Assembly: GCF_000014005.1 (NCBI RefSeq)
Contig: NC_008009.1
Coordinates: forward strand, 2,604,001-2,668,000
Origin: Candidatus Koribacter versatilis Ellin345
Lineage (GTDB): Bacteria > Acidobacteriota > Terriglobia > Terriglobales > Acidobacteriaceae
Direction of reading: 5' to 3'
DNA: 64,000 nt
Below the pieces are notes generated by a model, which did no database searches, was not told the DNA's origin, and saw only the letters and a program-made list of their open reading frames with translations. Positions 1 through 64,000 of the stretch are shown piece after piece. Numbering within the stretch: position 1 is the first letter of the stretch; every line of letters starts with the position of its first letter. Made by a program: the position numbers and the translations under genes.

Positions 1-1371
1 GCGAATATAGAACGGCTGCGTCGCGGCGCGTATGCGGTGGTGTCAGGACAGCAGGTTGGACTGTTCGGCGGCCCTCTGCTGGCGGTGTTGAAGGCCGCGC
101 ACGCGGTACGGTTGGCGCGCGATCTGACGGCGCAAGGGACAGATACGATTCCCGTGTTTTGGATGGCGTCGGAGGACCACGACCTTGCGGAAGTGGACCA
201 CGTCTTCCTTCCCAAGAATGATTTTTCGCTGCAGCGCTTCACGGCGGATGCAACCGGCACGACGGGCGCGCCCATGTCGGACCTGCGCTTTGAACCTACG
301 ATCGAGAACCTAGTTCAGCAGACCTCCGAGCTATTGGGCGACAGCAGTCTGGTTGACATCCTGCGCGAAAGCTATCGGCCGGGCGAGACCGTGGCCGGCG
401 CATTCGGCAAGCTCTTCGCACGCTTGTTTGCGAAGCATGGGCTGGTACTGCTCGATCCCGCGGATACGGAGTTGCATCGGATTGCCGCGCCATTGTTCCG
501 GCGCGCCGTGGCCGAGGCCGCAGAGATTGCGCGTGCGCTGGTGGATCGCGGCAAAGAGCTGGAACATGCCGGATATCACGAGCAGGTAAAGGTGAGCGCG
601 TCGAGCGTGCTGCTGTTTGGCATTCAGGACGGCGCGCGAGTAGCGATCCAGCGCCAGAACGACCACTTTAGCGTCGGTAAAGAGAAACTGACCCAGGAAG
701 AGCTTCTGGCGCGGATTGACGCCGAGCCGGAGAAGTTCAATGCCAACGTGCTGCTGCGTCCGGTAATGCAGGACACATTGCTGCCAACGCTGGCATATAT
801 CGGCGGGCCGGCGGAAGTGGCGTACTTCGCGCAAGGATCAGTGGTTTATGAACGATTGCTTGGACGAGCCACGCCGATTCTGCCACGCTTCAGTGCGACG
901 CTGATCGAACCGAAGGTCGAAAAGCTGCTTGAGAAATATGACTTGAAGTTCGAAGACATCAACCACGGTGCGGATGCTCTCGCCGAGAAGCTGGCGCAGA
1001 AGACACTGCCGCCGGAATTGGATGAACAGTTCCGCGTCGCATTGGCGACCGTGACGCAAACCATGGCGCAGGCAAAGGACGCGCTGGCCAAAGTCGACGC
1101 AAGCCTGGTGGAAGCGGCGGAGCGGGCGACGTCGAAGATGCGCTACCAGGTCGGAAGATTGCATCGGCGGGCGGCGCGGGCGGCGCTGCGGAGAACCCAT
1201 GTGCTCTCGCAGCATGCGGACCTGATCGTAAATGCGCTGTATCCGGAGAAAGAGCTGCAGGAGCGCACCGTCGGGGCAGCGTATTTCCTGGCTAAGTATG
1301 GACTCGATCTCGTGGATACCCTGGTGGATGCAGCGGGGACTTGTCCGGAGCATCGGGTGATTCGGGTTTGA
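1..1371 (+). CDS. bshC: Bacillithiol biosynthesis cysteine-adding enzyme BshC (5' end missing)
   Basis: The frame is open from the first base, so the true start lies to the left; 456 residues are visible. The family is usually about 540 residues, so roughly 80-90 are missing. Near the visible N-terminus it shows VVSGQQVGLFGGPL followed by PVFWMASEDHDLAEVDHV, the nucleotide-binding-fold signature of BshC, which joins cysteine to GlcN-malate in the last step of bacillithiol synthesis. The C-terminal third is a long charged helix (about 1080-1260) like the family's coiled coil. It is cytoplasmic. The only possible in-window start, at 37, would cut into the conserved motif, so I treat the gene as partial. 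The other bsh genes are not in view. Confidence 0.93.
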   Translation, partial: ANIERLRRGAYAVVSGQQVGLFGGPLLAVLKAAHAVRLARDLTAQGTDTIPVFWMASEDHDLAEVDHVFLPKNDFSLQRFTADATGTTGAPMSDLRFEPTIENLVQQTSELLGDSSLVDILRESYRPGETVAGAFGKLFARLFAKHGLVLLDPADTELHRIAAPLFRRAVAEAAEIARALVDRGKELEHAGYHEQVKVSASSVLLFGIQDGARVAIQRQNDHFSVGKEKLTQEELLARIDAEPEKFNANVLLRPVMQDTLLPTLAYIGGPAEVAYFAQGSVVYERLLGRATPILPRFSATLIEPKVEKLLEKYDLKFEDINHGADALAEKLAQKTLPPELDEQFRVALATVTQTMAQAKDALAKVDASLVEAAERATSKMRYQVGRLHRRAARAALRRTHVLSQHADLIVNALYPEKELQERTVGAAYFLAKYGLDLVDTLVDAAGTCPEHRVIRV

Positions 1372-1397
1372 TCCTGAAGCGACCTTGTAACCATAGG

Positions 1398-1442
1398 GGT
1401 CCTTCGACTTCGCGGTCTGCGCCCGCTCCGCTCAGGATGACA
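1398..1442. repeat. Dispersed intergenic repeat (CTTCGAC...CTCAGGATGAC type)
   Basis: Between bshC and the next gene lies a block that begins GGTCCTTCGACTTCGCGG and ends GCTCAGGATGACA. I recognise this from memory as a short repeat scattered between genes in many bacterial genomes; its reverse strand often gives a false reading frame containing CHPERS, as it does here. No second copy is visible in this window. Confidence 0.55.
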
Positions 1443-1461
1443 TCGGTAGTAGAATCTCCCA

Positions 1462-1770
1462 ATGGCCAAGCATGCTGCTCCTTTCGAGACGACCTGCCCC
1501 TGCTGCGGGGCGGTGCTGAAGATTGATCCCGAGACGAAGGCGGTCTTGTCGCACGTTCCCAAGGCCGTGCCCAGAATGTTCGCGGATTTGAACGAAGCGG
1601 CCAAGGCGATGAAGGAACAAGAAGGCCGCAAGGAATCCATCTTCAAGCAGTCGGTGGAAAATCAGAAGAACGCGTCTGACCTGCTTGAGAAGAGGTTCCA
1701 GGAAGCTCTCAAGAAAGCCAAAGAGACGCCTGACCCAGGCAAACCAATCCGCGACTTCGATCTCGATTAA
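1462..1770 (+). CDS. Small hypothetical protein with N-terminal CPCC motif
   Basis: This 102-residue protein starts MAKHAAPFETTCPCCGAVLK; the TCPCCGA segment at residues 11-17 looks like one half of a zinc ribbon or a thiol motif. The rest is charged and helical (about residues 40-90, rich in K, E and A), with no membrane segment or signal peptide. It ends six bases before the glycerophosphodiesterase and probably shares its transcript. I do not recognise a characterised family. With only one cysteine pair, metal binding would need a dimer or a partner. Confidence 0.7.
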   Translation: MAKHAAPFETTCPCCGAVLKIDPETKAVLSHVPKAVPRMFADLNEAAKAMKEQEGRKESIFKQSVENQKNASDLLEKRFQEALKKAKETPDPGKPIRDFDLD

Positions 1771-1776
1771 CGTCCT

Positions 1777-2526
1777 ATGGGCGAGCAGTCCAAAAGGCCG
1801 CTCCTGCTGGGTCATCGCGGGCAGCGGCACACGCGGCGGAAGATCATCCGATACTTCCAGCCGCAAACCATTCCTCCCGACAATACGATCGCCGCTTTCG
1901 AACTCACCATGCAGCGCGGCTGCGATGGCTTCGAATTCGATGTGCGCTACACCCACGACCGCCGCGGCGTGATCTGCCACGATCCGGATTATCGCGGACA
2001 AAATGTTGCCAACACGAAGTACGAGGCCTTGCTGGAGGGACGCCGGGTGCGCGCGAAGCGCACAGACTATCCGCCGGAGGAGCAGATACCTTGCTTGGAA
2101 GATGTTATGGCACGGTTTGCCGAGCGCGCGTATCTGGATATCGAGGTTAAGATTCCCGGCTTCGAGCACGAAATTGTCGCGGCACTTCGACAACATCCAC
2201 CCACGAAGGGATTTGTGGTGTCGTCGTTTCTGCCAGCGGTGCTGCGGAGGTTTTACGAGTTAGATCCGGAGTTGCCGCTGGGATATATCTTCGGCGATCG
2301 GAAGTTGATGGCGGAGTGGCGCGATCTGCCGGTAAGCGTGGTAATTCCAAACGTGAAGCTAGCAAGTGATGATCTGGTTCAGGAGTGGCACGCGGCAGAG
2401 AAGCAGGTGTTCGTGTGGACGGTGAACCGCGAGTCGGAGATGCGTCGACTGGGGTTGTGGGGCGTGGACGCGATTATTTCCGATGACACGGAATTACTGG
2501 TGAAGGTGCTCGGCGGGAGCAAGTGA
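1777..2526 (+). CDS. Glycerophosphodiester phosphodiesterase family protein
   Basis: A 249-residue GDPD-type TIM barrel. The catalytic signatures are LGHRG (His13, Arg14), PPDNTIAAF (equivalent to the usual PENT), FEFDVR with Glu53 and Asp55, and CHDP with His68. Family members hydrolyse glycerophosphodiesters to glycerol-3-phosphate and an alcohol, using a metal ion. About 18 residues separate HRG from PPDNT, somewhat longer than typical. The central IEVK and the late WTVN motif (residues 208-211) are also as expected. There is no signal peptide, so it is likely cytoplasmic. It lies six bases after the CPCC protein and one base before the CPBP protease gene, which suggests an operon. Confidence 0.9.
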   Translation: MGEQSKRPLLLGHRGQRHTRRKIIRYFQPQTIPPDNTIAAFELTMQRGCDGFEFDVRYTHDRRGVICHDPDYRGQNVANTKYEALLEGRRVRAKRTDYPPEEQIPCLEDVMARFAERAYLDIEVKIPGFEHEIVAALRQHPPTKGFVVSSFLPAVLRRFYELDPELPLGYIFGDRKLMAEWRDLPVSVVIPNVKLASDDLVQEWHAAEKQVFVWTVNRESEMRRLGLWGVDAIISDDTELLVKVLGGSK

Positions 2527-2527
2527 G

Positions 2528-3445
2528 ATGTTCGCGCTGATGATCTTCGGCGGCCTCGGCCCATGGACAGGCGTGGAGATCGCTGTCGCTCTCGCGCTCG
2601 TCGCGTTGCTGCTGGCGTTTGGATTCGGCGGCGACAGATTCGTGCGGGCGCTCAGCTTGCGTTCACCTGTAGCTCAGGTCGCTGTCTCGACTGTCTTCGT
2701 CCTGCCGTACGTGGTGCTCGCGCTCGCCGACGGAATTTTCCAGTGGCGATGGTTCGCGGTCTATACGCTGGTACCGATCGCGGTCGCAGCGGCATTGGCC
2801 TTGTCGGCGAAGGTTGACACGGAGCAGAAGGGCACAGTCTTCGATTACGCAGTGCTGCTCCTGCTCGGTCTGGCGGTGGACCTAAGATGGTTCGAGCCAG
2901 CGTGGCCGAACCATCTACATGCGATTGGCAAGATCGTTCTGTTGGATGCGGGGCTGTATGCGTTTCTTGTCATCCGTAGGCTGACCGGAACAGGGATCGA
3001 TTTCCGTGCGCGGTGGCGGGATTGGAAGATCGGGTTGCGCGAACTCGCGTACTTCACGCCGATTGTGCTGGCGTTCGGATTCGCGCTGTCTTTCTTGCAT
3101 TGGCACTCACGATTGCCACCGTGGTGGCTGCCGCTGGCCTGGCTCTACACGGCAATGTTCATAGCGATTCCCGAAGAGATCTTTTTTCGCGGCTGGATGC
3201 AGAACCTGCTGGAGCGAAGACTTGGGCGCAGGTGGTCGCTAGTCGTGACGGCGATTGTTTTCGGCTTGTCGCACTTTAACAAGCGGATGCCACAGTTCAA
3301 CACGGCGTTCAATTGGCGCTACGTACTGCTGGCGGCGATTGCCGGAATCTTCTACGGGCGGGCCTGGAGGCAGGAGCGTCGGGTGGCGGCGTCGGCCATC
3401 ACGCATGCGTCGGTAGACACTTTGTGGTCCATCTGGCTGCGCTGA
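2528..3445 (+). CDS. CPBP family intramembrane metalloprotease
   Basis: A 305-residue polytopic membrane protein with about eight hydrophobic segments. The CPBP (Abi/CAAX-protease-like) motifs are complete: PEEIFFRG with Glu216, Glu217 and Arg221, then LSHF with His249, then ITHASVDTLW with His293. These residues form the glutamate-type intramembrane protease site. The substrate is unknown. The start is one base after the phosphodiesterase stop, so translation is probably coupled. The last 31 codons, including the His293 motif, overlap the 3' end of the convergent CPBP gene on the other strand. Confidence 0.88.
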   Translation: MFALMIFGGLGPWTGVEIAVALALVALLLAFGFGGDRFVRALSLRSPVAQVAVSTVFVLPYVVLALADGIFQWRWFAVYTLVPIAVAAALALSAKVDTEQKGTVFDYAVLLLLGLAVDLRWFEPAWPNHLHAIGKIVLLDAGLYAFLVIRRLTGTGIDFRARWRDWKIGLRELAYFTPIVLAFGFALSFLHWHSRLPPWWLPLAWLYTAMFIAIPEEIFFRGWMQNLLERRLGRRWSLVVTAIVFGLSHFNKRMPQFNTAFNWRYVLLAAIAGIFYGRAWRQERRVAASAITHASVDTLWSIWLR

Positions 3446-4095
3446 GCTTTGTGCGGCGGATGATAGCGGAGATAGCCGAGGCCCACACGCATGTTGTGGT
3501 GCATCGCTGCAGGCACGCAGACTGCGATCGTCAATCCGAAGACCGCGTGTGCAAAGCCTAGGGAATAGAGATCGCGGTAACGCAGGAATAACGTGCAGGC
3601 CGCTGCGCCCCAAATCAGCGTGAGTACCGTGAGCACCGGATTGGGGATGTGCGCCACCGCAAACAACGTCGCGCTCAACATCACCGCAAGCGCGGGCCGC
3701 TTCACGAGTCGGAGAAAACGCAGCAGGAAGTATTCCTGCAGGATGAACTGCTGGAGAAACGACCAGATCACGTATCCCCAAACGCGCGAGATCATGATGC
3801 CATTCGTGAACGGCGGGTGAAGCGTTTGCTCGTGGCGGGCGAGCAGGACCTGGAGCGTGGCGAGCGCGATGGCGGTTGGCATAATCCAGAGCGCGCGTTT
3901 AAAACCGCGGAAGCTGAATTCGACCGCATTGCGATTGGCGCGGATGCCGACGGTGGAGAGAACAATCCAGGCGAAAGCGGCGAGCGAGAGCCAGTCTTGG
4001 AGCGGGCGCGGCGACCACAGCGCCAGCATGATCAGCGTAAAAGTGAAAGCGACCTCGAACACAGGCCGCGCGGTCTGGCTCACATCCTGCTGCAC
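3352..4095 (-). CDS. CPBP-like intramembrane protease (variant motif)
   Basis: A 247-residue membrane protein with a GTG start. It has CPBP-like motifs: QEYFLLRFL at 120-128, where the family's EExxxR reads EYxxxR (Glu121, Arg126), then FAVAHI (His149), then GFAHAVFGL (His183). The second glutamate of motif 1 is replaced by tyrosine, so activity is less certain than for its neighbour. After the last conserved motif there is a polar tail of about 40 residues, and its end runs antisense into the other CPBP gene for 94 bases. It is divergent from mazG with 94 bases between the starts. Confidence 0.78.
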   Translation of the reverse strand: MQQDVSQTARPVFEVAFTFTLIMLALWSPRPLQDWLSLAAFAWIVLSTVGIRANRNAVEFSFRGFKRALWIMPTAIALATLQVLLARHEQTLHPPFTNGIMISRVWGYVIWSFLQQFILQEYFLLRFLRLVKRPALAVMLSATLFAVAHIPNPVLTVLTLIWGAAACTLFLRYRDLYSLGFAHAVFGLTIAVCVPAAMHHNMRVGLGYLRYHPPHKAQRSQMDHKVSTDACVMADAATRRSCLQARP

Positions 4096-4189
4096 AACTG
4101 CTCATTATGCCCGAAATCGAGGCGGGCGAGGCGGCGATTGGCGATTTCTTACAACCCCGAACGTGCACGAGGAATTACACTGTGGTGCA

Positions 4190-5086
4190 ATGACGACGAC
4201 AGGGGATCGCTTCGAACGCGCCGTGGCGATCATGAAGCGGCTACGCGCGCCGGGCGGGTGTCCATGGGACCGCGAGCAGACCTTCGACACGATCAAGCCT
4301 TTCACGCTGGAAGAGACTTACGAGGTCATCGAAGCGATTGACAATCGCGACTGGGACGAACTGCCGGGAGAACTCGGAGATCTGCTGCTGCAGATCCTTT
4401 TTTATGCGCAAATGGCAGCCGAGGAAGGGAAGTTCACGATTGACGAAGTCGTCGAGACACTCTCGAACAAGCTGGTGAACCGCCATCCGCACGTGTTTGG
4501 AACTGTCGAAGCCAACACCGCCGCCGAGGTCGTGCGCAATTGGGAGATGCTGAAGGCGCAGGAACGCGCGGCCAGCGGCAAGCACCAGGCGAAAGAGGCA
4601 GCGAACAAATCGCTGCTGGCCGGCGTTTCGCTGGGACTGCCAGGCCTGATCGAAGCCGGTAAGATCAGCAACAAGGCTGCGGGCGTTGGCTTCGAGTGGC
4701 CGAAGATCGAGGGACTGTTCGAAAAGCTGACGGAAGAAACCGTCGAGCTGCGCGAGGAACTAAAGCATTTTCCCGGAGGCGAGCCGACACCCCCGAGCCA
4801 GCACGGAATTGCGAGTTCCACCGGCGAAGAAGCTCTGGAAGATGGGCTACGGGCGCGGCTTGAGGATGAGATTGGCGATTTATTATTTACGGTGGTGAAC
4901 CTGGCGCGATATGTTCGAGTGGACCCGGAATCGGCGTTGAAGCGCACCAACCGTAAATTCCGCGCGCGTTTTCTCGCGATGGAACAAACAGCAGAACAGC
5001 AAGGCAGGAAGTTGGACGGCCTCTCGCTGGAGGAGTTGGAAGAACTGTGGCAGCAGTCGAAACGAGTAGAGCGGGACGGGAAATGA
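4190..5086 (+). CDS. mazG: Nucleoside triphosphate pyrophosphohydrolase MazG
   Basis: A 298-residue protein with two MazG all-alpha NTP-PPase domains. The first (about 8-115) has GGCPWDREQTF, LEETYEVIEAI and ELGDLLLQILFYA, giving the ExxE...ExxD metal sites. The second (about 150-290) has KLTEETVELREEL and RLEDEIGDLLFTVVNLARY. The enzyme hydrolyses (d)NTPs to monophosphate and pyrophosphate, a house-cleaning and stress role. The frame is open upstream, but the ATG at 4190 starts the conserved region, so I chose it. The stop overlaps the next ATG (ATGA), so it is coupled to the acetyltransferase. At 298 residues it is longer than E. coli MazG because of a linker near residues 200-215. Confidence 0.94.
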   Translation: MTTTGDRFERAVAIMKRLRAPGGCPWDREQTFDTIKPFTLEETYEVIEAIDNRDWDELPGELGDLLLQILFYAQMAAEEGKFTIDEVVETLSNKLVNRHPHVFGTVEANTAAEVVRNWEMLKAQERAASGKHQAKEAANKSLLAGVSLGLPGLIEAGKISNKAAGVGFEWPKIEGLFEKLTEETVELREELKHFPGGEPTPPSQHGIASSTGEEALEDGLRARLEDEIGDLLFTVVNLARYVRVDPESALKRTNRKFRARFLAMEQTAEQQGRKLDGLSLEELEELWQQSKRVERDGK

Positions 5087-5865
5087 GCCAGGGCGAAGTG
5101 ACGATTCGGGTATGCACCGAATTGAAGGAATGGGAGCAGTGCGTTGGATTACAACGCGAGGTCTGGGGCTTTAGTGATCTCGACCTCGTTCCGCTGCGCA
5201 TGTTCTCGGTGGCGTCGAAAATTGGCGGCCAGGTAATCGGAGCCTACGATGGCGAGCGCATGGTCGGCTTCGCGCTCGCGATCCCCGGCACGCGTAACGG
5301 CCATTCTTACTTGCACTCGCACATGCTGGCCGTTGCCGAGAGCCACCGGAACCACGGCCTCGGAAGGAAGATCAAACTCTTCCAGCGGGAGGATGCCATT
5401 GCCCGTGGCTACGAACTCATGGAATGGACCTTCGATCCGTTGGAGATCAAGAACGCCTTCCTGAACCTGACCAAGCTGGGTGCGATCGCGCGGCGATACA
5501 ACATCAACCAATACGGGATTACCAGTTCTCCGCTGCAAGGTTTCCTGCCGACGGACCGACTAGTCGCCGAGTGGTGGTTGAAGTCGAAGCGCGTCGAGAC
5601 GCTGCTGAACACGGGTTCAATGCCGGCGGTGAAGCCGGAGTTGAAGATTGAAGTTCCCGCTGAAATTTACGCATGGAAAGCCCACGAGGATACGCGCGCG
5701 AAAGCCAAAGAGGTGCAGTCGCGCAATCGCGATTTGTTCTTCGACAGCTTTGGGCGCGGCTTGGCCTGCCTCGGCTATGAGCGGGATGCGCATGGTAACG
5801 GCGCGTTTCTAGTAGGACGATGGGACGAGAACTGGTCGTACGCGACAGGACCGATCACTCAATGA
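5083..5865 (+). CDS. GNAT-type acyltransferase (COG3375-like)
   Basis: A 260-residue predicted acyltransferase. An N-terminal GNAT fold is visible: LQREVWGF, a strand GERMVGFALAIPG, then LAVAESHRNHGLGRKIKLFQ, the Q/RxxGxG/A acyl-CoA loop. A second half (about residue 110 onward) is specific to this subfamily: WTFDPLEIKNAFLNLTKLGA and the YGITSSPLQGFLPTDRL block. I chose the ATG at 5083, which overlaps the mazG stop; an in-frame ATG at 5047 would add 12 residues. The stop also overlaps the next ATG, so three genes are translationally coupled. The downstream enolase-superfamily partner suggests N-acylation of an amino acid, but that is inference. Confidence 0.85.
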   Translation: MSQGEVTIRVCTELKEWEQCVGLQREVWGFSDLDLVPLRMFSVASKIGGQVIGAYDGERMVGFALAIPGTRNGHSYLHSHMLAVAESHRNHGLGRKIKLFQREDAIARGYELMEWTFDPLEIKNAFLNLTKLGAIARRYNINQYGITSSPLQGFLPTDRLVAEWWLKSKRVETLLNTGSMPAVKPELKIEVPAEIYAWKAHEDTRAKAKEVQSRNRDLFFDSFGRGLACLGYERDAHGNGAFLVGRWDENWSYATGPITQ

Positions 5866-6971
5866 AAATCGAAGCAATTACACTGCGCGAAATTGAAATG
5901 CCGCTGGTCAACTTTTTCGAGACCAGCTTTGGGCGTATCTACAGCCGCCGCATGCTACTGGTGACGATGCATTGCGATGGCGTGGACGGCTGGGGCGAGT
6001 GCGTAGCTGACGAGGCGCCGTTTTATAGCCCGGAGTCGGTGGATACGGCGTGGCTGATTATTCGCATGTACCTGGCGCCGATGCTGCTCGGCAAAGAAGT
6101 GGAGCGAGGCGCCGACGTTCAGCCGCTGCTGGCGCGCGTGCGCGGCCATCGCATGGCCAAGGGCGTCCTTGAGAACGCAATGTGGGACGCCGAAGCGAAG
6201 GCGAAGAATCTGCCGATATGGAAGCTGCTCGGCGGTTCCCGTGAAAAGATTCCGTGTGGCGTGTCGATCGGCATCCAGGACTCGCACGAGCAGTTGCTCG
6301 ACAAGATTGAGACCGAACTCGCCGCTGGCTATCAGCGCATCAAGGTGAAGGTGAAGCCGGGATGGGACGTCGAAGTGCTCGAGAAAATTCGCAAGCGCTG
6401 GCCCGACATCCTGCTGAGCTGCGATGCGAATTCGGCATACACGCTGAGCGACTTCGAGCACCTCAAAGAGTTCGAGCAATTCAAGCTGCTGATGATCGAG
6501 CAGCCCCTCTGGAACGACGACTTCTACTTCCATGCCGCGCTACAGAAGCAACTGAAGACAGCCCTCTGTCTCGATGAGGCAATCGAAAGCTGGCGCGATG
6601 CGCAGGCCGCGCTGGAACTGGGCGCCTGCAGGATCGTCAACATCAAGGTCGGGCGCGTTGGCGGATTCAGCGAAGCCATCGCAGTCCACGACATCGCGCA
6701 ACGCTTCGGCGTGCCGGTGTGGTGCGGCGGCATGCTCGAGTGCGGCCTCGGACGGTCGCATAACATCGCGCTCTCGACGCTGCCAAATTTCTCGCTACCT
6801 GGCGATGTGTCGGCGTCCAAACGATATTGGAAGGAAGACGTAATCGAGCCCGAAGTCACGGTTTCGCCGGATGGCTTTATTCCGATTCGCGACGTGCCGG
6901 GTACGGGATATACGTTGCGCGAAGATCAGATTGAGAGAATCACCACGAAGAAAGAGACGGTGAGGGCATAG
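5862..6971 (+). CDS. o-Succinylbenzoate synthase / N-succinylamino acid racemase-like enzyme (enolase superfamily)
   Basis: A 369-residue member of the muconate-lactonising subgroup. An N-terminal capping domain is followed by the barrel, with catalytic KVKVKPGWD (KxK, second Lys the base), CDANSAY (metal Asp), MIEQPL (metal Glu), CLDEAI (metal Asp) and NIKVGRVGG (Lys on the other face), then GGMLECGLGRSHNIAL. This pattern fits OSBS (menaquinone) and N-succinylamino acid racemase equally. The immediate GNAT neighbour and the absence of other men genes favour the racemase reading. The start ATG overlaps the preceding stop. It is convergent with the YvcK gene, six bases away. Confidence 0.88.
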   Translation: MKIEAITLREIEMPLVNFFETSFGRIYSRRMLLVTMHCDGVDGWGECVADEAPFYSPESVDTAWLIIRMYLAPMLLGKEVERGADVQPLLARVRGHRMAKGVLENAMWDAEAKAKNLPIWKLLGGSREKIPCGVSIGIQDSHEQLLDKIETELAAGYQRIKVKVKPGWDVEVLEKIRKRWPDILLSCDANSAYTLSDFEHLKEFEQFKLLMIEQPLWNDDFYFHAALQKQLKTALCLDEAIESWRDAQAALELGACRIVNIKVGRVGGFSEAIAVHDIAQRFGVPVWCGGMLECGLGRSHNIALSTLPNFSLPGDVSASKRYWKEDVIEPEVTVSPDGFIPIRDVPGTGYTLREDQIERITTKKETVRA

Positions 6972-6977
6972 GCACTC

Positions 6978-8030
6978 CTAGCTGGTCCGCGCCGCTCTCT
7001 TCGTTTCCGTTCCGATCTTAATCAAATCCTCCGCCACGCGTTGCGTGTTGTGCCGAACAACGGGCGTGCCGTCCTCGTTGCGGCGATACACGTCGAGATA
7101 ATTTCCTAAGAGCGATTTCACGCCGAGCTGGCGAATGCGATCGATATCAATCGCAATCTGTTCCTGGCCTTCCTGCGCATAGCGGGTGCGCAGATCTTCC
7201 GGCGCGGGCGCGTTGTTCACGAGCGCGTAGTTGAATAGCTGGCACTGAGCATGGTCGTAGAGCGCGCGGATATGGTCGGCAGCGGTCAGGCCAAGGCTCT
7301 CGTTGGCCTGAGTCATCAGGTTGCATATGAAGACTTTCACCGCCTTCGATTCACAGATGGCTTTGGGAATGGCGCTGACCAGCAAGTTCGGCACGAGACT
7401 TGTAAAGAGCGATCCGGGGCCGATGGTGATGAGGTCGGCTTCTTCTATGGCCTGCAGGGCGTCGGGAATCGGCTGCGCGTCATTGGGAATCATGCGCAGG
7501 TTCACAATGCGCCGCTTGCTCGCAGTGATTTGCGTTTCCCCTGTGACAGTCGTCCCATCATCCATGATGGCCTCGAGCTGCACATGGCTCGTCGTAGCAG
7601 GGAAGATATGCCCGCGCGTTGCGAGCACTTCCGACGAGAGCCGCACGGCCTCTGCAAAGTCGCCGGTGAGATCGGAGAGCGCGAGCAGGAAGAGGTTGCC
7701 GAAGTTGTGGTCCTTCAGGCCTTCGCCGTGCCGAAACCGGTACTGAAAGATCCGCGAGAGCAGTTCTTCTTCTTCCGAGAGTGCGACGATGCAGTTGCGA
7801 ATGTCGCCCGGCGGTGGAACGTTGAATTCTTTCCGCAGACGACCGCTGGATCCGCCGTCGTCGCTGACGGTAACGATCGCGGTCAGGCGGCCAATCACGG
7901 CGCCGCTATGCGGTGCGTTGTCGCCGGCACGGCCAACGTAGCGCTTCAATCCGCGCAGGATGGTGGACAAGCCCGTCCCGCCGCCAATGGCAACGACTTT
8001 CAAGGACGGGTTCTCCGATAGGGATGTCAT
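6978..8030 (-). CDS. YvcK/CofD-like protein (gluconeogenesis factor family)
   Basis: A 350-residue YvcK-type protein: VVAIGGGTGLSTILRGLK near the N-terminus, TVSDDGGSSGRLRKEF, PPGDIRNCIVAL, HNFGNLFLLAL and TIGPGSLFTSLVPNLL. These are nucleotide-sugar/UDP-GlcNAc-binding family signatures. In Bacillus, YvcK is needed for normal shape on gluconeogenic carbon sources. In many bacteria it lies with rapZ and whiA; neither is here. Instead it is followed on the same strand at some distance by nothing, and preceded by a TPR protein gene. It is cytoplasmic. The ATG is supported by its position just before the conserved core. Confidence 0.92.
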   Translation of the reverse strand: MTSLSENPSLKVVAIGGGTGLSTILRGLKRYVGRAGDNAPHSGAVIGRLTAIVTVSDDGGSSGRLRKEFNVPPPGDIRNCIVALSEEEELLSRIFQYRFRHGEGLKDHNFGNLFLLALSDLTGDFAEAVRLSSEVLATRGHIFPATTSHVQLEAIMDDGTTVTGETQITASKRRIVNLRMIPNDAQPIPDALQAIEEADLITIGPGSLFTSLVPNLLVSAIPKAICESKAVKVFICNLMTQANESLGLTAADHIRALYDHAQCQLFNYALVNNAPAPEDLRTRYAQEGQEQIAIDIDRIRQLGVKSLLGNYLDVYRRNEDGTPVVRHNTQRVAEDLIKIGTETKRAARTS

Positions 8031-8051
8031 GCTTCGCGAGGAAACGCGAGA

Positions 8052-8702
8052 CTAATAACGCGTGGACGAGGGGCCTTCGTATCCGATATCAGGGTAGAGG
8101 AGCTCGGTGAAACGGGGGTCCTCGGTCAGATTATTGAAGTCGGAATCGTTGCGGGCCTGGAAGCGGTTCGAGGGGTTCAGGCGGATCGATTCCGCCAGCG
8201 CGCGCAACGCTTCGGGATAGTGGCTGGTCAGGCACTCGAGAACGGCAGCGCCGTACCAAATGAAGTCTTTGGTCGGATGCGTCTTGAGCAACTTGTCAAA
8301 GTGCTCCCGGGCGGTGATGTAGTCGCCCATGTTCACCAGCGAGATCGCGAAGTCGTAGTGCTCCTCGGGAGTCTTGAATTTGCTGGCATTCTCGGTGCGG
8401 GACATTTGCTGTTTGCAGGTGCTGAGATGAACGGAAGCTCGGTCCGCCAACTCGGGGCTTGGACCGGCGACGACCTTCTCGAGAAAAGCAATGGCCTTAT
8501 CGAATTTGTGGCCCTGCATGGCCTTCAGGCCATGCTCGTAGTTTTGCACAGCCTGTTGAAAACGGGGGTCGTTGGACGTGGTCAGCGCCTTGCCGGCCGG
8601 TGACTCGGGCGCGGCTGCTTCTGCGCGGCGCTTATTAACCGGCTTTGTTTGCTGTGACTTGGCCATTGTCTCTTTAAGTTTTGGTGGTGCTTTCTTTTTC
8701 AT
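8052..8702 (-). CDS. TPR-repeat protein
   Basis: A protein of 216 residues if started at MKKKAPPKLKETMAKS. Alternative starts are an ATG at 8666 and one at 8765; none has a convincing ribosome-binding site, so the start is uncertain. An N-terminal basic, low-complexity stretch precedes tetratricopeptide-like helices (NYEHGLKAMQGHKFDKAIAFLEKVV, then HYDFAISLVNMGDYITAREHFDKLL read in two pieces) and a final repeat over KDFIWYGAAVLECLTSHYPEAL. No signal peptide is seen. It lies 21 bases upstream of the yvcK-like gene and may share its transcript. Its function is unknown beyond protein interaction. Confidence 0.75.
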   Translation of the reverse strand: MKKKAPPKLKETMAKSQQTKPVNKRRAEAAAPESPAGKALTTSNDPRFQQAVQNYEHGLKAMQGHKFDKAIAFLEKVVAGPSPELADRASVHLSTCKQQMSRTENASKFKTPEEHYDFAISLVNMGDYITAREHFDKLLKTHPTKDFIWYGAAVLECLTSHYPEALRALAESIRLNPSNRFQARNDSDFNNLTEDPRFTELLYPDIGYEGPSSTRY

Positions 8703-8845
8703 CAAGCGGCACCGGAAATATTCTCTGGAGCGTGCCACTGGCCGCGGGCTGTGGAAAACGGCCAATTACGAAGGCAAGCACGTTTTTATACCTGCATTCA
8801 CTCGCCACGTCAACCTGACCGCCAAAAGGCCACTTTTCGTAGCGC

Positions 8846-9289
8846 TTAGTTCATGCTGACGGCGGTATCGAGGTCGATTTGCTGCCAATCGCCGCGGATA
8901 ATACCTTCCCGAATCTGCCTGGGCGTCTTCTTCAGCTTCGTCTGCTGATACGCATAATAAGCCTCTTTGAGACATACACCGCAGTGCGCTGCATGGGTGC
9001 TCTCGTAGCAAGTCCGCAGGCTTTTGTGCCCGTGTCCGCGATCGCAGTAGCAATAACAGGGAAGCTGATGCAAGACGTCGGGAATCTTTTCCGCCAGCTC
9101 GTAAGCGTGCATCTGGGCGGCGTTCTGGAAGCTCTCGCCCGTCCGCAGGTCCTTTGAAAGGATATCGGGCAGATGCTCGGCCTTGCTCGGCGGTCCGGGG
9201 TTAAACGCGGGAACCGGGTTGTCGTTCTGTGCAAAGGCAAGCAACGCAAGCGTGGCGAGCATCGCAATCAGCATGAGCGGTTTCTTCAC
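8846..9289 (-). CDS. Exported CYCXC/PCYCGC-motif cysteine-rich protein
   Basis: A 147-residue exported protein. A hydrophobic signal peptide (residues 1-20, MKKPLMLIAMLATLALLAFA) ends near AFAQ. The core has LPCYCYCDRGHGHKSL, then RTCYESTHAAHCGVCLKEA: the PCYC(G)C...C...HxxxC..C arrangement of the PCYCGC (CYCXC) family. Some members of that family carry selenocysteine or a lipoprotein anchor; here the third position is Cys and no lipobox is obvious. The cysteines and histidines suggest metal or disulfide chemistry in the periplasm. Function is not established. Confidence 0.8.
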   Translation of the reverse strand: MKKPLMLIAMLATLALLAFAQNDNPVPAFNPGPPSKAEHLPDILSKDLRTGESFQNAAQMHAYELAEKIPDVLHQLPCYCYCDRGHGHKSLRTCYESTHAAHCGVCLKEAYYAYQQTKLKKTPRQIREGIIRGDWQQIDLDTAVSMN

Positions 9290-9373
9290 GAGTGACCTCG
9301 CGAGAGATTCTACCTTAACGGCGGCCGGCCCACAGTGAGGGCGAACCTATCGGATTTGAGCGGGGGCGGGTCG

Positions 9374-9379
9374 TATAAT
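9374..9379 (+). promoter_or_regulatory. Perfect -10 box (TATAAT) before lepB
   Basis: TATAAT sits 22 bases before the signal peptidase start codon, in an intergenic gap. No good -35 hexamer lies 17 bases upstream; a TTGAGC is present but only 12 bases away. It is a likely start site for a short leader, judged from sequence alone. Confidence 0.5.
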
Positions 9380-9401
9380 CAGGCAGGCAGAGAAGCCGCC
9401 G

Positions 9402-9971
9402 ATGAACGAAGAAGTACCTAAGCCCGCAGGGAATACCGTCGTTGACGCGCCGGGTTCGTCATTTCGAATCTGGCAGATGTGGGCGCGCGACATCTTCATC
9501 GCGCTGGCGTTCTCGGCGTTCATCATCATCTTCCTCTATCAACCGGTGAAGGTAGAGGGCACCAGCATGATGCCCGGCCTCACCGACCAGGAACGGATAT
9601 TCATCAACAAGTTCGTGTACAAGATTGAGCCAATTTCGCGCGGGGACGTGATTGTGTTCCGGTATCCGCTGGACCCGACCAAGAGCTACATCAAGCGTGT
9701 GGCTGCAGTAGCGGGCGATAGGATCCGCATTGATGACGGAACGTTGTACGTGAATGGCCGGCGCATTCGTGAAGCGTATGTTCCCACCGATTACATTGAC
9801 AACCGCACCTATCCCGAGTCGATGGTGCCGCCACACACCTATTTCGTGCTCGGCGATCATCGCAATCTTTCCAACGACAGCCGCGATTTCGGCCCGGTTC
9901 CCGAACAGTTGATCTACGGCAAGGCGGTTTTCGCTTATTGGCCCGTGGACAAGATGGGCACTCTGCACTAG
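9402..9971 (+). CDS. lepB: Signal peptidase I
   Basis: A 189-residue type I signal peptidase. One membrane segment (about residues 29-47, FIALAFSAFIIIFLYQP) is followed by the periplasmic protease domain. Motifs: VEGTSMMPGL with nucleophile Ser, RGDVIVFRYP, YIKRVAAVAGD with general-base Lys, the connecting YVNGRRI loop, and LGDHRNLSNDSRDFG. It cleaves signal peptides of exported preproteins at the membrane's outer face. The size matches compact bacterial forms. The many secreted proteins in the window are potential substrates. Confidence 0.95.
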   Translation: MNEEVPKPAGNTVVDAPGSSFRIWQMWARDIFIALAFSAFIIIFLYQPVKVEGTSMMPGLTDQERIFINKFVYKIEPISRGDVIVFRYPLDPTKSYIKRVAAVAGDRIRIDDGTLYVNGRRIREAYVPTDYIDNRTYPESMVPPHTYFVLGDHRNLSNDSRDFGPVPEQLIYGKAVFAYWPVDKMGTLH

Positions 9972-10046
9972 GCTTCCCGCTACATTCTTTTCGACTACAG
10001 AAACGCAGACCCTGAGGATTCGTGCGTCTGCGCATGCGAGGCGACG

Positions 10047-10499
10047 ATGGTAAGACGAGCGTTGTGGATAGGGCTGATGCTGTTGCTGGGGTGCGCGGCG
10101 TTCGCGCAGAAGCCGGAAGATGTGCTATTGAAAGCGGACCGCGACTTTTCACACGATGTGCAGACCAAGCGTCTCGAAGGGTTCCTGCCGTGGATTGCGC
10201 CGGGCATTGTGACCTTCGGCAGTACGAATCTTAAAGGCCTCGATGAAGTCCGCAAGACCTGGAAAGAAGCCTTCGATGATGCGGATTTCCAACTGAGTTG
10301 GGAGCCGGCGAAGGCGGAGATGTTTCCTTCAGGGACAATGGGATACACCACCGGCCGTTTCACCATCCTCGATAAGGCAATGGCCGGGCCGACCGTAACT
10401 AAGGGAACGTACCTGACCGTATGGCAGAAGCAAAAAGACGGCTCTTGGAAGGTATTGGCCGACGGTGGTAGCCCCGACGAGCCGGTCTGGAAAGAGTGA
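10047..10499 (+). CDS. Exported DUF4440/SnoaL-like protein
   Basis: A 150-residue protein with a signal peptide (WIGLMLLLGCAAFAQ) and an NTF2-like fold: LLKADRDFSHDVQTKRLEGF, WIAPGIVTFG, a middle helix DEVRKTWKEAF, then strands GYTTGRFTI, KGTYLTVWQKQKDGSWKVLAD. This is the DUF4440 pattern. The GCAA before AFAQ might be read as a lipobox but cleavage after AFA is more natural. It is preceded by GAGGCGACG as ribosome-binding site. Enzymatic or ligand-binding role unknown; predicted periplasmic. Confidence 0.8.
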   Translation: MVRRALWIGLMLLLGCAAFAQKPEDVLLKADRDFSHDVQTKRLEGFLPWIAPGIVTFGSTNLKGLDEVRKTWKEAFDDADFQLSWEPAKAEMFPSGTMGYTTGRFTILDKAMAGPTVTKGTYLTVWQKQKDGSWKVLADGGSPDEPVWKE

Positions 10500-10543
10500 A
10501 ATATTACAGCTCTGCAATGGTCTGGCGGGCGTAGAGTCGTGTG

Positions 10544-10882
10544 ATGAAGCGGTTGAGCGATCACGATTCGCCAAACAGTTGGGGACCACAGAGCACGGCG
10601 ATTCCCGTGGGTGGCACCATCGCGTGGATGATCGGCGCTGGCGCGTTGTTGTTTGGCGTGGCGTACGAGGTGCCGGAAGTCCGGATCTGGGCGACGATTG
10701 CCTTGCCGGCGAGTTTGGTGATTTCAATCGCGTACGTCGTGGTGAAACGGTGGCGGTCGCAGCCTCCGACATCGTTACATTTGAATGAATCTCAAGATCA
10801 CACCGCGAGCGAAACCGGGGTGCCCGTGAAAGAGCGTTCTGAATCGCGTCGACCATTTCACGACGCTATTGCGTCGTGCTGA
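10544..10882 (+). CDS. Small hypothetical membrane protein
   Basis: A 112-residue protein with two hydrophobic segments (about 22-40, VGGTIAWMIGAGALLFGVA; and 48-67, IWATIALPASLVISIAYVVV) joined by a short loop, then a polar 40-residue tail. A GTG three bases earlier could also start it. I do not recognise a family. An 8-bp perfect hairpin lies in its last codons. Confidence 0.5.
   Translation: MKRLSDHDSPNSWGPQSTAIPVGGTIAWMIGAGALLFGVAYEVPEVRIWATIALPASLVISIAYVVVKRWRSQPPTSLHLNESQDHTASETGVPVKERSESRRPFHDAIASC
10859..10878 (+). terminator. Short perfect hairpin at the end of the small membrane protein gene
   Basis: CACGACGC, loop TATT, then GCGTCGTG form an 8-bp stem ending just before the stop codon of the 112-residue protein. 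No T-run follows, so it is only a weak terminator candidate. Confidence 0.3.
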
Positions 10883-10892
10883 GAATCAAATT

Positions 10893-10916
10893 CCTCTGCG
10901 TCTCGGCGGTGAAAAC
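10893..10916. repeat. Degenerate copy of the CACAGAG-type intergenic repeat
   Basis: CCTCTGCGTCTCGGCGGTGAA here resembles the right arm of the inverted repeat at 50434-50463 (CTCTGTGCCTCTGTGGTGAA) with several transitions. It lies about 80 bases before carA. The match is by eye and may be chance. Confidence 0.3.
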
Positions 10917-10993
10917 GCTGCGCGCCACGAACTAGTTCCCACGAATCTCTCCGCACCTGATAAAATCTTTAAAATCCACCCCCGGAGAATCAA

Positions 10994-12115
10994 GTGGAAG
11001 CAATCCTTGCGCTGGAAGATGGCCGCGTCTTCCGAGGCAAAGGTTACGGAGCAGCAAGCGAGTGTATCGGGGAAGTAGTTTTTAATACTTCCATAACCGG
11101 CTATCAGGAAATCTTCACTGATCCTTCCTACGCCGGCCAGATCGTCGTTCTTGCCAACCCACAAATTGGCAACTACGGGACGAATCCCGAAGATGAAGAG
11201 GCCGTAAAGCCTTACATTGAGGGTCTGATCGTGCGCGAGTTCTCGAAGGTCACCTCGAACTGGCGCTCATCCGACGATGCCAACGATTACCTTGAGCGCC
11301 ACAACGTCCCCGTTCTCGCCGAGATCGATACCCGCGCCTTGGTGCGCCATCTGCGCGACAACGGCGTGATGCGCGGCGTGATTTCTACAACCGAAAAAGA
11401 CGTCGCGAAGCTCGTTGCCAAAGCGAAGTCGATTCCGAAGATGGATGGCACCGACCTCGCGAAGGTCGTAACGACCCCGAAGCTCTACAACTGGGCCAAA
11501 GGGCCGATCGAAATCGGCAAGCCCACGGAGATCGCACAGCCGCGACACAAGGTCGTGGCTTACGACTTCGGCATCAAGCACAACATCCTGCGCATGCTGA
11601 CGGGATCGTGCTGCGATGTGACCGTGGTTCCGGCGCAGACGTCGGCGGAAGACGTGCTCGCCATGAAGCCCGACGGTGTGTTCCTGTCGAACGGGCCCGG
11701 CGATCCCGAGCCTGTCACTTACGCGCAGAAGAGCATTCAAGGCCTGATGGGTCGCGTGCCAGTCTTCGGCATCTGTCTCGGACATCAACTCGTCGGTCTG
11801 GCGCTTGGTGGTAAGACCTACAAGCTTAAGTTCGGTCACCATGGCGGCAATCATCCGGTGAAGAACAACACCACCGGCAAAGTCGAGATCACAGCGCACA
11901 ATCACAACTTCGCGGTCGATCCCGATTCGCTCAAGCAGAGCGAAGTCGAACTGACGCACGTGGACCTGAACGACAACACGCTTGAAGGTCTGCGGCACCG
12001 ATCGCTGCCGTTGTTCAGTGTGCAGTACCACCCGGAGGCTTCGCCCGGGCCGCACGATTCGCATTATCTCTTCGGTGACTTCGTGAAGATGATGGACGAG
12101 TGGAAAGGGAAGTAG
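10994..12115 (+). CDS. carA: Carbamoyl-phosphate synthase small subunit
   Basis: A 373-residue glutaminase subunit with a GTG start, preceded by GGAGAA at good spacing. The N-terminal domain starts [18 protein letters not shown] and has [23 protein letters not shown]. The C-terminal class I amidotransferase domain has SNGPGDP, the nucleophile in GICLGHQL (Cys261), and [12 protein letters not shown] (His346, Glu348). It supplies ammonia from glutamine to CarB for carbamoyl phosphate, the precursor of pyrimidines and arginine. Two genes for secreted proteins separate it from carB on the same strand. Confidence 0.96.
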
Positions 12116-12119
12116 CGCC

Positions 12120-12716
12120 GTGATCCGCCGACTCATTCCGATGCTTGTGCTTGCCGCTTCGACTTTGGCATTCGCGGCCGAGTCCGTGGTGATTGATACG
12201 GCACACCAGTCAGAAAAAGAGAAGGCTACTCGCGACGAACTCCAGAGGGTGATTTCCAAGTACCATCTGGCGGCCTGGAGCTTCACACACCGCGTCCTCA
12301 TTGACGAGAACTCTATTCCGCATAGCCATCCTGTCCTCACGATCCATATTCGGCACCTGGGACAGGAAGACGCGCTTCTCTCCACATACGTCCACGAGCA
12401 GTTGCACTGGTTCTTCGTCGCCCATTCGGCGGATACCGACGCTGCGATCGCAGACTTGAAGAACCTGTATCCCGAAGTTCCGGTCGGTTATCCAGAAGGT
12501 GCGAACGACACCAACTCCACCTACCTTCACCTGCTCGTTTGCTACGAGGAAGGGCAGTTCGATTCGAAATTGATGGGGTCCGATCGAGCGAAAGCTATGA
12601 TGGAGTTCTGGTCGAAAGACCACTACCGCTGGGTCTATCGCACCGTACATAACGATGCTGACAAAATTGAAAACGTAATCCAGGCCCATAAGTTGGTCCC
12701 GCCGGAGGTCCGATGA
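12120..12716 (+). CDS. Exported hypothetical protein with HExxH motif
   Basis: A 198-residue protein with a GTG start four bases after carA. A signal peptide (LIPMLVLAASTLAFAAE) is followed by a compact domain with STYVHEQLHWF, an HExxH zinc-protease-type motif (His92, Glu93, His96). Downstream YLHLLVCYEEG could provide a third ligand. I do not recognise a named family; minimal metalloprotease or a metal-binding non-enzyme are both possible. Its stop overlaps the start of the next gene (ATGA), so the two exported proteins are translationally coupled, and both lie between carA and carB. Confidence 0.75.
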   Translation: MIRRLIPMLVLAASTLAFAAESVVIDTAHQSEKEKATRDELQRVISKYHLAAWSFTHRVLIDENSIPHSHPVLTIHIRHLGQEDALLSTYVHEQLHWFFVAHSADTDAAIADLKNLYPEVPVGYPEGANDTNSTYLHLLVCYEEGQFDSKLMGSDRAKAMMEFWSKDHYRWVYRTVHNDADKIENVIQAHKLVPPEVR

Positions 12717-13720
12717 AACGATGGTGCAGTGCGCTGGTCGCAGGCATTCTCGCCGTATCATCTGCCGTTTTTGCCGACACCTGTGGTGAAGCTTCTAACA
12801 GCACCGTAAACCTGGCGCGAAATTTTCGCCTCACGGTTACGGACGCCACGAGGGCGACGCGGCAGGGAATCAAGGTTTCACTCGGCAGCGTTGACCGCTA
12901 CGACACCATGCATCCGGTCGCTACCGGAACGACCGACAGCAACGGTGTGTTGAACTTCGTGAAGGTCGTCGCCGGCGATTACACCCTGCAAATGATAGAC
13001 GCCACCACGGAACGTCAGCGCCGCAAGGTCCACGTTGCCGTCACCGGCGACGCTGCTTACGAGTTCTCATGGCCGTTCGTGAACTGGATGCAGTTGCGTG
13101 CCGCGAGTGGCTTACTTCACTACTATGCGGAGCCCATGCGCCACTGGAACATCGCTCTGCTGCAGTTTCCCGACGCCGTGGAAATCTCAAACACCGATAC
13201 CGACAACCAGGGCCGCTTCGATCTTCCGGCGTTGAGCGCAGGACGGTACTGGCTGGAAGTCGCGGAGAACAATACGCAGACCGGGATCAAGCGTCCCGTA
13301 GGACGGATTCCGATCAACGTCACCCTCGACGAGAAACTTCCGGCACTTGATTCGATCTTTATCACCACGTCTTCCTGCGGGTTGAACTACGACCAGTTCT
13401 GTACGCTGCCGCCGGAGAAACTTACCGGCTCGTGTCTCCAGATCGTGAACAGCAAGGGCACGGCGATCGCGGCGACGGCGAACCTGATTTCTCTAGTAGG
13501 CAGTTCAACGACCAAGTTCAGCACCGACAAAGACGGCTATTTCAAGCTGCCGGCCTTTGTCGGCGACTACGATTTAACAATCTATGCGAAGGACTACACG
13601 CCGGTGCGGCAGAGAATTCACCTCTCGCCCACCGACTCGACGTGTAACACCGCAATCGTGATCCCGATGTATCCGTTTGGATCGAGCTGCAAAGCACCAC
13701 TACCAGGAAAGGGCAACTAA
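12713..13720 (+). CDS. Exported carboxypeptidase-regulatory-like (Cna B-type) repeat protein
   Basis: A 335-residue protein with a signal peptide (LVAGILAVSSAVFAD). It contains beta-sandwich repeats of the carboxypeptidase regulatory-like type: GTTDSNGVLNFVKVVAGDYTL, NTDTDNQGRFDLPALSAGRYW and FSTDKDGYFKLPAFVGDYDL (each T-D-x-x-G-x-F...G.Y). Several cysteines late in the chain (ITTSSCGLNYDQFCTLPPEK, GSCLQIV, SCK near the end) may form disulfides. Such domains are common in acidobacterial surface proteins. Coupled to the HExxH gene and three bases before carB. Confidence 0.75.
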   Translation: MKRWCSALVAGILAVSSAVFADTCGEASNSTVNLARNFRLTVTDATRATRQGIKVSLGSVDRYDTMHPVATGTTDSNGVLNFVKVVAGDYTLQMIDATTERQRRKVHVAVTGDAAYEFSWPFVNWMQLRAASGLLHYYAEPMRHWNIALLQFPDAVEISNTDTDNQGRFDLPALSAGRYWLEVAENNTQTGIKRPVGRIPINVTLDEKLPALDSIFITTSSCGLNYDQFCTLPPEKLTGSCLQIVNSKGTAIAATANLISLVGSSTTKFSTDKDGYFKLPAFVGDYDLTIYAKDYTPVRQRIHLSPTDSTCNTAIVIPMYPFGSSCKAPLPGKGN

Positions 13721-13723
13721 AGA

Positions 13724-17018
<3,295 letters not shown>

Positions 17019-17032
<14 letters not shown>

Positions 17033-17330
17033 ACAATTGCAATGCATTTATTTAGCTGGGTTTGAGCTTCAAACCTTCGAGCGCTACCCGAAGCTTATCG
17101 GGGCGACGAAAGGGAACTGCGTTGCCTTGCTCATCCCCGGCGTTGACGGGCTCCAAATCATGGGCGCTCCGGGCTGGCGTATGGGTGAAGTCCTGGGCGT
17201 TCTGACTGAGGTGGGCGGCAAGAAGGTCTTTCAGGCAAAGACCGAGGTCGTCGAGGCGACGGCAGAGCGGATCGCGGAGCTGGATGCATTCCGGGCTGAG
17301 TTGAAAGAACTTCTCTCTGCCACCGTTTAA
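17019..17330 (+). CDS. Hypothetical protein downstream of carB
   Basis: A 103-residue protein whose ATG lies inside the end of carB, in another frame. It has no membrane segment or signal; a beta-rich middle ([22 protein letters not shown]) ends with a helix ([18 protein letters not shown]). I do not recognise a family. Translation is probably coupled to carB. Confidence rests on its sensible composition and position. Confidence 0.6.
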
Positions 17331-17370
17331 CGAATAGCCAACTAGCTGCGGTTCTTGCCATAATCCCGCC

Positions 17371-18285
17371 ATGCAACTTTGGCTGGCGCGCGAAGCTGCC
17401 GTACCCGTCCGCGAACAACTCGTCACGCAGATCGTGCTAGGCATTCTCTCGAACGAGCTGGCGGCTGGGCATCGGCTGCCAAGCACCCGCGAATTGGCGC
17501 GACGCTTCAAGGTCCACGCCAATACCATCAGCGCTGCCTATAAGCAATTGGAGACGGAAGGTTGGGTCGAGTTCCGCCATGGCAGCGGTGTGTTCGTTTG
17601 TGAAAGCAAGCCCGCAAACGGCAGCGGAGATCTGGTTTTGGATCAGCTTATCGCTAGCCTGTTTCGTTCAGCGCGAGAGCTTGGAGTGCCGCTCGCCGAG
17701 GTAAAAGCGCGTCTGCGGAAATGGATGGCGATCCAGCCACCAGACCATTTTCTATTGATCGAGCCGGACGAAGAGCTGCGCAAAATCGCCGCCGAAGAGA
17801 TGCGCCGCGCGGTGAAGCTGCCGGTCGTCGCGTGCGATTTAGCGGACGCAAAAGGGAAGTTGGCAGGAGCAATTCCCGTCTGCCTACCCAGTAAATTGCC
17901 GTCCGTCCAGAAGGCTCTTGCCGCCGGAACCGACTGCATGGCACTCAAGGTGCGTTCCATCCCGGCCTCATTGGCGCACTACCTGCCGGCCAAGACCGAC
18001 TTCCTGGTTGGTATCGCTTCACGATGGATGGGCTTCCTCAAGCCCGCCCGGACGATGTTGCTGGCCGCCGGCTTCAGCGAAGAAGCATTGGTGGTTCGAG
18101 ACGCCCGGCGCCCGGGCTGGGTGAATGGGCTCAAGTCCACGGCCGCCGTGATTTGCGATGCCGTGACCGCAGCGCAGCTCCCGAAGGAATGCCGAGCGAT
18201 CGTGTTCACGATCCTGGCGGAGACCGCGGCTGAGGAACTCAAGCGCATGGAATCGTTCATCCAGAACCCGCTGGCCACCCAGTAG
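17371..18285 (+). CDS. GntR-family transcriptional regulator
   Basis: A 304-residue protein. The N-terminal winged helix (about 1-75) is classic GntR: PVREQLVTQIVLGILSNELA, GHRLPSTRELARRFKVHANT, ISAAYKQLETEGWVEFRHGS, G-V-F-V. The remaining 230 residues do not look like UTRA, FCD or an aminotransferase domain; they are alpha/beta with AIPVCLPSKLPSVQKAL and LVGIASRWMGFLKPAR, so the effector domain is not one I can name. The arrangement of HTH followed by QLETEGW suggests the YtrA-like branch. No ABC transporter lies adjacent. Confidence 0.85.
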   Translation: MQLWLAREAAVPVREQLVTQIVLGILSNELAAGHRLPSTRELARRFKVHANTISAAYKQLETEGWVEFRHGSGVFVCESKPANGSGDLVLDQLIASLFRSARELGVPLAEVKARLRKWMAIQPPDHFLLIEPDEELRKIAAEEMRRAVKLPVVACDLADAKGKLAGAIPVCLPSKLPSVQKALAAGTDCMALKVRSIPASLAHYLPAKTDFLVGIASRWMGFLKPARTMLLAAGFSEEALVVRDARRPGWVNGLKSTAAVICDAVTAAQLPKECRAIVFTILAETAAEELKRMESFIQNPLATQ

Positions 18286-18360
18286 GACACTCCAGAAACT
18301 GTCCCGGTCCGCCCCCGGTCATCGACCGCCTTGGATACCGTATGTCTCAAGGAGCGTGAC

Positions 18361-18783
18361 ATGAAAAAGATTCTGGTGGTTCTTCTGTTGGTAGCTTTCA
18401 GTCTTCCGGCCTTTGCCGACTTCTCCTGGGTGGAAGGTTCGGACGTGCGCTACGTGGGCGGCACTGCGGCTGGCATTGCACCCGACACCATGGGCAAGCT
18501 CGACGTGACCTCGCCGGCCGAACTGGTATTCACAGCCGCAGGCGGAGCGAAGATCGCAATCCCTTATGCCGCGGTCACCAATTTCCGGTACTCCGAAGAG
18601 GTCGCGCATCATTACGGTGTCATCGGCGCAACTCTCATCGGATTGTTGAAGGCTCGGCGGCAGCAACATTTCCTGCACTTTGCCTATCACGACGCCAACG
18701 GCAACATTCAGACCGTCGTCCTGGAGGTTTCCAAGGACGCGCAGGCGGCGTTGCGAACCACGATCCAGGCACGGGTGTTCTGA
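18361..18783 (+). CDS. Exported hypothetical protein
   Basis: A 140-residue protein with a signal peptide (MKKILVVLLLVAFSLPAFAD). I chose the ATG preceded by CAAGGAG rather than one 30 bases earlier. The mature part is beta-rich: SDVRYVGGTAAGI, KLDVTSPAELVFTAAGGAKI, IPYAAVTNFRYSEEVAHHYG, then a basic stretch LKARRQQHFLHFAY. This resembles the small PH-like acidobacterial exported proteins, but I cannot assign a function. Confidence 0.7.
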   Translation: MKKILVVLLLVAFSLPAFADFSWVEGSDVRYVGGTAAGIAPDTMGKLDVTSPAELVFTAAGGAKIAIPYAAVTNFRYSEEVAHHYGVIGATLIGLLKARRQQHFLHFAYHDANGNIQTVVLEVSKDAQAALRTTIQARVF

Positions 18784-18836
18784 CGACAGCCGGCGTGCCT
18801 CGTGAGGTCCGAATGCAGGGGAGTGACAAGGGTGGC

Positions 18837-18863
18837 AGCGGGTCGTCCTGAAGGCGACCCGCT
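18837..18863 (+). terminator. Hairpin downstream of the exported protein gene
   Basis: AGCGGGTCG, a nine-base loop, then CGACCCGCT make a perfect 9-bp stem 54 bases after the stop codon, in the gap before the convergent cytochrome gene. No T-run follows, so a rho-independent terminator is only possible. Confidence 0.4.
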
Positions 18864-18962
18864 TCAAGCTGGGCGTGCAGAGTTCATGCCGGGCCTGCCT
18901 TTTGGCCTAGTTAACATAATATCTGTTATCGGACATTGCATATTGGCGGTGACGGGGGGCCC

Positions 18963-19523
18963 TTACCGCTTCTGATATGGATGAAAGATGTAATCCTTCT
19001 TCTTTACGGCCGTATGGCACGTGTTTCCGCAATCCGATAGGCTCTTCTCGTCGGCCGCGAATTTGTCGGACGCCGGGTCGTAATTGAATACCGCGTAGCC
19101 CCAGCCGCCGCTCTTTGGAAATCGCTTGCTGTCTTTCTCCATCACGAACGCCTGGGAAAAGGTGTCCGGCACGTCGACGACAAACGGTGCCTCCGTGCTC
19201 TTCTTAAACTTCCACTGGAGCTTGGCGAACTTCGATCCCTCTGGGAATGGCTGGCCGTTGCCCGGAACGCCGGACTTGAATGCCTTGATCGCCGTCGGAT
19301 TGCCGACGATCACCTTGAGCACTTCGTCGGTCCGTGCGGATGAGACTACCGACCAGTCCTCGTAGCCCCGGAAGTCAGCGAACGCGATGTCGCTCGGCGA
19401 CTTCAAGGCGTACTTGTCCTGCTGCGCATAAACGGCTGTAACGACCAGGACGACGAACACCGCCGTGATTGTCGCGCCGATCGCAAGCCGTTTAACGTTG
19501 GGGGCCGAGAATTGCTCAGGCAT
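18963..19523 (-). CDS. Cytochrome P460 family protein
   Basis: A 186-residue protein with an N-terminal membrane or signal segment (about 15-33, ATITAVFVVLVVTAVYA). The domain matches cytochrome P460: FRGYEDWSVVSSARTDEVLKV split across residues 49-69, VIVGNPTAIKAFKSG, FPEGSKFAKLQWKF, GGWGYAVFNYDPA. At the C-terminus is DCGNTCHTAVK: the heme c attachment motif is CxxxCH (Cys165, Cys169, His170) rather than CxxCH. P460 cytochromes act in hydroxylamine or nitric oxide chemistry in some bacteria; here the role is unknown. Predicted periplasmic or membrane-anchored. Confidence 0.85.
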   Translation of the reverse strand: MPEQFSAPNVKRLAIGATITAVFVVLVVTAVYAQQDKYALKSPSDIAFADFRGYEDWSVVSSARTDEVLKVIVGNPTAIKAFKSGVPGNGQPFPEGSKFAKLQWKFKKSTEAPFVVDVPDTFSQAFVMEKDSKRFPKSGGWGYAVFNYDPASDKFAADEKSLSDCGNTCHTAVKKKDYIFHPYQKR

Positions 19524-19652
19524 GTGCGTTCTCCTAAGATTTCAGGTTTCTACAACGGTGCGATTAGACCCGTGTTGGGCGACCCCGACAATTAGACGAT
19601 GGTATGTAGCGATGCCTTCGTATCCCACGCCATGCGGTAAACTGGCCGCGAA

Positions 19653-20708
19653 ATGAGACCTCGGAAAACAACCAGCGCTTGCCTGCTGCTCCTCGCTTCG
19701 GTCGCTTCAGCCCAATGGCAGATGCAGGAGTCGCATAGCAACGCTGGTCTGCGCGGCATCCACGCCGTGAATTCGACGATCGCGTGGGCTAGCGGCACCA
19801 ACGGTACGGTCTTGCGCACCACAGACGGCGGCACGCACTGGCAGAAATGCGCCGTGCCACCCGACGCCGACAAGCTCGATTTCCGCGCGGTATGGGCATG
19901 GGATGACCAGAACGCTTACGCAATGTCAGCCGGGCCGGGTGAGTTATCGCGTGTCTACGCCACGTCGGACGGCTGCACGCATTGGTTTGAAATCGGACGT
20001 AACAAGGATCCCAAAGGCTTCTGGGATGCCATGGTCTTCGCCGCTGACGGAAAGCTGCGGAACGGGGTGGACCGCACTGGCGTTCTGATGGGCGATCCAG
20101 TGGAAGGGAAATTCTATGTCGCCAAACAGAAGTTCGGTCGCGGCTTTCGCATGGCGGACGACTTCTCCTGCTCGCCGAATCCCGACGAATCGGCGTTCGC
20201 GGCGAGCAATTCTTCGGTGGCCGTACTTCCCTTGCAAATCATGGTTGGAACCGGTGGCAAGAGCGGCCCGAGAGTGCTGATTTCCGTGCCGATGATGAGC
20301 AAAGATACGTGCACCGCGTATCCGGTTCCGCTTGCGAGCGGCGCAGATTCTACCGGAATCTTTTCGCTGATATTCCGCACGGCACAGATTGGAATCGCAG
20401 TCGGTGGCGATTACCAGAAGCCTGATGCGACCGCCGGTACCGCAGCCTGGAGCAACGACGGCGGCCATCATTGGACGGCCGCAACCACGCCACCACACGG
20501 CTATCGCTCCGCCGTCGCATGGGACGAGGCTAAAGGCGTCTGGATCGCCGCCGGCACCAACGGTTCCGACCAATCGCGCGACGATGGTAAGACCTGGGAA
20601 CCGCTGGATAAAGGGAACTGGAACGCGTTGTCGCTTCCCTTCGCAGTCGGACCTAACGGACGGATTGGCAAGTTCGCAGATGTGAAGCCAACTACTTCGT
20701 CGCGATGA
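19653..20708 (+). CDS. Exported YCF48/BNR-repeat-like beta-propeller protein
   Basis: A 351-residue exported protein; signal peptide LLLLASVASAQ. The repeats are of the photosystem-II-stability-factor (YCF48/HCF136) or sialidase-like kind: IAWASGTNGTVLRTTDGGTHW, DQNAYAMSAGPGELS...ATSDGCTHW, GIAVGGDYQKP...WSNDGGHHW, WIAAGTNGSDQSRDDGKTWE. These Asp-box-like turns form a beta-propeller. The ligand is unknown. Its last 17 bases overlap the convergent truB end. Confidence 0.82.
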   Translation: MRPRKTTSACLLLLASVASAQWQMQESHSNAGLRGIHAVNSTIAWASGTNGTVLRTTDGGTHWQKCAVPPDADKLDFRAVWAWDDQNAYAMSAGPGELSRVYATSDGCTHWFEIGRNKDPKGFWDAMVFAADGKLRNGVDRTGVLMGDPVEGKFYVAKQKFGRGFRMADDFSCSPNPDESAFAASNSSVAVLPLQIMVGTGGKSGPRVLISVPMMSKDTCTAYPVPLASGADSTGIFSLIFRTAQIGIAVGGDYQKPDATAGTAAWSNDGGHHWTAATTPPHGYRSAVAWDEAKGVWIAAGTNGSDQSRDDGKTWEPLDKGNWNALSLPFAVGPNGRIGKFADVKPTTSSR

Positions 20709-21600
20709 GTTGATTCGCCGGCATCACCAGCTTGGGATGAAACAGCGTCCCGGCGATCCGTTGTGCCACGCACACAATCTCCGCCTGACCGGCGAACACC
20801 TTCACCAGCTTCGCCTTGGAAAACTCCGGCAGATTCACGGCGCGCCCATTGCGGATGTAAGCGACGGTCTCGTCGTTCGCGGTGACGCACGGCAGCTGCG
20901 GCAGAATGCGGCGTGGGTGGACGAACAACTCCTCCGGATTCCCTTTTGCCACGGCCGTTTCCACCGCTTCCAACGTGTGTGCCTGGTCAATCGTGAACTC
21001 TGCGACGGTTGTCCGCCGCAAGCTAGCGAGGTGGGCGCCGCAACCGAGCTTTTGCCCAAGATCATGGGCGAGTGAGCGGATATAGGTACCAGACGACACG
21101 TGCGCCCGAAAGCCGATGCGGTCGGGAGCAGAGCCTTCGAAGACCTCGAACTGAAAGACTTCGATCGCGCTAGGTTTAAGTTCTACTTCAACGTTCTTGC
21201 GAGCCAATTTGTAAGCGGGAACGCCATTAATTTTCTTCGCCGAGAAGGGTGGTGGAAGCTGCGAAAGTGGCCCTACGAATTCCCTGCTCGCCTCACGCAC
21301 GCCTTCAAGTGCCACTTGAACTGTCTGCGCCTCTCCTACGGTCTCCCCTTCCGCGTCGTAGGTGTTGGTCGCAAAGCCGAATCGGATTTCGCCTTCGTAC
21401 GACTTCTCAGAATGGTTGTAGAACTGGGAAAGGCGGGTGTAGCGCCCGAGAACCACGGGCAAAACGCCGGTCGCCATCGGATCCAAAGTACCCAGATGCC
21501 CGGCCGAGCGCTCGGAAAGCACGCGGCGCAACCGCGCGACCACGTCGTGCGAGGTCCAGCCTGCGGGCTTGTCGATGACGAGAACTGCGTCGAGGGGCAT
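20692..21600 (-). CDS. truB: tRNA pseudouridine(55) synthase TruB
   Basis: A 302-residue TruB. It has LVIDKPAGWTSHDVVARLRR, GHLGTLDPMATGVLPV with the catalytic Asp (residue about 41), the KSYEGEIRFG strand, PPFSAKKINGVPAYKLAR, SSGTYIRSLAHDLG and a C-terminal PUA-like portion (GRAVNLPEFSKAKLVKVFAGQ). It makes pseudouridine 55 in the T-arm of tRNAs. In many bacteria it follows rbfA and infB; here it stands with unrelated neighbours. The end overlaps the convergent YCF48-like gene. Confidence 0.95.
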   Translation of the reverse strand: MPLDAVLVIDKPAGWTSHDVVARLRRVLSERSAGHLGTLDPMATGVLPVVLGRYTRLSQFYNHSEKSYEGEIRFGFATNTYDAEGETVGEAQTVQVALEGVREASREFVGPLSQLPPPFSAKKINGVPAYKLARKNVEVELKPSAIEVFQFEVFEGSAPDRIGFRAHVSSGTYIRSLAHDLGQKLGCGAHLASLRRTTVAEFTIDQAHTLEAVETAVAKGNPEELFVHPRRILPQLPCVTANDETVAYIRNGRAVNLPEFSKAKLVKVFAGQAEIVCVAQRIAGTLFHPKLVMPANQLIATK

Positions 21601-21666
21601 TCTCTGCTATCGTACCTGAAGGCGGCGCTGGCTTGAACTTCCGCGCGCCGGCCTGACTCTCGCGAC

Positions 21667-22422
21667 ATGATTCCCCTGAAAGACGATACCCCGCGGTTCA
21701 GCACTCCGTACGTCACGTATTTCCTGCTGGGCTTCAATGTTCTTGTGTTCCTGCTCCAGAAATGGGTGGAGTGGGCGCAGGGCGCCGTCGCTGCCGACCA
21801 ACTGGTGCTCGTCTTCGGATTGATCCCGATCAAAATCCCAATCGTCCTCGCTGGCGGCCAAGTTCCTCTCAAGATTGTCGGCTACCTGGGGATGCGCTAC
21901 GTCACCCCACTCGGAGCATTTCTGCCGATCCTCACCTCCATGTTCTTGCATGGTGGGTGGTGGCACATCATCGCCAACATGTGGGCGCTCTGGATCTTTG
22001 GCGACAATGTCGAGGACTACCTCGGACACTTTGCCTACCTGCTGTTCTATCTCGGGGCGGGAATCGCTGGTGCGATCGTGCACGTGATCTTCAACTGGAA
22101 CTCGGTTATCCCCACGGTCGGCGCCAGCGGTGCGATTGCCGGCGTGATGGGCGCGTACTTCGTGCTCTATCCCAAAGCTCGCGTGCTGACGCTGGTTCCC
22201 TTCTTCTTCGTGTTTTTCGTCTGGTTGCCGGCGTGGATCGTCCTCGGCTTCTGGTTCCTGGCGCAATTCCTGAACGGAGCAGCCAGCGCGATCTCCGTCC
22301 AGCGCGGAGCCACCGGAGGCGTTGCCTTCTGGGCCCACGTTGGAGGATTTCTAACCGGACTGCTGTTGATCAAACTTTTGCCACAACGACCGCGGCTCTA
22401 CCGCTACAGTGGATGGAATTAA
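21667..22422 (+). CDS. Rhomboid family intramembrane serine protease
   Basis: A 251-residue, six-to-seven-segment membrane protein. It begins MIPLKDDTPRFSTPYVTYFL, typical of bacterial rhomboids. Then LTSMFLHGGWWHIIANMWAL (the H..N oxyanion region), GASGAIAGVMGAYF with the serine nucleophile, and WAHVGGFLTGLLL with the catalytic His. A long loop (EYLGHFAYLLFYLGAGI) fits. It cleaves transmembrane substrates; the target is unknown. The stop TAA overlaps the next ATG by one base (TAATG), so YciI is coupled. Confidence 0.93.
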   Translation: MIPLKDDTPRFSTPYVTYFLLGFNVLVFLLQKWVEWAQGAVAADQLVLVFGLIPIKIPIVLAGGQVPLKIVGYLGMRYVTPLGAFLPILTSMFLHGGWWHIIANMWALWIFGDNVEDYLGHFAYLLFYLGAGIAGAIVHVIFNWNSVIPTVGASGAIAGVMGAYFVLYPKARVLTLVPFFFVFFVWLPAWIVLGFWFLAQFLNGAASAISVQRGATGGVAFWAHVGGFLTGLLLIKLLPQRPRLYRYSGWN

Positions 22423-22727
22423 TGGCTCATTTTTTCATTAAGCTGATCGGCCCTCGTCCGACTTTTCCCTTCGACATGAACGAGAGCGAACGTGCCCTGA
22501 TGACGCAGCACGCCCAGTACTTCCAGGAGCGCTTTAACCAGCGGAAGGTCCTGATCTATGGTCCGGTGATGGACCCCCAAGGCCCTTACGGCATGGGTGT
22601 GCTCGAAGTTGCCGATGATGCGGAAGCACGCGGCATCATGGATGCCGACCCCTCGGTGGTCGCCGGCTTGAATCGGTACGAGATGTATCCGATGAAGATT
22701 GGCGGAGCGCAGGCCTCGGCGGTTTAG
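22422..22727 (+). CDS. YciI family protein
   Basis: A 101-residue small protein of the YciI (ferredoxin-like alpha/beta) family: FFIKLIGPRPTFPFDMNESE, RALMTQHAQYFQERFNQ, GPVMDPQGPYGMGVLEV, ADDAEARGIMDADPSVVAG. The HAQYF His and the DP pair correspond to the His-Asp site in the family. Starts on the last base of the rhomboid stop. Cytoplasmic; function unknown. Its end overlaps the convergent SDR gene by four bases. Confidence 0.88.
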   Translation: MAHFFIKLIGPRPTFPFDMNESERALMTQHAQYFQERFNQRKVLIYGPVMDPQGPYGMGVLEVADDAEARGIMDADPSVVAGLNRYEMYPMKIGGAQASAV

Positions 22728-23509
22728 AGCGTTCCGGCCGTTGGCCTGATCAATAACTCTTCGATGGTCGCGTTTGCCGGCAGACACAGGGCTGCCACCA
22801 CGGCATCGGCCACGCTCTCCGCCGACATCATCTTCTCGCGCGGCGCGTCCTTCCAAAATTGCTGCCAGATCTCGGTATCGGTTGCGCCCGGCACCAGCGA
22901 AATCACGCGGATACCCCGCGGCCGCAGTTCCTCTCGCAACGTATTGGTGAATGCCAGTAATCCCGCTTTCGAGGCGCTGTACGCGGCCATGCCCGGAAAC
23001 GCCGTGTTGGCGGCGACCGAGACGTTATTCACCACCGTCGCGCCAGGAGACATCATCGGCAACGCTGCGCGTGTGCAAAGAAATGCGCCCGTGAGATTGG
23101 TCTCGATGCAGGCTTGCCATGCCTCGAGCGAAAGATGGTCCACCTGCGCGTTGCGCTGCGCCAATCCCGCGTTGTTGACGAGTACATCGATCTGCGAATA
23201 GTGCCGGTGGATTGCCGCGAACAACTCGTCAACCGAATCCTCGTCTCGCACATCGCAAACGTGGCTGACGACGGTCCCGCCATCGCGCTTGATCTGGTCA
23301 GCTGCATGATGGAGCGTGTGTTCATCGCGCCCGGTAATGATCACGCTCGCGCCTTCTTTGGCGACCGCACGCGCCATGGCAAGGCCGATCCCGCGGTTGC
23401 CGCCGGTAATCAATACAACTTGATCTTCCAAGCGACGCAACTCAAGTGGAGGCAATTTACGCCTGACGATGCGAGCTTCGGGTTTCTTTTGCGTCTTCTT
23501 CCTGGCCAT
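22724..23509 (-). CDS. SDR family oxidoreductase
   Basis: A 261-residue short-chain dehydrogenase. An N-terminal basic extension (MARKKTQKKPEARIVRRK) precedes the Rossmann fold: VVLITGGNRGIGLAMARAVA, CDVRDEDSV, VLVNNAGLAQ, NVSVAANTAFPGMAAYSASK with the catalytic Ser-Tyr-Lys, and VISLVPGATDTE. It uses NAD(P)H. It is the last gene of a minus-strand run with folE and two pterin synthases, so a sepiapterin-reductase-like role is possible, but SDR sequences alone do not show substrate. Confidence 0.9.
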   Translation of the reverse strand: MARKKTQKKPEARIVRRKLPPLELRRLEDQVVLITGGNRGIGLAMARAVAKEGASVIITGRDEHTLHHAADQIKRDGGTVVSHVCDVRDEDSVDELFAAIHRHYSQIDVLVNNAGLAQRNAQVDHLSLEAWQACIETNLTGAFLCTRAALPMMSPGATVVNNVSVAANTAFPGMAAYSASKAGLLAFTNTLREELRPRGIRVISLVPGATDTEIWQQFWKDAPREKMMSAESVADAVVAALCLPANATIEELLIRPTAGTL

Positions 23510-23541
23510 AGCGACGCAACGATTCTAAACCTGCGTCACCG

Positions 23542-23913
23542 TTATTTCTTTTTCGGCGTCTCCCACACCGGGCGCGTCACGAAGTAAGTGAGCGAGTCGC
23601 CCTTGTCGTAATAGAAGTCCCCTTGCAGGTCTTCGTGGGCATCGCCGAGGTGGCGAATGTCGTGCCACACCACGTGGTTCACCCCGCCGATGCGCCCGGG
23701 GCCCGGGATCGGCTCGTATTTCACGTCGCCACCACGACGCGAGAGCCACGGCTCCAGGTCGGAGCGCGGTACGCCGCCGAAGGCGTGGTCTTTGATGTCA
23801 TAGAGGAGCTTCTTCGGGCCGTCCTCGGCTTTATTCACTTGCTTCCATTCGTAGACGAGCACCATGCCGAGGAGGATCGCGAGCAAGCACAGGATGTATT
23901 GAAATGTGTTCAT
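23542..23913 (-). CDS. Hypothetical protein with N-terminal membrane segment
   Basis: A 123-residue protein: one N-terminal transmembrane helix (FQYILCLLAILLGMVLVYEW) and a soluble remainder with WLSRRGGDVKYEPIPGPGR and HDIRHLGDAHEDLQGDFYYD. I chose the ATG with GGAG just upstream; a GTG nine bases earlier is possible. It lies between the SDR and folE on the same strand. I do not recognise a family. Confidence 0.6.
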   Translation of the reverse strand: MNTFQYILCLLAILLGMVLVYEWKQVNKAEDGPKKLLYDIKDHAFGGVPRSDLEPWLSRRGGDVKYEPIPGPGRIGGVNHVVWHDIRHLGDAHEDLQGDFYYDKGDSLTYFVTRPVWETPKKK

Positions 23914-23958
23914 CTGCTCCACTCGGGCGACTGGCTGCCGCCCGAGGAGCCGGCAGAC

Positions 23959-24558
23959 CTAGAAGCCGTTGGTCTTAGAATTGCGCACCAGCGAGAGGAA
24001 CTCCTCGCGGGTTTGCGGCGCACGAAACGCCCCCAGCATAGCTGAAGTCACTGTGGATGAGTGCTGTTTTTCCACGCCCCGCATCATCATGCACAAGTGG
24101 CGGGCTTCGATGATCACGCCTACGCCCAGCGGTTCGATCACGCGCTCAATCGTTTGTGCTATCTCGGTCGTCAGACGCTCCTGAACCTGCAGGCGGCGAG
24201 CGAAGACTTCGACCAGGCGCGGCAGCTTGCTCAACCCGATCACCTTGCCGTTTGGGATATACGCGATATGTACCTTACCGAAGAACGGCAGCAGGTGATG
24301 TTCGCAGAGGCTGAACATCTCGATGTCTTTGACGATGACCATCTCGTCATAAGTGACGGTGAAGAGCGCGCCGTTGAGCACGGTCTCGGGATCTTCGTCG
24401 TAGCCCTTGGTCAAGAACTTCAGCGCTTTGGCATATCGCTCGGGCGTACGCAGCAGGCCTTCACGCTTCGGATCTTCGCCAATTCGCTGCAAAAGTTCAG
24501 CGACGAGCTCTTCGTTGCTCGCGCTGGTCAGGGTTGTGGGTTCTTTTTCGGTCTTCAT
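23959..24558 (-). CDS. folE: GTP cyclohydrolase I
   Basis: A 199-residue FolE. Family signatures are present: [50 protein letters not shown] (zinc Cys and His residues in [10 protein letters not shown]), [29 protein letters not shown] (second zinc Cys). It converts GTP to dihydroneopterin triphosphate, the entry to folate, tetrahydrobiopterin and 7-deazaguanine synthesis. Two pterin synthase genes lie nine bases upstream and are mutually overlapping; the shared operon points to the biopterin or queuosine branch. Confidence 0.96.
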
Positions 24559-24567
24559 CGTAAGTGC

Positions 24568-24975
24568 CTATTCGTTTACAACTTCGAAACTGTTCTGCGA
24601 GGTTTCTTCAAGTCTTACTTTATCCAGATGAATTTCAGCGAGATTTCGTTTCAGAATCTCAAAGATCGCCAGGCACAGATTTTCCGTGGTCGGCACCAGC
24701 TCCTGGAATTCCTTCAGGCAGTTCAGGTTCTGGTGGTCATATCGCTCTAAGATGTGTTTGCGCACCACCCGGTCGACGTCCGCCAGGTTGTAGACCATCC
24801 CGGTGTCCGGCGCCACTTGCCCGCCGACGGTCACCTCCAGGGCGTAGTTATGCCCGTGGCCAAAGGGGTTATTACATTTCCCGTAGACTTCGCGGTTTTC
24901 GGCCTCGCTGAGCCGCGGCGTATGCAGGCGGTGCGAGGCCACAAACCAATAGCGTCTTGTGAGATGGGCCTTCAT
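24568..24975 (-). CDS. 6-Pyruvoyl-tetrahydropterin synthase / QueD family protein (copy 1)
   Basis: A 135-residue T-fold enzyme; start chosen as the ATG overlapping the preceding stop (ATGA), rather than an upstream in-frame start. Zinc ligands are His15, His40 and His42 (VASHRLH; FGHGHNY); the catalytic Cys34 sits in YGKCNNPFGHGHNY; Asp80-His81 (YDHQNLN) complete the site. The spacing CxxxxxHGH is that of animal PTPS rather than CxxxHGH of E. coli QueD, from memory. The product would be 6-pyruvoyl-tetrahydropterin or a carboxy-tetrahydropterin. Confidence 0.9.
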   Translation of the reverse strand: MKAHLTRRYWFVASHRLHTPRLSEAENREVYGKCNNPFGHGHNYALEVTVGGQVAPDTGMVYNLADVDRVVRKHILERYDHQNLNCLKEFQELVPTTENLCLAIFEILKRNLAEIHLDKVRLEETSQNSFEVVNE

Positions 24976-25385
24976 GCTTCCCCGAGGTAGTCCACCCACA
25001 GGTCGTGCATCTCGTAGAGCCGCACCCGGTGCAGCTTCGCGACGTGCAGCTTCCCTTCCAGGCGCTTCCAGATGGCGATCGCGATGTTCTCTGTCGTTGG
25101 GATCTGCGACTTGAACTCCGGAACCTCATGATTGAGGTAACGGTGGTCCATGGCGTCCACCACTTCCCGGTTCATGATTTCCTTGAGCTGTTTCAGGTCC
25201 ACCACGAAGCCAGTAGTAGCATCCACCGTGCCCTTCACCGTCACTTCCAGGGTGTAGTTATGGCCGTGACCGTTGCTGTTGTTGCATTTCCCGAAGACGC
25301 GCAGGTTCTCTTCCGCGGTGAAGTCCGGATTGTGGTAGTGGTGCGAAGCCGAGAACTCGCTCTTGCGGGTGAGATAAACGACCAT
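24972..25385 (-). CDS. 6-Pyruvoyl-tetrahydropterin synthase / QueD family protein (copy 2)
   Basis: A 137-residue paralogue of the next gene in the run. Zinc ligands His15, His40, His42 (SASHHYH; SNGHGHNY), catalytic Cys34 in FGKCNNSNGHGHNY, then Asp80-His81 (MDHRYLN) and PTTENIAIAIWK. The two copies share the CxxxxxHGH spacing but differ throughout the second half, so they may not be redundant: one could act in biopterin and the other in queuosine synthesis. The 3' end overlaps the start of copy 1 by four bases. Confidence 0.9.
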   Translation of the reverse strand: MVVYLTRKSEFSASHHYHNPDFTAEENLRVFGKCNNSNGHGHNYTLEVTVKGTVDATTGFVVDLKQLKEIMNREVVDAMDHRYLNHEVPEFKSQIPTTENIAIAIWKRLEGKLHVAKLHRVRLYEMHDLWVDYLGEA

Positions 25386-25394
25386 GTAGGGAGT

Positions 25395-26468
25395 TTAGAC
25401 CTTTTCCGCCACCGGCTTGGTCACCGGTTCTTCCGGCGGTGCCGGATAGGAACGGCCCTTCCACGTCACCGCGCCCTTGGCGTAGCTGTTCACGGAGCGC
25501 CGCAGCAGCCACGCGAAGATCGGCAGGCCGAAAATCGCGAGCGACTCTGAGAACGCGCCGAAGTGCGCTTTGCGGATGCGGCCAAGGAACTTCGTCCAAA
25601 GCGCGACGGCCAGCGCCGTGAACCCCGCGGCGATGAAGAAGCGCTGAAAAAACGCGGCTGCCGTGCCGCAAGCCAAAGCCGCGGCGATCCACGCGAATTC
25701 CAACATGCGCTGCGCCGCGAGCTGACGCGCGTCCGGGAACAGCAGCGCCAGGTTTTTCGTCCAGCCTTCGCGAAGCTGACGGAAGTTGCGGTACATGCGC
25801 GTCTTCACCATCTCGCCGCCATAGCGGAAATGGAGCCGTCCACCTGCCTCCTTGATGGAGCGCGCGAGATCTACGTCCTCGAGGAGCGTGTGCGCGATAG
25901 AAGCATGTCCGCCGATGAGTTCGTAGGCATGTCGCCGCACGAGCAAATATTGGCCGTTGGCGGCAGCGGCCGGCGATCGCGGATCGCTCACTTCGCGCGG
26001 CTTGAAAGTTTCGGCAAGCTCGGCGAAAACCACCGGCATCACCGCGCGTTCCCAGAAGGACTTAACCACCTGTTCGGGCGAATACGAGAGCAGGTCGGCG
26101 CCGTGTTTCTCGGCTTCTCCAACGGCGCGGGCCAAAGATCCTGGCTTGTGAAAGGTATCGGCATCGGTGAACAGGAACCAGTCGCCGCGGGCATGACGTG
26201 CGCCAAAAGCCACTGCGTTCGATTTCCCGCACCAGCCTTCCGGCAGCGGAGGGGCCGACATCACGCGAACCGCGGAAAAGCTCTCAGCAATCTTGCGGGT
26301 TCCGTCGGTCGAGCCGTCGTCTACCACGATAATTTCGAACGGGATACCGTCCTGCTCAACGATCGACTCGAGGCAAGCCTCCAGGCATGCTTCCTCGTTG
26401 CGCGCAGGGATAATCACCGACACGATGGGTCGCTGGTAGCTACGTCGAATTCGTTTGCGAAATGCCAT
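25395..26468 (-). CDS. Glycosyltransferase family 2 protein
   Basis: A 357-residue GT2 enzyme with a GT-A domain: VSVIIPARNEEACLEACLES, IIVVDDGSTDGTR, LPEGWCGKSNAVAFGARHA, FLFTDADTFH (DxD metal site), then LLEDVDLARSIKEAGGRLHF (ED acceptor motif) and a tail of two or three hydrophobic segments (WIAAALACGTAAAFFQRFFI; SLAIFGLPIFAWLL). The overall plan resembles HpnB/CrtQ-like glycosyltransferases that act on membrane lipids, but the acceptor is not known. First gene of the minus-strand run leading to PTPS and folE. Confidence 0.85.
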   Translation of the reverse strand: MAFRKRIRRSYQRPIVSVIIPARNEEACLEACLESIVEQDGIPFEIIVVDDGSTDGTRKIAESFSAVRVMSAPPLPEGWCGKSNAVAFGARHARGDWFLFTDADTFHKPGSLARAVGEAEKHGADLLSYSPEQVVKSFWERAVMPVVFAELAETFKPREVSDPRSPAAAANGQYLLVRRHAYELIGGHASIAHTLLEDVDLARSIKEAGGRLHFRYGGEMVKTRMYRNFRQLREGWTKNLALLFPDARQLAAQRMLEFAWIAAALACGTAAAFFQRFFIAAGFTALAVALWTKFLGRIRKAHFGAFSESLAIFGLPIFAWLLRRSVNSYAKGAVTWKGRSYPAPPEEPVTKPVAEKV

Positions 26469-26478
26469 CCTCTAAAAT

Positions 26479-26492
26479 CCCCGGTTTCGGGG
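26479..26492 (-). promoter_or_regulatory. Hairpin in the leader of the glycosyltransferase gene
   Basis: On the minus strand CCCCG, loop AAAC, CGGGG is followed by ATTTTAGAGG and then the start codon of the GT2 gene. The stem ends about ten bases before the start. It could influence initiation or be a weak attenuator; no partner sequence is obvious. Confidence 0.3.
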
Positions 26493-26583
26493 TCCCCGAC
26501 AAACGCCGTTGTTGCGTTTGCTAGGGTGAGTTTCCCACGTTCCGGGTGTAGCCCCGAAAATAAGCCTTCGATATTATAAGTGC

Positions 26584-27072
26584 GTGAATCGCATTAAGCA
26601 CCTCTTGCCTGTCCTGCTACTCGCCCTTTTTACATCCTGTTACCAGGGAACCCACCCAGGACAGATTGGCATGGATGCCCCGCAATTCACCGTTTCCGAC
26701 GCCGATCGGACTGTTTCTCTCAAAGATTTCCGGGGCAAAACCGTCGTCCTGAACTTCTGGGCGACCTGGTGTCCACCGTGCGTCGAGGAGATGCCCGCCC
26801 TCGTCGACCTCCAGAAACAACTCGGCGACAAGGTCGTCATCGTCGCCGTCAGCATGGACGTGGACGAACATGCCTACAAGCAGTTCATTCGCGACCACCA
26901 CGTGGACCTGCTCACCGTCCGCGATGCCGCCAACAAATCCAACACACTTTACGGGACTTACAAGTTCCCGGAAACGTACGTCATAGATAAAGACGGTAAA
27001 ATCCGCAGAAAGTTTATCGGCGGCGCCGATTGGACCTCCCCGGATATCGTGAATTATTTGAAATCGCTATAA
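26584..27072 (+). CDS. TlpA-family thioredoxin-like lipoprotein
   Basis: A 162-residue exported thioredoxin-fold protein with a GTG start. The signal sequence ends in LFTSC, a lipobox, so it is likely a lipoprotein. The domain: FTVSDADRTVSLKDFRGKTV, VVLNFWATWCPPCVEEMPAL with the WCPPC redox site, then FPETYVIDKDGKIRRKFIGG with the cis-Pro region. It acts in periplasmic disulfide reduction, often for cytochrome c maturation. A TATTAT box lies just upstream of the start, so the leader may be very short. A clear terminator follows. Confidence 0.93.
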   Translation: MNRIKHLLPVLLLALFTSCYQGTHPGQIGMDAPQFTVSDADRTVSLKDFRGKTVVLNFWATWCPPCVEEMPALVDLQKQLGDKVVIVAVSMDVDEHAYKQFIRDHHVDLLTVRDAANKSNTLYGTYKFPETYVIDKDGKIRRKFIGGADWTSPDIVNYLKSL

Positions 27073-27093
27073 AACTCCTGAAAAACGAAGAAA

Positions 27094-27115
27094 GCGGGCA
27101 CATGGCCCGCCTTTT
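27094..27115 (+). terminator. Rho-independent terminator between tlpA-like and DoxX genes
   Basis: GCGGGC, a five-base loop, then GCCCGC and CTTTT form a short GC stem with a T-run about 20 bases after the TlpA stop. The DoxX gene converges from the other side, and AAAG precedes the stem, so it may work in both directions. Confidence 0.75.
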
Positions 27116-27133
27116 GTCGTTGGTCTGGCTCCA

Positions 27134-27556
27134 TTAAGTGAACAGCGCCCGAACCCGCTGGTTGCGGAGATACACACCAGCCCACACGACGATCCCGAAG
27201 ATCACCGGGAAAATGGTATTGAAGGCCACGGAGTGCACGCGCAGGTTCGTGACCACTGCGCCGCCGAGATAGCCGGTCAGCAACATCGCGCCGAGTACCG
27301 AGGTGCGCGGGATCGCGTACAGCGTAGTGCAGACCAACAGAATGGCGCCAATGCGAACGATCGTCGGTGGATCGAATCCCAGAGGTCCGCTGGCAGCGAC
27401 CACATGCGGCTCAAGGATGACCTTCATGAGGCCGTCGAAGAGGAGGAACAGGATGGCTACGCTGCTCAGCACGCGGCCGGTCCAGAGCGCGGCTTTAGAG
27501 GTTGAGGTTGCCGGGATTGAGAAGTTCGTCGTGATTGCCGCCATGGCCGTATCCAC
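27134..27556 (-). CDS. DoxX-like membrane protein
   Basis: A 140-residue protein with four hydrophobic segments: GRVLSSVAILFLLFDGLMKV, IGAILLVCTTLYAIP, GAMLLTGYLGGAVVT, TIFPVIFGIVVWAGVYL. Motifs FDGLMKV and the GYLGGAVVTNLR loop match the DoxX-like (PF13564-type) family. A second ATG four codons in is possible. Family role is not settled; related proteins act in membrane redox or stress. Convergent with the TlpA gene. Confidence 0.85.
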   Translation of the reverse strand: MDTAMAAITTNFSIPATSTSKAALWTGRVLSSVAILFLLFDGLMKVILEPHVVAASGPLGFDPPTIVRIGAILLVCTTLYAIPRTSVLGAMLLTGYLGGAVVTNLRVHSVAFNTIFPVIFGIVVWAGVYLRNQRVRALFT

Positions 27557-27637
27557 CTTCGATTAGGTTTGCGCCGCGTTCGCGCTCACAGGTGTATCGA
27601 ATAGCGACAGGATGGATCGACATCGGACAAAAGATTT

Positions 27638-30493
<2,856 letters not shown>

Positions 30494-30570
30494 GCTCTAT
30501 ATTGATAGTGCAATGCTGCGGCGCGCGAGGTTTAGGACAAAACGCGCCGATTCGTGAGGCGAGGACCAAA

Positions 30571-30798
30571 ATGACCACCGTTGACGTTGTGTTCCGATAC
30601 GGACAAGTGCCCGGCGAACCAGAGATGCGCGCCCTTGACAACCTCCGCGAGGTCTATGGAATCCGCCGCATTCGCTTTAATGAGAAGGACCGTACCGTTC
30701 GGGTTGAATATGACGCGACCCGCCTCAACGAATCCACGGTGGCCGCGCTGCTGCGCCGGTCCGGGCTCGACATCACCGAAAAGCTGCAACTCGTCTAG
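30571..30798 (+). CDS. Small HMA-like protein lacking the CxxC metal site
   Basis: A 75-residue protein starting MTTVDVVFRYGQVPGEPEMR, with a beta-alpha-beta-beta-alpha-beta look: ALDNLREVYGIRRIRFNEKD, RTVRVEYDATRLNESTVAAL, LRRSGLDITEKL. The spacing resembles a heavy-metal-associated (ferredoxin-like) domain, but the GMxCxxC loop is replaced by GQVPGEPEMR and there is no cysteine at all. Preceded by GAGGCGAGG. It is divergent from the copper ATPase, so it may be regulated with it; it cannot bind Cu(I) by the usual thiols. Confidence 0.72.
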   Translation: MTTVDVVFRYGQVPGEPEMRALDNLREVYGIRRIRFNEKDRTVRVEYDATRLNESTVAALLRRSGLDITEKLQLV

Positions 30799-30857
30799 CT
30801 GCATTAAGAATTGTTCAGAAAGACGACACAGGGTTCCTGCTCTGCATCTCACGTCCC

Positions 30858-31595
30858 GTGAGAAACCAGGCCCTGCTCGTTCTTTTCCTCCTGCTGTCGT
30901 TCGGCGTTTCCCTGGCGCAAGACGCTACCCCAGCCGCTCCATGTAGCCTCGGCCCGTTCGGGCGCAATCTCGGACGCGGCAGCAAAGCCATGCTGCATGG
31001 CGTTGTGGCCACGCCCCGGAACATGATTCGCCCAAAGAACCTGCTTTGGGAGTTGCCGGTTGCGGGCGCGATCACTGCTTTGGCAGTCACGGACGCCGAC
31101 CAGCGCGCGGTAGACCACTTCAAGTCCACCTCCACTGAAAAAAGCGCCACCAAGTGGTCCGATATCGGTATCGGCGTGGAACTTGGCGCCGGCGCGATTG
31201 GATGGATCGCCGGTTGCGCGACCGACAAACCATCGCTCGCGAACAACACCGTGACGGCCCTCGTGGCTGCGGGATACGGGCAGCTGATCAACCTCGCGGC
31301 GAAGGAGACGTTCCGCCGCCAATATCCTTATTCGAGCCCAAACACCGGAGATTTCTTCTACCGCAGCCGCGCCGGTTCGTTTCCGTCTGGACACGCGACC
31401 ACTGGGTTCGCTTTTGCGGCCGCGATCTCCAGGAAATATCCGCACAATCTGTGGGTGGCAATCGGTTCTTATGGACTAGCAACGGCTGTCAGCGTAGCGC
31501 GCGTACCGGCGAAGAAGCACTACCCTTCCGACCTCCTGATGGGTGCCGCCCTCGGCTGGGCGACCGGAACCTACATCGCGAACCACACGCCCTAG
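30858..31595 (+). CDS. PAP2-superfamily phosphatase
   Basis: A 245-residue membrane-associated phosphatase with a GTG start and signal-like N-terminus (ALLVLFLLLSFGVSLAQ). PAP2 motifs: KETFRRQYP, then SFPSGHATTGFAFAAAI, then SVARVPAKKHYPSDLLMGAA (R, H, D of the catalytic site). It dephosphorylates lipid or isoprenoid phosphates at the outer face. Its stop (TAG) directly abuts the stop of the convergent DUF1348 gene. Confidence 0.9.
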   Translation: MRNQALLVLFLLLSFGVSLAQDATPAAPCSLGPFGRNLGRGSKAMLHGVVATPRNMIRPKNLLWELPVAGAITALAVTDADQRAVDHFKSTSTEKSATKWSDIGIGVELGAGAIGWIAGCATDKPSLANNTVTALVAAGYGQLINLAAKETFRRQYPYSSPNTGDFFYRSRAGSFPSGHATTGFAFAAAISRKYPHNLWVAIGSYGLATAVSVARVPAKKHYPSDLLMGAALGWATGTYIANHTP

Positions 31596-32072
31596 CTACA
31601 AGCCGAGATCCGACAACCCGGGATGATCATCTGGCCGCCGACCGAGCGGCCATTTGTATTTCCGGTCGGCCTCGGCGATTGGCAGGTCGTTGATGCTGGC
31701 ATGACGCCGGCGCATCAATCCGTTCTCATCGAACTCCCAATTCTCGTTGCCATAGGAGCGGAACCAATGGCCGGAGTCATCGTGCCACTCATAGGCGAAG
31801 CGCACCGCGATGCGATTGCCGTCGAAGGCCCAGAGCTCCTTGATGAGACGGTAGTCGAGTTCCCTCGCCCACTTGCGTTTGAGGAACGCGACAATCTCCT
31901 CGCGGCCTTGTGGAAATTCCGCGCGATTGCGCCACACGGAATCCACCGTGTACGCGAGCGACACTCGCTCAGGCTCGCGTGTGTTCCACGCATCCTCGGC
32001 ACCACGCACTTTTTGAATTGCGGTTTCGCGAGTAAACGGAGGTAGCGGAGGTCGAGCGGCGGATGTAGACAT
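31596..32072 (-). CDS. DUF1348 / NTF2-like protein
   Basis: A 158-residue NTF2-fold protein starting [20 protein letters not shown]. Conserved DUF1348 blocks: [81 protein letters not shown] chose this ATG because upstream codons do not match the family. The family is widespread and of unknown function. Its stop is back to back with the PAP2 stop. Confidence 0.9.
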
Positions 32073-32699
32073 GCAGCTCAAGATGTCAAATTGTTGGGAA
32101 TCGCTACAGGAAAATTTGCGGAGAGTATTAGAAAGGGCGTTGGTCTGGAGCCTCTGGCCGAAACTCCGATCAACGCCCTTTCTTGCGCCACTTCGTCTGT
32201 CATGGGTAATAGCATCCCGTGTGCCAAACCTGTCCACAGGCGCTTCTGCTGAAAACAAAGCATTTTGCGTTCGACTGTCAGAAGCGCACAAAGTAGCTTT
32301 TTCACGGAGCGGGAAATTCTTTCTCTTTTTGCCCTGCACATTTTTCCTCCACGCGCGAGCGGCGCAGATCTTCTCACCACGTTTGATCCAGAGTTTCGCC
32401 CTCGCGCCTCGTTGATATAGAATTGCGGGTTGCTTTTCAGATGTTTACAGTTTCGTATCTTCGGATGCGACACAATTAGGCGAGGCCGGTAGGCATACGG
32501 GGTTGACCGGCGCAGCCGAAGTCGTTGTGGGGTAGTAACCAAGCACAAATTCATCCGGGTTGAGCCTTCGCTTGCCGAAGGAGATGCCCGATTTCCTTCC
32601 GGCAACATTGCCAAGGAGCAAGGTCCTGACGCTACACGGGTTCATCACCATCGGGTCGAATTTCCGCGCAGTTCGTTTCCATATTTCGCAGGAGGCCGC
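32073..32699. other. Longest stretch without a recognisable gene (627 bases)
   Basis: I see no reading frame with a convincing start, ribosome-binding site and composition here; the longest candidates are overlapping low-quality frames on the minus strand. It contains a strong stem-loop at 32131-32182 and a pyrimidine-rich segment near 32305-32350. A ribosome-binding site, AGGAGG, ends at 32695 just before ctaB. Part may be the leader of ctaB or of the DUF1348 gene. Confidence 0.5.
32131..32182 (-). ncRNA. Possible structured element (12-bp perfect stem)
   Basis: GAAAGGGCGTTG at 32131-32142 is exactly complementary to CAACGCCCTTTC at 32171-32182. Within the 28-base interval GGAG and CTCC can extend the pairing. 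It lies 58 bases upstream of the DUF1348 start, so on that strand it would be a leader element. It could also be an end structure for a transcript from the other side. No family is recognised. Confidence 0.35.
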
Positions 32700-33632
32700 A
32701 TGAGTTCGGTCACACAGCCGCTTGCGGTTCCCCGCCCGGGTGTTGCGTCGCTTCTCCGCGACTACTCTGAATTGACCAAGGCCCGCGTCACCACGCTCAT
32801 CGTGATGACCGCCTGGACCGGCGCATTCTTCGGCGCGGCCAAATCAGGATTGCCGCTGGTGAGTTGGACGCTGTTCCATGCGCTGCTCGGCATCGGTCTC
32901 GTCTCCGGCGGTACAGCCGCGATGAACGAAGTGATCGAGCGTGAGTCCGACGCGCGCATGCGCCGCACCGCCATCCGTCCGCTAGTGACCGGCAGCATGA
33001 GCCTGGGCCATGGCATGGTCGTCTCGCTGGTAATGATGATCGGCGGCGCCGGCTATCTTGGCCTCATGACCAATTGGCTCACCGCTGCACTCGCGCTGAT
33101 GACCAGCGTGGTCTACCTGATGGCGTATACGCCGTTGAAGAAGATCCACCCCATCTGCACCACCATCGGCGCCTTCCCTGGCGCGATGCCGCCGGTGCTC
33201 GGCTGGACCGCCATCCGCGGGCATCTCGGGTGGGAAGCAGTTGCGTTGTTCGCCATTCTGTTCTTCTGGCAGTTCCCGCACTTCCATTCCATCGCATGGC
33301 TCTACCGTGACGACTACGCGAATGCGGGAATCCGCATGCTGCCCGTGGTCGAACGCGATGGCCGCTCTACGGCGCGCGAGATCGTGATCTACGCAGCCTT
33401 CCTGTTGCCGATCACCCTGACACCGTTCCTGCTGCGTTTTGCCGGAAGAATCTACTTCCTGGCGGCGCTGGTGCTTGGCAGCATGCTTTTCTGGGTGAGT
33501 CTCCGCATGTTCACCATGAACCTGGCGCCCAGCTCACCGCATTCCAAGAAATACGCGCGACAGTTGCTGCTGGCGTCCGTGACGTACCTGCCACTGCTAT
33601 TCGCGGTGATGATGCTGGATCGGACGATCTAA
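32700..33632 (+). CDS. ctaB: Heme O synthase (protoheme IX farnesyltransferase)
   Basis: A 310-residue UbiA-type prenyltransferase with about nine transmembrane segments, after an AGGAGG site. The prenyl-diphosphate motif NEVIERESDARMRRT and RPLVTGSM identify the heme O branch; the second is YTPLKKIHPICTTIGAFPGA, MPPVLGW, and WQFPHFHSIAWLYRDDYANA. It farnesylates heme B for heme-copper oxidases. Neighbours 36.3-38.7 kb (ABC exporter, DUF420) are often found with it. Between them lies a kinase on the other strand. Confidence 0.95.
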   Translation: MSSVTQPLAVPRPGVASLLRDYSELTKARVTTLIVMTAWTGAFFGAAKSGLPLVSWTLFHALLGIGLVSGGTAAMNEVIERESDARMRRTAIRPLVTGSMSLGHGMVVSLVMMIGGAGYLGLMTNWLTAALALMTSVVYLMAYTPLKKIHPICTTIGAFPGAMPPVLGWTAIRGHLGWEAVALFAILFFWQFPHFHSIAWLYRDDYANAGIRMLPVVERDGRSTAREIVIYAAFLLPITLTPFLLRFAGRIYFLAALVLGSMLFWVSLRMFTMNLAPSSPHSKKYARQLLLASVTYLPLLFAVMMLDRTI

Positions 33633-33657
33633 CGAATCGCTTAAGCTGGCGATGACT

Positions 33658-36246
33658 CTACGGCTCTTCGAAGTCCAATGCGTACACGTCCTGCGTGCCG
33701 GCGTTCCGCGTAATCATAGGTGAGTCGTCAAGGCCGAGGGTGAGCGAGTTGTTGTAGATACCCACGGGCACAAAGGCTTCCAACGATTTCACCTGCTCGC
33801 GTTTGCCGTCCTTCAAACTGACGCGATCAATGCTGCCGCCCTTCTGATCGGTCGACAGCATATAAACGTACTGGCTATCTTTGGAGCAATTCAGCCATCC
33901 AAGATTGCCGGATGCGATGTCCTTCCACTTCTGGGTTTGCATGTCGTACACCGCGACACGAGTGAAATCACCCGACAGTGCCGGGATATGACGCCCGTCC
34001 GCACACCAACGCGGCGAGAAGAGCCCTTCTGAACCGGGTAGCGTAGTTACCTGGCGAGTTTTGACATCGAGGATTTGAATTGTGGAGTCGGGCAGACCAG
34101 ACGCCCCTCCGAACATAATCTTGGATCCATCAGGTGAATAATTCGGGTCCTGCTGATTTTTAGTCGCGCCCGGCAAAATCTGGCGCGGCGCTCCGCCGGA
34201 GACACTCACTTCGAACATATGGCCCAATTTTCCCGCAGGCGATTCGAAGAAAACAATGGTCTGCCCATCCGGAGACCACTGCGGCATCATGGCGTATTCG
34301 CCGTCATAGGTGAGTTGGAGCCGGTCACTGCCGTCAGTCCGGCTGCGCCACAAATTCCCTTGTGGGAATTCGACGTACGCCACCCACTGACCATCTTTCG
34401 AGAACGCGGCGAACTCGGCCGAAATACCGCCCAAAATCGGCAGGAACTGCCTGCTCTTGGCGTCCCAGCGCATAAGCTCGCCGCGCCGGGTCGAGCCCAC
34501 GACGTACAGCTTCTTGCCGGCTTTGTCGAAAGCGTGAGACGAGAGTGCGATGGGGCTCGAGGTAATCTGCACCGGCTTCGGAGGCGTGCGTTGGAAAAGC
34601 TTGGACGGCGGAGCTGTCCAGAGCTGTCCACCTGACTCGAATACGTAGAACTTGCCATCCGGAGTCCATCCGCCGCAACATTCGAAGTCTGGCGGTGAAG
34701 TGAAGCCCGGGAAGACGCGGTGCAGATTTGTGCCGTCCAATCCCACTTCCCACACCGTTGGCGGTGTATCGCCTCGGTCCTGGCGATCGAAGCGCAGAGA
34801 ACGCCCATCGGGAGAGAAAATCATGTTCGACAAAACAGCGGCTCCGACGCTTGCCACTTTGCGCGCAGGTGCGCCACTGCGGTCCCCGACGAAAATATCT
34901 CCCAAATTTGAAAAGACGATGCGATTGCCATCCGAAGACCAGTTTGCCGCTTGCGCAACGTAGTCGCCCAGTGGACGTGGTGAGCCGCCCAGCGTGGCGG
35001 CGATCCATAGCGGAGCCGCCACGGCAGAGGGCGCCCTTCGAATCGCGATAAGTTGGGAGGCGTCGGGCGAAAGGGCAATCCCAACAAAATCGCCGGGAAG
35101 GCTCACCGTCTTCCTGGGCTCACCGCCGTTGATGGACATCTCTCCCATCCCCTGGGAGTCTTCAAACGCGGCGATCATGAGCAGTCTGGAGCCATCCACC
35201 GCGACAAGGCTCTTCGGCCTTCCATCACGGGTAAGCTGAACATAATTCGAAACCCGGGGAATGGACGAGGTGCGGTTTGCAATCCATGCCCCAAGCGCGG
35301 TCGCTGCCACGCAGGCCAGCAATCCGAGAAGAATCGGCGTACGGAGATTGCTCCGCTTATCGGGAGCGACGTGCGCGCCGGTCACCGCCGTCATCGTCGA
35401 ATCCGAGAGCTCCTTCAACGCAAACGCCAGGTCCGACGACGACTGGAAGCGCTGCTCTGGATTCTTTTCAAGACATCGGCTGACAACTCTCTGCAAGCCC
35501 GGAGGCGTGCTCGGAACAACTTGTGATATCGGCCGCGGGTCTTCATTCAAGATCGCGGCCATGATGTCGGGCGAGGTCGGCTTGTCGAAGGTCTGCTTGC
35601 CCGTGATCATTTCGTAGAGAATGCCGCCGAAGGCAAAGATGTCGGAGCGATAGTCAACATCCTGGCCGCGCACCTGTTCAGGGGACATATAGCCTACCGT
35701 CCCCATGACCAAGCCGGGTTCGGTGACGCGCGTGAGCGTCGGTCCGACCGTCGCCGACTGAGCTTGCCCAATCTTGGCGAGGCCGAAGTCGAGAATTTTT
35801 ACCCGCCCGTCCTTGGTGATGAAGAGGTTCTCAGGCTTGAGGTCGCGGTGAACGATTCCCTTCTCGTGCGGTGCGGCAAGGCCGTTCGCGATTTGCACAC
35901 CGTACTCGATGGCTTTGCGCAGCGGGATCGGCCCATGCTTTAGACGTTCGCGCAGGGTTTCGCCGTCGAGCAACTCGGTAACGAGATAGCTGACACCAGT
36001 CGGATCGGTTGCAAATTGATAGACGGCAAGAATGTTGGGGTGGTTCAAGGCCCCCGCGGCCCGGGCTTCTTGCTCAAATCGGAGCAGGCGTTCGGGATCG
36101 TCGGTGACCGAACTGGGCAGGACCTTGATCGCCACTTCGCGGTCAAGCCGGCGGTCGTGCGCGCGATACACCTCGCCCATGCCACCCGCTCCGAGCGGTG
36201 CACGGATTTCATACGCTCCCAGGATCGTTCCAGGCGCCAGAGACAT
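33658..36246 (-). CDS. Serine/threonine protein kinase with C-terminal TolB-like WD40 repeats
   Basis: An 862-residue membrane sensor kinase. The cytoplasmic kinase (about 10-275) has LGAGGMGEVYRAHDRRLDRE, AIKVLP, HRDLKPENLF, ILDFGLAK, GTVGYMSPEQVRGQ. One membrane helix (about 305-325, LLGLLACVAATALGAWIAN) is followed by an outside region of PD40/TolB-like propeller repeats (FSPDGRSLRFD, WSPDGQTIVFFESP, NYSPDGSKIMFGG). I took the ATG at 36246; an earlier in-frame start at 36903 lies antisense to the ABC gene. This kinase-propeller plan is common in Acidobacteriota. The signal is unknown. Confidence 0.92.
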   Translation of the reverse strand: MSLAPGTILGAYEIRAPLGAGGMGEVYRAHDRRLDREVAIKVLPSSVTDDPERLLRFEQEARAAGALNHPNILAVYQFATDPTGVSYLVTELLDGETLRERLKHGPIPLRKAIEYGVQIANGLAAPHEKGIVHRDLKPENLFITKDGRVKILDFGLAKIGQAQSATVGPTLTRVTEPGLVMGTVGYMSPEQVRGQDVDYRSDIFAFGGILYEMITGKQTFDKPTSPDIMAAILNEDPRPISQVVPSTPPGLQRVVSRCLEKNPEQRFQSSSDLAFALKELSDSTMTAVTGAHVAPDKRSNLRTPILLGLLACVAATALGAWIANRTSSIPRVSNYVQLTRDGRPKSLVAVDGSRLLMIAAFEDSQGMGEMSINGGEPRKTVSLPGDFVGIALSPDASQLIAIRRAPSAVAAPLWIAATLGGSPRPLGDYVAQAANWSSDGNRIVFSNLGDIFVGDRSGAPARKVASVGAAVLSNMIFSPDGRSLRFDRQDRGDTPPTVWEVGLDGTNLHRVFPGFTSPPDFECCGGWTPDGKFYVFESGGQLWTAPPSKLFQRTPPKPVQITSSPIALSSHAFDKAGKKLYVVGSTRRGELMRWDAKSRQFLPILGGISAEFAAFSKDGQWVAYVEFPQGNLWRSRTDGSDRLQLTYDGEYAMMPQWSPDGQTIVFFESPAGKLGHMFEVSVSGGAPRQILPGATKNQQDPNYSPDGSKIMFGGASGLPDSTIQILDVKTRQVTTLPGSEGLFSPRWCADGRHIPALSGDFTRVAVYDMQTQKWKDIASGNLGWLNCSKDSQYVYMLSTDQKGGSIDRVSLKDGKREQVKSLEAFVPVGIYNNSLTLGLDDSPMITRNAGTQDVYALDFEEP

Positions 36247-36359
36247 TGTTTGGGCGAGGATTATACCTGCCGCAGCGAATTCGACGAATGAGTTTGCGAG
36301 AGAGTCAATCCCCGGTTCGCTGTGCCGCGCAGGTCGCTTTGCTCCATTACAATGAATCT

Positions 36360-37388
36360 GTGAGTGTTTCCACGACAATTCCTGCGTCTCCGGCGGCCAA
36401 TGCTGCGGGGACGGGCGCGTCCGTGATCGAAGTGCAGGACCTGCGCCATACCTATGACAAACGAGTGGCGCTCGACGGAGTTTCCTTCGCCGTCCGACCG
36501 GCTGAGATTTTCGGGCTCCTCGGGCCGAACGGCAGCGGCAAGACCACCATGTTCCGCATCCTCTCGACGCTGATGATCCCAACCGGCGGCCGGGCGCTAA
36601 TCCAGGGGCACGATGCTGCGAAGGATCCGGCGGCATTGCGGCGCGAGATCGGCGTGGTCTTCCAGGCCCAGAGCATCGACGTGAAGCTGACTGCCGCCGA
36701 GAACCTGACCCACATCGGACATCTCTACGGCCTGAAAGGCGCAGCACTGAAGCAGCGTGTGGACGAAATGCTGCGGCGCGTGCGGTTGGACGATCGCGCG
36801 AACGAGAGGGCCGAAACGTTTTCGGGCGGTATGCAGCGAAGACTCGAGTTGGCGAAGGGACTTCTTCATCATCCCAGTGTTCTCTTGCTCGACGAGCCGA
36901 CAACCGGACTTGATCCCGGAGCGCGGCGCGATCTTTGGCAGTATCTCCAGGTGTTGCGCGATGAAGAACGCGTGACCGTGATCGTCACGACTCACCTGAT
37001 GGAAGAGGCTGAGAAGTGCGACCGCCTGGCGATTTTGAGCTCCGGCAAATTAGTTGCTCTCGGTACGCCGGCAGAATTGAAGCGGGAAATTGGCGGCGAC
37101 GTGATCGTGCTCGAGACCGAGCATCCAGAGGCGTTAGCGGAGCACATTAACCAACGCTTCGGCGTGGAAGCCACCGCGCTCGACGGCAAAGTTCGCTTCG
37201 AGCGTGAGCAGGGACATCGCTTCGTGACCGACGTGGTCGAGGCCTTCCCCGGCGAGATTCAGTCCATCTCCGTCGCCAAGCCGACGCTCGAGGACGTATT
37301 CATCCATCGCACCGGCCACCGTTTCTGGACAGAAGACGAGCAAGCCAAGCAGGCCGAAGCCGCCGGCAAGAAAAAGAAGAAAAAGTGA
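36360..37388 (+). CDS. ABC transporter ATP-binding protein (DrrA-like)
   Basis: A 342-residue ATPase with a GTG start at residue VSVSTTIP. Walker A is GPNGSGKTT, signature FSGGMQRRLELAKG, Walker B LLLDEPTTGLDPG, and switch TTHLMEEAEKCD. The C-terminal 90 residues carry the DrrA-type extension, ending in a lysine-rich tail. It powers the ABC-2 permease encoded two bases downstream. A TACAAT -10-like box ends seven bases before the start, so the leader may be very short or absent. The substrate is unknown; the neighbours suggest a link with cytochrome oxidase. Confidence 0.92.
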   Translation: MSVSTTIPASPAANAAGTGASVIEVQDLRHTYDKRVALDGVSFAVRPAEIFGLLGPNGSGKTTMFRILSTLMIPTGGRALIQGHDAAKDPAALRREIGVVFQAQSIDVKLTAAENLTHIGHLYGLKGAALKQRVDEMLRRVRLDDRANERAETFSGGMQRRLELAKGLLHHPSVLLLDEPTTGLDPGARRDLWQYLQVLRDEERVTVIVTTHLMEEAEKCDRLAILSSGKLVALGTPAELKREIGGDVIVLETEHPEALAEHINQRFGVEATALDGKVRFEREQGHRFVTDVVEAFPGEIQSISVAKPTLEDVFIHRTGHRFWTEDEQAKQAEAAGKKKKKK

Positions 37389-37389
37389 T

Positions 37390-38211
37390 ATGGCATCGAT
37401 TCCCGCAGTAGCACCAAGAGTTCAGATCAATCCGGGCACCATGATTCCGTCGTTCTCGTTATGGAAGCGCGAGGTGGTGCGCTTCTATCGCCAGCGGGCG
37501 CGCGTTATCGGTGTCATTCTGTCGCCGCTGCTCTTCTGGATAGTGATCGGTTCGGGCTTTGGGCGTTCCTTCCGCGGCGGCGCCGGCGCCGGCGAACACT
37601 ATCTCGCGTTCTTCTTCCCCGGCGCACTAACAATGATCGTCCTCTTTACCTCGATCTTCACCATGATGTCGGTAATCGAGGACCGCAACGAGGGCTTCCT
37701 GCTCTCGGTGCTCGTCGCCCCGGTGAGCCGCTCCGTGATCGTGCTCGGTAAAGTGCTGGGCGGGACGACTCTTGCGGCCGTTCAAGGTCTGATCTTCCTC
37801 GTCTTCGCGCCGCTGATTGGCGTGCACTTCACGCTGACCAGCTTCCTGTTGATTGCTCTGACAGTGTTTCTGGTCGCGTTCTCGCTGACCGCGCTCGGCT
37901 TCGCGATTGCCTGGCCGATGGATTCGACACAAGCCTTCCACGCGATCATCAACTTGTTCCTGGTGCCACTGTGGATGCTCTCCGGTTCGATGTTTGCCGT
38001 AAAGGACGCGTCAAAATGGCTCGGCTATTTGATGCTCATCAATCCGCTGACCTACGGCACCGAGGCGATCCGCGGCCTGATGTATCCGGAGATGGCGGAG
38101 CCGAACTTTCCCGTCGGCATGGATCTCGCTATCCTAGGCGGGTTTGCGCTAGTGATGTTCGCGATCGCATTCGCGCTGGCCAATCGACGGACGACGAGAC
38201 CCTCGGCCTAA
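37390..38211 (+). CDS. ABC-2 type transporter permease
   Basis: A 273-residue permease with six hydrophobic segments: VIGVILSPLLFWIVIGSGFG, LAFFFPGALTMIVLFTSIFT, LGGTTLAAVQGLIFLVFAPL, FLLIALTVFLVAFSLTALGF, NLFLVPLWMLSGSMFAVKD, LAILGGFALVMFAIAFALAN. The MSVIEDRNEGFLLSVLVAPV and NPLTYGTEAIRGLM blocks match ABC-2 exporters. It starts two bases after the ATPase and ends five bases before the DUF420 gene. Cargo unknown. Confidence 0.92.
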   Translation: MASIPAVAPRVQINPGTMIPSFSLWKREVVRFYRQRARVIGVILSPLLFWIVIGSGFGRSFRGGAGAGEHYLAFFFPGALTMIVLFTSIFTMMSVIEDRNEGFLLSVLVAPVSRSVIVLGKVLGGTTLAAVQGLIFLVFAPLIGVHFTLTSFLLIALTVFLVAFSLTALGFAIAWPMDSTQAFHAIINLFLVPLWMLSGSMFAVKDASKWLGYLMLINPLTYGTEAIRGLMYPEMAEPNFPVGMDLAILGGFALVMFAIAFALANRRTTRPSA

Positions 38212-38215
38212 GACC

Positions 38216-38659
38216 ATGCAAGTCGACCTTTCCATCTTCCCTGTCATCAACGCCAGCCTGAACGGCGCGGCCGCCGTCCTCATTGGCACCGGCGTTTATT
38301 TCATCAAGACCAACCGCCGCGAGATCCACCGCAAGTTCATGATCGCCGCCGTGAGTTGCTCGGCACTGTTCCTGGTCTGCTATCTGACGTATCACGGGCT
38401 CCTGGGGGCGCAAAGCGGGTCGGTGCGAAAGCATTTCGCGGGGCCGCCGCTAGCGCGCGATGTCTATTTCACCATCCTGACCTCGCACACGATCCTGGCG
38501 GTGGTCATTGTGCCGCTGGTATTAATCACGCTCAGCCGCGGATTGAAGGCCAGGTACGTCCAGCACCGGGCGATAGCGCGCTGGACCTATCCGCTGTGGA
38601 TGTATGTGAGCGTGACCGGAGTGGTGATCTATCTCATGCTCTACAAGATCTACGTTTAG
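38216..38659 (+). CDS. DUF420 (CtaM/YozB-like) membrane protein
   Basis: A 147-residue protein with four transmembrane segments: FPVINASLNGAAAVLIGTGV, KFMIAAVSCSALFLVCYLTY, ILTSHTILAVVIVPLVLITL, LWMYVSVTGVVIYLMLYKIY. Conserved polar sites are the HRKFM and Y.TYHG patterns, SHTILA and the HRAIARWTYPLW motif. In Bacillus and Staphylococcus, DUF420 proteins (CtaM) are needed for heme A-containing oxidases. With heme O synthase nearby, an oxidase-assembly role is likely, though not shown here. Confidence 0.9.
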   Translation: MQVDLSIFPVINASLNGAAAVLIGTGVYFIKTNRREIHRKFMIAAVSCSALFLVCYLTYHGLLGAQSGSVRKHFAGPPLARDVYFTILTSHTILAVVIVPLVLITLSRGLKARYVQHRAIARWTYPLWMYVSVTGVVIYLMLYKIYV

Positions 38660-38755
38660 TATTCCCGCCTCCCACAAAAGCAGCACGCCTCGATCATTCG
38701 CACTGGCGGCGTGAGGCTGATATATTGTCCCTTCTACGAAAACAGGAGTTCCCTC

Positions 38756-39250
38756 ATGGCAAAGAGCGTTAATAAAGTCATTCTCGTCGGCAACGTGGGC
38801 AAAGACCCCGAAGTGAAATACACCCCGCAAGGGACGGCCATTGCCCGCTTCAGCGTTGCGACTTCCGAACGGTTCAAGGACAAGCAGGGCGAGTGGCAGG
38901 ACCGCACCGAGTGGCACAGCATCACGGCCTGGCAGAAGCTGGCCGAGATCGTCGGCGAATACGTGAAGAAGGGCAACAAGATCTACATCGAGGGGCGCCT
39001 GCGCACCGATAGCTGGGACGACCAGAAGACCGGCGAAAAGAAGTATCGTACCGAGATTGTCGCCAACGACATCGTGCTGTTGGGCGGTCGCGGTGGTGGC
39101 GAGGGCGGCGGCGAAGAAGGTGGCGGCGGCTTCCGTCGCAAAGAGTCGTCCTCCGGCGGCGGGTTCGACCAGCGCCCCAGCGGCGGCAACGACTTCGATT
39201 CCGCACCAGCGGCTAGTACCGGGATTACGGACGACGATATTCCGTTCTAA
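38756..39250 (+). CDS. ssb: Single-stranded DNA-binding protein
   Basis: A 164-residue SSB. I chose the ATG after AACAGGAG; an earlier in-frame start at 38711 adds 15 residues without conservation. The OB fold spans about 1-110: [64 protein letters not shown] glycine-rich linker leads to the acidic tip DDDIPF that binds replication partners. A terminator follows directly. Confidence 0.97.
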
Positions 39251-39274
39251 CTTCCCTTCCCAACTCAAGAACGA

Positions 39275-39299
39275 AGGCCCTCACGCGAGGGCCTTTTTC
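39275..39299 (+). terminator. Rho-independent terminator after ssb
   Basis: AGGCCCTC, loop ACGC, GAGGGCCT form an 8-bp perfect stem, then TTTTT. It starts 25 bases after the ssb stop and lies before corA. Confidence 0.85.
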
Positions 39300-39321
39300 T
39301 TTCCGATAGAATCATGCGCAG

Positions 39322-40197
39322 ATGAATCCCATCTTCCCGCATCTCGCCTGGTACGACATCTCCGACCCCGCTTCGCCTGAGCTTGACGAGCTGGCCCGCC
39401 GCTTTCATCTGCATGAACTGCAAATTGAGGATTGCCGGCATCGTCCGCAACGGCCCAAAGCCGAGGAGCATGACCACTACATCTTTACCGTGCTGAAGCA
39501 CATTCATCCGCACGATGAGCTGACCTTTGACGATGTGGACGTCTTCCTGGGCAAGGATTTCCTGATCACCGTGCGTAACGAGGACGCGCCTTTCTTCGAA
39601 CACGTTCGCGCGCGGGCGGAGCAGGAGAAGGTGGACCGGCTCGACCGGCTGTTCTACTTCATCGTGGACCGCGTTGTAGACGGCTACCAGCCGGAGCTCG
39701 ACAAGCTGGACGACCAAATCTCGGAGATTGAAGACGTCGTTCTCGATCACCCTTCGCCCGAGATACTGTCGAACATCTTCTCGTTGAAGCGAAACCTGGT
39801 TGAGTTCCGCCGCGTGGCCAGCGGAATGCGCGAAGTGGTTCTGGCGCTCACGCGCCGCGAGAAAGGTCTGCTCGGCGACGATCTCGACCCCTACTTCCGC
39901 GATATCTACGACCACATCATCCGCACCGTGGACATGGTCGAAACCTACCGCGACCTGCTCTCCGGCGCGCTCGACATCTACCTCTCCGCCGTCGCCAACC
40001 GCACCAACGAAGTGATGAAGGTGCTGACGATCTGGGGCACGATCGCGCTGCCGCTGGTGATTATCACCGGCTTCTTCGGCATGAACTTGAAGCTGCCGTG
40101 GCAGAACGATCCGCATGGAACGTGGTACGCGGTCGCGCTGATGGCGATCTCGACGGTGGGGATTCTGATCTATTTCAAAATGAAGAAGTGGTTCTGA
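39322..40197 (+). CDS. CorA-like magnesium/divalent cation transporter
   Basis: A 291-residue protein with a large cytoplasmic part and two C-terminal transmembrane helices. The selectivity motif GMN appears in TGFFGMNLKLP; TIWGTIALPLVIITG and WYAVALMAISTVGILIYFKM are the membrane segments. Long helices (LDRLFYFIVDRVVDGYQPEL, LDDQISEIEDVV) form the funnel stalk. It belongs to the CorA/MIT family. The next gene begins 27 bases later. Confidence 0.93.
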   Translation: MNPIFPHLAWYDISDPASPELDELARRFHLHELQIEDCRHRPQRPKAEEHDHYIFTVLKHIHPHDELTFDDVDVFLGKDFLITVRNEDAPFFEHVRARAEQEKVDRLDRLFYFIVDRVVDGYQPELDKLDDQISEIEDVVLDHPSPEILSNIFSLKRNLVEFRRVASGMREVVLALTRREKGLLGDDLDPYFRDIYDHIIRTVDMVETYRDLLSGALDIYLSAVANRTNEVMKVLTIWGTIALPLVIITGFFGMNLKLPWQNDPHGTWYAVALMAISTVGILIYFKMKKWF

Positions 40198-40223
40198 AGT
40201 GTGCGGTTGATAGAATTAACGAC

Positions 40224-40889
40224 GTGCGCGCAGCGAAAGCCATCGCCGCCATCAGCCTCGGCCTCTCCGCTCTGTACCTCGTAGAGTTGCTCGTTTTTTA
40301 TCGCAACGATTACCTTGCTTTCCCGTGGGAGGCATCCCCAACTGCTGTCCTCCGTGGGATGCCCTTTCTCCCGCTTGTTGCTCTAGCCGCGGCCGTGGTT
40401 GCCCTGTGCGTATGGAAGGCGAATTCACACGGTCGCGCCAAGAGTCGGACGCCAATCTGGGCGCTGGCGTGGTCAGTTCTGGCGGTGCTTTCGTTGGCGC
40501 CGTGCGGTTTTGTTTTCTCGCATCAAGGAGCGGTACACACCCAGATGAGTGCTGTCGCCTCGGTGCGAACTCTGAGCGTCGCGTTGCGCGAATACGCCAA
40601 AGCACATCCCTCGGAAGGCTATCCGTCGAGTATCTCTCAACTCACTCAGCCGACAGACGCTCCTTGGCAGATTGATCCCGTTCTCGGTGCAGGGATAAAG
40701 AGCGCCTATCGCTTCGCGTACGCGGCAAACTCAGGGGCTGTCGGCAAGCGCACCCGATATACGATCAGTGCCGAACCACTTCATCCAAAAAGTCCGTACA
40801 GCAATCGCTTTTTCTTCACGGACGAGTCCGGTGTGATCCGTATGGAGAAGGACAAAAAGGCCACGGCTGACAGCGCGGCGCTGCAATAG
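40224..40889 (+). CDS. Membrane protein with C-terminal pilin-like domain
   Basis: A 221-residue protein with a GTG start. Three hydrophobic segments fill the first 110 residues (AISLGLSALYLVELLVFY; FLPLVALAAAVVALCVW; WALAWSVLAVLSLAPCGFVF). After them SAVASVRTLSVALREYAK, SSISQLTQ, DPVLGAGIKSAYRFAYAA, RYTISAEPL and FFFTDESGVIRMEK closely follow the globular part of acidobacterial type IV pilins. The usual prepilin leader and single long helix are absent. It is not clear whether it is assembled, or processed. Confidence 0.72.
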   Translation: MRAAKAIAAISLGLSALYLVELLVFYRNDYLAFPWEASPTAVLRGMPFLPLVALAAAVVALCVWKANSHGRAKSRTPIWALAWSVLAVLSLAPCGFVFSHQGAVHTQMSAVASVRTLSVALREYAKAHPSEGYPSSISQLTQPTDAPWQIDPVLGAGIKSAYRFAYAANSGAVGKRTRYTISAEPLHPKSPYSNRFFFTDESGVIRMEKDKKATADSAALQ

Positions 40890-40892
40890 AAG

Positions 40893-41789
40893 TTACTTTC
40901 TCCGATACACAAAGTCATACCCCACCTGCCAGGTCTTCCCTTCATCGTTCGAGGTCTCGAGAAACTGCCGCACGCTGCCGTCCGGCTGATCGAAGAACGT
41001 GAGTCTCGACATCACCCGCTGGCCCTGCGCGTTGGTGAAGGCGGAGGTGTAGAGCATGCGCTTGTTGTCGTAGTGTCCCTCGTAGAACTGGCGGGTCGGC
41101 CCTTCGTCCACCCAGTACTGTTCCCACTGTTTGGAGGTCGCGTCGTATTTGTTGAAGCTCTTCCCGATGGGGCCGAGCCATCCGGTCCAGTTCTCATAGA
41201 TCACGCAATCGTGGATGATTTTCTGCACGCTGCTCTCGCCAACCTGGTATCCCTGCTGACGATCGAACACATTCCATTCGCCGACCCAGAAATCAAACTG
41301 GCGAAACTCCGGATGACTAGGGTCGTCGCAGGGACTGCTGTTGTAGTCAATCTTCTGCAGTGCGGCGCCGAAGCGAGGGTCGCTTTTAACGGAAGCGAAG
41401 CGCTCCTCCGATTCAATTAGCTTTGGGAAGGCGAAGCCGTTGCCGGCCATGGACTCCAGCGTTTTCAGGGCGTCTTCGTGATGTCCGGCGGCCGCGGCAT
41501 TTGCCGCCAGGTGCACCCAGACCGTTGGGATGGGATATTTAAGTTCTGCCGCGTGTCGAAAGGCGTCCTGCGCCTGCGCGTATTCCTTGGTTTCTTCAAG
41601 GCCGCGTCCCATCCGATACCATGCCTGCGCATCGTTCGGATCGGATTTGGCCTTCGAGCCGTAGAGAGCAATCACCTGCGGCCAATCCGACTTTGCAAAT
41701 GCCTGGTCGGCAGCGCTCTGCGTTGCATCCCCCGCCACCGCAAACGCCACGCACCATAGAAGCATCCATGCAACTAATATCCACCGCAT
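40893..41789 (-). CDS. Exported TPR protein with C-terminal DUF1579-like domain
   Basis: A 298-residue exported protein; signal peptide MRWILVAWMLLWCVAFAVAG. Residues 25-135 are TPR-like (DQAFAKSDWPQVIALYGSKA, DPNDAQAWYRMGRGLEETKE, YAQAQDAFRHAAELKYPIPT). The C-terminal half opens RQFDFWVGEWNVFD, then GESSVQKIIHDCVIYENWTG and SFNKYDATSKQWEQYWVDE, a DUF1579-like lipocalin-type pattern. It is convergent with the pilin-domain gene, three bases away. Function unknown; likely periplasmic. Confidence 0.78.
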   Translation of the reverse strand: MRWILVAWMLLWCVAFAVAGDATQSAADQAFAKSDWPQVIALYGSKAKSDPNDAQAWYRMGRGLEETKEYAQAQDAFRHAAELKYPIPTVWVHLAANAAAAGHHEDALKTLESMAGNGFAFPKLIESEERFASVKSDPRFGAALQKIDYNSSPCDDPSHPEFRQFDFWVGEWNVFDRQQGYQVGESSVQKIIHDCVIYENWTGWLGPIGKSFNKYDATSKQWEQYWVDEGPTRQFYEGHYDNKRMLYTSAFTNAQGQRVMSRLTFFDQPDGSVRQFLETSNDEGKTWQVGYDFVYRRK

Positions 41790-41899
41790 AACTCACCTCG
41801 CTTTGAGTCGCGCAACATCATGCAACAGCGGAGCGTGACCTGTATCACTGACCATCCCGGGATTCGGTCTTATCGTTCTATCCGAGACACATATTCCGC

Positions 41900-42382
41900 A
41901 TGCGCATCTTTGCAATCCTCGGCATCGCTGTTGTCGCAATCGTTCTCTCTTCGTGCGAACACAAGCGGTCCAACGATCCATGGTCGGGTGCCTCCAGTGC
42001 CGTACGGGTTGACGTGAATACCGGAGAACAACCGGTGCGGCCCGAAGAAACCCTCGTAATGACAGCAACCGTCAGCGGATACTCCGGCCTCCAGAAAGGC
42101 ACCTGGCGCATTGAGGAGACGCAGCAAACCTCGCACGACGCTTGTGCCTTCGATATCCGCACCACGCGAAACGTCCCCGTGACCGACTGCCCATTCGGCT
42201 ACATCCTTTTCGATCCGCATTCGTCTTCGAAATCGGCTACTTTTCACGCTTCCAAGTTCCCCGGCACCTTCCATGTGACCTACGTCCTCGAGATGATTGG
42301 CACCGGACGGTTCGATCGCAGTGTGCGTACCTCGGGGACCGCAGCTGTCACCGTCTCCGACGCGATCGCCGTCTCCGAATAG
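41900..42382 (+). CDS. Hypothetical lipoprotein
   Basis: A 160-residue protein whose N-terminus AILGIAVVAIVLSSCEHK contains a lipobox (LSSC, lipid on Cys19). The rest is beta-rich with a helix-poor pattern, ending TAAVTVSDAIAVSE. No known domain. It ends 20 bases before the coiled-coil gene and may share its transcript with the SET gene. Confidence 0.65.
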   Translation: MRIFAILGIAVVAIVLSSCEHKRSNDPWSGASSAVRVDVNTGEQPVRPEETLVMTATVSGYSGLQKGTWRIEETQQTSHDACAFDIRTTRNVPVTDCPFGYILFDPHSSSKSATFHASKFPGTFHVTYVLEMIGTGRFDRSVRTSGTAAVTVSDAIAVSE

Positions 42383-42402
42383 ATTTCGCTATACTGCTCC
42401 TC

Positions 42403-42627
42403 ATGCCCTGCGAGGAACTCGAAAAACTTCGGACGAACATCCGGAAGCTGCAAGCGCAGATGAAGGAAATCCGCCAGACGTCGAGGTCGGCAGCTACCGG
42501 CGATCGTCGCGACACGACGCGTCATCACCACGTTGACTCCGCGGATCATCTGAAACGCCGCATCGCGCGCGCCGCCGCGGTTATCGAGCATCACGTCGCC
42601 AAGCATGGCTGCACCGTCCCCGAATAG
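42403..42627 (+). CDS. Small coiled-coil hypothetical protein
   Basis: A 74-residue basic protein: EELEKLRTNIRKLQAQMKEI forms a heptad-like helix, followed by a His/Arg-rich linker (TTRHHHVDSADHL) and KRRIARAAAVIEHHV. I chose the ATG at 42403 as the first one in the intergenic region. It overlaps the start of the SET-domain gene by 23 bases, so the two are probably translated together. I do not recognise a family. Confidence 0.55.
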   Translation: MPCEELEKLRTNIRKLQAQMKEIRQTSRSAATGDRRDTTRHHHVDSADHLKRRIARAAAVIEHHVAKHGCTVPE

Positions 42628-43081
42628 GTTTCCCTTGAAGAAGAATCCCAAGCGCAACTCGCACTTCGCAATCATCCGCAGCTCCCGCATTCATGCCGCC
42701 GGCGTTTTCTCAACCCAGGCGATCAAAAAGGGCACGCTCATCCTCGAATACGACGGTCCGCGCCTTTCCAAAGAAGCGGCCGACATCGTCTATGAAAACC
42801 GAAAAGATACCTATCTCTTCGGCATTGGGGACGGAACGCAGGTAATTGATGGCCATTCCATGGCTATGTTCGTTAACCACTCGTGCGATCCGAACTGCGA
42901 AACCGCGGAATACGACGACCAGATCTGGATTCAGGCCATGCGCGACATCGAGCCCGGCGAAGAGCTCGTGTACGACTACTATCTTTACGATGGCGAGGAA
43001 GAAGCGCCCTGCTACTGCGGAGCAAAGACCTGTCGCGGAACGATGTACGGAGTGAGCCCCTCGAGCCAGAAGAAGAAGTAG
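42605..43081 (+). CDS. SET-domain protein (predicted protein-lysine methyltransferase)
   Basis: A 158-residue single-domain SET protein. Sites: HAAGVFSTQAIKKGTLILEY (SET-N), MFVNHSCDPNCETAEYDD (residues 89-106, the NHSCDPN SAM and active-site knot), GEELVYDYYLYDG with the catalytic Tyr, and a post-SET zinc site CYCGAKTC (Cys136, Cys138, Cys143, with Cys94). It transfers methyl from SAM to lysines. It is compact and complete, with a lysine-rich start and end. Bacterial SET enzymes are known mainly from pathogens; here the target is unknown. Confidence 0.88.
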   Translation: MAAPSPNRFPLKKNPKRNSHFAIIRSSRIHAAGVFSTQAIKKGTLILEYDGPRLSKEAADIVYENRKDTYLFGIGDGTQVIDGHSMAMFVNHSCDPNCETAEYDDQIWIQAMRDIEPGEELVYDYYLYDGEEEAPCYCGAKTCRGTMYGVSPSSQKKK

Positions 43082-43197
43082 TCTCGGGGGTTATTCCCTA
43101 TTCGCGCCAATTAGCACTCTTAAGTGCCATTTTGTACTTTCAAAACTCCGGTCTTCAAAGGTAAATTCAGGCAGCTACTCTGAAATTGGGAGTCCTG

Positions 43198-45642
43198 ATG
43201 TCGATCCCCTTTGTGCGCCGTTGCGTCCTCTTTTTCTGCCTTGTAAGCTCCACCCTCTTCGCGCAATTTGCCCCGAATGCCCACCCGATTTACCAGGCCT
43301 TGCGCACCGGCGGGTTCGGGCAGGAAGCCTATTCCGTCCAGAACCTGCTGCTGAAGCGCGGTGGTGCGACGCTGAAGCTCGATGGCAAAATATGGCTGCT
43401 TGGCCCTGTGAATAACAAACATATCGGCTTGGCCTTCACCGGCACCGGCATACTCTCGGTAACGCCGCCGACGCCCTCCGAGCAACGCCAACTTCGCCTT
43501 TTCTCACGCGATGTCGAGTTCGTAGAGCATTTCGACGAGATGATGCTCTTCTTCACCGACAATACCTACGACGAAGTCAAAGCCGCCGGACAGCCCGACA
43601 GTTCTCCCGCGCCGGCTGGAGTTCTAAGCGACGCCCGCAAACGGCTCCGCGACTCGCTGCGTTACAACCTTTACGGGCGTCTCCAGCAAGACGTGATGGC
43701 ACAGCAGCCCGGCGGGCTGTTCTTCGCGATGATCAAGGGCAAGCACTACAGCGGCAAGATGCTGTTTGTAGTCGATCCGCATGGCGTGCCGTCGATCGAT
43801 CCGCTGGAAGCGCCGCCACTGGACGTAGCTCCCGAAGAAGTGGCCGTCACCGTCTACGACGAAATGCACGGCGGCGTCTGGACCGCCTACTACCTTCCGC
43901 AGGAGTACATGGACCACACTGCGAAGGGCACGCAGAAGAACGACACGTTTTTCATTGAGCACCAGGACATCGACGCCACGATGGAGAAGAGTGGCAAGCT
44001 CGATGGCGTGGTGAAGACCACGATCATTTCCAACAACGATGAACTGAACGTCGTGCGCTTTGAACTTTTCACTACCTTGCGAGTTTCGAAGGTCGTTGAC
44101 TCAAGTGGCAACGCCATGCACTTCATGCAGGAGGACAAGGAACACGACGCGCAGTTCTATGTCGTCTTGCCGCACGCGTTGAAGATGAACGAGAAGTTCG
44201 ACATCGTTACCACCTACAGCGGCAAGGACGCGATCCGCAACGAAGGCGGCGACAACTACTATCCCCTCGCCCGCGATAACTGGTATCCCAACAAGCCGTT
44301 TGGCGAATACGAAACCTACGACATGAAATTCCACATCCCCAAGGGGATGACCATGGTTGCCACCGGCATACCAGTGAGCAGCGGCGAAGAAAACGGCTGG
44401 GCTGTCTCGGTGTGGAAGAGCGCGGTGCCGCAGGCGGTGGCGGGGTTCAACTTCGGCCGATTCAAGAAGGACCAGGCTCAGCTCAAGACGCGCAACAATT
44501 TCCAGATTGAGTCTTACACCAACATCAACCCGCCCGACATTGTGCAGGCGATCCAACATGCTGCCGAGCCCGGCATGTCACTGGATGGTTCCCACGGTTC
44601 CGCGGCTACACTCGGCACAATGGACACCCGCTCGTTCGGGCCCAAGGCGCTTGCCGAGGCTGAGATGGCCACGGATCTGTATTGGCAGTACTTCGGACCC
44701 ATTCCGTATCAGCGGCTTGCGATGACCCAGCAGACGGCCAGCAACTACGGACAGGCGTGGCCCGGGCTGGTCTACCTGCCCATCACCTACTTCTTCGACA
44801 CCACGGTCCGACATCAGCTCGGTATGAGCGAGGCCAAGGGATACTTCCGCATCGTCGCCTCGCATGAGGTGGCGCACCAGTGGTGGGGACACGCCGTCGG
44901 CTTTAAGTCGTATCGCGATCAGTGGATGAGCGAGGGCTTCGCGGAGTGCTCGGCTTCGATCTACACTCAGATGGTCAATAAAAAGCCCGATGAGTTCCGC
45001 AAATTCTGGTCGGATGAACACGAGCTACTCGTGCAGAAGAACAAGGAAGGCGTGCGGCCGATCGACGTCGGCCCGGTCACGCTCGGATATCGTCTGCTGA
45101 ATGGCCGCACCGGCTACGACGTGCCGCGGCGCCTGATCTATCCGAAGGGCGCCTACATCCTGCACATGGTCCGCATGATGATGTGGAACTCGAAAAGTGG
45201 CGACGAACTGTTCCAGAAGATGATGACCGACTTCGTGCAGACCCATTACAACAACGTGGCTTCCACTGAAGACTTCAAGACGGCGGTTGAGAAGTACATG
45301 ACGCAGGGTATGGACGTGGACGGCAACCACACCATGGATTGGTTCTTCAACGAATACGTCTACGGAACGGCGCTGCCGGCCTATAGCTTCGAGTCTTCCT
45401 TTGTGGATGGACCGAATGGCACGACGCTGCTGAAGTTCAAACTGACGCAGTCAAAGGTGGACGATGCGTTCGACATGATTGTTCCGGTTTACATCGAGTT
45501 GCCGAATGGCCATGTGCCGAGGCTGGGCTCCATCGGCGTTCGTGGAAACAACAGCGTTGAACAAACGGTGAATCTCGGGCCGCTGAAAGAACGGCCCAAA
45601 CGCGCGCTCATTAATTGGAACTACGACGTATTGTCGGAATAG
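43198..45642 (+). CDS. M1-like metallopeptidase, exported
   Basis: An 814-residue protein. I chose ATG at 43198 (GGGAG upstream) over a TTG at 43186. Signal peptide: CVLFFCLVSSTLFAQ. The gluzincin site is SHEVAHQWWGH (His556, Glu557, His560) with Glu579 in SEGFAE, the M1 spacing of 18 residues. A GAMEN exopeptidase motif is missing; the equivalent stretch reads QTASNYGQAWPGLVYLP. N-terminal half is long and beta-rich. The variant active-site cleft suggests a different specificity from aminopeptidase N. Predicted periplasmic. Confidence 0.9.
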   Translation: MSIPFVRRCVLFFCLVSSTLFAQFAPNAHPIYQALRTGGFGQEAYSVQNLLLKRGGATLKLDGKIWLLGPVNNKHIGLAFTGTGILSVTPPTPSEQRQLRLFSRDVEFVEHFDEMMLFFTDNTYDEVKAAGQPDSSPAPAGVLSDARKRLRDSLRYNLYGRLQQDVMAQQPGGLFFAMIKGKHYSGKMLFVVDPHGVPSIDPLEAPPLDVAPEEVAVTVYDEMHGGVWTAYYLPQEYMDHTAKGTQKNDTFFIEHQDIDATMEKSGKLDGVVKTTIISNNDELNVVRFELFTTLRVSKVVDSSGNAMHFMQEDKEHDAQFYVVLPHALKMNEKFDIVTTYSGKDAIRNEGGDNYYPLARDNWYPNKPFGEYETYDMKFHIPKGMTMVATGIPVSSGEENGWAVSVWKSAVPQAVAGFNFGRFKKDQAQLKTRNNFQIESYTNINPPDIVQAIQHAAEPGMSLDGSHGSAATLGTMDTRSFGPKALAEAEMATDLYWQYFGPIPYQRLAMTQQTASNYGQAWPGLVYLPITYFFDTTVRHQLGMSEAKGYFRIVASHEVAHQWWGHAVGFKSYRDQWMSEGFAECSASIYTQMVNKKPDEFRKFWSDEHELLVQKNKEGVRPIDVGPVTLGYRLLNGRTGYDVPRRLIYPKGAYILHMVRMMMWNSKSGDELFQKMMTDFVQTHYNNVASTEDFKTAVEKYMTQGMDVDGNHTMDWFFNEYVYGTALPAYSFESSFVDGPNGTTLLKFKLTQSKVDDAFDMIVPVYIELPNGHVPRLGSIGVRGNNSVEQTVNLGPLKERPKRALINWNYDVLSE

Positions 45643-45667
45643 CTGTAGAGAGTGAGGTCTGAAGCCG

Positions 45668-45937
45668 CTACCGGTCCGGCCGATGTCGGTCGATAGCGGC
45701 TTCGATCTTTTCTGGCTCGAAACCGATCAACACATCCTCTTCGCCTTCGCCGATCACTAGCGTAGGCGTCGACTGGCTCCGATACTTACGCACCAGCGTG
45801 AACACCGCAATCTTGTCAACGCTCACGTCGTACTCTTCGAATTCCAAATTGCGCTCGCGCAGCCAATCTTTCAGCCATCCACAGGGCGGACAGTCAGGGC
45901 GCGTGAACAACGTGATCCTCGGTTGCAACATAGACAA
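45668..45937 (-). CDS. Glutaredoxin-like protein
   Basis: An 89-residue thioredoxin-fold protein with ITLFTRPDCPPCGWLKDWLR (CPPC redox site), then YDVSVDKI and STPTLVIGEGEEDVLIGF with the cis-Pro TP. The pattern matches NrdH-type or bacterial glutaredoxin-like proteins. It begins seven bases after the aldo/keto reductase on the same strand. As the organism makes bacillithiol, the partner thiol may be bacillithiol; that is inference. Confidence 0.85.
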   Translation of the reverse strand: MSMLQPRITLFTRPDCPPCGWLKDWLRERNLEFEEYDVSVDKIAVFTLVRKYRSQSTPTLVIGEGEEDVLIGFEPEKIEAAIDRHRPDR

Positions 45938-45944
45938 TTCGATG

Positions 45945-46895
45945 TCAGTAAGCGCTGGCTCGGTTCAACTCTTCAATCGATGCTTCACCTAATTTTAGTT
46001 GCGTGGAAGCAATGATCTCGCGCAATTGCTCTTGGGTTGTCGCGCTTGCGATCGGCGCTGTAATGCTGGGGCGAGCCATGAGCCATGCCAGTGCAACCTG
46101 CGCCTGCGTCGCGTGATGCTCTTTCGCGACTCTCTCCAGCGACGCCAGAATGCGGGTGCCGCGCTCAGTGAAGTACTTGCTCACCATTCCTCCGCGCGCT
46201 GCGCCTGCTGTCTCTTCTTTCGATTTGTATTTACCGGTGAGAAATCCCGCGGCCAGCGAGAAATACGGAATCACGCCGAGTCCGTGCTTTACCACAGTTG
46301 GCTCGAGGTTCTTCTCGTAATCTTCACGATCGTGCAGGTTGTAATTCGGTTGCAGGCTGACGTATTCGGGAAACCCGTGCCGGCCGCTGGCCGCCAGCGA
46401 TTCCTCGATCCGCGCCGCCGTAAAGTTCGAACAACCGATGTGGCGTACCTTCCCCTGCTTAACGAGATCGGCGTATGCGCCAAGAGTTTCTTCCACCGGC
46501 GTATCGGGATCGTCGCGATGAGATTGATAGAGGTCAATACGCTCGGTCTGCAGGCGGCGCAACGATTCCTCTACTTCTTCGAGGATGTACCTGCGCGACA
46601 GTCCCTTCTTCCCTTCTCCCATCGGCGACGCGACCTTCGTGGCGAGCACGACCTTATTGCGTTTGCGGCTGCGCTTGAACCATTTACCCAGGATCGTCTC
46701 GGACTCGCCACCGGCATGGCCCGCAACCCATATCGAATAGGAATCGGCGGTGTCAATCAGGTTCAATCCGGAATCAACAAACTCATCCAACAGGCGGAAG
46801 GACATGGCCTCGTCGGCCGTCCATCCGAATACGTTGCCACCTAACGCCAGCGGTGCGACCAACAGATCGGATTTCCCAAGCTTCCTCGATTGCAA
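45945..46895 (-). CDS. Aldo/keto reductase
   Basis: A 316-residue TIM-barrel NADPH oxidoreductase with a TTG start after GAGGTGAGC. It has SRKLGKSDLLVAPLALGGNV, NLIDTADSYS (Asp and Tyr of the catalytic tetrad), ATKVASPMG (Lys), DLYQSHRDD (His), IGCSNFTAARIEESL, and AWLMARPSITAPIASATTQE. It likely reduces aldehydes or ketones. It is transcribed towards the glutaredoxin-like gene. Confidence 0.9.
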   Translation of the reverse strand: MQSRKLGKSDLLVAPLALGGNVFGWTADEAMSFRLLDEFVDSGLNLIDTADSYSIWVAGHAGGESETILGKWFKRSRKRNKVVLATKVASPMGEGKKGLSRRYILEEVEESLRRLQTERIDLYQSHRDDPDTPVEETLGAYADLVKQGKVRHIGCSNFTAARIEESLAASGRHGFPEYVSLQPNYNLHDREDYEKNLEPTVVKHGLGVIPYFSLAAGFLTGKYKSKEETAGAARGGMVSKYFTERGTRILASLERVAKEHHATQAQVALAWLMARPSITAPIASATTQEQLREIIASTQLKLGEASIEELNRASAY

Positions 46896-46971
46896 AAGCT
46901 CACCTCGTACAAATTTGATGAAGACGCTCTTCGAAAGTAGCAGGAACAGTACGCGACTTCAGTGACGCGGC

Positions 46972-48396
46972 TCAGTGCACCGGGGGAACGTACGCCATGT
47001 GGCGTGCGAACCACCAGCACAGGAAGAACACGATCGGGACGTGAACCGCCATCTGAAGCATGCCGTAGCCCACGAGATCGCGAGCCTTCAGTCGCAGGAT
47101 TCCGAGCAGCGGCAGCATCCAGAACGGATTCACAAGATTCGGCAGCGCCTCAGCGGCGTTGTAGATCTGCACCACCCATCCCAGATGCACCTGGTGCTGG
47201 TTCGCTGCCTGCATGATGTACGGCGCTTCGATCACCCACTTGCTGCCGCCGGAAGGCACGAACACGCCGAGGATCGCCGAATACAGCGCCACCAGCAGCG
47301 GATAGGTGCCGTGGGTCGTCGCCCGCACGAAAAGGTCCGCCAGCCAGGTCGAAATACCGGTGCCGACGATCATCCCGAAAATCACGGCGTAGAAAGGAAA
47401 CTGGATCAGCACGCCGCCGGTCGCTGGGACACTCTCTGACACGGCGCGTACAAAATTGCGCGGCCGCCAATGTAAAAGCAATCCGACAGTCAGGAAAATC
47501 AGGTTGTAGGTGTTCAGATCGAGCGCCGTCAGCGCGCCTTGCGGCGAAGTGCGGAAGACATCCACGACATACCACAGCAACAACGCTGCAACCAGGACGG
47601 ACAACACCGGACTGTACTCCAGCCATTCACCCGGACGCGTGCGCTCAGTTATTATCGGTCTGAGGACCGCCGTCCCTTTACCTTCGAAACCATCGTACGG
47701 CCCGCGTGCATTCGCTTCAGATGGCGCCGAAGTATAAGCAACGATCACCGAGACCACGATCAGCACCACGGCCATCACGAGGTTCTGCCACAAGAACAGC
47801 GTTTGTCGCAACGGTATCAGGCCGCTGATCGCGAGCAAACCCGGCGGGATCGCCGACTTCGTAGCCATCATCATCGCTGCCGACGATGACAATCCCAGCG
47901 CCCACACCGCTCCCAGTCCGAGATACGCCGCGGCGCCAGCGGCGCGGTAATCCATGCCCTTCACCCGCCGCGACATCTCGCGCACCAGCAACCCGCTGAA
48001 GATCAAGCTCAGGCCCCAGGAAATAAGCGAAGTCAGCATCGAGAACAACGCGACCATCGCGACAGCGTTTCGGCCGTTCGTCGGCAGGCCTGCAAGGAAG
48101 CGAATTAGGCGAGTAACGATTGGTGTGGTCGCCACGACGTGTCCGCCAATGATGATCATCACCATCTGCATGGTGAATGGAACCAGGATCCAGAAAGCCT
48201 TGCCGCCCTGGACGGCCAGCTTTGCTGGAGATTCATGCAGCGCAATGCCCGCGACGAATACAACCAGGATGCCGAGTAGCGCGAAGACCAACGGGTCAGG
48301 AAACCAACGCTCGCTCCACGATGCAAGTGCGAGGCCGATTCGTGCCATTGTGCCTTCCGCGGCGCGGCTACCAGGGTTGTTGGGATCTGGGCTCAA
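46972..48396 (-). CDS. Short-chain fatty acid transporter (AtoE family)
   Basis: A 474-residue membrane protein with a dozen hydrophobic segments. It begins (from the inner ATG) MARIGLALASWSERWFPDPL, typical of AtoE. Other blocks: PFTMQMVMIIIGGHVVATTP, GRNAVAMVALFSMLTSLISW, GLGAVWALGLSSSAAMM, FYAVIFGMIVGTGISTWL, FVPSGGSKWVIEAPYIM. It imports short-chain fatty acids such as acetoacetate or butyrate. A TTG at 48396 and an ATG at 48348 both have fair ribosome-binding sites. No thiolase or CoA-transferase genes are nearby. Confidence 0.9.
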   Translation of the reverse strand: MSPDPNNPGSRAAEGTMARIGLALASWSERWFPDPLVFALLGILVVFVAGIALHESPAKLAVQGGKAFWILVPFTMQMVMIIIGGHVVATTPIVTRLIRFLAGLPTNGRNAVAMVALFSMLTSLISWGLSLIFSGLLVREMSRRVKGMDYRAAGAAAYLGLGAVWALGLSSSAAMMMATKSAIPPGLLAISGLIPLRQTLFLWQNLVMAVVLIVVSVIVAYTSAPSEANARGPYDGFEGKGTAVLRPIITERTRPGEWLEYSPVLSVLVAALLLWYVVDVFRTSPQGALTALDLNTYNLIFLTVGLLLHWRPRNFVRAVSESVPATGGVLIQFPFYAVIFGMIVGTGISTWLADLFVRATTHGTYPLLVALYSAILGVFVPSGGSKWVIEAPYIMQAANQHQVHLGWVVQIYNAAEALPNLVNPFWMLPLLGILRLKARDLVGYGMLQMAVHVPIVFFLCWWFARHMAYVPPVH

Positions 48397-48512
48397 TTAA
48401 GTCTCCGCAAACGGGACAGCGTAAGTCGCGTTCCCATACGAGTCAACAATCTCTTGCCCGGTCACCGTAGAGAGCGCAAAATGGTTCCATTCCCAGCTAC
48501 ACTGTCGGCACC

Positions 48513-48908
48513 ATGAACAAACCCAAGGTGAGCAAACCTAAGGTACTTCTCGTCGAAGACTCGAAGTTCTTTCTCAAAGCAACAACGGTTGTCTTCGAGA
48601 GAGAAGGATTTGAAGTGCTCACCGCCGCCACCGGCGAGGAGGCATTAAGTGTCGCGCAATCCAAAAAGCCCGACATCATACTGCTCGACCTGATGCTGCC
48701 GCGCCTCGACGGGATGATGGTTCTCCGGATGTTGCGCGGGATACCCGCGTTGAAGGACACGCCCGTGATCGTGCTGTCGGGCAACAACTCCGAGCAGGAC
48801 CGCTCGCAGGCGAAAAAATTGGGAGCGGTAGATTACTTTCAGAAAGAATCAACGCCTGCCGCTGAGCTCGTTAAGCTCGTGCGTAACGCCATAATAATCA
48901 AGAAATAA
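48513..48908 (+). CDS. Stand-alone response regulator receiver protein
   Basis: A 131-residue CheY-like receiver with no output domain. VLLVEDSKFF gives the acidic pair (Glu15, Asp16), IILLDLMLPRLDG the phosphoacceptor Asp59, VIVLSG the switch Ser and YFQKEST the Lys (about 115). It probably relays phosphate in a two-component pathway. No histidine kinase is next to it. Confidence 0.9.
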   Translation: MNKPKVSKPKVLLVEDSKFFLKATTVVFEREGFEVLTAATGEEALSVAQSKKPDIILLDLMLPRLDGMMVLRMLRGIPALKDTPVIVLSGNNSEQDRSQAKKLGAVDYFQKESTPAAELVKLVRNAIIIKK

Positions 48909-48931
48909 TCTGGAATATCGAAAGCATCAGT

Positions 48932-49486
48932 TTAGCTTTCGATCACCGCGGGCGGAACCTCGCGTGCGCGACGGTGCACTTTCACTGCGGGTGGCAGAAT
49001 CTGCACCGACGATTGCAACTGCCGACGCGATTCCTGCCGATGTGCCTTCAATGCGAAAAACACCGCAAGCATCGGGGCCGACAACAAAATCCCCCAGAAC
49101 TGGAAGAAGTATCCCATCACGAGCGGTACCACGATCGACGCCCACACCGGCACCCTGGCAGTCCGCTTCAAGATCATCGGTTGCACAATGAACCCGTCGA
49201 GCACCATGACGACGGCGTAAAGGCCGAGGACGTAGGCGGTTCCCTCCCAACCGTTGCCTTCCAGTAGCGTCGCGCCGAGCGGGCCGATCAGCGTGAGGAC
49301 GCCGCCGATGTGCGGGATGAACTGGAAGATCGCGGCGAAGAAGGCCCATAGCGGTGCCCAAGGAACGCCCAGCAGCGCCAAACCAAGCCACCACATTGCC
49401 GCCACGATGAGGGAGTCGAGGCACTGCGCAAGAAACCAGCGCTTCAGCGCGCGACCGGTAATACGGAGCTGTTGCCGCACTGGCAT
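48932..49486 (-). CDS. AI-2E family transporter, short (C-terminal half)
   Basis: A 184-residue protein corresponding to the C-terminal half of the AI-2E (UPF0118) family: [80 protein letters not shown]. Family proteins are usually about 350 residues with several more N-terminal segments. Nothing upstream restores the missing half; the purQ gene begins 124 bases away on the other strand. It may be a working short form or a decayed remnant. The substrate is unknown. Confidence 0.65.
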
Positions 49487-49579
49487 CCTTCCACTTGGAT
49501 GCTGCGACCGATGGACAGACGCAGACGATTTGCAGTTTTGGTGGACCCCGGTACGTCACGGGAGCTTATTGGGGACACA

Positions 49580-49588
49580 TGCTACACT
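49580..49588 (+). promoter_or_regulatory. Extended -10 (TGCTACACT) before purQ
   Basis: TGC followed by TACACT lies 21 bases before the purQ ATG. There is no convincing -35 at the proper distance, as is common when an extended -10 is present. Confidence 0.35.
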
Positions 49589-49609
49589 CGATTTAGCGGG
49601 GAAAACAGC

Positions 49610-50305
49610 ATGAAATTCGGCGTTCTCATCTTTCCGGGTTCGAACTGCGACCACGATGCTCACTGGGTTTTGGGACAGGTTGCCAAGCAGCCCGTCACCT
49701 TCCTGTGGCACGAATCTCATGACCTGGAAAACTGTGATGCCATCGTCGTCCCTGGCGGTTTTGCCTACGGCGACTACCTGCGCACCGGCGCCATCGCCAA
49801 GTTTTCGCCCGTGATGGAAGCCGTCCGAAAGTTCGCTGATAAGGGCGGCCTGGTGATCGGAATCTGCAATGGGTTCCAGATCCTGACCGAATCCGGCCTT
49901 CTCCCCGGCGCCCTCTTGCGTAACGAAGGCTTGAAATACATCTGCAAGCCTGTAAATATCCGCGTGGAGACCACCGACGCGCCGTTTACCCAGGGCCTGA
50001 AGAAGGGTGAAGTCCTGCAGGTTCCCATCGGCCACATGGAAGGCAACTACGTCTGTGACGATGCGACCCTCGCGGAACTGAAGAAGCAGGACCGCATCGT
50101 CTTCCGCTACGCCACACCCGACGGCCAGATTACCCGCGAAGCCAATCCCAACGGATCGATCGAGAACATTGCCGGCATCTGCAACGAAGGTCGCAACGTC
50201 CTCGGCATGATGCCGCATCCAGAGCGCGCCAGCGAGAACGAACTCGGCATGACGGATGGCTTCCGCATCTTCGAGAGCATGGTCGGCGCGATGGCGAAGC
50301 GCTAG
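49610..50305 (+). CDS. purQ: Phosphoribosylformylglycinamidine synthase subunit PurQ
   Basis: A 231-residue glutaminase subunit: [60 protein letters not shown] with the nucleophilic Cys, [23 protein letters not shown]. It supplies ammonia to PurL in the fourth step of purine synthesis. The frame extends upstream but the ATG at 49610 is the first residue of the conserved N-terminus. purL and purS are not adjacent. An inverted repeat follows the stop. Confidence 0.95.
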
Positions 50306-50330
50306 CATTCGAGTCACTGCTGGCATCGCT

Positions 50331-50463
50331 TTCACCACAGAGACGCAGAGGCACAGAGGTTTTCTGGCTTGGCATTCGCTCGCACGAACGCTTTGCGTGC
50401 CCACATCGCTTTCTGATTAGATAAGCCCCCAAATTCTCTGAGTCTCTGTGCCTCTGTGGTGAA
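50331..50463. repeat. Intergenic inverted repeat built from CACAGAG units
   Basis: Left arm TTCACCACAGAGACGCAGAG at 50331-50350 (continuing to 50359) and right arm ending CCTCTGTGGTGAA at 50451-50463 share an exact 12-base core, TTCACCACAGAG against CTCTGTGGTGAA, then repeat GCACAGAG/ACGCAGAG units out of phase. About 75 bases separate them. From memory, CCACAGAG..CACAGAG repeats of this sort are dispersed between genes in diverse bacteria. Confidence 0.6.
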
Positions 50464-50474
50464 CAAAACGCCAG

Positions 50475-51590
50475 TCAGCTCTTAAACGCTTCCTTGTTCA
50501 CCACGTACGGCATCTTCGTAATATCCGCACCGTAGTTCCCTTCCAGCACATCCATCAAACCCTGCACCACGCGGCCGGCCATGCCTTTGTTCGGGTCGGG
50601 GTCGAGGCGCGTGATCTTGCCGGCGCTGGCAAAGTGCGGATACAGCCGGCAGACATCTTCGATCTCCGGATCGCGCAGCGGTGAGTCGGCAGGCAGCGGT
50701 TCTTTCTCAAACACGTCGAGCGCGGCTCCGCCCAGGCGCTTCTCTTTCAGGGCGTGCGCTACGGCGACTTCATCCACCACCGGGCCGCGCGAGGTGTTGA
50801 CCAGGATGGCGGTTGAGCGCATCCAGCCCAGCGTCTTGTCGTTGATGAGGTGATAGGTCGGCGTTCCCTCTTCCCCTTCGCGAATGAGCGGTACGTGAAT
50901 GCTGACAAAATCGGCGAACGACAGCGCTTCCTGCAATTCACAGTAACGAATCGTCGTGCGCTGCTTCTGGATGCCGGTCTCGTGGCGCAGGTCCATCACC
51001 TTCTGGATGGAGTTGATGTACTCACGGTTCTGATAAGCCGCGTCGTAGCAGAGGATGTTCATGTCGAAGCCGGAGCACTTCTTGATCATCGCGAGGCCAA
51101 TGCGTCCGGTGCCAATGATCGCGATGCTCTTGCCGGTAACTTCGTCGCCTAGGAACGGCAAGAATGGATGCCAGGTTCCCCACTTCAAATCGCGAACGTT
51201 GCGCTCGGCAGTCCAGAGCTTGCGCGCGGCAGCGGCCATGATGAAGAATGCGAACTCCGCGGTGGCTTCGGTGAGCACGTCTGCGGTATGCGTGAACGGG
51301 ACTTTGTATTTGTTGGCGTCGGCGCGGTTGATGTTGTCGAAGCCGACTGCGATTTGCGCGACGACCTTCAGGTTACCTTTGCCGGCCTCGAAGACTTCGG
51401 CGTCAATCTTGTCGCGCAGCGTGGTGATGAGCCCATCGATCCCGCTCGCAACTTTTTCGATGATCAGCGACTTCGGTGGCGGGTCAGCCTGCGGATAGAC
51501 TTCGACGTCGTACCCGGCGGCGCGCAGGCGCTCCAGCGCGGGCTTTCCGATGTCGCAGGTGGCAAATACTCGGAACTTTTTCCCAGACAT
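50475..51590 (-). CDS. D-2-hydroxyacid dehydrogenase (NAD-dependent)
   Basis: A 371-residue dehydrogenase. N-terminal substrate domain: FRVFATCDIGKPALERLRAA, TTLRDKIDAEV, VAQIAVGFDNINR. NAD domain: GKSIAIIGTGRIGLAMIKKC, SIHVPLIRE, RSTAILVNTSRGPVVDEVAV (Arg), ALDVFEKEPLP (Glu), and YPHFASA (His). These are the catalytic Arg-Glu-His of glyoxylate/hydroxypyruvate reductases and relatives. There is an insert of about 28 residues after the dinucleotide fold (AYQNREYINSIQKVMDLRHE). It lies 53 bases downstream of transketolase. Confidence 0.9.
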   Translation of the reverse strand: MSGKKFRVFATCDIGKPALERLRAAGYDVEVYPQADPPPKSLIIEKVASGIDGLITTLRDKIDAEVFEAGKGNLKVVAQIAVGFDNINRADANKYKVPFTHTADVLTEATAEFAFFIMAAAARKLWTAERNVRDLKWGTWHPFLPFLGDEVTGKSIAIIGTGRIGLAMIKKCSGFDMNILCYDAAYQNREYINSIQKVMDLRHETGIQKQRTTIRYCELQEALSFADFVSIHVPLIREGEEGTPTYHLINDKTLGWMRSTAILVNTSRGPVVDEVAVAHALKEKRLGGAALDVFEKEPLPADSPLRDPEIEDVCRLYPHFASAGKITRLDPDPNKGMAGRVVQGLMDVLEGNYGADITKMPYVVNKEAFKS

Positions 51591-51643
51591 GTTGGGGAAT
51601 CTCTAACGATGCAAGGAGCAAAGATTCCCCAGATTATACCCGT

Positions 51644-53713
51644 CTAGCGAAGGCTGAGAGTCGGCTCGAGTTCCTTCTCCGTGGCTTCGATGCGCTGCTT
51701 CTTCAGCGCCACCAGGGCCGCTGCCTGTTGTGCAATGTGCTCGGCGGAGACCTCGAATTCCTTGATCAGCTCCCATGGGGCGCCGGAGTCGCCGAAGCGG
51801 TCCTTCACGCCGATGGCGCCGGTAATCACCGGCACATCAAACAGCGCCGGGCTGGAAATGATGGCATGCGAAACCTGCCAGGCCAGCGCGCCGATCTGGT
51901 GCTCCTCGGCAGTGATGACCACGCGGGTATCGAGCGCGGCCTTCAGGATGGTGCGGCGATCAAGCGGCTTCAGCGTGTGCATGTTGATCACGCGCGTCTC
52001 GTAGCCGAACTCCTGCTTCAGGATCCAAGCGGCGCGCATCGCTTCAGGCACCATCGGTCCGCAAGCGACGATCGAGAGGTCTTCGTTCTCGTTGCGATAG
52101 TCGTCCGCGAGTTCCGTAGCGAAGGCCTCAATGAAGTTCTTCGATTCATTGCGCAGCCGGATGACGTTCGCTTTGCCGAATTCAAACGGTGTGTCGGTGG
52201 TGCTGATGATCGGCGTCGCCTCGCGCGCGAAGCGGATGTACTTCGGGCCGACATGCTTCAGCAACAGGAAGTCTGTAGCTTTTCGCGTCTCGACCGAGTC
52301 GGCCGGTACCACAACCGTCATGTTTGGCAGACCGCACATCGCGAAGAGATCTTCGAGCGCCTGGTGTGTCGCACCATCTGGGCCGACGGAAACGCCGCCG
52401 TGCGCACCGGCGATCATCACGTTGAAGTTGCCGTAACAAATCGAAACGCGAATCTGGTCCAGGTTGCGTGCGGCTGCAAATGTGGCGTAGGTGCCGAGTA
52501 CCGGCAGCTTGCCTTCACGCGCCAGGCCCGCTGCCGCCGCGGTTGCCGACTGTTCGGCAATGCCCATGCTGAACCATCGGTTCTTGCGCTCGGGATGCTT
52601 GGCGTAGAACTCGCTGATCGTGATGGAACCCGAGATGTCGAGCCCGAGGCAGACCACGCGCTCGTCTTTGCCGTTCTCGCTGAGACTCTCGCCGAAGCCC
52701 ATCCGGGTTGGCTTCATGGCAGCTTGCATGGTGGTCGAGGTGTTCCACCAGTAATCCTTCGAGAACTTCGGCATCTTGGCGTCGAGTTTCCGTTCGACTT
52801 CGGTCTGGTAGCCCTTTGCCTTATCGAGCAGCGCGAGATACGGAATCTTCTCTTCTACGCCGAGTTCCTTGAGCGACTTCACGAGCTCATCGAAGTTCGG
52901 GACCTTGCCATGCCATCCGGCGATGTTCTCCATGAAGCTGACGCCCTTGCCCTTGACGGTCTTCCCGATGATCGCAGTCGGTTTGCCGCTGCCTTCGTTG
53001 CGCACCGCCTGGTTCAGCGCATTCACCACCTGCTCCATGTCGTGGCCATCGCACTCGATCACCAGCCAGCCGAAGCTGCGATAGCGATCGGCGAGCGGCG
53101 CAACGTTCATGACTTCGCAAACCGGGCCATCGATCTGCAGCCGGTTCTCGTCAATGATGCCAATCACGTTGTCGAGCTTGTAGTGGGCGGCCTCCATCAC
53201 AGCCTCCCAGATGTTCCCTTCCTGCTGCTCGCCATCGCCCATAATGCAGAACACTTTGTTGCGGCGGCCGTCCAGCCGCGACGCCAGCGCCGAACCCACC
53301 GCCACGCTCAGTCCCTGTCCAAGCGATCCCGTCGAGGCTTCCACTCCCGGCAGCTTGAGCCAGTGCGGATGCCCCTGGAATGGCGAATACAGCTTGCGCA
53401 ACGTGACCAGCTCTTCCTTGTTACAGAAGCCCGCGAACGCCAGCCCCACGTAAAGCGCAGGCGCCTTGTGTCCACCCGACCAGAGGATGCGATCACGCTC
53501 GGCCCAGTTCGGATTCTTGGGATCATGATTGGCAACGCTGAGATAAAGGGCGGCAGTAATGTCCATGATGGACAGCGTGCCCCCGGCGTGGCCGGAACCG
53601 GCGGCGCAAAGCGCGACGAGGTTGTAGCCGCGCATTAATGCGGCCTGGTCTTTCAGTTCCTCAACGGTGTAATCGCGGACAACGGTCTTGGTGGCGGAGT
53701 CAATGATGGACAT
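51644..53713 (-). CDS. tkt: Transketolase
   Basis: A 689-residue TPP enzyme. I chose the ATG at 53713, where the conserved sequence starts; the frame extends 50 codons upstream without similarity. It has GSGHAGGTLSIMDITAALYL, GSLGQGLSVAVGSALASRLD, CIMGDGEQQEGNIWEAVMEA with the TPP GDG, LQIDGPVCEVMNV, and PVITGAIGVKDRFGDSGAPW at the end. The C-terminal half carries LGLDISGSITISEFYAKHPE and AGAHGGVSVGPDGATHQALE. It transfers two-carbon units in the pentose phosphate pathway. The 2-hydroxyacid dehydrogenase is downstream on the same strand. Confidence 0.93.
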   Translation of the reverse strand: MSIIDSATKTVVRDYTVEELKDQAALMRGYNLVALCAAGSGHAGGTLSIMDITAALYLSVANHDPKNPNWAERDRILWSGGHKAPALYVGLAFAGFCNKEELVTLRKLYSPFQGHPHWLKLPGVEASTGSLGQGLSVAVGSALASRLDGRRNKVFCIMGDGEQQEGNIWEAVMEAAHYKLDNVIGIIDENRLQIDGPVCEVMNVAPLADRYRSFGWLVIECDGHDMEQVVNALNQAVRNEGSGKPTAIIGKTVKGKGVSFMENIAGWHGKVPNFDELVKSLKELGVEEKIPYLALLDKAKGYQTEVERKLDAKMPKFSKDYWWNTSTTMQAAMKPTRMGFGESLSENGKDERVVCLGLDISGSITISEFYAKHPERKNRWFSMGIAEQSATAAAAGLAREGKLPVLGTYATFAAARNLDQIRVSICYGNFNVMIAGAHGGVSVGPDGATHQALEDLFAMCGLPNMTVVVPADSVETRKATDFLLLKHVGPKYIRFAREATPIISTTDTPFEFGKANVIRLRNESKNFIEAFATELADDYRNENEDLSIVACGPMVPEAMRAAWILKQEFGYETRVINMHTLKPLDRRTILKAALDTRVVITAEEHQIGALAWQVSHAIISSPALFDVPVITGAIGVKDRFGDSGAPWELIKEFEVSAEHIAQQAAALVALKKQRIEATEKELEPTLSLR

Positions 53714-53828
53714 GGCGTGTAAAGCGTAGGACGAGACAAGGTTAGGGGCAGTGACCGTTATCACAAGCGATTGTGCGAAGGTCACAACGGCGGATTGCCT
53801 CACAGTGCCACAGGCTCGGAACGAGATA

Positions 53829-53850
53829 GCCCACCACGTGAGTGGTGGGC
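53829..53850. repeat. Perfect 9-bp hairpin in the transketolase leader region
   Basis: GCCCACCAC, loop GTGA, GTGGTGGGC lies 116 bases upstream of the transketolase start and 75 bases past the end of the next gene on the minus strand, in a 211-base gap. The gap also holds TCACAA-type repeats near 53760-53790. It could be a terminator or a dispersed palindrome; no T-run is present. Confidence 0.45.
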
Positions 53851-53924
53851 ACGTCGAATCCACGAAAGAACCGGTATCTTAGCCGCATTGGAGCCCCCAT
53901 CAGGGGACGGAATTCCCGGCCACA

Positions 53925-54455
53925 TCAAACCAACTCGCTCTCAATCGCGAACCAAGGTTCTAATTCCGCCGGCAGAGGGGAAAGGTGCCCGGCCATGCGG
54001 AGAACCTGGAGCACGCGTAGCCGGCGCCTAATTTGTCGAAGTGGGCTCGCGTTCTCGAGAACCCTCTCTCCTTCCTTCCACGCCCAAATCTTCTGCTTCG
54101 CGGCTTCGATACCGAACGGAAGCTCAGCAAAGAACCAGGCCACAATCGAATCTGTATCGCGCAGAGAATCACCGGCGAGCGCTCCGTGTTTTGCAATAAG
54201 GTGGGCGCGAACGCGCATCGCATCAAGCAGTCCGTCGGAACGCGAATCCGCAAACAGATTGGCCATCAACTCGAAGGCGTGAACCTGCACCGCGGACCAC
54301 TCCAAGTTGTTCCAATTCTCACTCCGGCTATATGCAATTTCCGTGACGAACAACAAGTCAGACGGTCCTGCAACGGTCTGTTCTCCGTTTCGAATCCGGT
54401 CGAGCCATTGCTCTGCGGCGGCCGGACTAGCACTGATCTCGTCGTACTTGCTCAT
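53925..54455 (-). CDS. Hypothetical protein
   Basis: A 176-residue protein, start chosen at the ATG preceded by GGAAG. It is largely helical and acidic-to-neutral: AEQWLDRIRNGEQTVAGPSD, WSAVQVHAFELMANLFADSR, GIEAAKQKIWAWKEGERVLE. No signal or membrane segment. I do not recognise a family. It is divergent from the RidA-like gene, with 89 bases between the starts. Confidence 0.6.
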   Translation of the reverse strand: MSKYDEISASPAAAEQWLDRIRNGEQTVAGPSDLLFVTEIAYSRSENWNNLEWSAVQVHAFELMANLFADSRSDGLLDAMRVRAHLIAKHGALAGDSLRDTDSIVAWFFAELPFGIEAAKQKIWAWKEGERVLENASPLRQIRRRLRVLQVLRMAGHLSPLPAELEPWFAIESELV

Positions 54456-54544
54456 TGTTGGCTTCCGTTTGGCGTAATTGCGCAACTAACGCTCGCAATG
54501 CAATACAATCTGCGCGCAATTCTAAATTGACCTGGAGAACAACT

Positions 54545-54985
54545 GTGAAGATTGCATGCATCTCTGCTGTCTTGTTGGCGACCTTGTCGGTGTGGGCGCA
54601 ACAACCCACCGTCACCCACCTGAAGTCAAAGGTCGCGCAGGAGCGCCACTTGCCCTTCAGCAGCGGCGTAATGGTCGGCAACACTCTCTACATCGCGGGA
54701 ACCACCGGCGTGGAGCCCGACACCAAAGGCCCCGTCACCGCCGAACAGGAAGCTCGCATGACCATGGACAAGGTGAAGCAGGTCGTCGAACAGGCCGGCA
54801 TGACCATGGACGACATCGTGCAATTCCAGGTCTTCGCCACCGACCTCGGCAACTACGACACGTTCAACAGCGTCTACAAAACGTATTTCAAAGGCGACTT
54901 CCCCGCCCGCGCGTTTCTCGGGACAGACAAGCTTTTGTTTGGCGCGCGGTATGAAGTGATGGGGATCGCGGTGAAGTCAAAGTAG
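54545..54985 (+). CDS. Exported RidA-family protein
   Basis: A 146-residue protein with a GTG start after CTGGAGAA and a signal peptide (ISAVLLATLSVWAQ). The mature part is a RidA/YjgF domain: PFSSGVMVGNTLYIAGTTGV, TMDKVKQVVEQAGMTMDDIV, FQVFATDLGNYDTFNSVYKT, FPARAFLGTDKLLFGARYEV. The Arg of PAR and Glu of YEV correspond to the residues that hold enamine/imine substrates. RidA is normally cytoplasmic; the leader suggests a periplasmic one. Confidence 0.85.
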   Translation: MKIACISAVLLATLSVWAQQPTVTHLKSKVAQERHLPFSSGVMVGNTLYIAGTTGVEPDTKGPVTAEQEARMTMDKVKQVVEQAGMTMDDIVQFQVFATDLGNYDTFNSVYKTYFKGDFPARAFLGTDKLLFGARYEVMGIAVKSK

Positions 54986-55029
54986 CGCCCATCGGACACG
55001 TTCGGTTCTCGTGGCTCGTACTTGGACTG

Positions 55030-55629
55030 CTAGGCGAGCTTAACTCCCTTTGGAATTTCACCTTCCAGGAATGCGGAGCGATGCTTGGGATTCCCCAGTT
55101 CTATCGCGTAGTGAACGAACCCTCCATCCGGGCGGCGCGTACCGACGTTCCACTCTCCGGTCGCATCTTCGCTGAATTGCCAAAGGATGGTATAGCCGTC
55201 TTCGTCGCTAAAGCCCTCTCCATCGGCTTGAAGAATGCCACCCGCACGATTCCATATCTTCGAGTACAAAGCATGCAATGAAGTCCAGCCGTCATTGACG
55301 TCGGTGCCGCTGAGGAGTTGAAAAGCGTAGATTACCCTCACTCGCGGTAGAAACTCTCGTAGCCATGCAACCGCCGAGGCGGGCTTGTATTGTTGGACTT
55401 CTTCCATGAGCTCTTGGATTTCCTCCGCTCCAAGTTCACCACTAACAACATCGTTCCGTTCGATGAGCGCTATCTCCTGGCCGTCGGCATGCGACAAGAC
55501 AACTTGGGTCCAGTTCGCCTCTCTTGATTGTTTCTCGATTTTGATCACTGCAGGTTCAGCAGCCGAACGCATTAGGTCGATCGGTATCGCGTCAACCTTG
55601 GTGCCAAGTACTCGAATGTAGTAGCCCAA
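55030..55629 (-). CDS. Hypothetical protein
   Basis: A 199-residue cytoplasmic-looking protein with a likely TTG start, supported by GAGGTG upstream. Blocks: MGYYIRVLGTKVDAIPIDLM, VVLSHADGQEIALIERNDVV, LGAEEIQELMEEVQQYKPAS, WLREFLPRVRVIYAFQLLSG, GWTSLHALYSKIWNRAGGIL, ILQADGEGFSDEDGYTILWQ. The pattern recalls small antitoxin- or immunity-like proteins, but I cannot name a family. No toxin gene is seen beside it. Confidence 0.65.
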   Translation of the reverse strand: MGYYIRVLGTKVDAIPIDLMRSAAEPAVIKIEKQSREANWTQVVLSHADGQEIALIERNDVVSGELGAEEIQELMEEVQQYKPASAVAWLREFLPRVRVIYAFQLLSGTDVNDGWTSLHALYSKIWNRAGGILQADGEGFSDEDGYTILWQFSEDATGEWNVGTRRPDGGFVHYAIELGNPKHRSAFLEGEIPKGVKLA

Positions 55630-55966
55630 TCAACACCTCATCGATCACACAAGATACGCGGAGTTCGGGCTACGCGAAAGTACTTCCCTGTTGACTCTTC
55701 CGCACATTTCATGGCATCTTCAAAACTCCACTTTACGAAAGGACGCCCCCATGGCTGTCTTCAACCAAAACGCGATTCTCGGGCAGGTCCAGCGAAACAT
55801 TTCGCTGGATGTTGTGGCGTTCTTCCGGCCTTACTAGCCGAACCGACGCACAGTCCCTTTTAACTTCTCCGTTCTACGTACGCTGACGCATCGTTGCGTC
55901 CGCGCGTGGGCGGCAACTTGGCTTTTCTTTTTCACCGGGAACGACCCGGTTAGAAAACGTGCGCAG
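55630..55966. other. Gap of 337 bases before the BCS1-like gene
   Basis: Apart from the 28-codon ORF at 55751-55837 I see only an AT-poor leader with TTTTTC near 55925 and an ATG at 55967. The minus strand has a longer frame through here, but its composition and lack of a start signal make it unlikely. The segment could carry the promoter of the ATPase gene. Confidence 0.45.
55751..55837 (+). CDS. Possible 28-residue small protein
   Basis: ATG at 55751 opens MAVFNQNAILGQVQRNISLD, ending VVAFFRPY and a TAG stop. AAAGGAC lies about eight bases before the ATG, a fair ribosome-binding site. It sits 129 bases before the BCS1-like start. It may be a real leader peptide or small protein, or a fragment of a lost gene. 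No relative is recognised. Confidence 0.35.
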   Translation: MAVFNQNAILGQVQRNISLDVVAFFRPY

Positions 55967-57214
55967 ATGTTCGACCTATTGAAGAAAATTCTGGATGGCC
56001 AGAACCAGTTTGCGTCTGGCGGCTTGTTGCTGATGATCCTCGGCAGCGTGGGCGTGTTTTTGCGTTCGTTGCCGTCGCAACTGTGGAGCTGGATCATGCG
56101 GCAGTCCACCATGTCCATCACCGTAAAGGACGACGACCAGGCCTTCGCGTGGGTGAAGGAGTGGTTTCTCGAGCAAAAGTTCCTGAAGCGCGTGCGTCGT
56201 CTCGATCTCGATACGTCGCTGCGTGGCGCGGAAGCTGCCATGGTTCCGGCGCCGGGCCGTCACTGGTTCATGCGCGGCGGGCGCCCGTACTGGGTGTGGT
56301 TCTGGCGAACCGAGAACACCAAGGGCTACAACCAGCGCCGCATGGAGTCGTTCATGATCGAGACCATCGGACGCGACCAGCAGGTGCTGCGGCAGTTTGT
56401 CGCCGAAGTGGTTGCGTGCCACAAGAAGAAGCTGCGCACCGCGTCGTACCTGTACCTGTACGACGACGGCTGGGACCGCGTTGAGTCCTACTGGCCGCGA
56501 CGGCTCGACTCGGTGCTGTTGAAGCCGGGCGAGAAGGAACACCTCATTCAAGACCTGGAGCGCTTCCGCGCGTCGCGGGACCGCTACCGCCGGTTGGGTG
56601 TTCCCTACCATCGCGGCTACCTGTTCTACGGACCTCCGGGAACCGGCAAGACGTCGTTGGTATCGGCGTTGGCCGCGCGGTTCGGGATGTCGGTGTACAT
56701 CGTGAACCTCTCGGAACTGAACGACCGTACGCTGAAGACCGCGATGAACTGGGTTTCGGATAACTCGGTCATCCTCTTCGAGGACATCGACTGCATGAAC
56801 GCCAGCACCCGGCGTTCACAAGCAGGCGGCGCACCGCGAAGTGAGACCGCAGACGATCCGAAGGAGAAGAGCGCGATCGACAAGATGGGCGTGAGCTTAT
56901 CGGGTTTGTTGAACGTGCTCGATGGCTTCTCGGCGCCGGAAAACGTGGTGTACGCGATGACCACCAACGACATCAGCGGACTCGACGCGGCGTTGCTGCG
57001 TCCGGGCCGCATTGATTACAAGCTCTACCTCGGCGAGGCCTGCGAGTCGCAGAAGGTGGAGTTGTACCGCCGCTTCTTCCCTGAGTCGTCGGAAGAGGAA
57101 GCTCGCGCCTTCGCACAAGCGAACTGGGCCGAGACCATGGCGGAGTTCCAGGGACTGCTTCTGGCATTGGAGCAGGAAGTGGGAACGACGGAAGTCGGAG
57201 TGGTTCAGTCGTGA
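55967..57214 (+). CDS. BCS1-like AAA ATPase
   Basis: A 415-residue AAA protein with a transmembrane helix near residues 17-36 and a BCS1-type N-terminal domain (about 24-190: SITVKDDDQAFAWVKEWFLE, SYLYLYDDGWDRVESYWPRR). The AAA core has GPPGTGKTS (Walker A, 222-230), ILFEDIDCMN (Walker B), MTTNDISGLD (sensor 1) and LLRPGRIDYK (arginine fingers). In mitochondria BCS1 moves folded Rieske protein across the inner membrane. No Rieske or bc1 gene is in view, so the bacterial role is open. A strong hairpin follows. Confidence 0.9.
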   Translation: MFDLLKKILDGQNQFASGGLLLMILGSVGVFLRSLPSQLWSWIMRQSTMSITVKDDDQAFAWVKEWFLEQKFLKRVRRLDLDTSLRGAEAAMVPAPGRHWFMRGGRPYWVWFWRTENTKGYNQRRMESFMIETIGRDQQVLRQFVAEVVACHKKKLRTASYLYLYDDGWDRVESYWPRRLDSVLLKPGEKEHLIQDLERFRASRDRYRRLGVPYHRGYLFYGPPGTGKTSLVSALAARFGMSVYIVNLSELNDRTLKTAMNWVSDNSVILFEDIDCMNASTRRSQAGGAPRSETADDPKEKSAIDKMGVSLSGLLNVLDGFSAPENVVYAMTTNDISGLDAALLRPGRIDYKLYLGEACESQKVELYRRFFPESSEEEARAFAQANWAETMAEFQGLLLALEQEVGTTEVGVVQS

Positions 57215-57232
57215 AAAACAAACGTCAAAACC

Positions 57233-57268
57233 CCCACCCTATCCACAGAAAACGTGGATAAGGGTGGG
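57233..57268 (+). terminator. Long hairpin after the BCS1-like gene
   Basis: CCCACCCTATCCAC at 57233-57246 pairs with GTGGATAAGGGTGGG at 57254-57268 (one extra A), with a seven-base loop. It starts 18 bases after the stop. The downstream ACATTTTG is only weakly T-rich, so it may be a terminator or a dispersed palindrome. Confidence 0.6.
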
Positions 57269-57323
57269 ACACCACATTTTGTAATAAACTTCTCGGCACT
57301 ACTACTTTGCTCTGGGGTGAGAA

Positions 57324-58949
57324 ATGAAACGCATTGCTACGCTTTCGATTTGTGCTGCGCTGGCGCTGGGCTCGGCTGCTGTCGCGCAGGAGGATGTCCA
57401 TAAGCACCATCATGACGATGGCGTGGATCACACCACGAACTTCGGGCATGTGAACTTTCAGACATCGTGCTCGCCCGCGGCGCAAACGCAATTCGAGACC
57501 GGAGTAGCGGCGTTGCATTCGTTTGAGTACACCTCGGCAAAGAAGTTGTTTGGAGCGGCGGAACAGGCGGATTCAGAGTGCGCCATCGCCTATTGGGGCG
57601 AGGCCATGACGCTCTGGCACCAGCTTTGGGACACTCCCAAACAGGATGTGCTCAACGAAGGTTGGGCCATGATCCAGAAGGGCGAAAAAGCAAAGCATAC
57701 CAGCGCACGCGAGAGCGGCTATCTGAAAGCCGTTGAGGCCTACTACAAGCCGTCAAAACAGACCCCGGACGAGCGCGCGACAGCGTACTCCGACTCGATG
57801 GGCAAACTGCACGACAAGTATCCGGACGACGAGGAGGCTGCCGTCTTCTACGCCCTCTCGCTGCTCGCTTCTGAGCCGCCGACCGACACAACTCTCGCGA
57901 ATCCGAAGAAAGCTGTCGCAATCCTGAACCAGGTTCTGGCGAAGGACCCTGACCATCCGGGCGTGACGCATTACATCATTCACGCCAGCGACAATCCGCA
58001 CATGGCGCAGGACGCCGTCGCCGCAGCGAAGAAGTATGCGAGCATCGCGCCGGGCTCGCCGCACGCGGTGCATATGCCATCGCACATCTTTGCCCGCGTC
58101 GGCTACTGGCAGGACTCCATTAACTCCAACCTCGCCGCCATCGCGATCGCGAAGAAAGGCAACGAGGTCGACTACCAACTCCACCCCATGGACTTCCTGA
58201 TGTACGCCTACCTGCAAACCGGGCAGGACGACAAGGCCCGCACAACCGAGCAGGAAGCCGTCGGCATGGAGAACAAGGGCTATGGCCGCGGCCGCGAGCC
58301 GTTCTATTACTACGTGCAGGCGCACTTCCCTTCCATGCTTGCGCTCGAGCTGCGCGACTGGAAGGCCGCTGAGGCATTACAGCCCGTCGAAGGCGGGGAG
58401 CCCGGATTCAAAGCCATCACCTATTGGGCGCAGGCCGTCGGCGCAGGGCATTTGAAAGATGTTGCGAAGGCTCAGGAAGCCGTAAAGAACGTGGATGCCG
58501 CCATCGAGGCAGAAAACAAAGCGCATCCCGAGTATTCCCACGCCCCCGTGAACACTGACAAAAACGAAGCCCACGCCTGGCTCGCCTACGCGCAAGGCAA
58601 CAACGACGAAGCATTCCGTCTGCTGAAGGAAGTGATCGACTACCAGGACAAAGTCGGCAAGGGCGAAGTCGAACTGCCTGCCCGCGAAATGTATGCCGAC
58701 ATGCTGCTCGAACTCAATCGTCCGGCAGATGCGCTGGAACAATACAAAATTTCCCTGAAGACCGATCCGAACCGCTTCAACGGCGTCTATGGCGCCGGCA
58801 AAGCGGCGGAGATGGCCGGACAGCATGAAGTCGCTGTCGGCTACTACAAGCAGTTGGCCGAAAACTGCAAAGAGGCCGCGCCAGTACGTTCCGAGTTGGC
58901 GCACGCAAGAGAAGTAGCCGGCGGAGCGACGGTGGCCGCGGGACAATAG
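57324..58949 (+). CDS. Exported TPR-repeat protein
   Basis: A 541-residue exported protein; signal peptide LSICAALALGSAAVAQ. A His-rich stretch (DVHKHHHDDGVDHTTNFGHV) follows. TPR-like helices run to the end: FEYTSAKKLFGAAEQADSEC, YWGEAMTLWHQLWDTPKQDV, AAVFYALSLLASEPPTDTTL, KKAVAILNQVLAKDPDHPGV, NDEAFRLLKEVIDYQDKVGK, RPADALEQYKISLKTDPNRF. The motif THYIIHASDNPH and AVHMPSHIFARVGYWQDS could coordinate metal. The family is common in this group; no function is established. Confidence 0.85.
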   Translation: MKRIATLSICAALALGSAAVAQEDVHKHHHDDGVDHTTNFGHVNFQTSCSPAAQTQFETGVAALHSFEYTSAKKLFGAAEQADSECAIAYWGEAMTLWHQLWDTPKQDVLNEGWAMIQKGEKAKHTSARESGYLKAVEAYYKPSKQTPDERATAYSDSMGKLHDKYPDDEEAAVFYALSLLASEPPTDTTLANPKKAVAILNQVLAKDPDHPGVTHYIIHASDNPHMAQDAVAAAKKYASIAPGSPHAVHMPSHIFARVGYWQDSINSNLAAIAIAKKGNEVDYQLHPMDFLMYAYLQTGQDDKARTTEQEAVGMENKGYGRGREPFYYYVQAHFPSMLALELRDWKAAEALQPVEGGEPGFKAITYWAQAVGAGHLKDVAKAQEAVKNVDAAIEAENKAHPEYSHAPVNTDKNEAHAWLAYAQGNNDEAFRLLKEVIDYQDKVGKGEVELPAREMYADMLLELNRPADALEQYKISLKTDPNRFNGVYGAGKAAEMAGQHEVAVGYYKQLAENCKEAAPVRSELAHAREVAGGATVAAGQ

Positions 58950-58971
58950 ACGATGGGTTAGTTCCAAGTCC

Positions 58972-59035
58972 CGCAAATTGCGAGTTATAGTCACACTCGT
59001 AAGTTTTTCGATTGAGAGTGTCGCCGCAATTTGCG
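58972..59035. repeat. Nested inverted repeat before the YcxB-like gene
   Basis: CGCAAATTGCG at 58972-58982 and CGCAATTTGCG at 59025-59035 are exact inverted copies, each nearly palindromic, with inner arms ACACTC (58993-58998) and GAGTGT (59016-59021). The whole 64-base block fills most of the 98-base gap and ends 12 bases before the next gene's ATG. Could be an operator or a small mobile palindrome. Confidence 0.5.
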
Positions 59036-59047
59036 ACCATGCTGTAG

Positions 59048-59554
59048 ATGGAGATCCGATATCAACTTACAGCTAGAGATTTTCAGGAAGCGCTGGTTGC
59101 TCATCGCCAAGTACGTCCAGTAACGCGATGGATTTACCGCACTCTCAAAGCAATCGTCGTTGTATTTGCTCTCTTTGCAATTTTAAGTGCGGTCGCTGAC
59201 CACCGGCGTGAGACGCTCCTGAACCTGGTTCCAGCGTATGGGTTGCTGGTAATGTGGGCCGCTCTCATATGGTTGCTACCAATCTGGTCAGGCCAGAACC
59301 AATTCCGCAAACAGCCTGGAGTCCAGGGATCGCGAACCGTCGAGATCGACGACCGAGGGATCAGATCGAGATGGGACGGCGGTAGTTCGGACACGGAATG
59401 GAAGACCTACGTCCGCTCTTACGAATCACGAAATGACGTACTCTTGTACACCTCGCCGGTGTGTTTCAACATTCTTCCCAAACGCGCATTTGATGCAGCG
59501 CAACTAACAGAATTCCGAACCCTGCTAAAAGACAAGGTCGCGGCACCGAAATAG
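59048..59554 (+). CDS. YcxB-like membrane protein
   Basis: A 168-residue protein with two central transmembrane helices (AIVVVFALFAILSAVAD; LVPAYGLLVMWAALIWLLPI) and a C-terminal beta domain: SRTVEIDDRGIRSRWDGGSS, DTEWKTYVRSYESRNDVLLY, CFNILPKRAFDAAQLTEF. This layout matches YcxB-like proteins. Its start is just after the inverted repeat. Function unknown. Confidence 0.75.
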   Translation: MEIRYQLTARDFQEALVAHRQVRPVTRWIYRTLKAIVVVFALFAILSAVADHRRETLLNLVPAYGLLVMWAALIWLLPIWSGQNQFRKQPGVQGSRTVEIDDRGIRSRWDGGSSDTEWKTYVRSYESRNDVLLYTSPVCFNILPKRAFDAAQLTEFRTLLKDKVAAPK

Positions 59555-59580
59555 TTCGATTTTCGTCACCAAAAATTGAA

Positions 59581-59871
59581 TTACTGCGCGCTCGCCGAAC
59601 TGGCCTGCGCGATCGCCGGCAGAAACACCGTAAACGTCGTGCCGTGATCTTCGTTCGTATTCGTTTGCACGCGCACGGTACCGTCGTGGCGATCGACGAT
59701 CTCTTTTACCACCCACAAGCCCAACCCAGTGCCCACGTCTTTCTTGGTGGTGAAGAAGGCTTCGAAGAGCCTCGACCGGTGCTCGTCGGGAATGCCGGGG
59801 CCGTCGTCTTTGACGGAGAGTTCGACGCCGGCGTTTGAAATCAGGTTGGCAACGACTGGCGAAGAGCCCGC
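59581..59871 (-). pseudogene. Histidine kinase remnant (ATPase domain, truncated and internally deleted)
   Basis: The minus strand encodes VVANLISNA joined directly to GVELSVKDDGPGIPDEHRSR, then LFEAFFTTKKDVGTGLGLWV, VKEIVDRHDGTVRVQTNTNE, DHGTTFTVFLP and a short tail ending at TAA. These are the N, G1 and G2 boxes of a histidine-kinase ATPase. The frame is closed by a TAG at 59872, no start codon fits, and the 15 or so residues normally between the N box and G1 strand are missing. The dimerisation and sensor domains are absent. It is a decayed gene. Confidence 0.7.
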
Positions 59872-59906
59872 CTAAGCTTGCCTCGCGCCAAGTCACGCCA
59901 TTTGCA

Positions 59907-61106
59907 CTAGAGCCGATGTTTCGTCCACTCGTCGATGCGGTCCAGCGCCTTGGCAATGTTCTCGATCGAATTCGCGATTGAGAAACGCAGATACCCTTCA
60001 CCGAAGGATCCGAAGGCCGTGCCCGAAAGCCCGGCGACACCAGCTTCATCAAGGAGAGCGTCGGCCAGTTTTTTCGAAGGCCAGCCGGTCTTGGTGATGT
60101 TCGGGAACGTGTAGAACGCGCCATGCGGGCTACGGCACGAGAAGCCTTTAATCTGGTTTACGCGCTTGATGAAGAAATCGCGGCGCTCGAGGAAAGCTTT
60201 GTTCATCGCCGCCACCGACGACTGATCGCCTTTGATCGCTTCCACGCCGGCCATTTGCGAGAAGCTCGCGGTGCAGGAGACGGAGTTCGTCGCCAAGCGC
60301 GCGATGTGCGCTGCAAGGTCCGCGCGCATTACGCCGAAGCCCATGCGCCAGCCCGTCATCGCCCACGTCTTGGAGAAGCCGTCGAGCAGGATGGTACGCT
60401 CCTGCATGCCCGGCAGCGACATGATGGAGTGGTGCTGGCCTTCGAAAATCAGGCGGCTGTAGATCTCGTCGCTCATCACCATGATGTCGCGGTCGCCAAT
60501 GGCGTCGGCGATATCGGCGATGTCCTGCTTCGTCAAAACGCCGCCCGTGGGGTTCTGCGGCGAATTGATGATGATCATCTTGGTGCGATCGGTGATGAGA
60601 TCTTTGAGCTCATTGACGTCGAGACGGAAGTCGCGCTCTTCGCGAAGCGGGATCGGCACCGCTTTCGCGCCCACAAAATTGATCATGCTCTCGTAGATCG
60701 GGAACCCGGGATTCGGGTAGATGATCTCGTCGCCTTCGTCGGCGAGCGCGAGCATGGTGAAGAAGATGATCGGCTTGCCGCCCGGGACGACGACGACTTC
60801 TTCCGGCGTGACCTTCACGCCCCGCGTCTTCGAGACTTCTTCCGCGATCGTCTGCCGAAGAATCGGCAGTCCGGCCGACGGCCCGTAGTGGGTGAAACCC
60901 TTGTTGAGCGCGTCTATGCCAGCGTCTACGACGTTGCGCGGAGTATCGAAATCGGGCTCGCCAATTTCAAGGTGGACAATGTCCTTACCCTTGGCTTCCA
61001 GCGCGCGGGCGCGGACCAGGACTTCGAACGCGGTTTCTGTGCCGAGTCGGGCCATGCGGCGCGCGAGCGGCAGCTCTGTCATAGTTTTGGTCATAAGCAA
61101 ACTCAT
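59907..61106 (-). CDS. Class I/II aminotransferase (aspartate aminotransferase-like)
   Basis: A 399-residue PLP enzyme. IVHLEIGEPDFDTPRNVVDA, THYGPSAGLPILRQTIAEEV, IIINSPQNPTGGVLTKQDIA, VMSDEIYSRLIF and LDGFSKTWAMTGWRMGFGVM (Schiff-base Lys) give the fold, and LRFSIANSIENIAKALDRI the C-terminus. It uses PLP to move amino groups; the exact substrates cannot be told from motifs. ATGs a few codons in are alternative starts. Two direct repeats lie upstream of the start. Confidence 0.92.
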   Translation of the reverse strand: MSLLMTKTMTELPLARRMARLGTETAFEVLVRARALEAKGKDIVHLEIGEPDFDTPRNVVDAGIDALNKGFTHYGPSAGLPILRQTIAEEVSKTRGVKVTPEEVVVVPGGKPIIFFTMLALADEGDEIIYPNPGFPIYESMINFVGAKAVPIPLREERDFRLDVNELKDLITDRTKMIIINSPQNPTGGVLTKQDIADIADAIGDRDIMVMSDEIYSRLIFEGQHHSIMSLPGMQERTILLDGFSKTWAMTGWRMGFGVMRADLAAHIARLATNSVSCTASFSQMAGVEAIKGDQSSVAAMNKAFLERRDFFIKRVNQIKGFSCRSPHGAFYTFPNITKTGWPSKKLADALLDEAGVAGLSGTAFGSFGEGYLRFSIANSIENIAKALDRIDEWTKHRL

Positions 61107-61160
61107 GATTATAGCTCCTATAAGCGCCGACGATTATCACCGGAGTTAACAGCGCCGCGC

Positions 61161-61193
61161 TGTGACGGAAGGCATCCCCGTTTGTGACGGAAG
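61161..61193. repeat. Two 11-base direct repeats, 22 bases apart
   Basis: TGTGACGGAAG occurs at 61161-61171 and again at 61183-61193, a spacing of two helical turns. They lie 55-87 bases upstream of the aminotransferase start, in a 134-base gap, and could bind a regulator of that gene. Confidence 0.5.
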
Positions 61194-61240
61194 TACATCG
61201 TGGAGCGATATGGCGCGAGGAGCGGCCAGCAGGACGAAAG

Positions 61241-61648
61241 CTACTCCGAATCGGAATCCAGCACGATCGTGGAGGTGATCTCGGCGGTCTTTTCCAGCAT
61301 GGCGGATACCGAGCAGTACTTCTCCTTCGAGAGCCGGACCGCATCTTCCACCGACTTGCGGTCCACTGCTCCAGCAACGCGGTAGGTCAAGGCGATCTTG
61401 GTGAAGACCTTCGGAAAATCAGACGCGCGCTCGGCGACCGCACTGACTTCAATCGAGGTGTACGGCTCACGCTTTTTGCGCAGGATGGAGATGACATCGG
61501 AGCCAGTGCAAGCGCAAAGGCCCATCAGGACGAACTCCAGAGGGCTGCTGGCGGTTTTAGTGTCGCTGGCGTCCACCATTACGGAGTGGCCACTGGCCGC
61601 AACGGCGGTCATGCGGTCGTCTTCAATCCATTTGGCACGGGCATGCAT
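61241..61648 (-). CDS. OsmC/YhfA family protein
   Basis: A 135-residue OsmC-like protein: KWIEDDRMTAVAASGHSVMV, ASSPLEFVLMGLCACTGSDV, ISILRKKREP, then KYCSVSAMLEKTAEITSTIV. The two conserved cysteines (in LCACTG and KYCSV) form the reactive pair of peroxide-reducing members. Small and complete. It lies 26 bases downstream of the CDF gene on the same strand and the two may share a transcript. Confidence 0.9.
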   Translation of the reverse strand: MHARAKWIEDDRMTAVAASGHSVMVDASDTKTASSPLEFVLMGLCACTGSDVISILRKKREPYTSIEVSAVAERASDFPKVFTKIALTYRVAGAVDRKSVEDAVRLSKEKYCSVSAMLEKTAEITSTIVLDSDSE

Positions 61649-61674
61649 GAAGAAATTGTAGCTCGAAGCTGAGG

Positions 61675-63126
61675 TTAGCGCCGTGCGTCCGTCGCCGGTT
61701 CAGGATGGATCAGCACGCGAAAGAGCTCGGGATGCGCGTGTTTAAAGGCGATCTCCAACTCGGTCTGTACTTCGTGCACTCGCGACAAGGTCATGTTGTC
61801 GTCGAAGGTGCAATGGCAGGAAACGTAAAGCCGCCCTCCGACGCGCTTGAATTCCACGTCGTGCATATCGTGGATTTCCTTGAACCGGTCGGCAATCGCG
61901 AGAAGCTGCTTCTCCAGCTTGGCGTCGCTCTCGATTCGCTGCGTATGCTCGATCCGCGCCGGTTCGCTCTCGATGTGAGTGAGGATGGAGTCAATCTCCT
62001 TCACCTCGTCTCTAATATCTGCTTCGAGCCGGGTGACTAGATCGTGCGCCTGCATCATGGTGAGGCGCTCGTCGAGCTCCACATGTTGTTCGACGTGGAG
62101 CTTGCCGTCAATCTCCTGGATGGAAATGTCGTGCACGTACCAGTTGTTGCGGGTGGCGACACCGCGAATCCGGTCGAAGATGTTTTCTCCGCGCCCGGCG
62201 CGAGGAATCGCGATCACGTCAACGTCGGCCTCGGGAAGCACCTGGCGCACGGCGGCGCGGGCCGCATCGGCGACCAGGCCGGAGCGTTGAAACGTAACTT
62301 GCCGCGAAAGCCCGATGTTCAAGTCCACGAAGTAGTGGTTGCCAGCCTTGCGAATGCGTACGCGCTCGATTTCCAGCACGCCCTCAACCGCCGACACGTG
62401 ATCGATGATCTTGGAGCGGACGCCAGCAGGAGCGGCATCGAGCAATGCGTCGACGGTCTGCCGCGCCAGTCGCCAGGAGACATAAACGACAATTCCCGCG
62501 ACGCAAAGTGCAGCGAGGGGATCGGCCTTCATCAGCCATGTAGTGCCAGTGCGCTGCGCGTACGCCACTACCGCGAGGCCGAGGATTACGACGGAACTCG
62601 ACCAGACGTCGGTGCTGAAGTGCAACGCGTCGGCCTCAAGCGCCTGGCTGTTGTACTTGTCAGCAATGCGCTTGAGTTTGCGCGACCGCCAGATATCTAC
62701 GGCGATCGAGATGAACATCACCACAAACGCCCATATGCTCGGCTTGATCTCAATGTTTCCGTGGAAGAACAGCCGCTTTCCTGCCTCGTAAACGATCCAG
62801 ACACATGTCAGCAGCAGTAGGCCCGTTTCGATGAAGGCCGAGAAGTTTTCCACCTTGCCGTGACCGAATTGATGATCGGCGTCGGCAGGTTTATCGCTCA
62901 CCCGAATAGACATGAACGTGATGAAGGCGGCGATGAGATCGAGGCCGGAGTGGGCAGCTTCCGAAAGGATTCCCAAGCTGCCGGTGTACACGCCCACTAC
63001 CACTTTGAGGCCGGTAATGAAGATGGCGGCGAAGACGGAATTCAGCGCGACGGCGTGCTTATCGCGCCGCATTGCCTCGAGTTCGAGCTGCGTTGCATTG
63101 GGCACGAAGCTGCCGGCCTGGGCCAT
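61675..63126 (-). CDS. Cation diffusion facilitator with three dimerisation-like C-terminal domains
   Basis: A 483-residue CDF. I chose the ATG that begins MAQAGSFVPNATQLELEAMR; an earlier in-frame start at 63219 overlaps the next gene. The membrane part has EAAHSGLDLIAAF and DALHFSTDVWSS, the HxxxD zinc sites. The usual C-terminal ZT-dimer domain (VRSKIIDHVSAVEGVLEIER) is followed by two more of similar size (NNWYVHDISIQEIDGKLHVE; HDMHDVEFKRVGGRLYVSCH). Most CDFs have one. It likely exports zinc or another divalent metal. Confidence 0.9.
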   Translation of the reverse strand: MAQAGSFVPNATQLELEAMRRDKHAVALNSVFAAIFITGLKVVVGVYTGSLGILSEAAHSGLDLIAAFITFMSIRVSDKPADADHQFGHGKVENFSAFIETGLLLLTCVWIVYEAGKRLFFHGNIEIKPSIWAFVVMFISIAVDIWRSRKLKRIADKYNSQALEADALHFSTDVWSSSVVILGLAVVAYAQRTGTTWLMKADPLAALCVAGIVVYVSWRLARQTVDALLDAAPAGVRSKIIDHVSAVEGVLEIERVRIRKAGNHYFVDLNIGLSRQVTFQRSGLVADAARAAVRQVLPEADVDVIAIPRAGRGENIFDRIRGVATRNNWYVHDISIQEIDGKLHVEQHVELDERLTMMQAHDLVTRLEADIRDEVKEIDSILTHIESEPARIEHTQRIESDAKLEKQLLAIADRFKEIHDMHDVEFKRVGGRLYVSCHCTFDDNMTLSRVHEVQTELEIAFKHAHPELFRVLIHPEPATDARR

Positions 63127-63219
63127 ACTTCGATTATCGCCTGTGGGCAGCGGTGCGCCAATGAGGAAAGCGTGACCCTGTGCTACGATTTTTGCGAACG
63201 TTCCATCGGAGATCCTCAC

Positions 63220-64000
63220 GTGCCGCGCTTTCTGGTCTGCGCAATTCTCTTACTCGGTTCCCTGGAATCCATTGCGCAACAACGGGCCCAGGTAGAAAGC
63301 GCTCTCGATGGCGGCGTGGCGCCGGACGAATTCGTCATCCTGGTTACCGGGGCCTGTGAGACCAAGCCGGGTGATTTTGCGATACGAGACTGCGTCCGCG
63401 GGGTGACACGGGCGGAATTTGAGCAGATCATTTCCATTGCCGCGCCCAATGCCACTCCGCAGATACGCCAGAAGGTTGCCGAAGCGCTGGGCGAGATCAT
63501 CATCCTCTCGAACGAGGCCAAAAAGCGCGATCTGCCGAAAGATCCGGCGATCAAAGAGACGGTGAAGTTCAGCCAGCTGCAAGCGCTCCAGAACCTGCTC
63601 ATCTCGCAATCCATCAAGAAAGACGCCGACAACGTACCGCAAGCCGATGTCGAGGCGTATTACAACGCCCACATCGGCGACTACCAGAGCGGCGAGTTCC
63701 AGAAGATCATCGTGCCGGCGACTGTCTCCGACAATGTCGACGAGAGGACCAAGCTCGCCGCAGATTTGCAGAAGCGCTGTGTAGCTGGTGAAGATCCCGC
63801 AAAACTCCAGGCGGAGATTGATGACAAGGCAAAGCGTACGCCGACCAAGCTGGTGGAACTGAAGAACCAGCACCAGAACTTCTATCCCGTGGCGGAGCAT
63901 CCGATCTTCGACTTGAAGCCTGGCCAATGTTCTGCCGTCATTCCTGAGCAGCAGGACCTTGCGATTTACAAGGTGACGGCGATCAAGACCACGCCAATCG
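63220..64000 (+). CDS. Peptidyl-prolyl isomerase-like protein (3' end missing)
   Basis: A GTG start after GGAGATCC opens a frame that runs off the window, 260 codons visible. Signal peptide: FLVCAILLLGSLESIAQ. The central part resembles SurA/PpiC-type chaperones: ISIAAPNATPQIRQKVAEAL, LGEIIILSNEAKKRDLPKDP, KFSQLQALQNLLISQSIKKD, YYNAHIGDYQSGEFQKIIVP, then a parvulin-like stretch FYPVAEHPIFDLKPGQCSAV. The catalytic part may continue past the edge. Predicted periplasmic folding factor. Divergent from the CDF gene, 93 bases between starts. Confidence 0.8.
   Translation, partial: MPRFLVCAILLLGSLESIAQQRAQVESALDGGVAPDEFVILVTGACETKPGDFAIRDCVRGVTRAEFEQIISIAAPNATPQIRQKVAEALGEIIILSNEAKKRDLPKDPAIKETVKFSQLQALQNLLISQSIKKDADNVPQADVEAYYNAHIGDYQSGEFQKIIVPATVSDNVDERTKLAADLQKRCVAGEDPAKLQAEIDDKAKRTPTKLVELKNQHQNFYPVAEHPIFDLKPGQCSAVIPEQQDLAIYKVTAIKTTPI

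Follow-up and report, generated by a model that had tools for sequence, protein, structure and literature searches.

Candidatus Koribacter versatilis Ellin345 carries, directly ahead of folE, two consecutive genes for proteins of the pyruvoyl-tetrahydropterin synthase (PTPS) family, which raises the question why one operon should hold two such synthases. The window analyzed here is a stretch of 64,000 nucleotides from this genome. A first-pass annotation had reported folE, two animal-type PTPS and an SDR on one strand at 22724-25385 and had regarded them as a candidate tetrahydrobiopterin (BH4) operon; Pfam scores and coordinates (Table 1) confirm this gene content, and the proposed end product is taken up below. 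The complementary, non-duplicate character of the two synthases was overlooked there.

The gene run and its conservation in relatives

Read 5' to 3' on the minus strand, the gene order is GT2 glycosyltransferase, PTPS-A, PTPS-B, folE, a 126-aa ORF and the SDR, arranged nearly end to end. The overlapping or nearly abutting gene ends noted earlier are indeed present: PTPS-A and PTPS-B (hereafter A and B) overlap by 4 bases (ATGA), given a B start at ATG 24975 (a GTG at 24999 is an alternative start), and the gaps amount to 9 bases between B and folE, 36 between folE and the 126-aa ORF and 32 between the latter and the SDR gene. The first-pass annotation omitted the 126-aa ORF and also the GT2 gene directly upstream of PTPS-A. 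Since the GT2 gene stops 9 bases before PTPS-A, the run begins further upstream, with the GT2 gene as its first. The GT2 protein scores 163 bits on TIGR03469 (cut-off 379), and its gene lies upstream of A on the same strand in 52 of the 62 relatives with at least 3 kb of upstream sequence. For the 126-aa ORF neither Pfam nor NCBIfam gave a match at E 0.001, nor did tblastn at 1e-10 across 87 relatives' loci. The folE of this operon is the single match to PF01227 in the whole genome, a search whose scope excludes the FolE2 type. In the PDB, FolE matches 1wm9 (255 bits), 1is7 and 1fb1 (about 240 bits) and 1fbx (113 bits), which we take to be the enzymes from Thermus, rat, human and E. coli, respectively.

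Table 1. Genes of the run, in the order of transcription (positions in the window)
Feature	Position	Strand	Evidence and remarks
GT2 glycosyltransferase, HpnB-like but below cut-off	25395..26468	(-)	Pfam Glycos_transf_2, 116 bits
PTPS-A	24972..25385	(-)	CNNSNGHGH; PF01242, 130.6 bits; proposed source of invariant Asp80-His81
PTPS-B	24568..24975	(-)	CNNPFGHGH; PF01242, 115 bits (score of the longer version with GTG start at 24999); proposed source of invariant Cys34, Zn ligands and two Glu
folE, GTP cyclohydrolase I	23959..24558	(-)	PF01227, 257 bits; TIGR00063 above cut-off
126-aa ORF, putative	23542..23922	(-)	N-terminus hydrophobic by eye
SDR, possibly the final pathway reductase	22724..23509	(-)	adh_short, 200 bits

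Of 311 matches to the window's A, found with search patterns that included the Cys motif of A, so that A proteins lacking this Cys are under-sampled, the best 80 came from genomes labeled Acidobacteriaceae, Acidobacteriales, Terriglobales, Sulfotelmatobacter or merely Acidobacteria/Terriglobia. A and B are adjacent on the same strand in 79 of these 80 loci, and folE follows them in 75; four of the remaining five reach the contig end soon after B, and the fifth (L066) has A with neither B nor folE nearby. The gene grouping is therefore not due to chance. An SDR gene within 3 kb downstream of folE was found in 39 of the 54 relatives' loci with at least 3 kb there and was missing from 15. From another order 150 genomes were searched, of which 140 had a match and 130 were read, the nine weakest and G284 being left out. 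Two of the 130 (L200 and L237) were dropped because they have no full-length B domain (both do show B fragments that carry the Cys motif), and L066, with A but without B, was dropped from the pair counts as well. In 214 of 214 pairs A and B share a strand, and their starts are no more than 829 bases from each other. One B row is gapped at the Cys column; L026 and L133, with contigs of equal length, are apparently one and the same genome.

Assignment of A and B to PTPS-II

CxxxxxHGH is the motif of PTPS-II and ExxHGH that of PTPS-III (PMC5041015). The CxxxxxHGH spacing ascribed to both synthases from the start is correct (Table 1), and neither protein of the window lacks any of the PTPS-II residues, namely three Zn-binding His, the Cys, the Asp-His pair and the anchoring Glu. 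In the PTPS/QueD tree that had been suggested as a check, both fall on the side of the animal PTPS from rat, human and C. elegans, from which seven QueD rows are split off with an SH-aLRT of 100. The best PDB match of both is 1b66 (rat PTPS; E 7e-39 for A and 4e-32 for B). On the QueD model TIGR03367 (cut-off 89.25) A reaches 75.4 and B 69.5 bits, and the spacing is not the CxxxHGH of QueD; at the position that defines ExxHGH, A has Ser and B has Pro. Both also score below the cut-off of TIGR00039 (97.8 and 83.1 bits; cut-off 125.5), a model that does not define PTPS-II, since its name covers PTPS and QueD and the genome's clear QueD fails it too, with 88.9 bits. A and B are of the PTPS-II type, with putative activity in converting dihydroneopterin triphosphate to 6-pyruvoyl-tetrahydropterin (PTP).

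The QueD just mentioned is encoded by a separate third gene, scores over its NCBIfam cut-off and carries the motif CExxHGH. Among queuosine genes, another check suggested earlier, the genome has this QueD and an adjoining QueE-like radical-SAM gene, the latter below its model cut-off (226 bits; cut-off 300). A plasmid search with A yielded 11 records, all below 60% identity, the annotated ones being QueD or 6-carboxytetrahydropterin synthase; the plasmid search with B yielded no records.

Complementary conservation of the two halves of the catalytic triad

The triad of PTPS consists of a Cys on one subunit and an Asp-His pair on the other; Burgisser in 1995 reportedly described PTPS as having an 'intersubunit catalytic triad'. 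Among the tandem A/B pairs the Cys of B is kept in all 213 readable rows and the Asp-His of A in 214 of 214, whereas 129 of 214 A proteins have lost the Cys and 92 of 213 B proteins have a broken Asp-His. In 54 pairs the triad is incomplete in A as well as in B, and the mixed site (B Cys plus A Asp-His) is intact every time; the complementarity holds in all 213 scored pairs. Over the pair set one copy is thus the keeper of the Cys and the other the keeper of the Asp-His, with the reciprocal halves decaying. On the B tree, intact and broken forms of B are intermingled, with at least 37 changes over the 214 rows scored, yet the two genes stay close together on one strand in all 214 pairs. In the window's own A and B nothing is lost: both triads are complete, and so are the Zn ligands of A. 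All eight residues were present in the controls, which were lone PTPS-II (8/8, from five families), QueD (7/7) and animal rows (3/3).

The same complementarity was found in seven genomes beyond the class and was lacking in four others. In two of the seven the genes are fused (both f14 genomes, with two Pfam PTPS stretches in a single protein, followed by folE), in four they are on different contigs and in one they are in tandem. The Asp-His partner has lost, as aligned, the Zn ligand His40 in five of the seven and Glu125 in six. In f34, f53 and f66 Zn ligands are gone from the Asp-His copy, which is therefore unlikely to be an enzyme on its own. Exceptions are G064, with one complete copy and one devoid of both halves, and f17, with both copies complete in three genomes. 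A convergent origin of the split in f34 and f66, hinted at by a quick tree, was not upheld: constraining them to group with A improved the likelihood slightly (AU p 0.56; tree of 130 kept columns only, with the eight site columns removed). In the 34 further genomes only CxxxxxHGH copies and their evident partners were scored; PTPS-like copies outside this count are, e.g., L312, L316, L317, L320-L324, L327-L330, L332-L337 and L340-L348.

We propose that the operon probably serves the synthesis of a tetrahydrobiopterin-type pterin and that A and B together probably make up its PTPS, as a single heteromer whose active site is split between them. FolE would convert GTP to dihydroneopterin triphosphate, PTPS would convert this to PTP, and one or more SDRs would reduce the latter. 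A and B would form one heteromeric PTPS rather than two redundant enzymes. To the working site B would contribute Zn(His)3, the pterin-anchoring Glu and the Cys, while a neighboring A would contribute Asp80-His81. The reciprocal site (A Cys plus B Asp-His) would be dispensable; it has decayed in most relatives read. For the window's own pair the proposal rests on orthology, because both triads are complete there, and with a full triad each, either A or B could work alone.

That A and B instead form two separate homomers, one making PTP for biopterin and the other having drifted to another pterin reaction, with the canonical copy differing by order, we consider unlikely. It agrees with A alone being complete in 84 of the 85 scored pairs of the window's group and B alone in 75 of 128 pairs of the other order, with the persistence of Zn ligands and anchoring Glu in both proteins (the Zn-binding His and Glu of A are retained almost everywhere in both large sets) and with the unlike residue 17 next to a Zn ligand, which is Tyr or Cys in A and Leu in B. 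It does not explain the 54 pairs without any complete homomer, nor why the lost halves are complementary in 213 of 213 scored pairs and in the seven fused, tandem or separate-gene genomes, nor the Asp-His copies of f34, f53 and f66 that have lost Zn ligands and could hardly act alone. Quite unlikely in our view, too, is that the acidobacterial PTPS depends on both partners because its two sites differ: the canonical one, with Zn, Glu and Cys of B and Asp-His of A, and a remodeled A site responsible for a second step or for regulation, so that this obligate heteromer would catalyze two pterin reactions in one tunnel enzyme. Such an A site would still hold Zn and pterin; next to the Zn it would have Tyr17 or Cys17, and in one order it would be without Cys34. 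In this second order Cys17 of A, two residues from the Zn ligand His15, is near-invariant (123/128) and may be a displaced nucleophile or serve as a Zn ligand. A replacement of the A Cys by Glu, as a malaria-type switch, was considered and rejected: Glu occurs in 31 of 128, but so do Ala, Asn, Asp, Ser, Gly and Thr, and with six other residues besides Glu there is no common new residue at this site. Most improbable is a plain BH4 operon in which one synthase is a recent, redundant duplicate and the relatives' degenerate copies reflect ordinary spare-copy decay: both window copies do look complete, but A and B are separate clades spanning two orders, the duplication therefore being old, and in 213-214 pairs decay never reaches either B Cys or A Asp-His.

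That A or B stands in for dihydroneopterin aldolase (FolB), which the folate pathway lacks here, was favored at first and now appears very unlikely. FolB is absent from this genome and from 20 of 20 sampled family members, all 20 of which have FolK, and within the phylum at least two PTPS are present in 85 of 143 FolB-lacking versus 7 of 56 FolB-bearing genomes. But 56 of the 143 genomes without FolB have just one PTPS, FolB is likewise missing from genomes with a lone QueD, and it is the motif CExxHGH that tracks the absence of FolB: a CxxxHGH protein carries it in 34 of 43 FolB-lacking genomes, this one included, and in 0 of 12 FolB-bearing ones, counts that are not independent, since there are groups of close kin among these genomes (13 of the 34 belong to family f21). 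The 43 and 12 are those genomes, out of 199, that were fetched with a CxxxHGH protein; G051 (L339), without one, was set aside. ExxHGH is found in neither A nor B of the window. CExxHGH marks a hybrid that serves both queuosine and folate synthesis (PMC5041015), and with this motif in the genome's QueD no folate role of A or B is needed. Human PTPS makes no 6-hydroxymethyl-dihydropterin (PMC2229834).

Several counterpoints to the single-heteromer proposal should be mentioned. Both triads of the window's pair are complete, and Cys17 of A in the second order might take over a catalytic or Zn-binding part. The retained Zn-binding His and Glu of A would be needless in a dead site, and for trimers with the triad inside them a simple A-B alternation does not work. 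G064, f17 and L066 are exceptions, and PhhA (see below) and the SDR are patchy among relatives.

Known systems and pathway context

Animal PTPS (1b66 from rat, 2g64 from C. elegans and 3i2b, presumably the human enzyme) have CxxxxxHGH, the three Zn-binding His, Asp-His and two Glu in common with A and B and are on the same side of the tree; unlike them, the proteins described here are two tandem paralogues with reciprocal decay of the catalytic halves. PTPS-II also occurs in bacteria, where Kong in 2006 is said to have described single- and dual-domain forms. The dual-domain form is that of cyanobacteria and the single-domain form that of green sulfur bacteria. Here the genes are separate, a fusion being limited to the two f14 genomes. 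In uricase and bimodular QueF unlike T-fold domains surround one tunnel and share sites; these catalyze other reactions, and their halves are in one chain, whereas A and B are encoded by two genes. QueD (PTPS-I) and the PTPS-I/III hybrid (CExxHGH) belong with A and B to the fold family COG0720, but A and B differ from them in motif spacing and place in the tree, and the hybrid-motif QueD of this genome is separate. Human PTPS is a hexamer of identical subunits (PMC10767420). Among the titles listed from the open-licence literature, none named a heteromeric or split PTPS.

If the heteromer is real, it would show cleanly how paralogues can divide up an active site formed between subunits, and the human counterpart of this enzyme is a disease gene. 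Several stages are found within one phylum: a single gene, a tandem with both copies complete, a tandem with one or both broken, a fusion, and genes on separate contigs. In annotation the second copy should not be labeled redundant, nor the first inactive. The split site yields sharp mutational predictions, and animal-type biopterin synthesis in soil bacteria becomes testable.

A tetrahydrobiopterin-type pathway in this genome is plausible. The operon assignment made at first is favored by the PTPS-II type of A and B, by the separate QueD and by the presence in the same genome of a pterin-dependent hydroxylase, phenylalanine 4-monooxygenase (PhhA; PF00351 at C1:1350402-1351064, over the NCBIfam cut-off), and of pterin carbinolamine dehydratase (PCD; PF01329 at C1:2763374-2763640). 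PhhA is patchy, being found in only 11 of 20 family genomes, all 20 of which have three or four PTPS matches, so that the link of the PTPS pair to a user of BH4 is loose. For a sepiapterin reductase identity of the SDR no such support was obtained: its TIGR01500 score is 60.2 bits (cut-off 206.55), and none of its best 60 of 696 distinct PDB sequences is a sepiapterin reductase by name. A look for other sepiapterin reductases, as had been advised, gave 22 matches to TIGR01500 in the genome, among which the SDR of the operon ranks second. Its Ser-Tyr-Lys is apparently present, as judged by eye, and a reduction of sepiapterin or PTP by this protein is putative.

Gene neighbourhood and family membership of PTPS-A and PTPS-B

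The first-pass annotation had described folE, two animal-type 6-pyruvoyl-tetrahydropterin synthase (PTPS) genes and an SDR gene on one strand of the window. Profile searches and reading of the sequence showed that these genes are real and correctly placed; the genome comprises 5,650,368 bases in one contig. The gaps from the GT2 glycosyltransferase gene through PTPS-A, PTPS-B, folE and an unnamed ORF to the SDR gene are 9, −4, 9, 36 and 32 bases, respectively.

Genes of the operon, with window coordinates
Feature	Coordinates	Strand
GT2 glycosyltransferase, HpnB-like	26468-25395	minus
PTPS-A	25385-24972	minus
PTPS-B	24975-24568	minus
folE	24558-23959	minus
unnamed 126-aa ORF	23922-23542	minus
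SDR	23509-22724	minus

In 80 relatives' loci, chosen by similarity to PTPS-A, A adjoins B in 79 and folE is next in line in 75; four of the remaining five reach the contig end shortly past B. Inclusion of seven more loci from the window's family (87 in all) showed the SDR gene within 3 kb past folE in 39 of the 54 loci long enough to judge, the GT2 gene upstream of A in 52 of 62 relatives and the 126-aa gene in none of the 87. One locus (L066) has the GT2 gene and PTPS-A, with both PTPS-B and folE missing from the 8 kb downstream. Cyanobacteria glycosylate pterin; the HpnB-like GT2 might do the same or have no connection. In L133:1843-3372 (genome G084) and at the equivalent position of L026, GT2 and PTPS-A lie within a single open frame of about 510 aa, a possible fusion; the contigs of the two loci are equally long, which suggests one and the same genome.

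Both A and B contain CxxxxxHGH, the published motif of PTPS-II (PMC5041015, section 7), and their closest solved structure is rat PTPS (1b66; E 7e-39 for A and 4e-32 for B). A PTPS tree built from 112 rows after removal of the eight site columns separated seven QueD rows (PTPS-I, CxxxHGH) from the rest with support 100; the A rows formed one clade (support 97) and the B rows one clade save for one long-branched row. The whole genome has exactly three PTPS matches, namely A, B and one QueD. A and B thus do not group with QueD, in agreement with their annotation as animal-type.

Distribution of the catalytic triad over two genes

Ploom et al. in 1999 reportedly assigned the triad to Cys42 on one subunit and Asp88 and His89 on another. 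Burgisser et al. (1995), cited in PMC2229834, PMC7546909 and PMC10767420, name an intersubunit catalytic triad of PTPS in their title. We scored Cys34, Asp80 and His81 (numbering of the window's A) in two sets: the above 87 loci, from the window's own group (set one; both copies in 86), and 130 loci from a second order of the class, around genome G187 (set two; both copies in 128). Set-two A has the Cys in 0/128 and Asp-His in 128/128, and set-two B has the Cys in 128/128 and Asp and His in 93 each. The corresponding values in set one are Cys 85/86 and Asp-His 86/86 for A, and Cys 85/85 readable, Asp 63/86 and His 56/86 for B. All 213 scored pairs have a whole mixed site, composed of the Cys of B and the Asp-His of A; 46 have a whole reciprocal site. 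Neither A nor B alone has the full triad in 54 pairs (53 of set two, one of set one). The loss in B is spread across the B tree (at least 37 changes; 214 scored rows including the window, 92 broken), and that in A is explained by two changes.

Residue 17 lies next to the Zn ligand. Almost every B has Leu there, as do, by eye, three animal PTPS rows. The residue is Tyr in 86/86 set-one A and Cys in 123/128 set-two A (L151-L280), the latter being two residues past Zn ligand His15 in proteins without Cys34. Because of this difference between A and B, the A site may be remodelled rather than dead.

We also sampled 34 genomes from other families of the phylum with at least two PTPS matches each; most copies were fetched, and scoring covered those of the CxxxxxHGH kind and their evident partners. 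Two f14 genomes encode both domains in one frame (309 or 297 aa; two Pfam PTPS stretches each), domain 1 with Asp-His and no Cys, domain 2 with Cys and no Asp-His, followed by folE. The same division is found in tandem in one f53 genome. Three f34 genomes and one f66 genome have it with the partners on different contigs; in these, as aligned, the Asp-His partner also lacks Zn ligand His40 and Glu125. Counter-cases are one f38 genome, with one complete copy and one without both halves, and three f17 genomes with two complete copies. All eight site residues are retained in the controls (eight lone PTPS-II from five families, seven QueD and three animal rows). The split may have arisen once or on several occasions; a constraint placing the f34/f66 Asp-His rows with A was not rejected (AU p 0.56).

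We propose that A and B most likely form a single T-fold enzyme. In its working sites B would contribute the Zn ligands, the anchoring Glu and the Cys, and A the Asp-His pair; the reciprocal sites would be spare. As the chemistry of such a composite site would be that of canonical PTPS, the product is most likely 6-pyruvoyl-tetrahydropterin, which the operon SDR or other reductases could reduce further. A passage in PMC7546909 gives the quaternary form of PTPS as a dimer of trimers. A three-membered ring cannot alternate A and B; hence the triad would span both trimers, or the trimers would be mixed, or the ring size would differ. Among the titles listed in the literature searches (open-licence papers), none reported a PTPS encoded by two genes with the triad shared out between them. 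Bacterial PTPS-II and biopterin synthesis are already known, as is, going by the title of Kong (2006), a two-domain PTPS-II.

Sepiapterin reductase, folate and pterin use

The earlier reading as a tetrahydrobiopterin operon held for folE and the animal-type PTPS, but the SDR is only a candidate sepiapterin reductase. The protein is an ordinary SDR (Pfam) that scored 60.2 bits on the sepiapterin reductase model versus a cut-off of 206.55, ranking second among the genome's 22 matches. The 14 control genomes likewise gave nothing above this cut-off, and no sepiapterin reductase by name is among the SDR's best 60 of 696 PDB sequences. The only argument for its role in the pathway is its position in the operon.

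The genome's QueD (L001:1495-1872; G000:C1 ~5501528-5501896) reads CENPHGH and adjoins a QueE-like gene (TIGR04349, 226 bits versus a cut-off of 300). CExxHGH is described as a hybrid motif serving queuosine and folate (PMC5041015). FolB (dihydroneopterin aldolase) was found neither in this genome nor in 143 of the 199 genomes of the phylum; FolK is present in 189. At least two PTPS occur in 85 of 143 FolB-lacking versus 7 of 56 FolB-bearing genomes, which are related and not independent. The Glu of CExxHGH is present in 34 of 43 FolB-lacking versus 0 of 12 FolB-bearing Acidobacteriota genomes checked, close kin included, and the motif tracks FolB absence across them. Folate synthesis in the absence of FolB can thus be explained without A and B, and replacement of FolB by either of them was discarded.

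The genome has one FolE match (search limited to the PF01227 type) and encodes phenylalanine 4-monooxygenase (PhhA) and pterin carbinolamine dehydratase. All 20 genomes of the window's family have three or four PTPS matches, and 19 the dehydratase. PhhA and PTPS-II are linked only loosely, since PhhA is found in 11 of these 20, yet in 12 of 13 genomes of f21, where the sole PTPS match has QueD spacing. PhhA is probably not the sole user of pterin. In f23 genomes (e.g., G097:C1:3829089-3829895) the Biopterin_H match falls into two separated halves inside an open frame (517-676 aa), which suggests an aromatic hydroxylase with an insertion.
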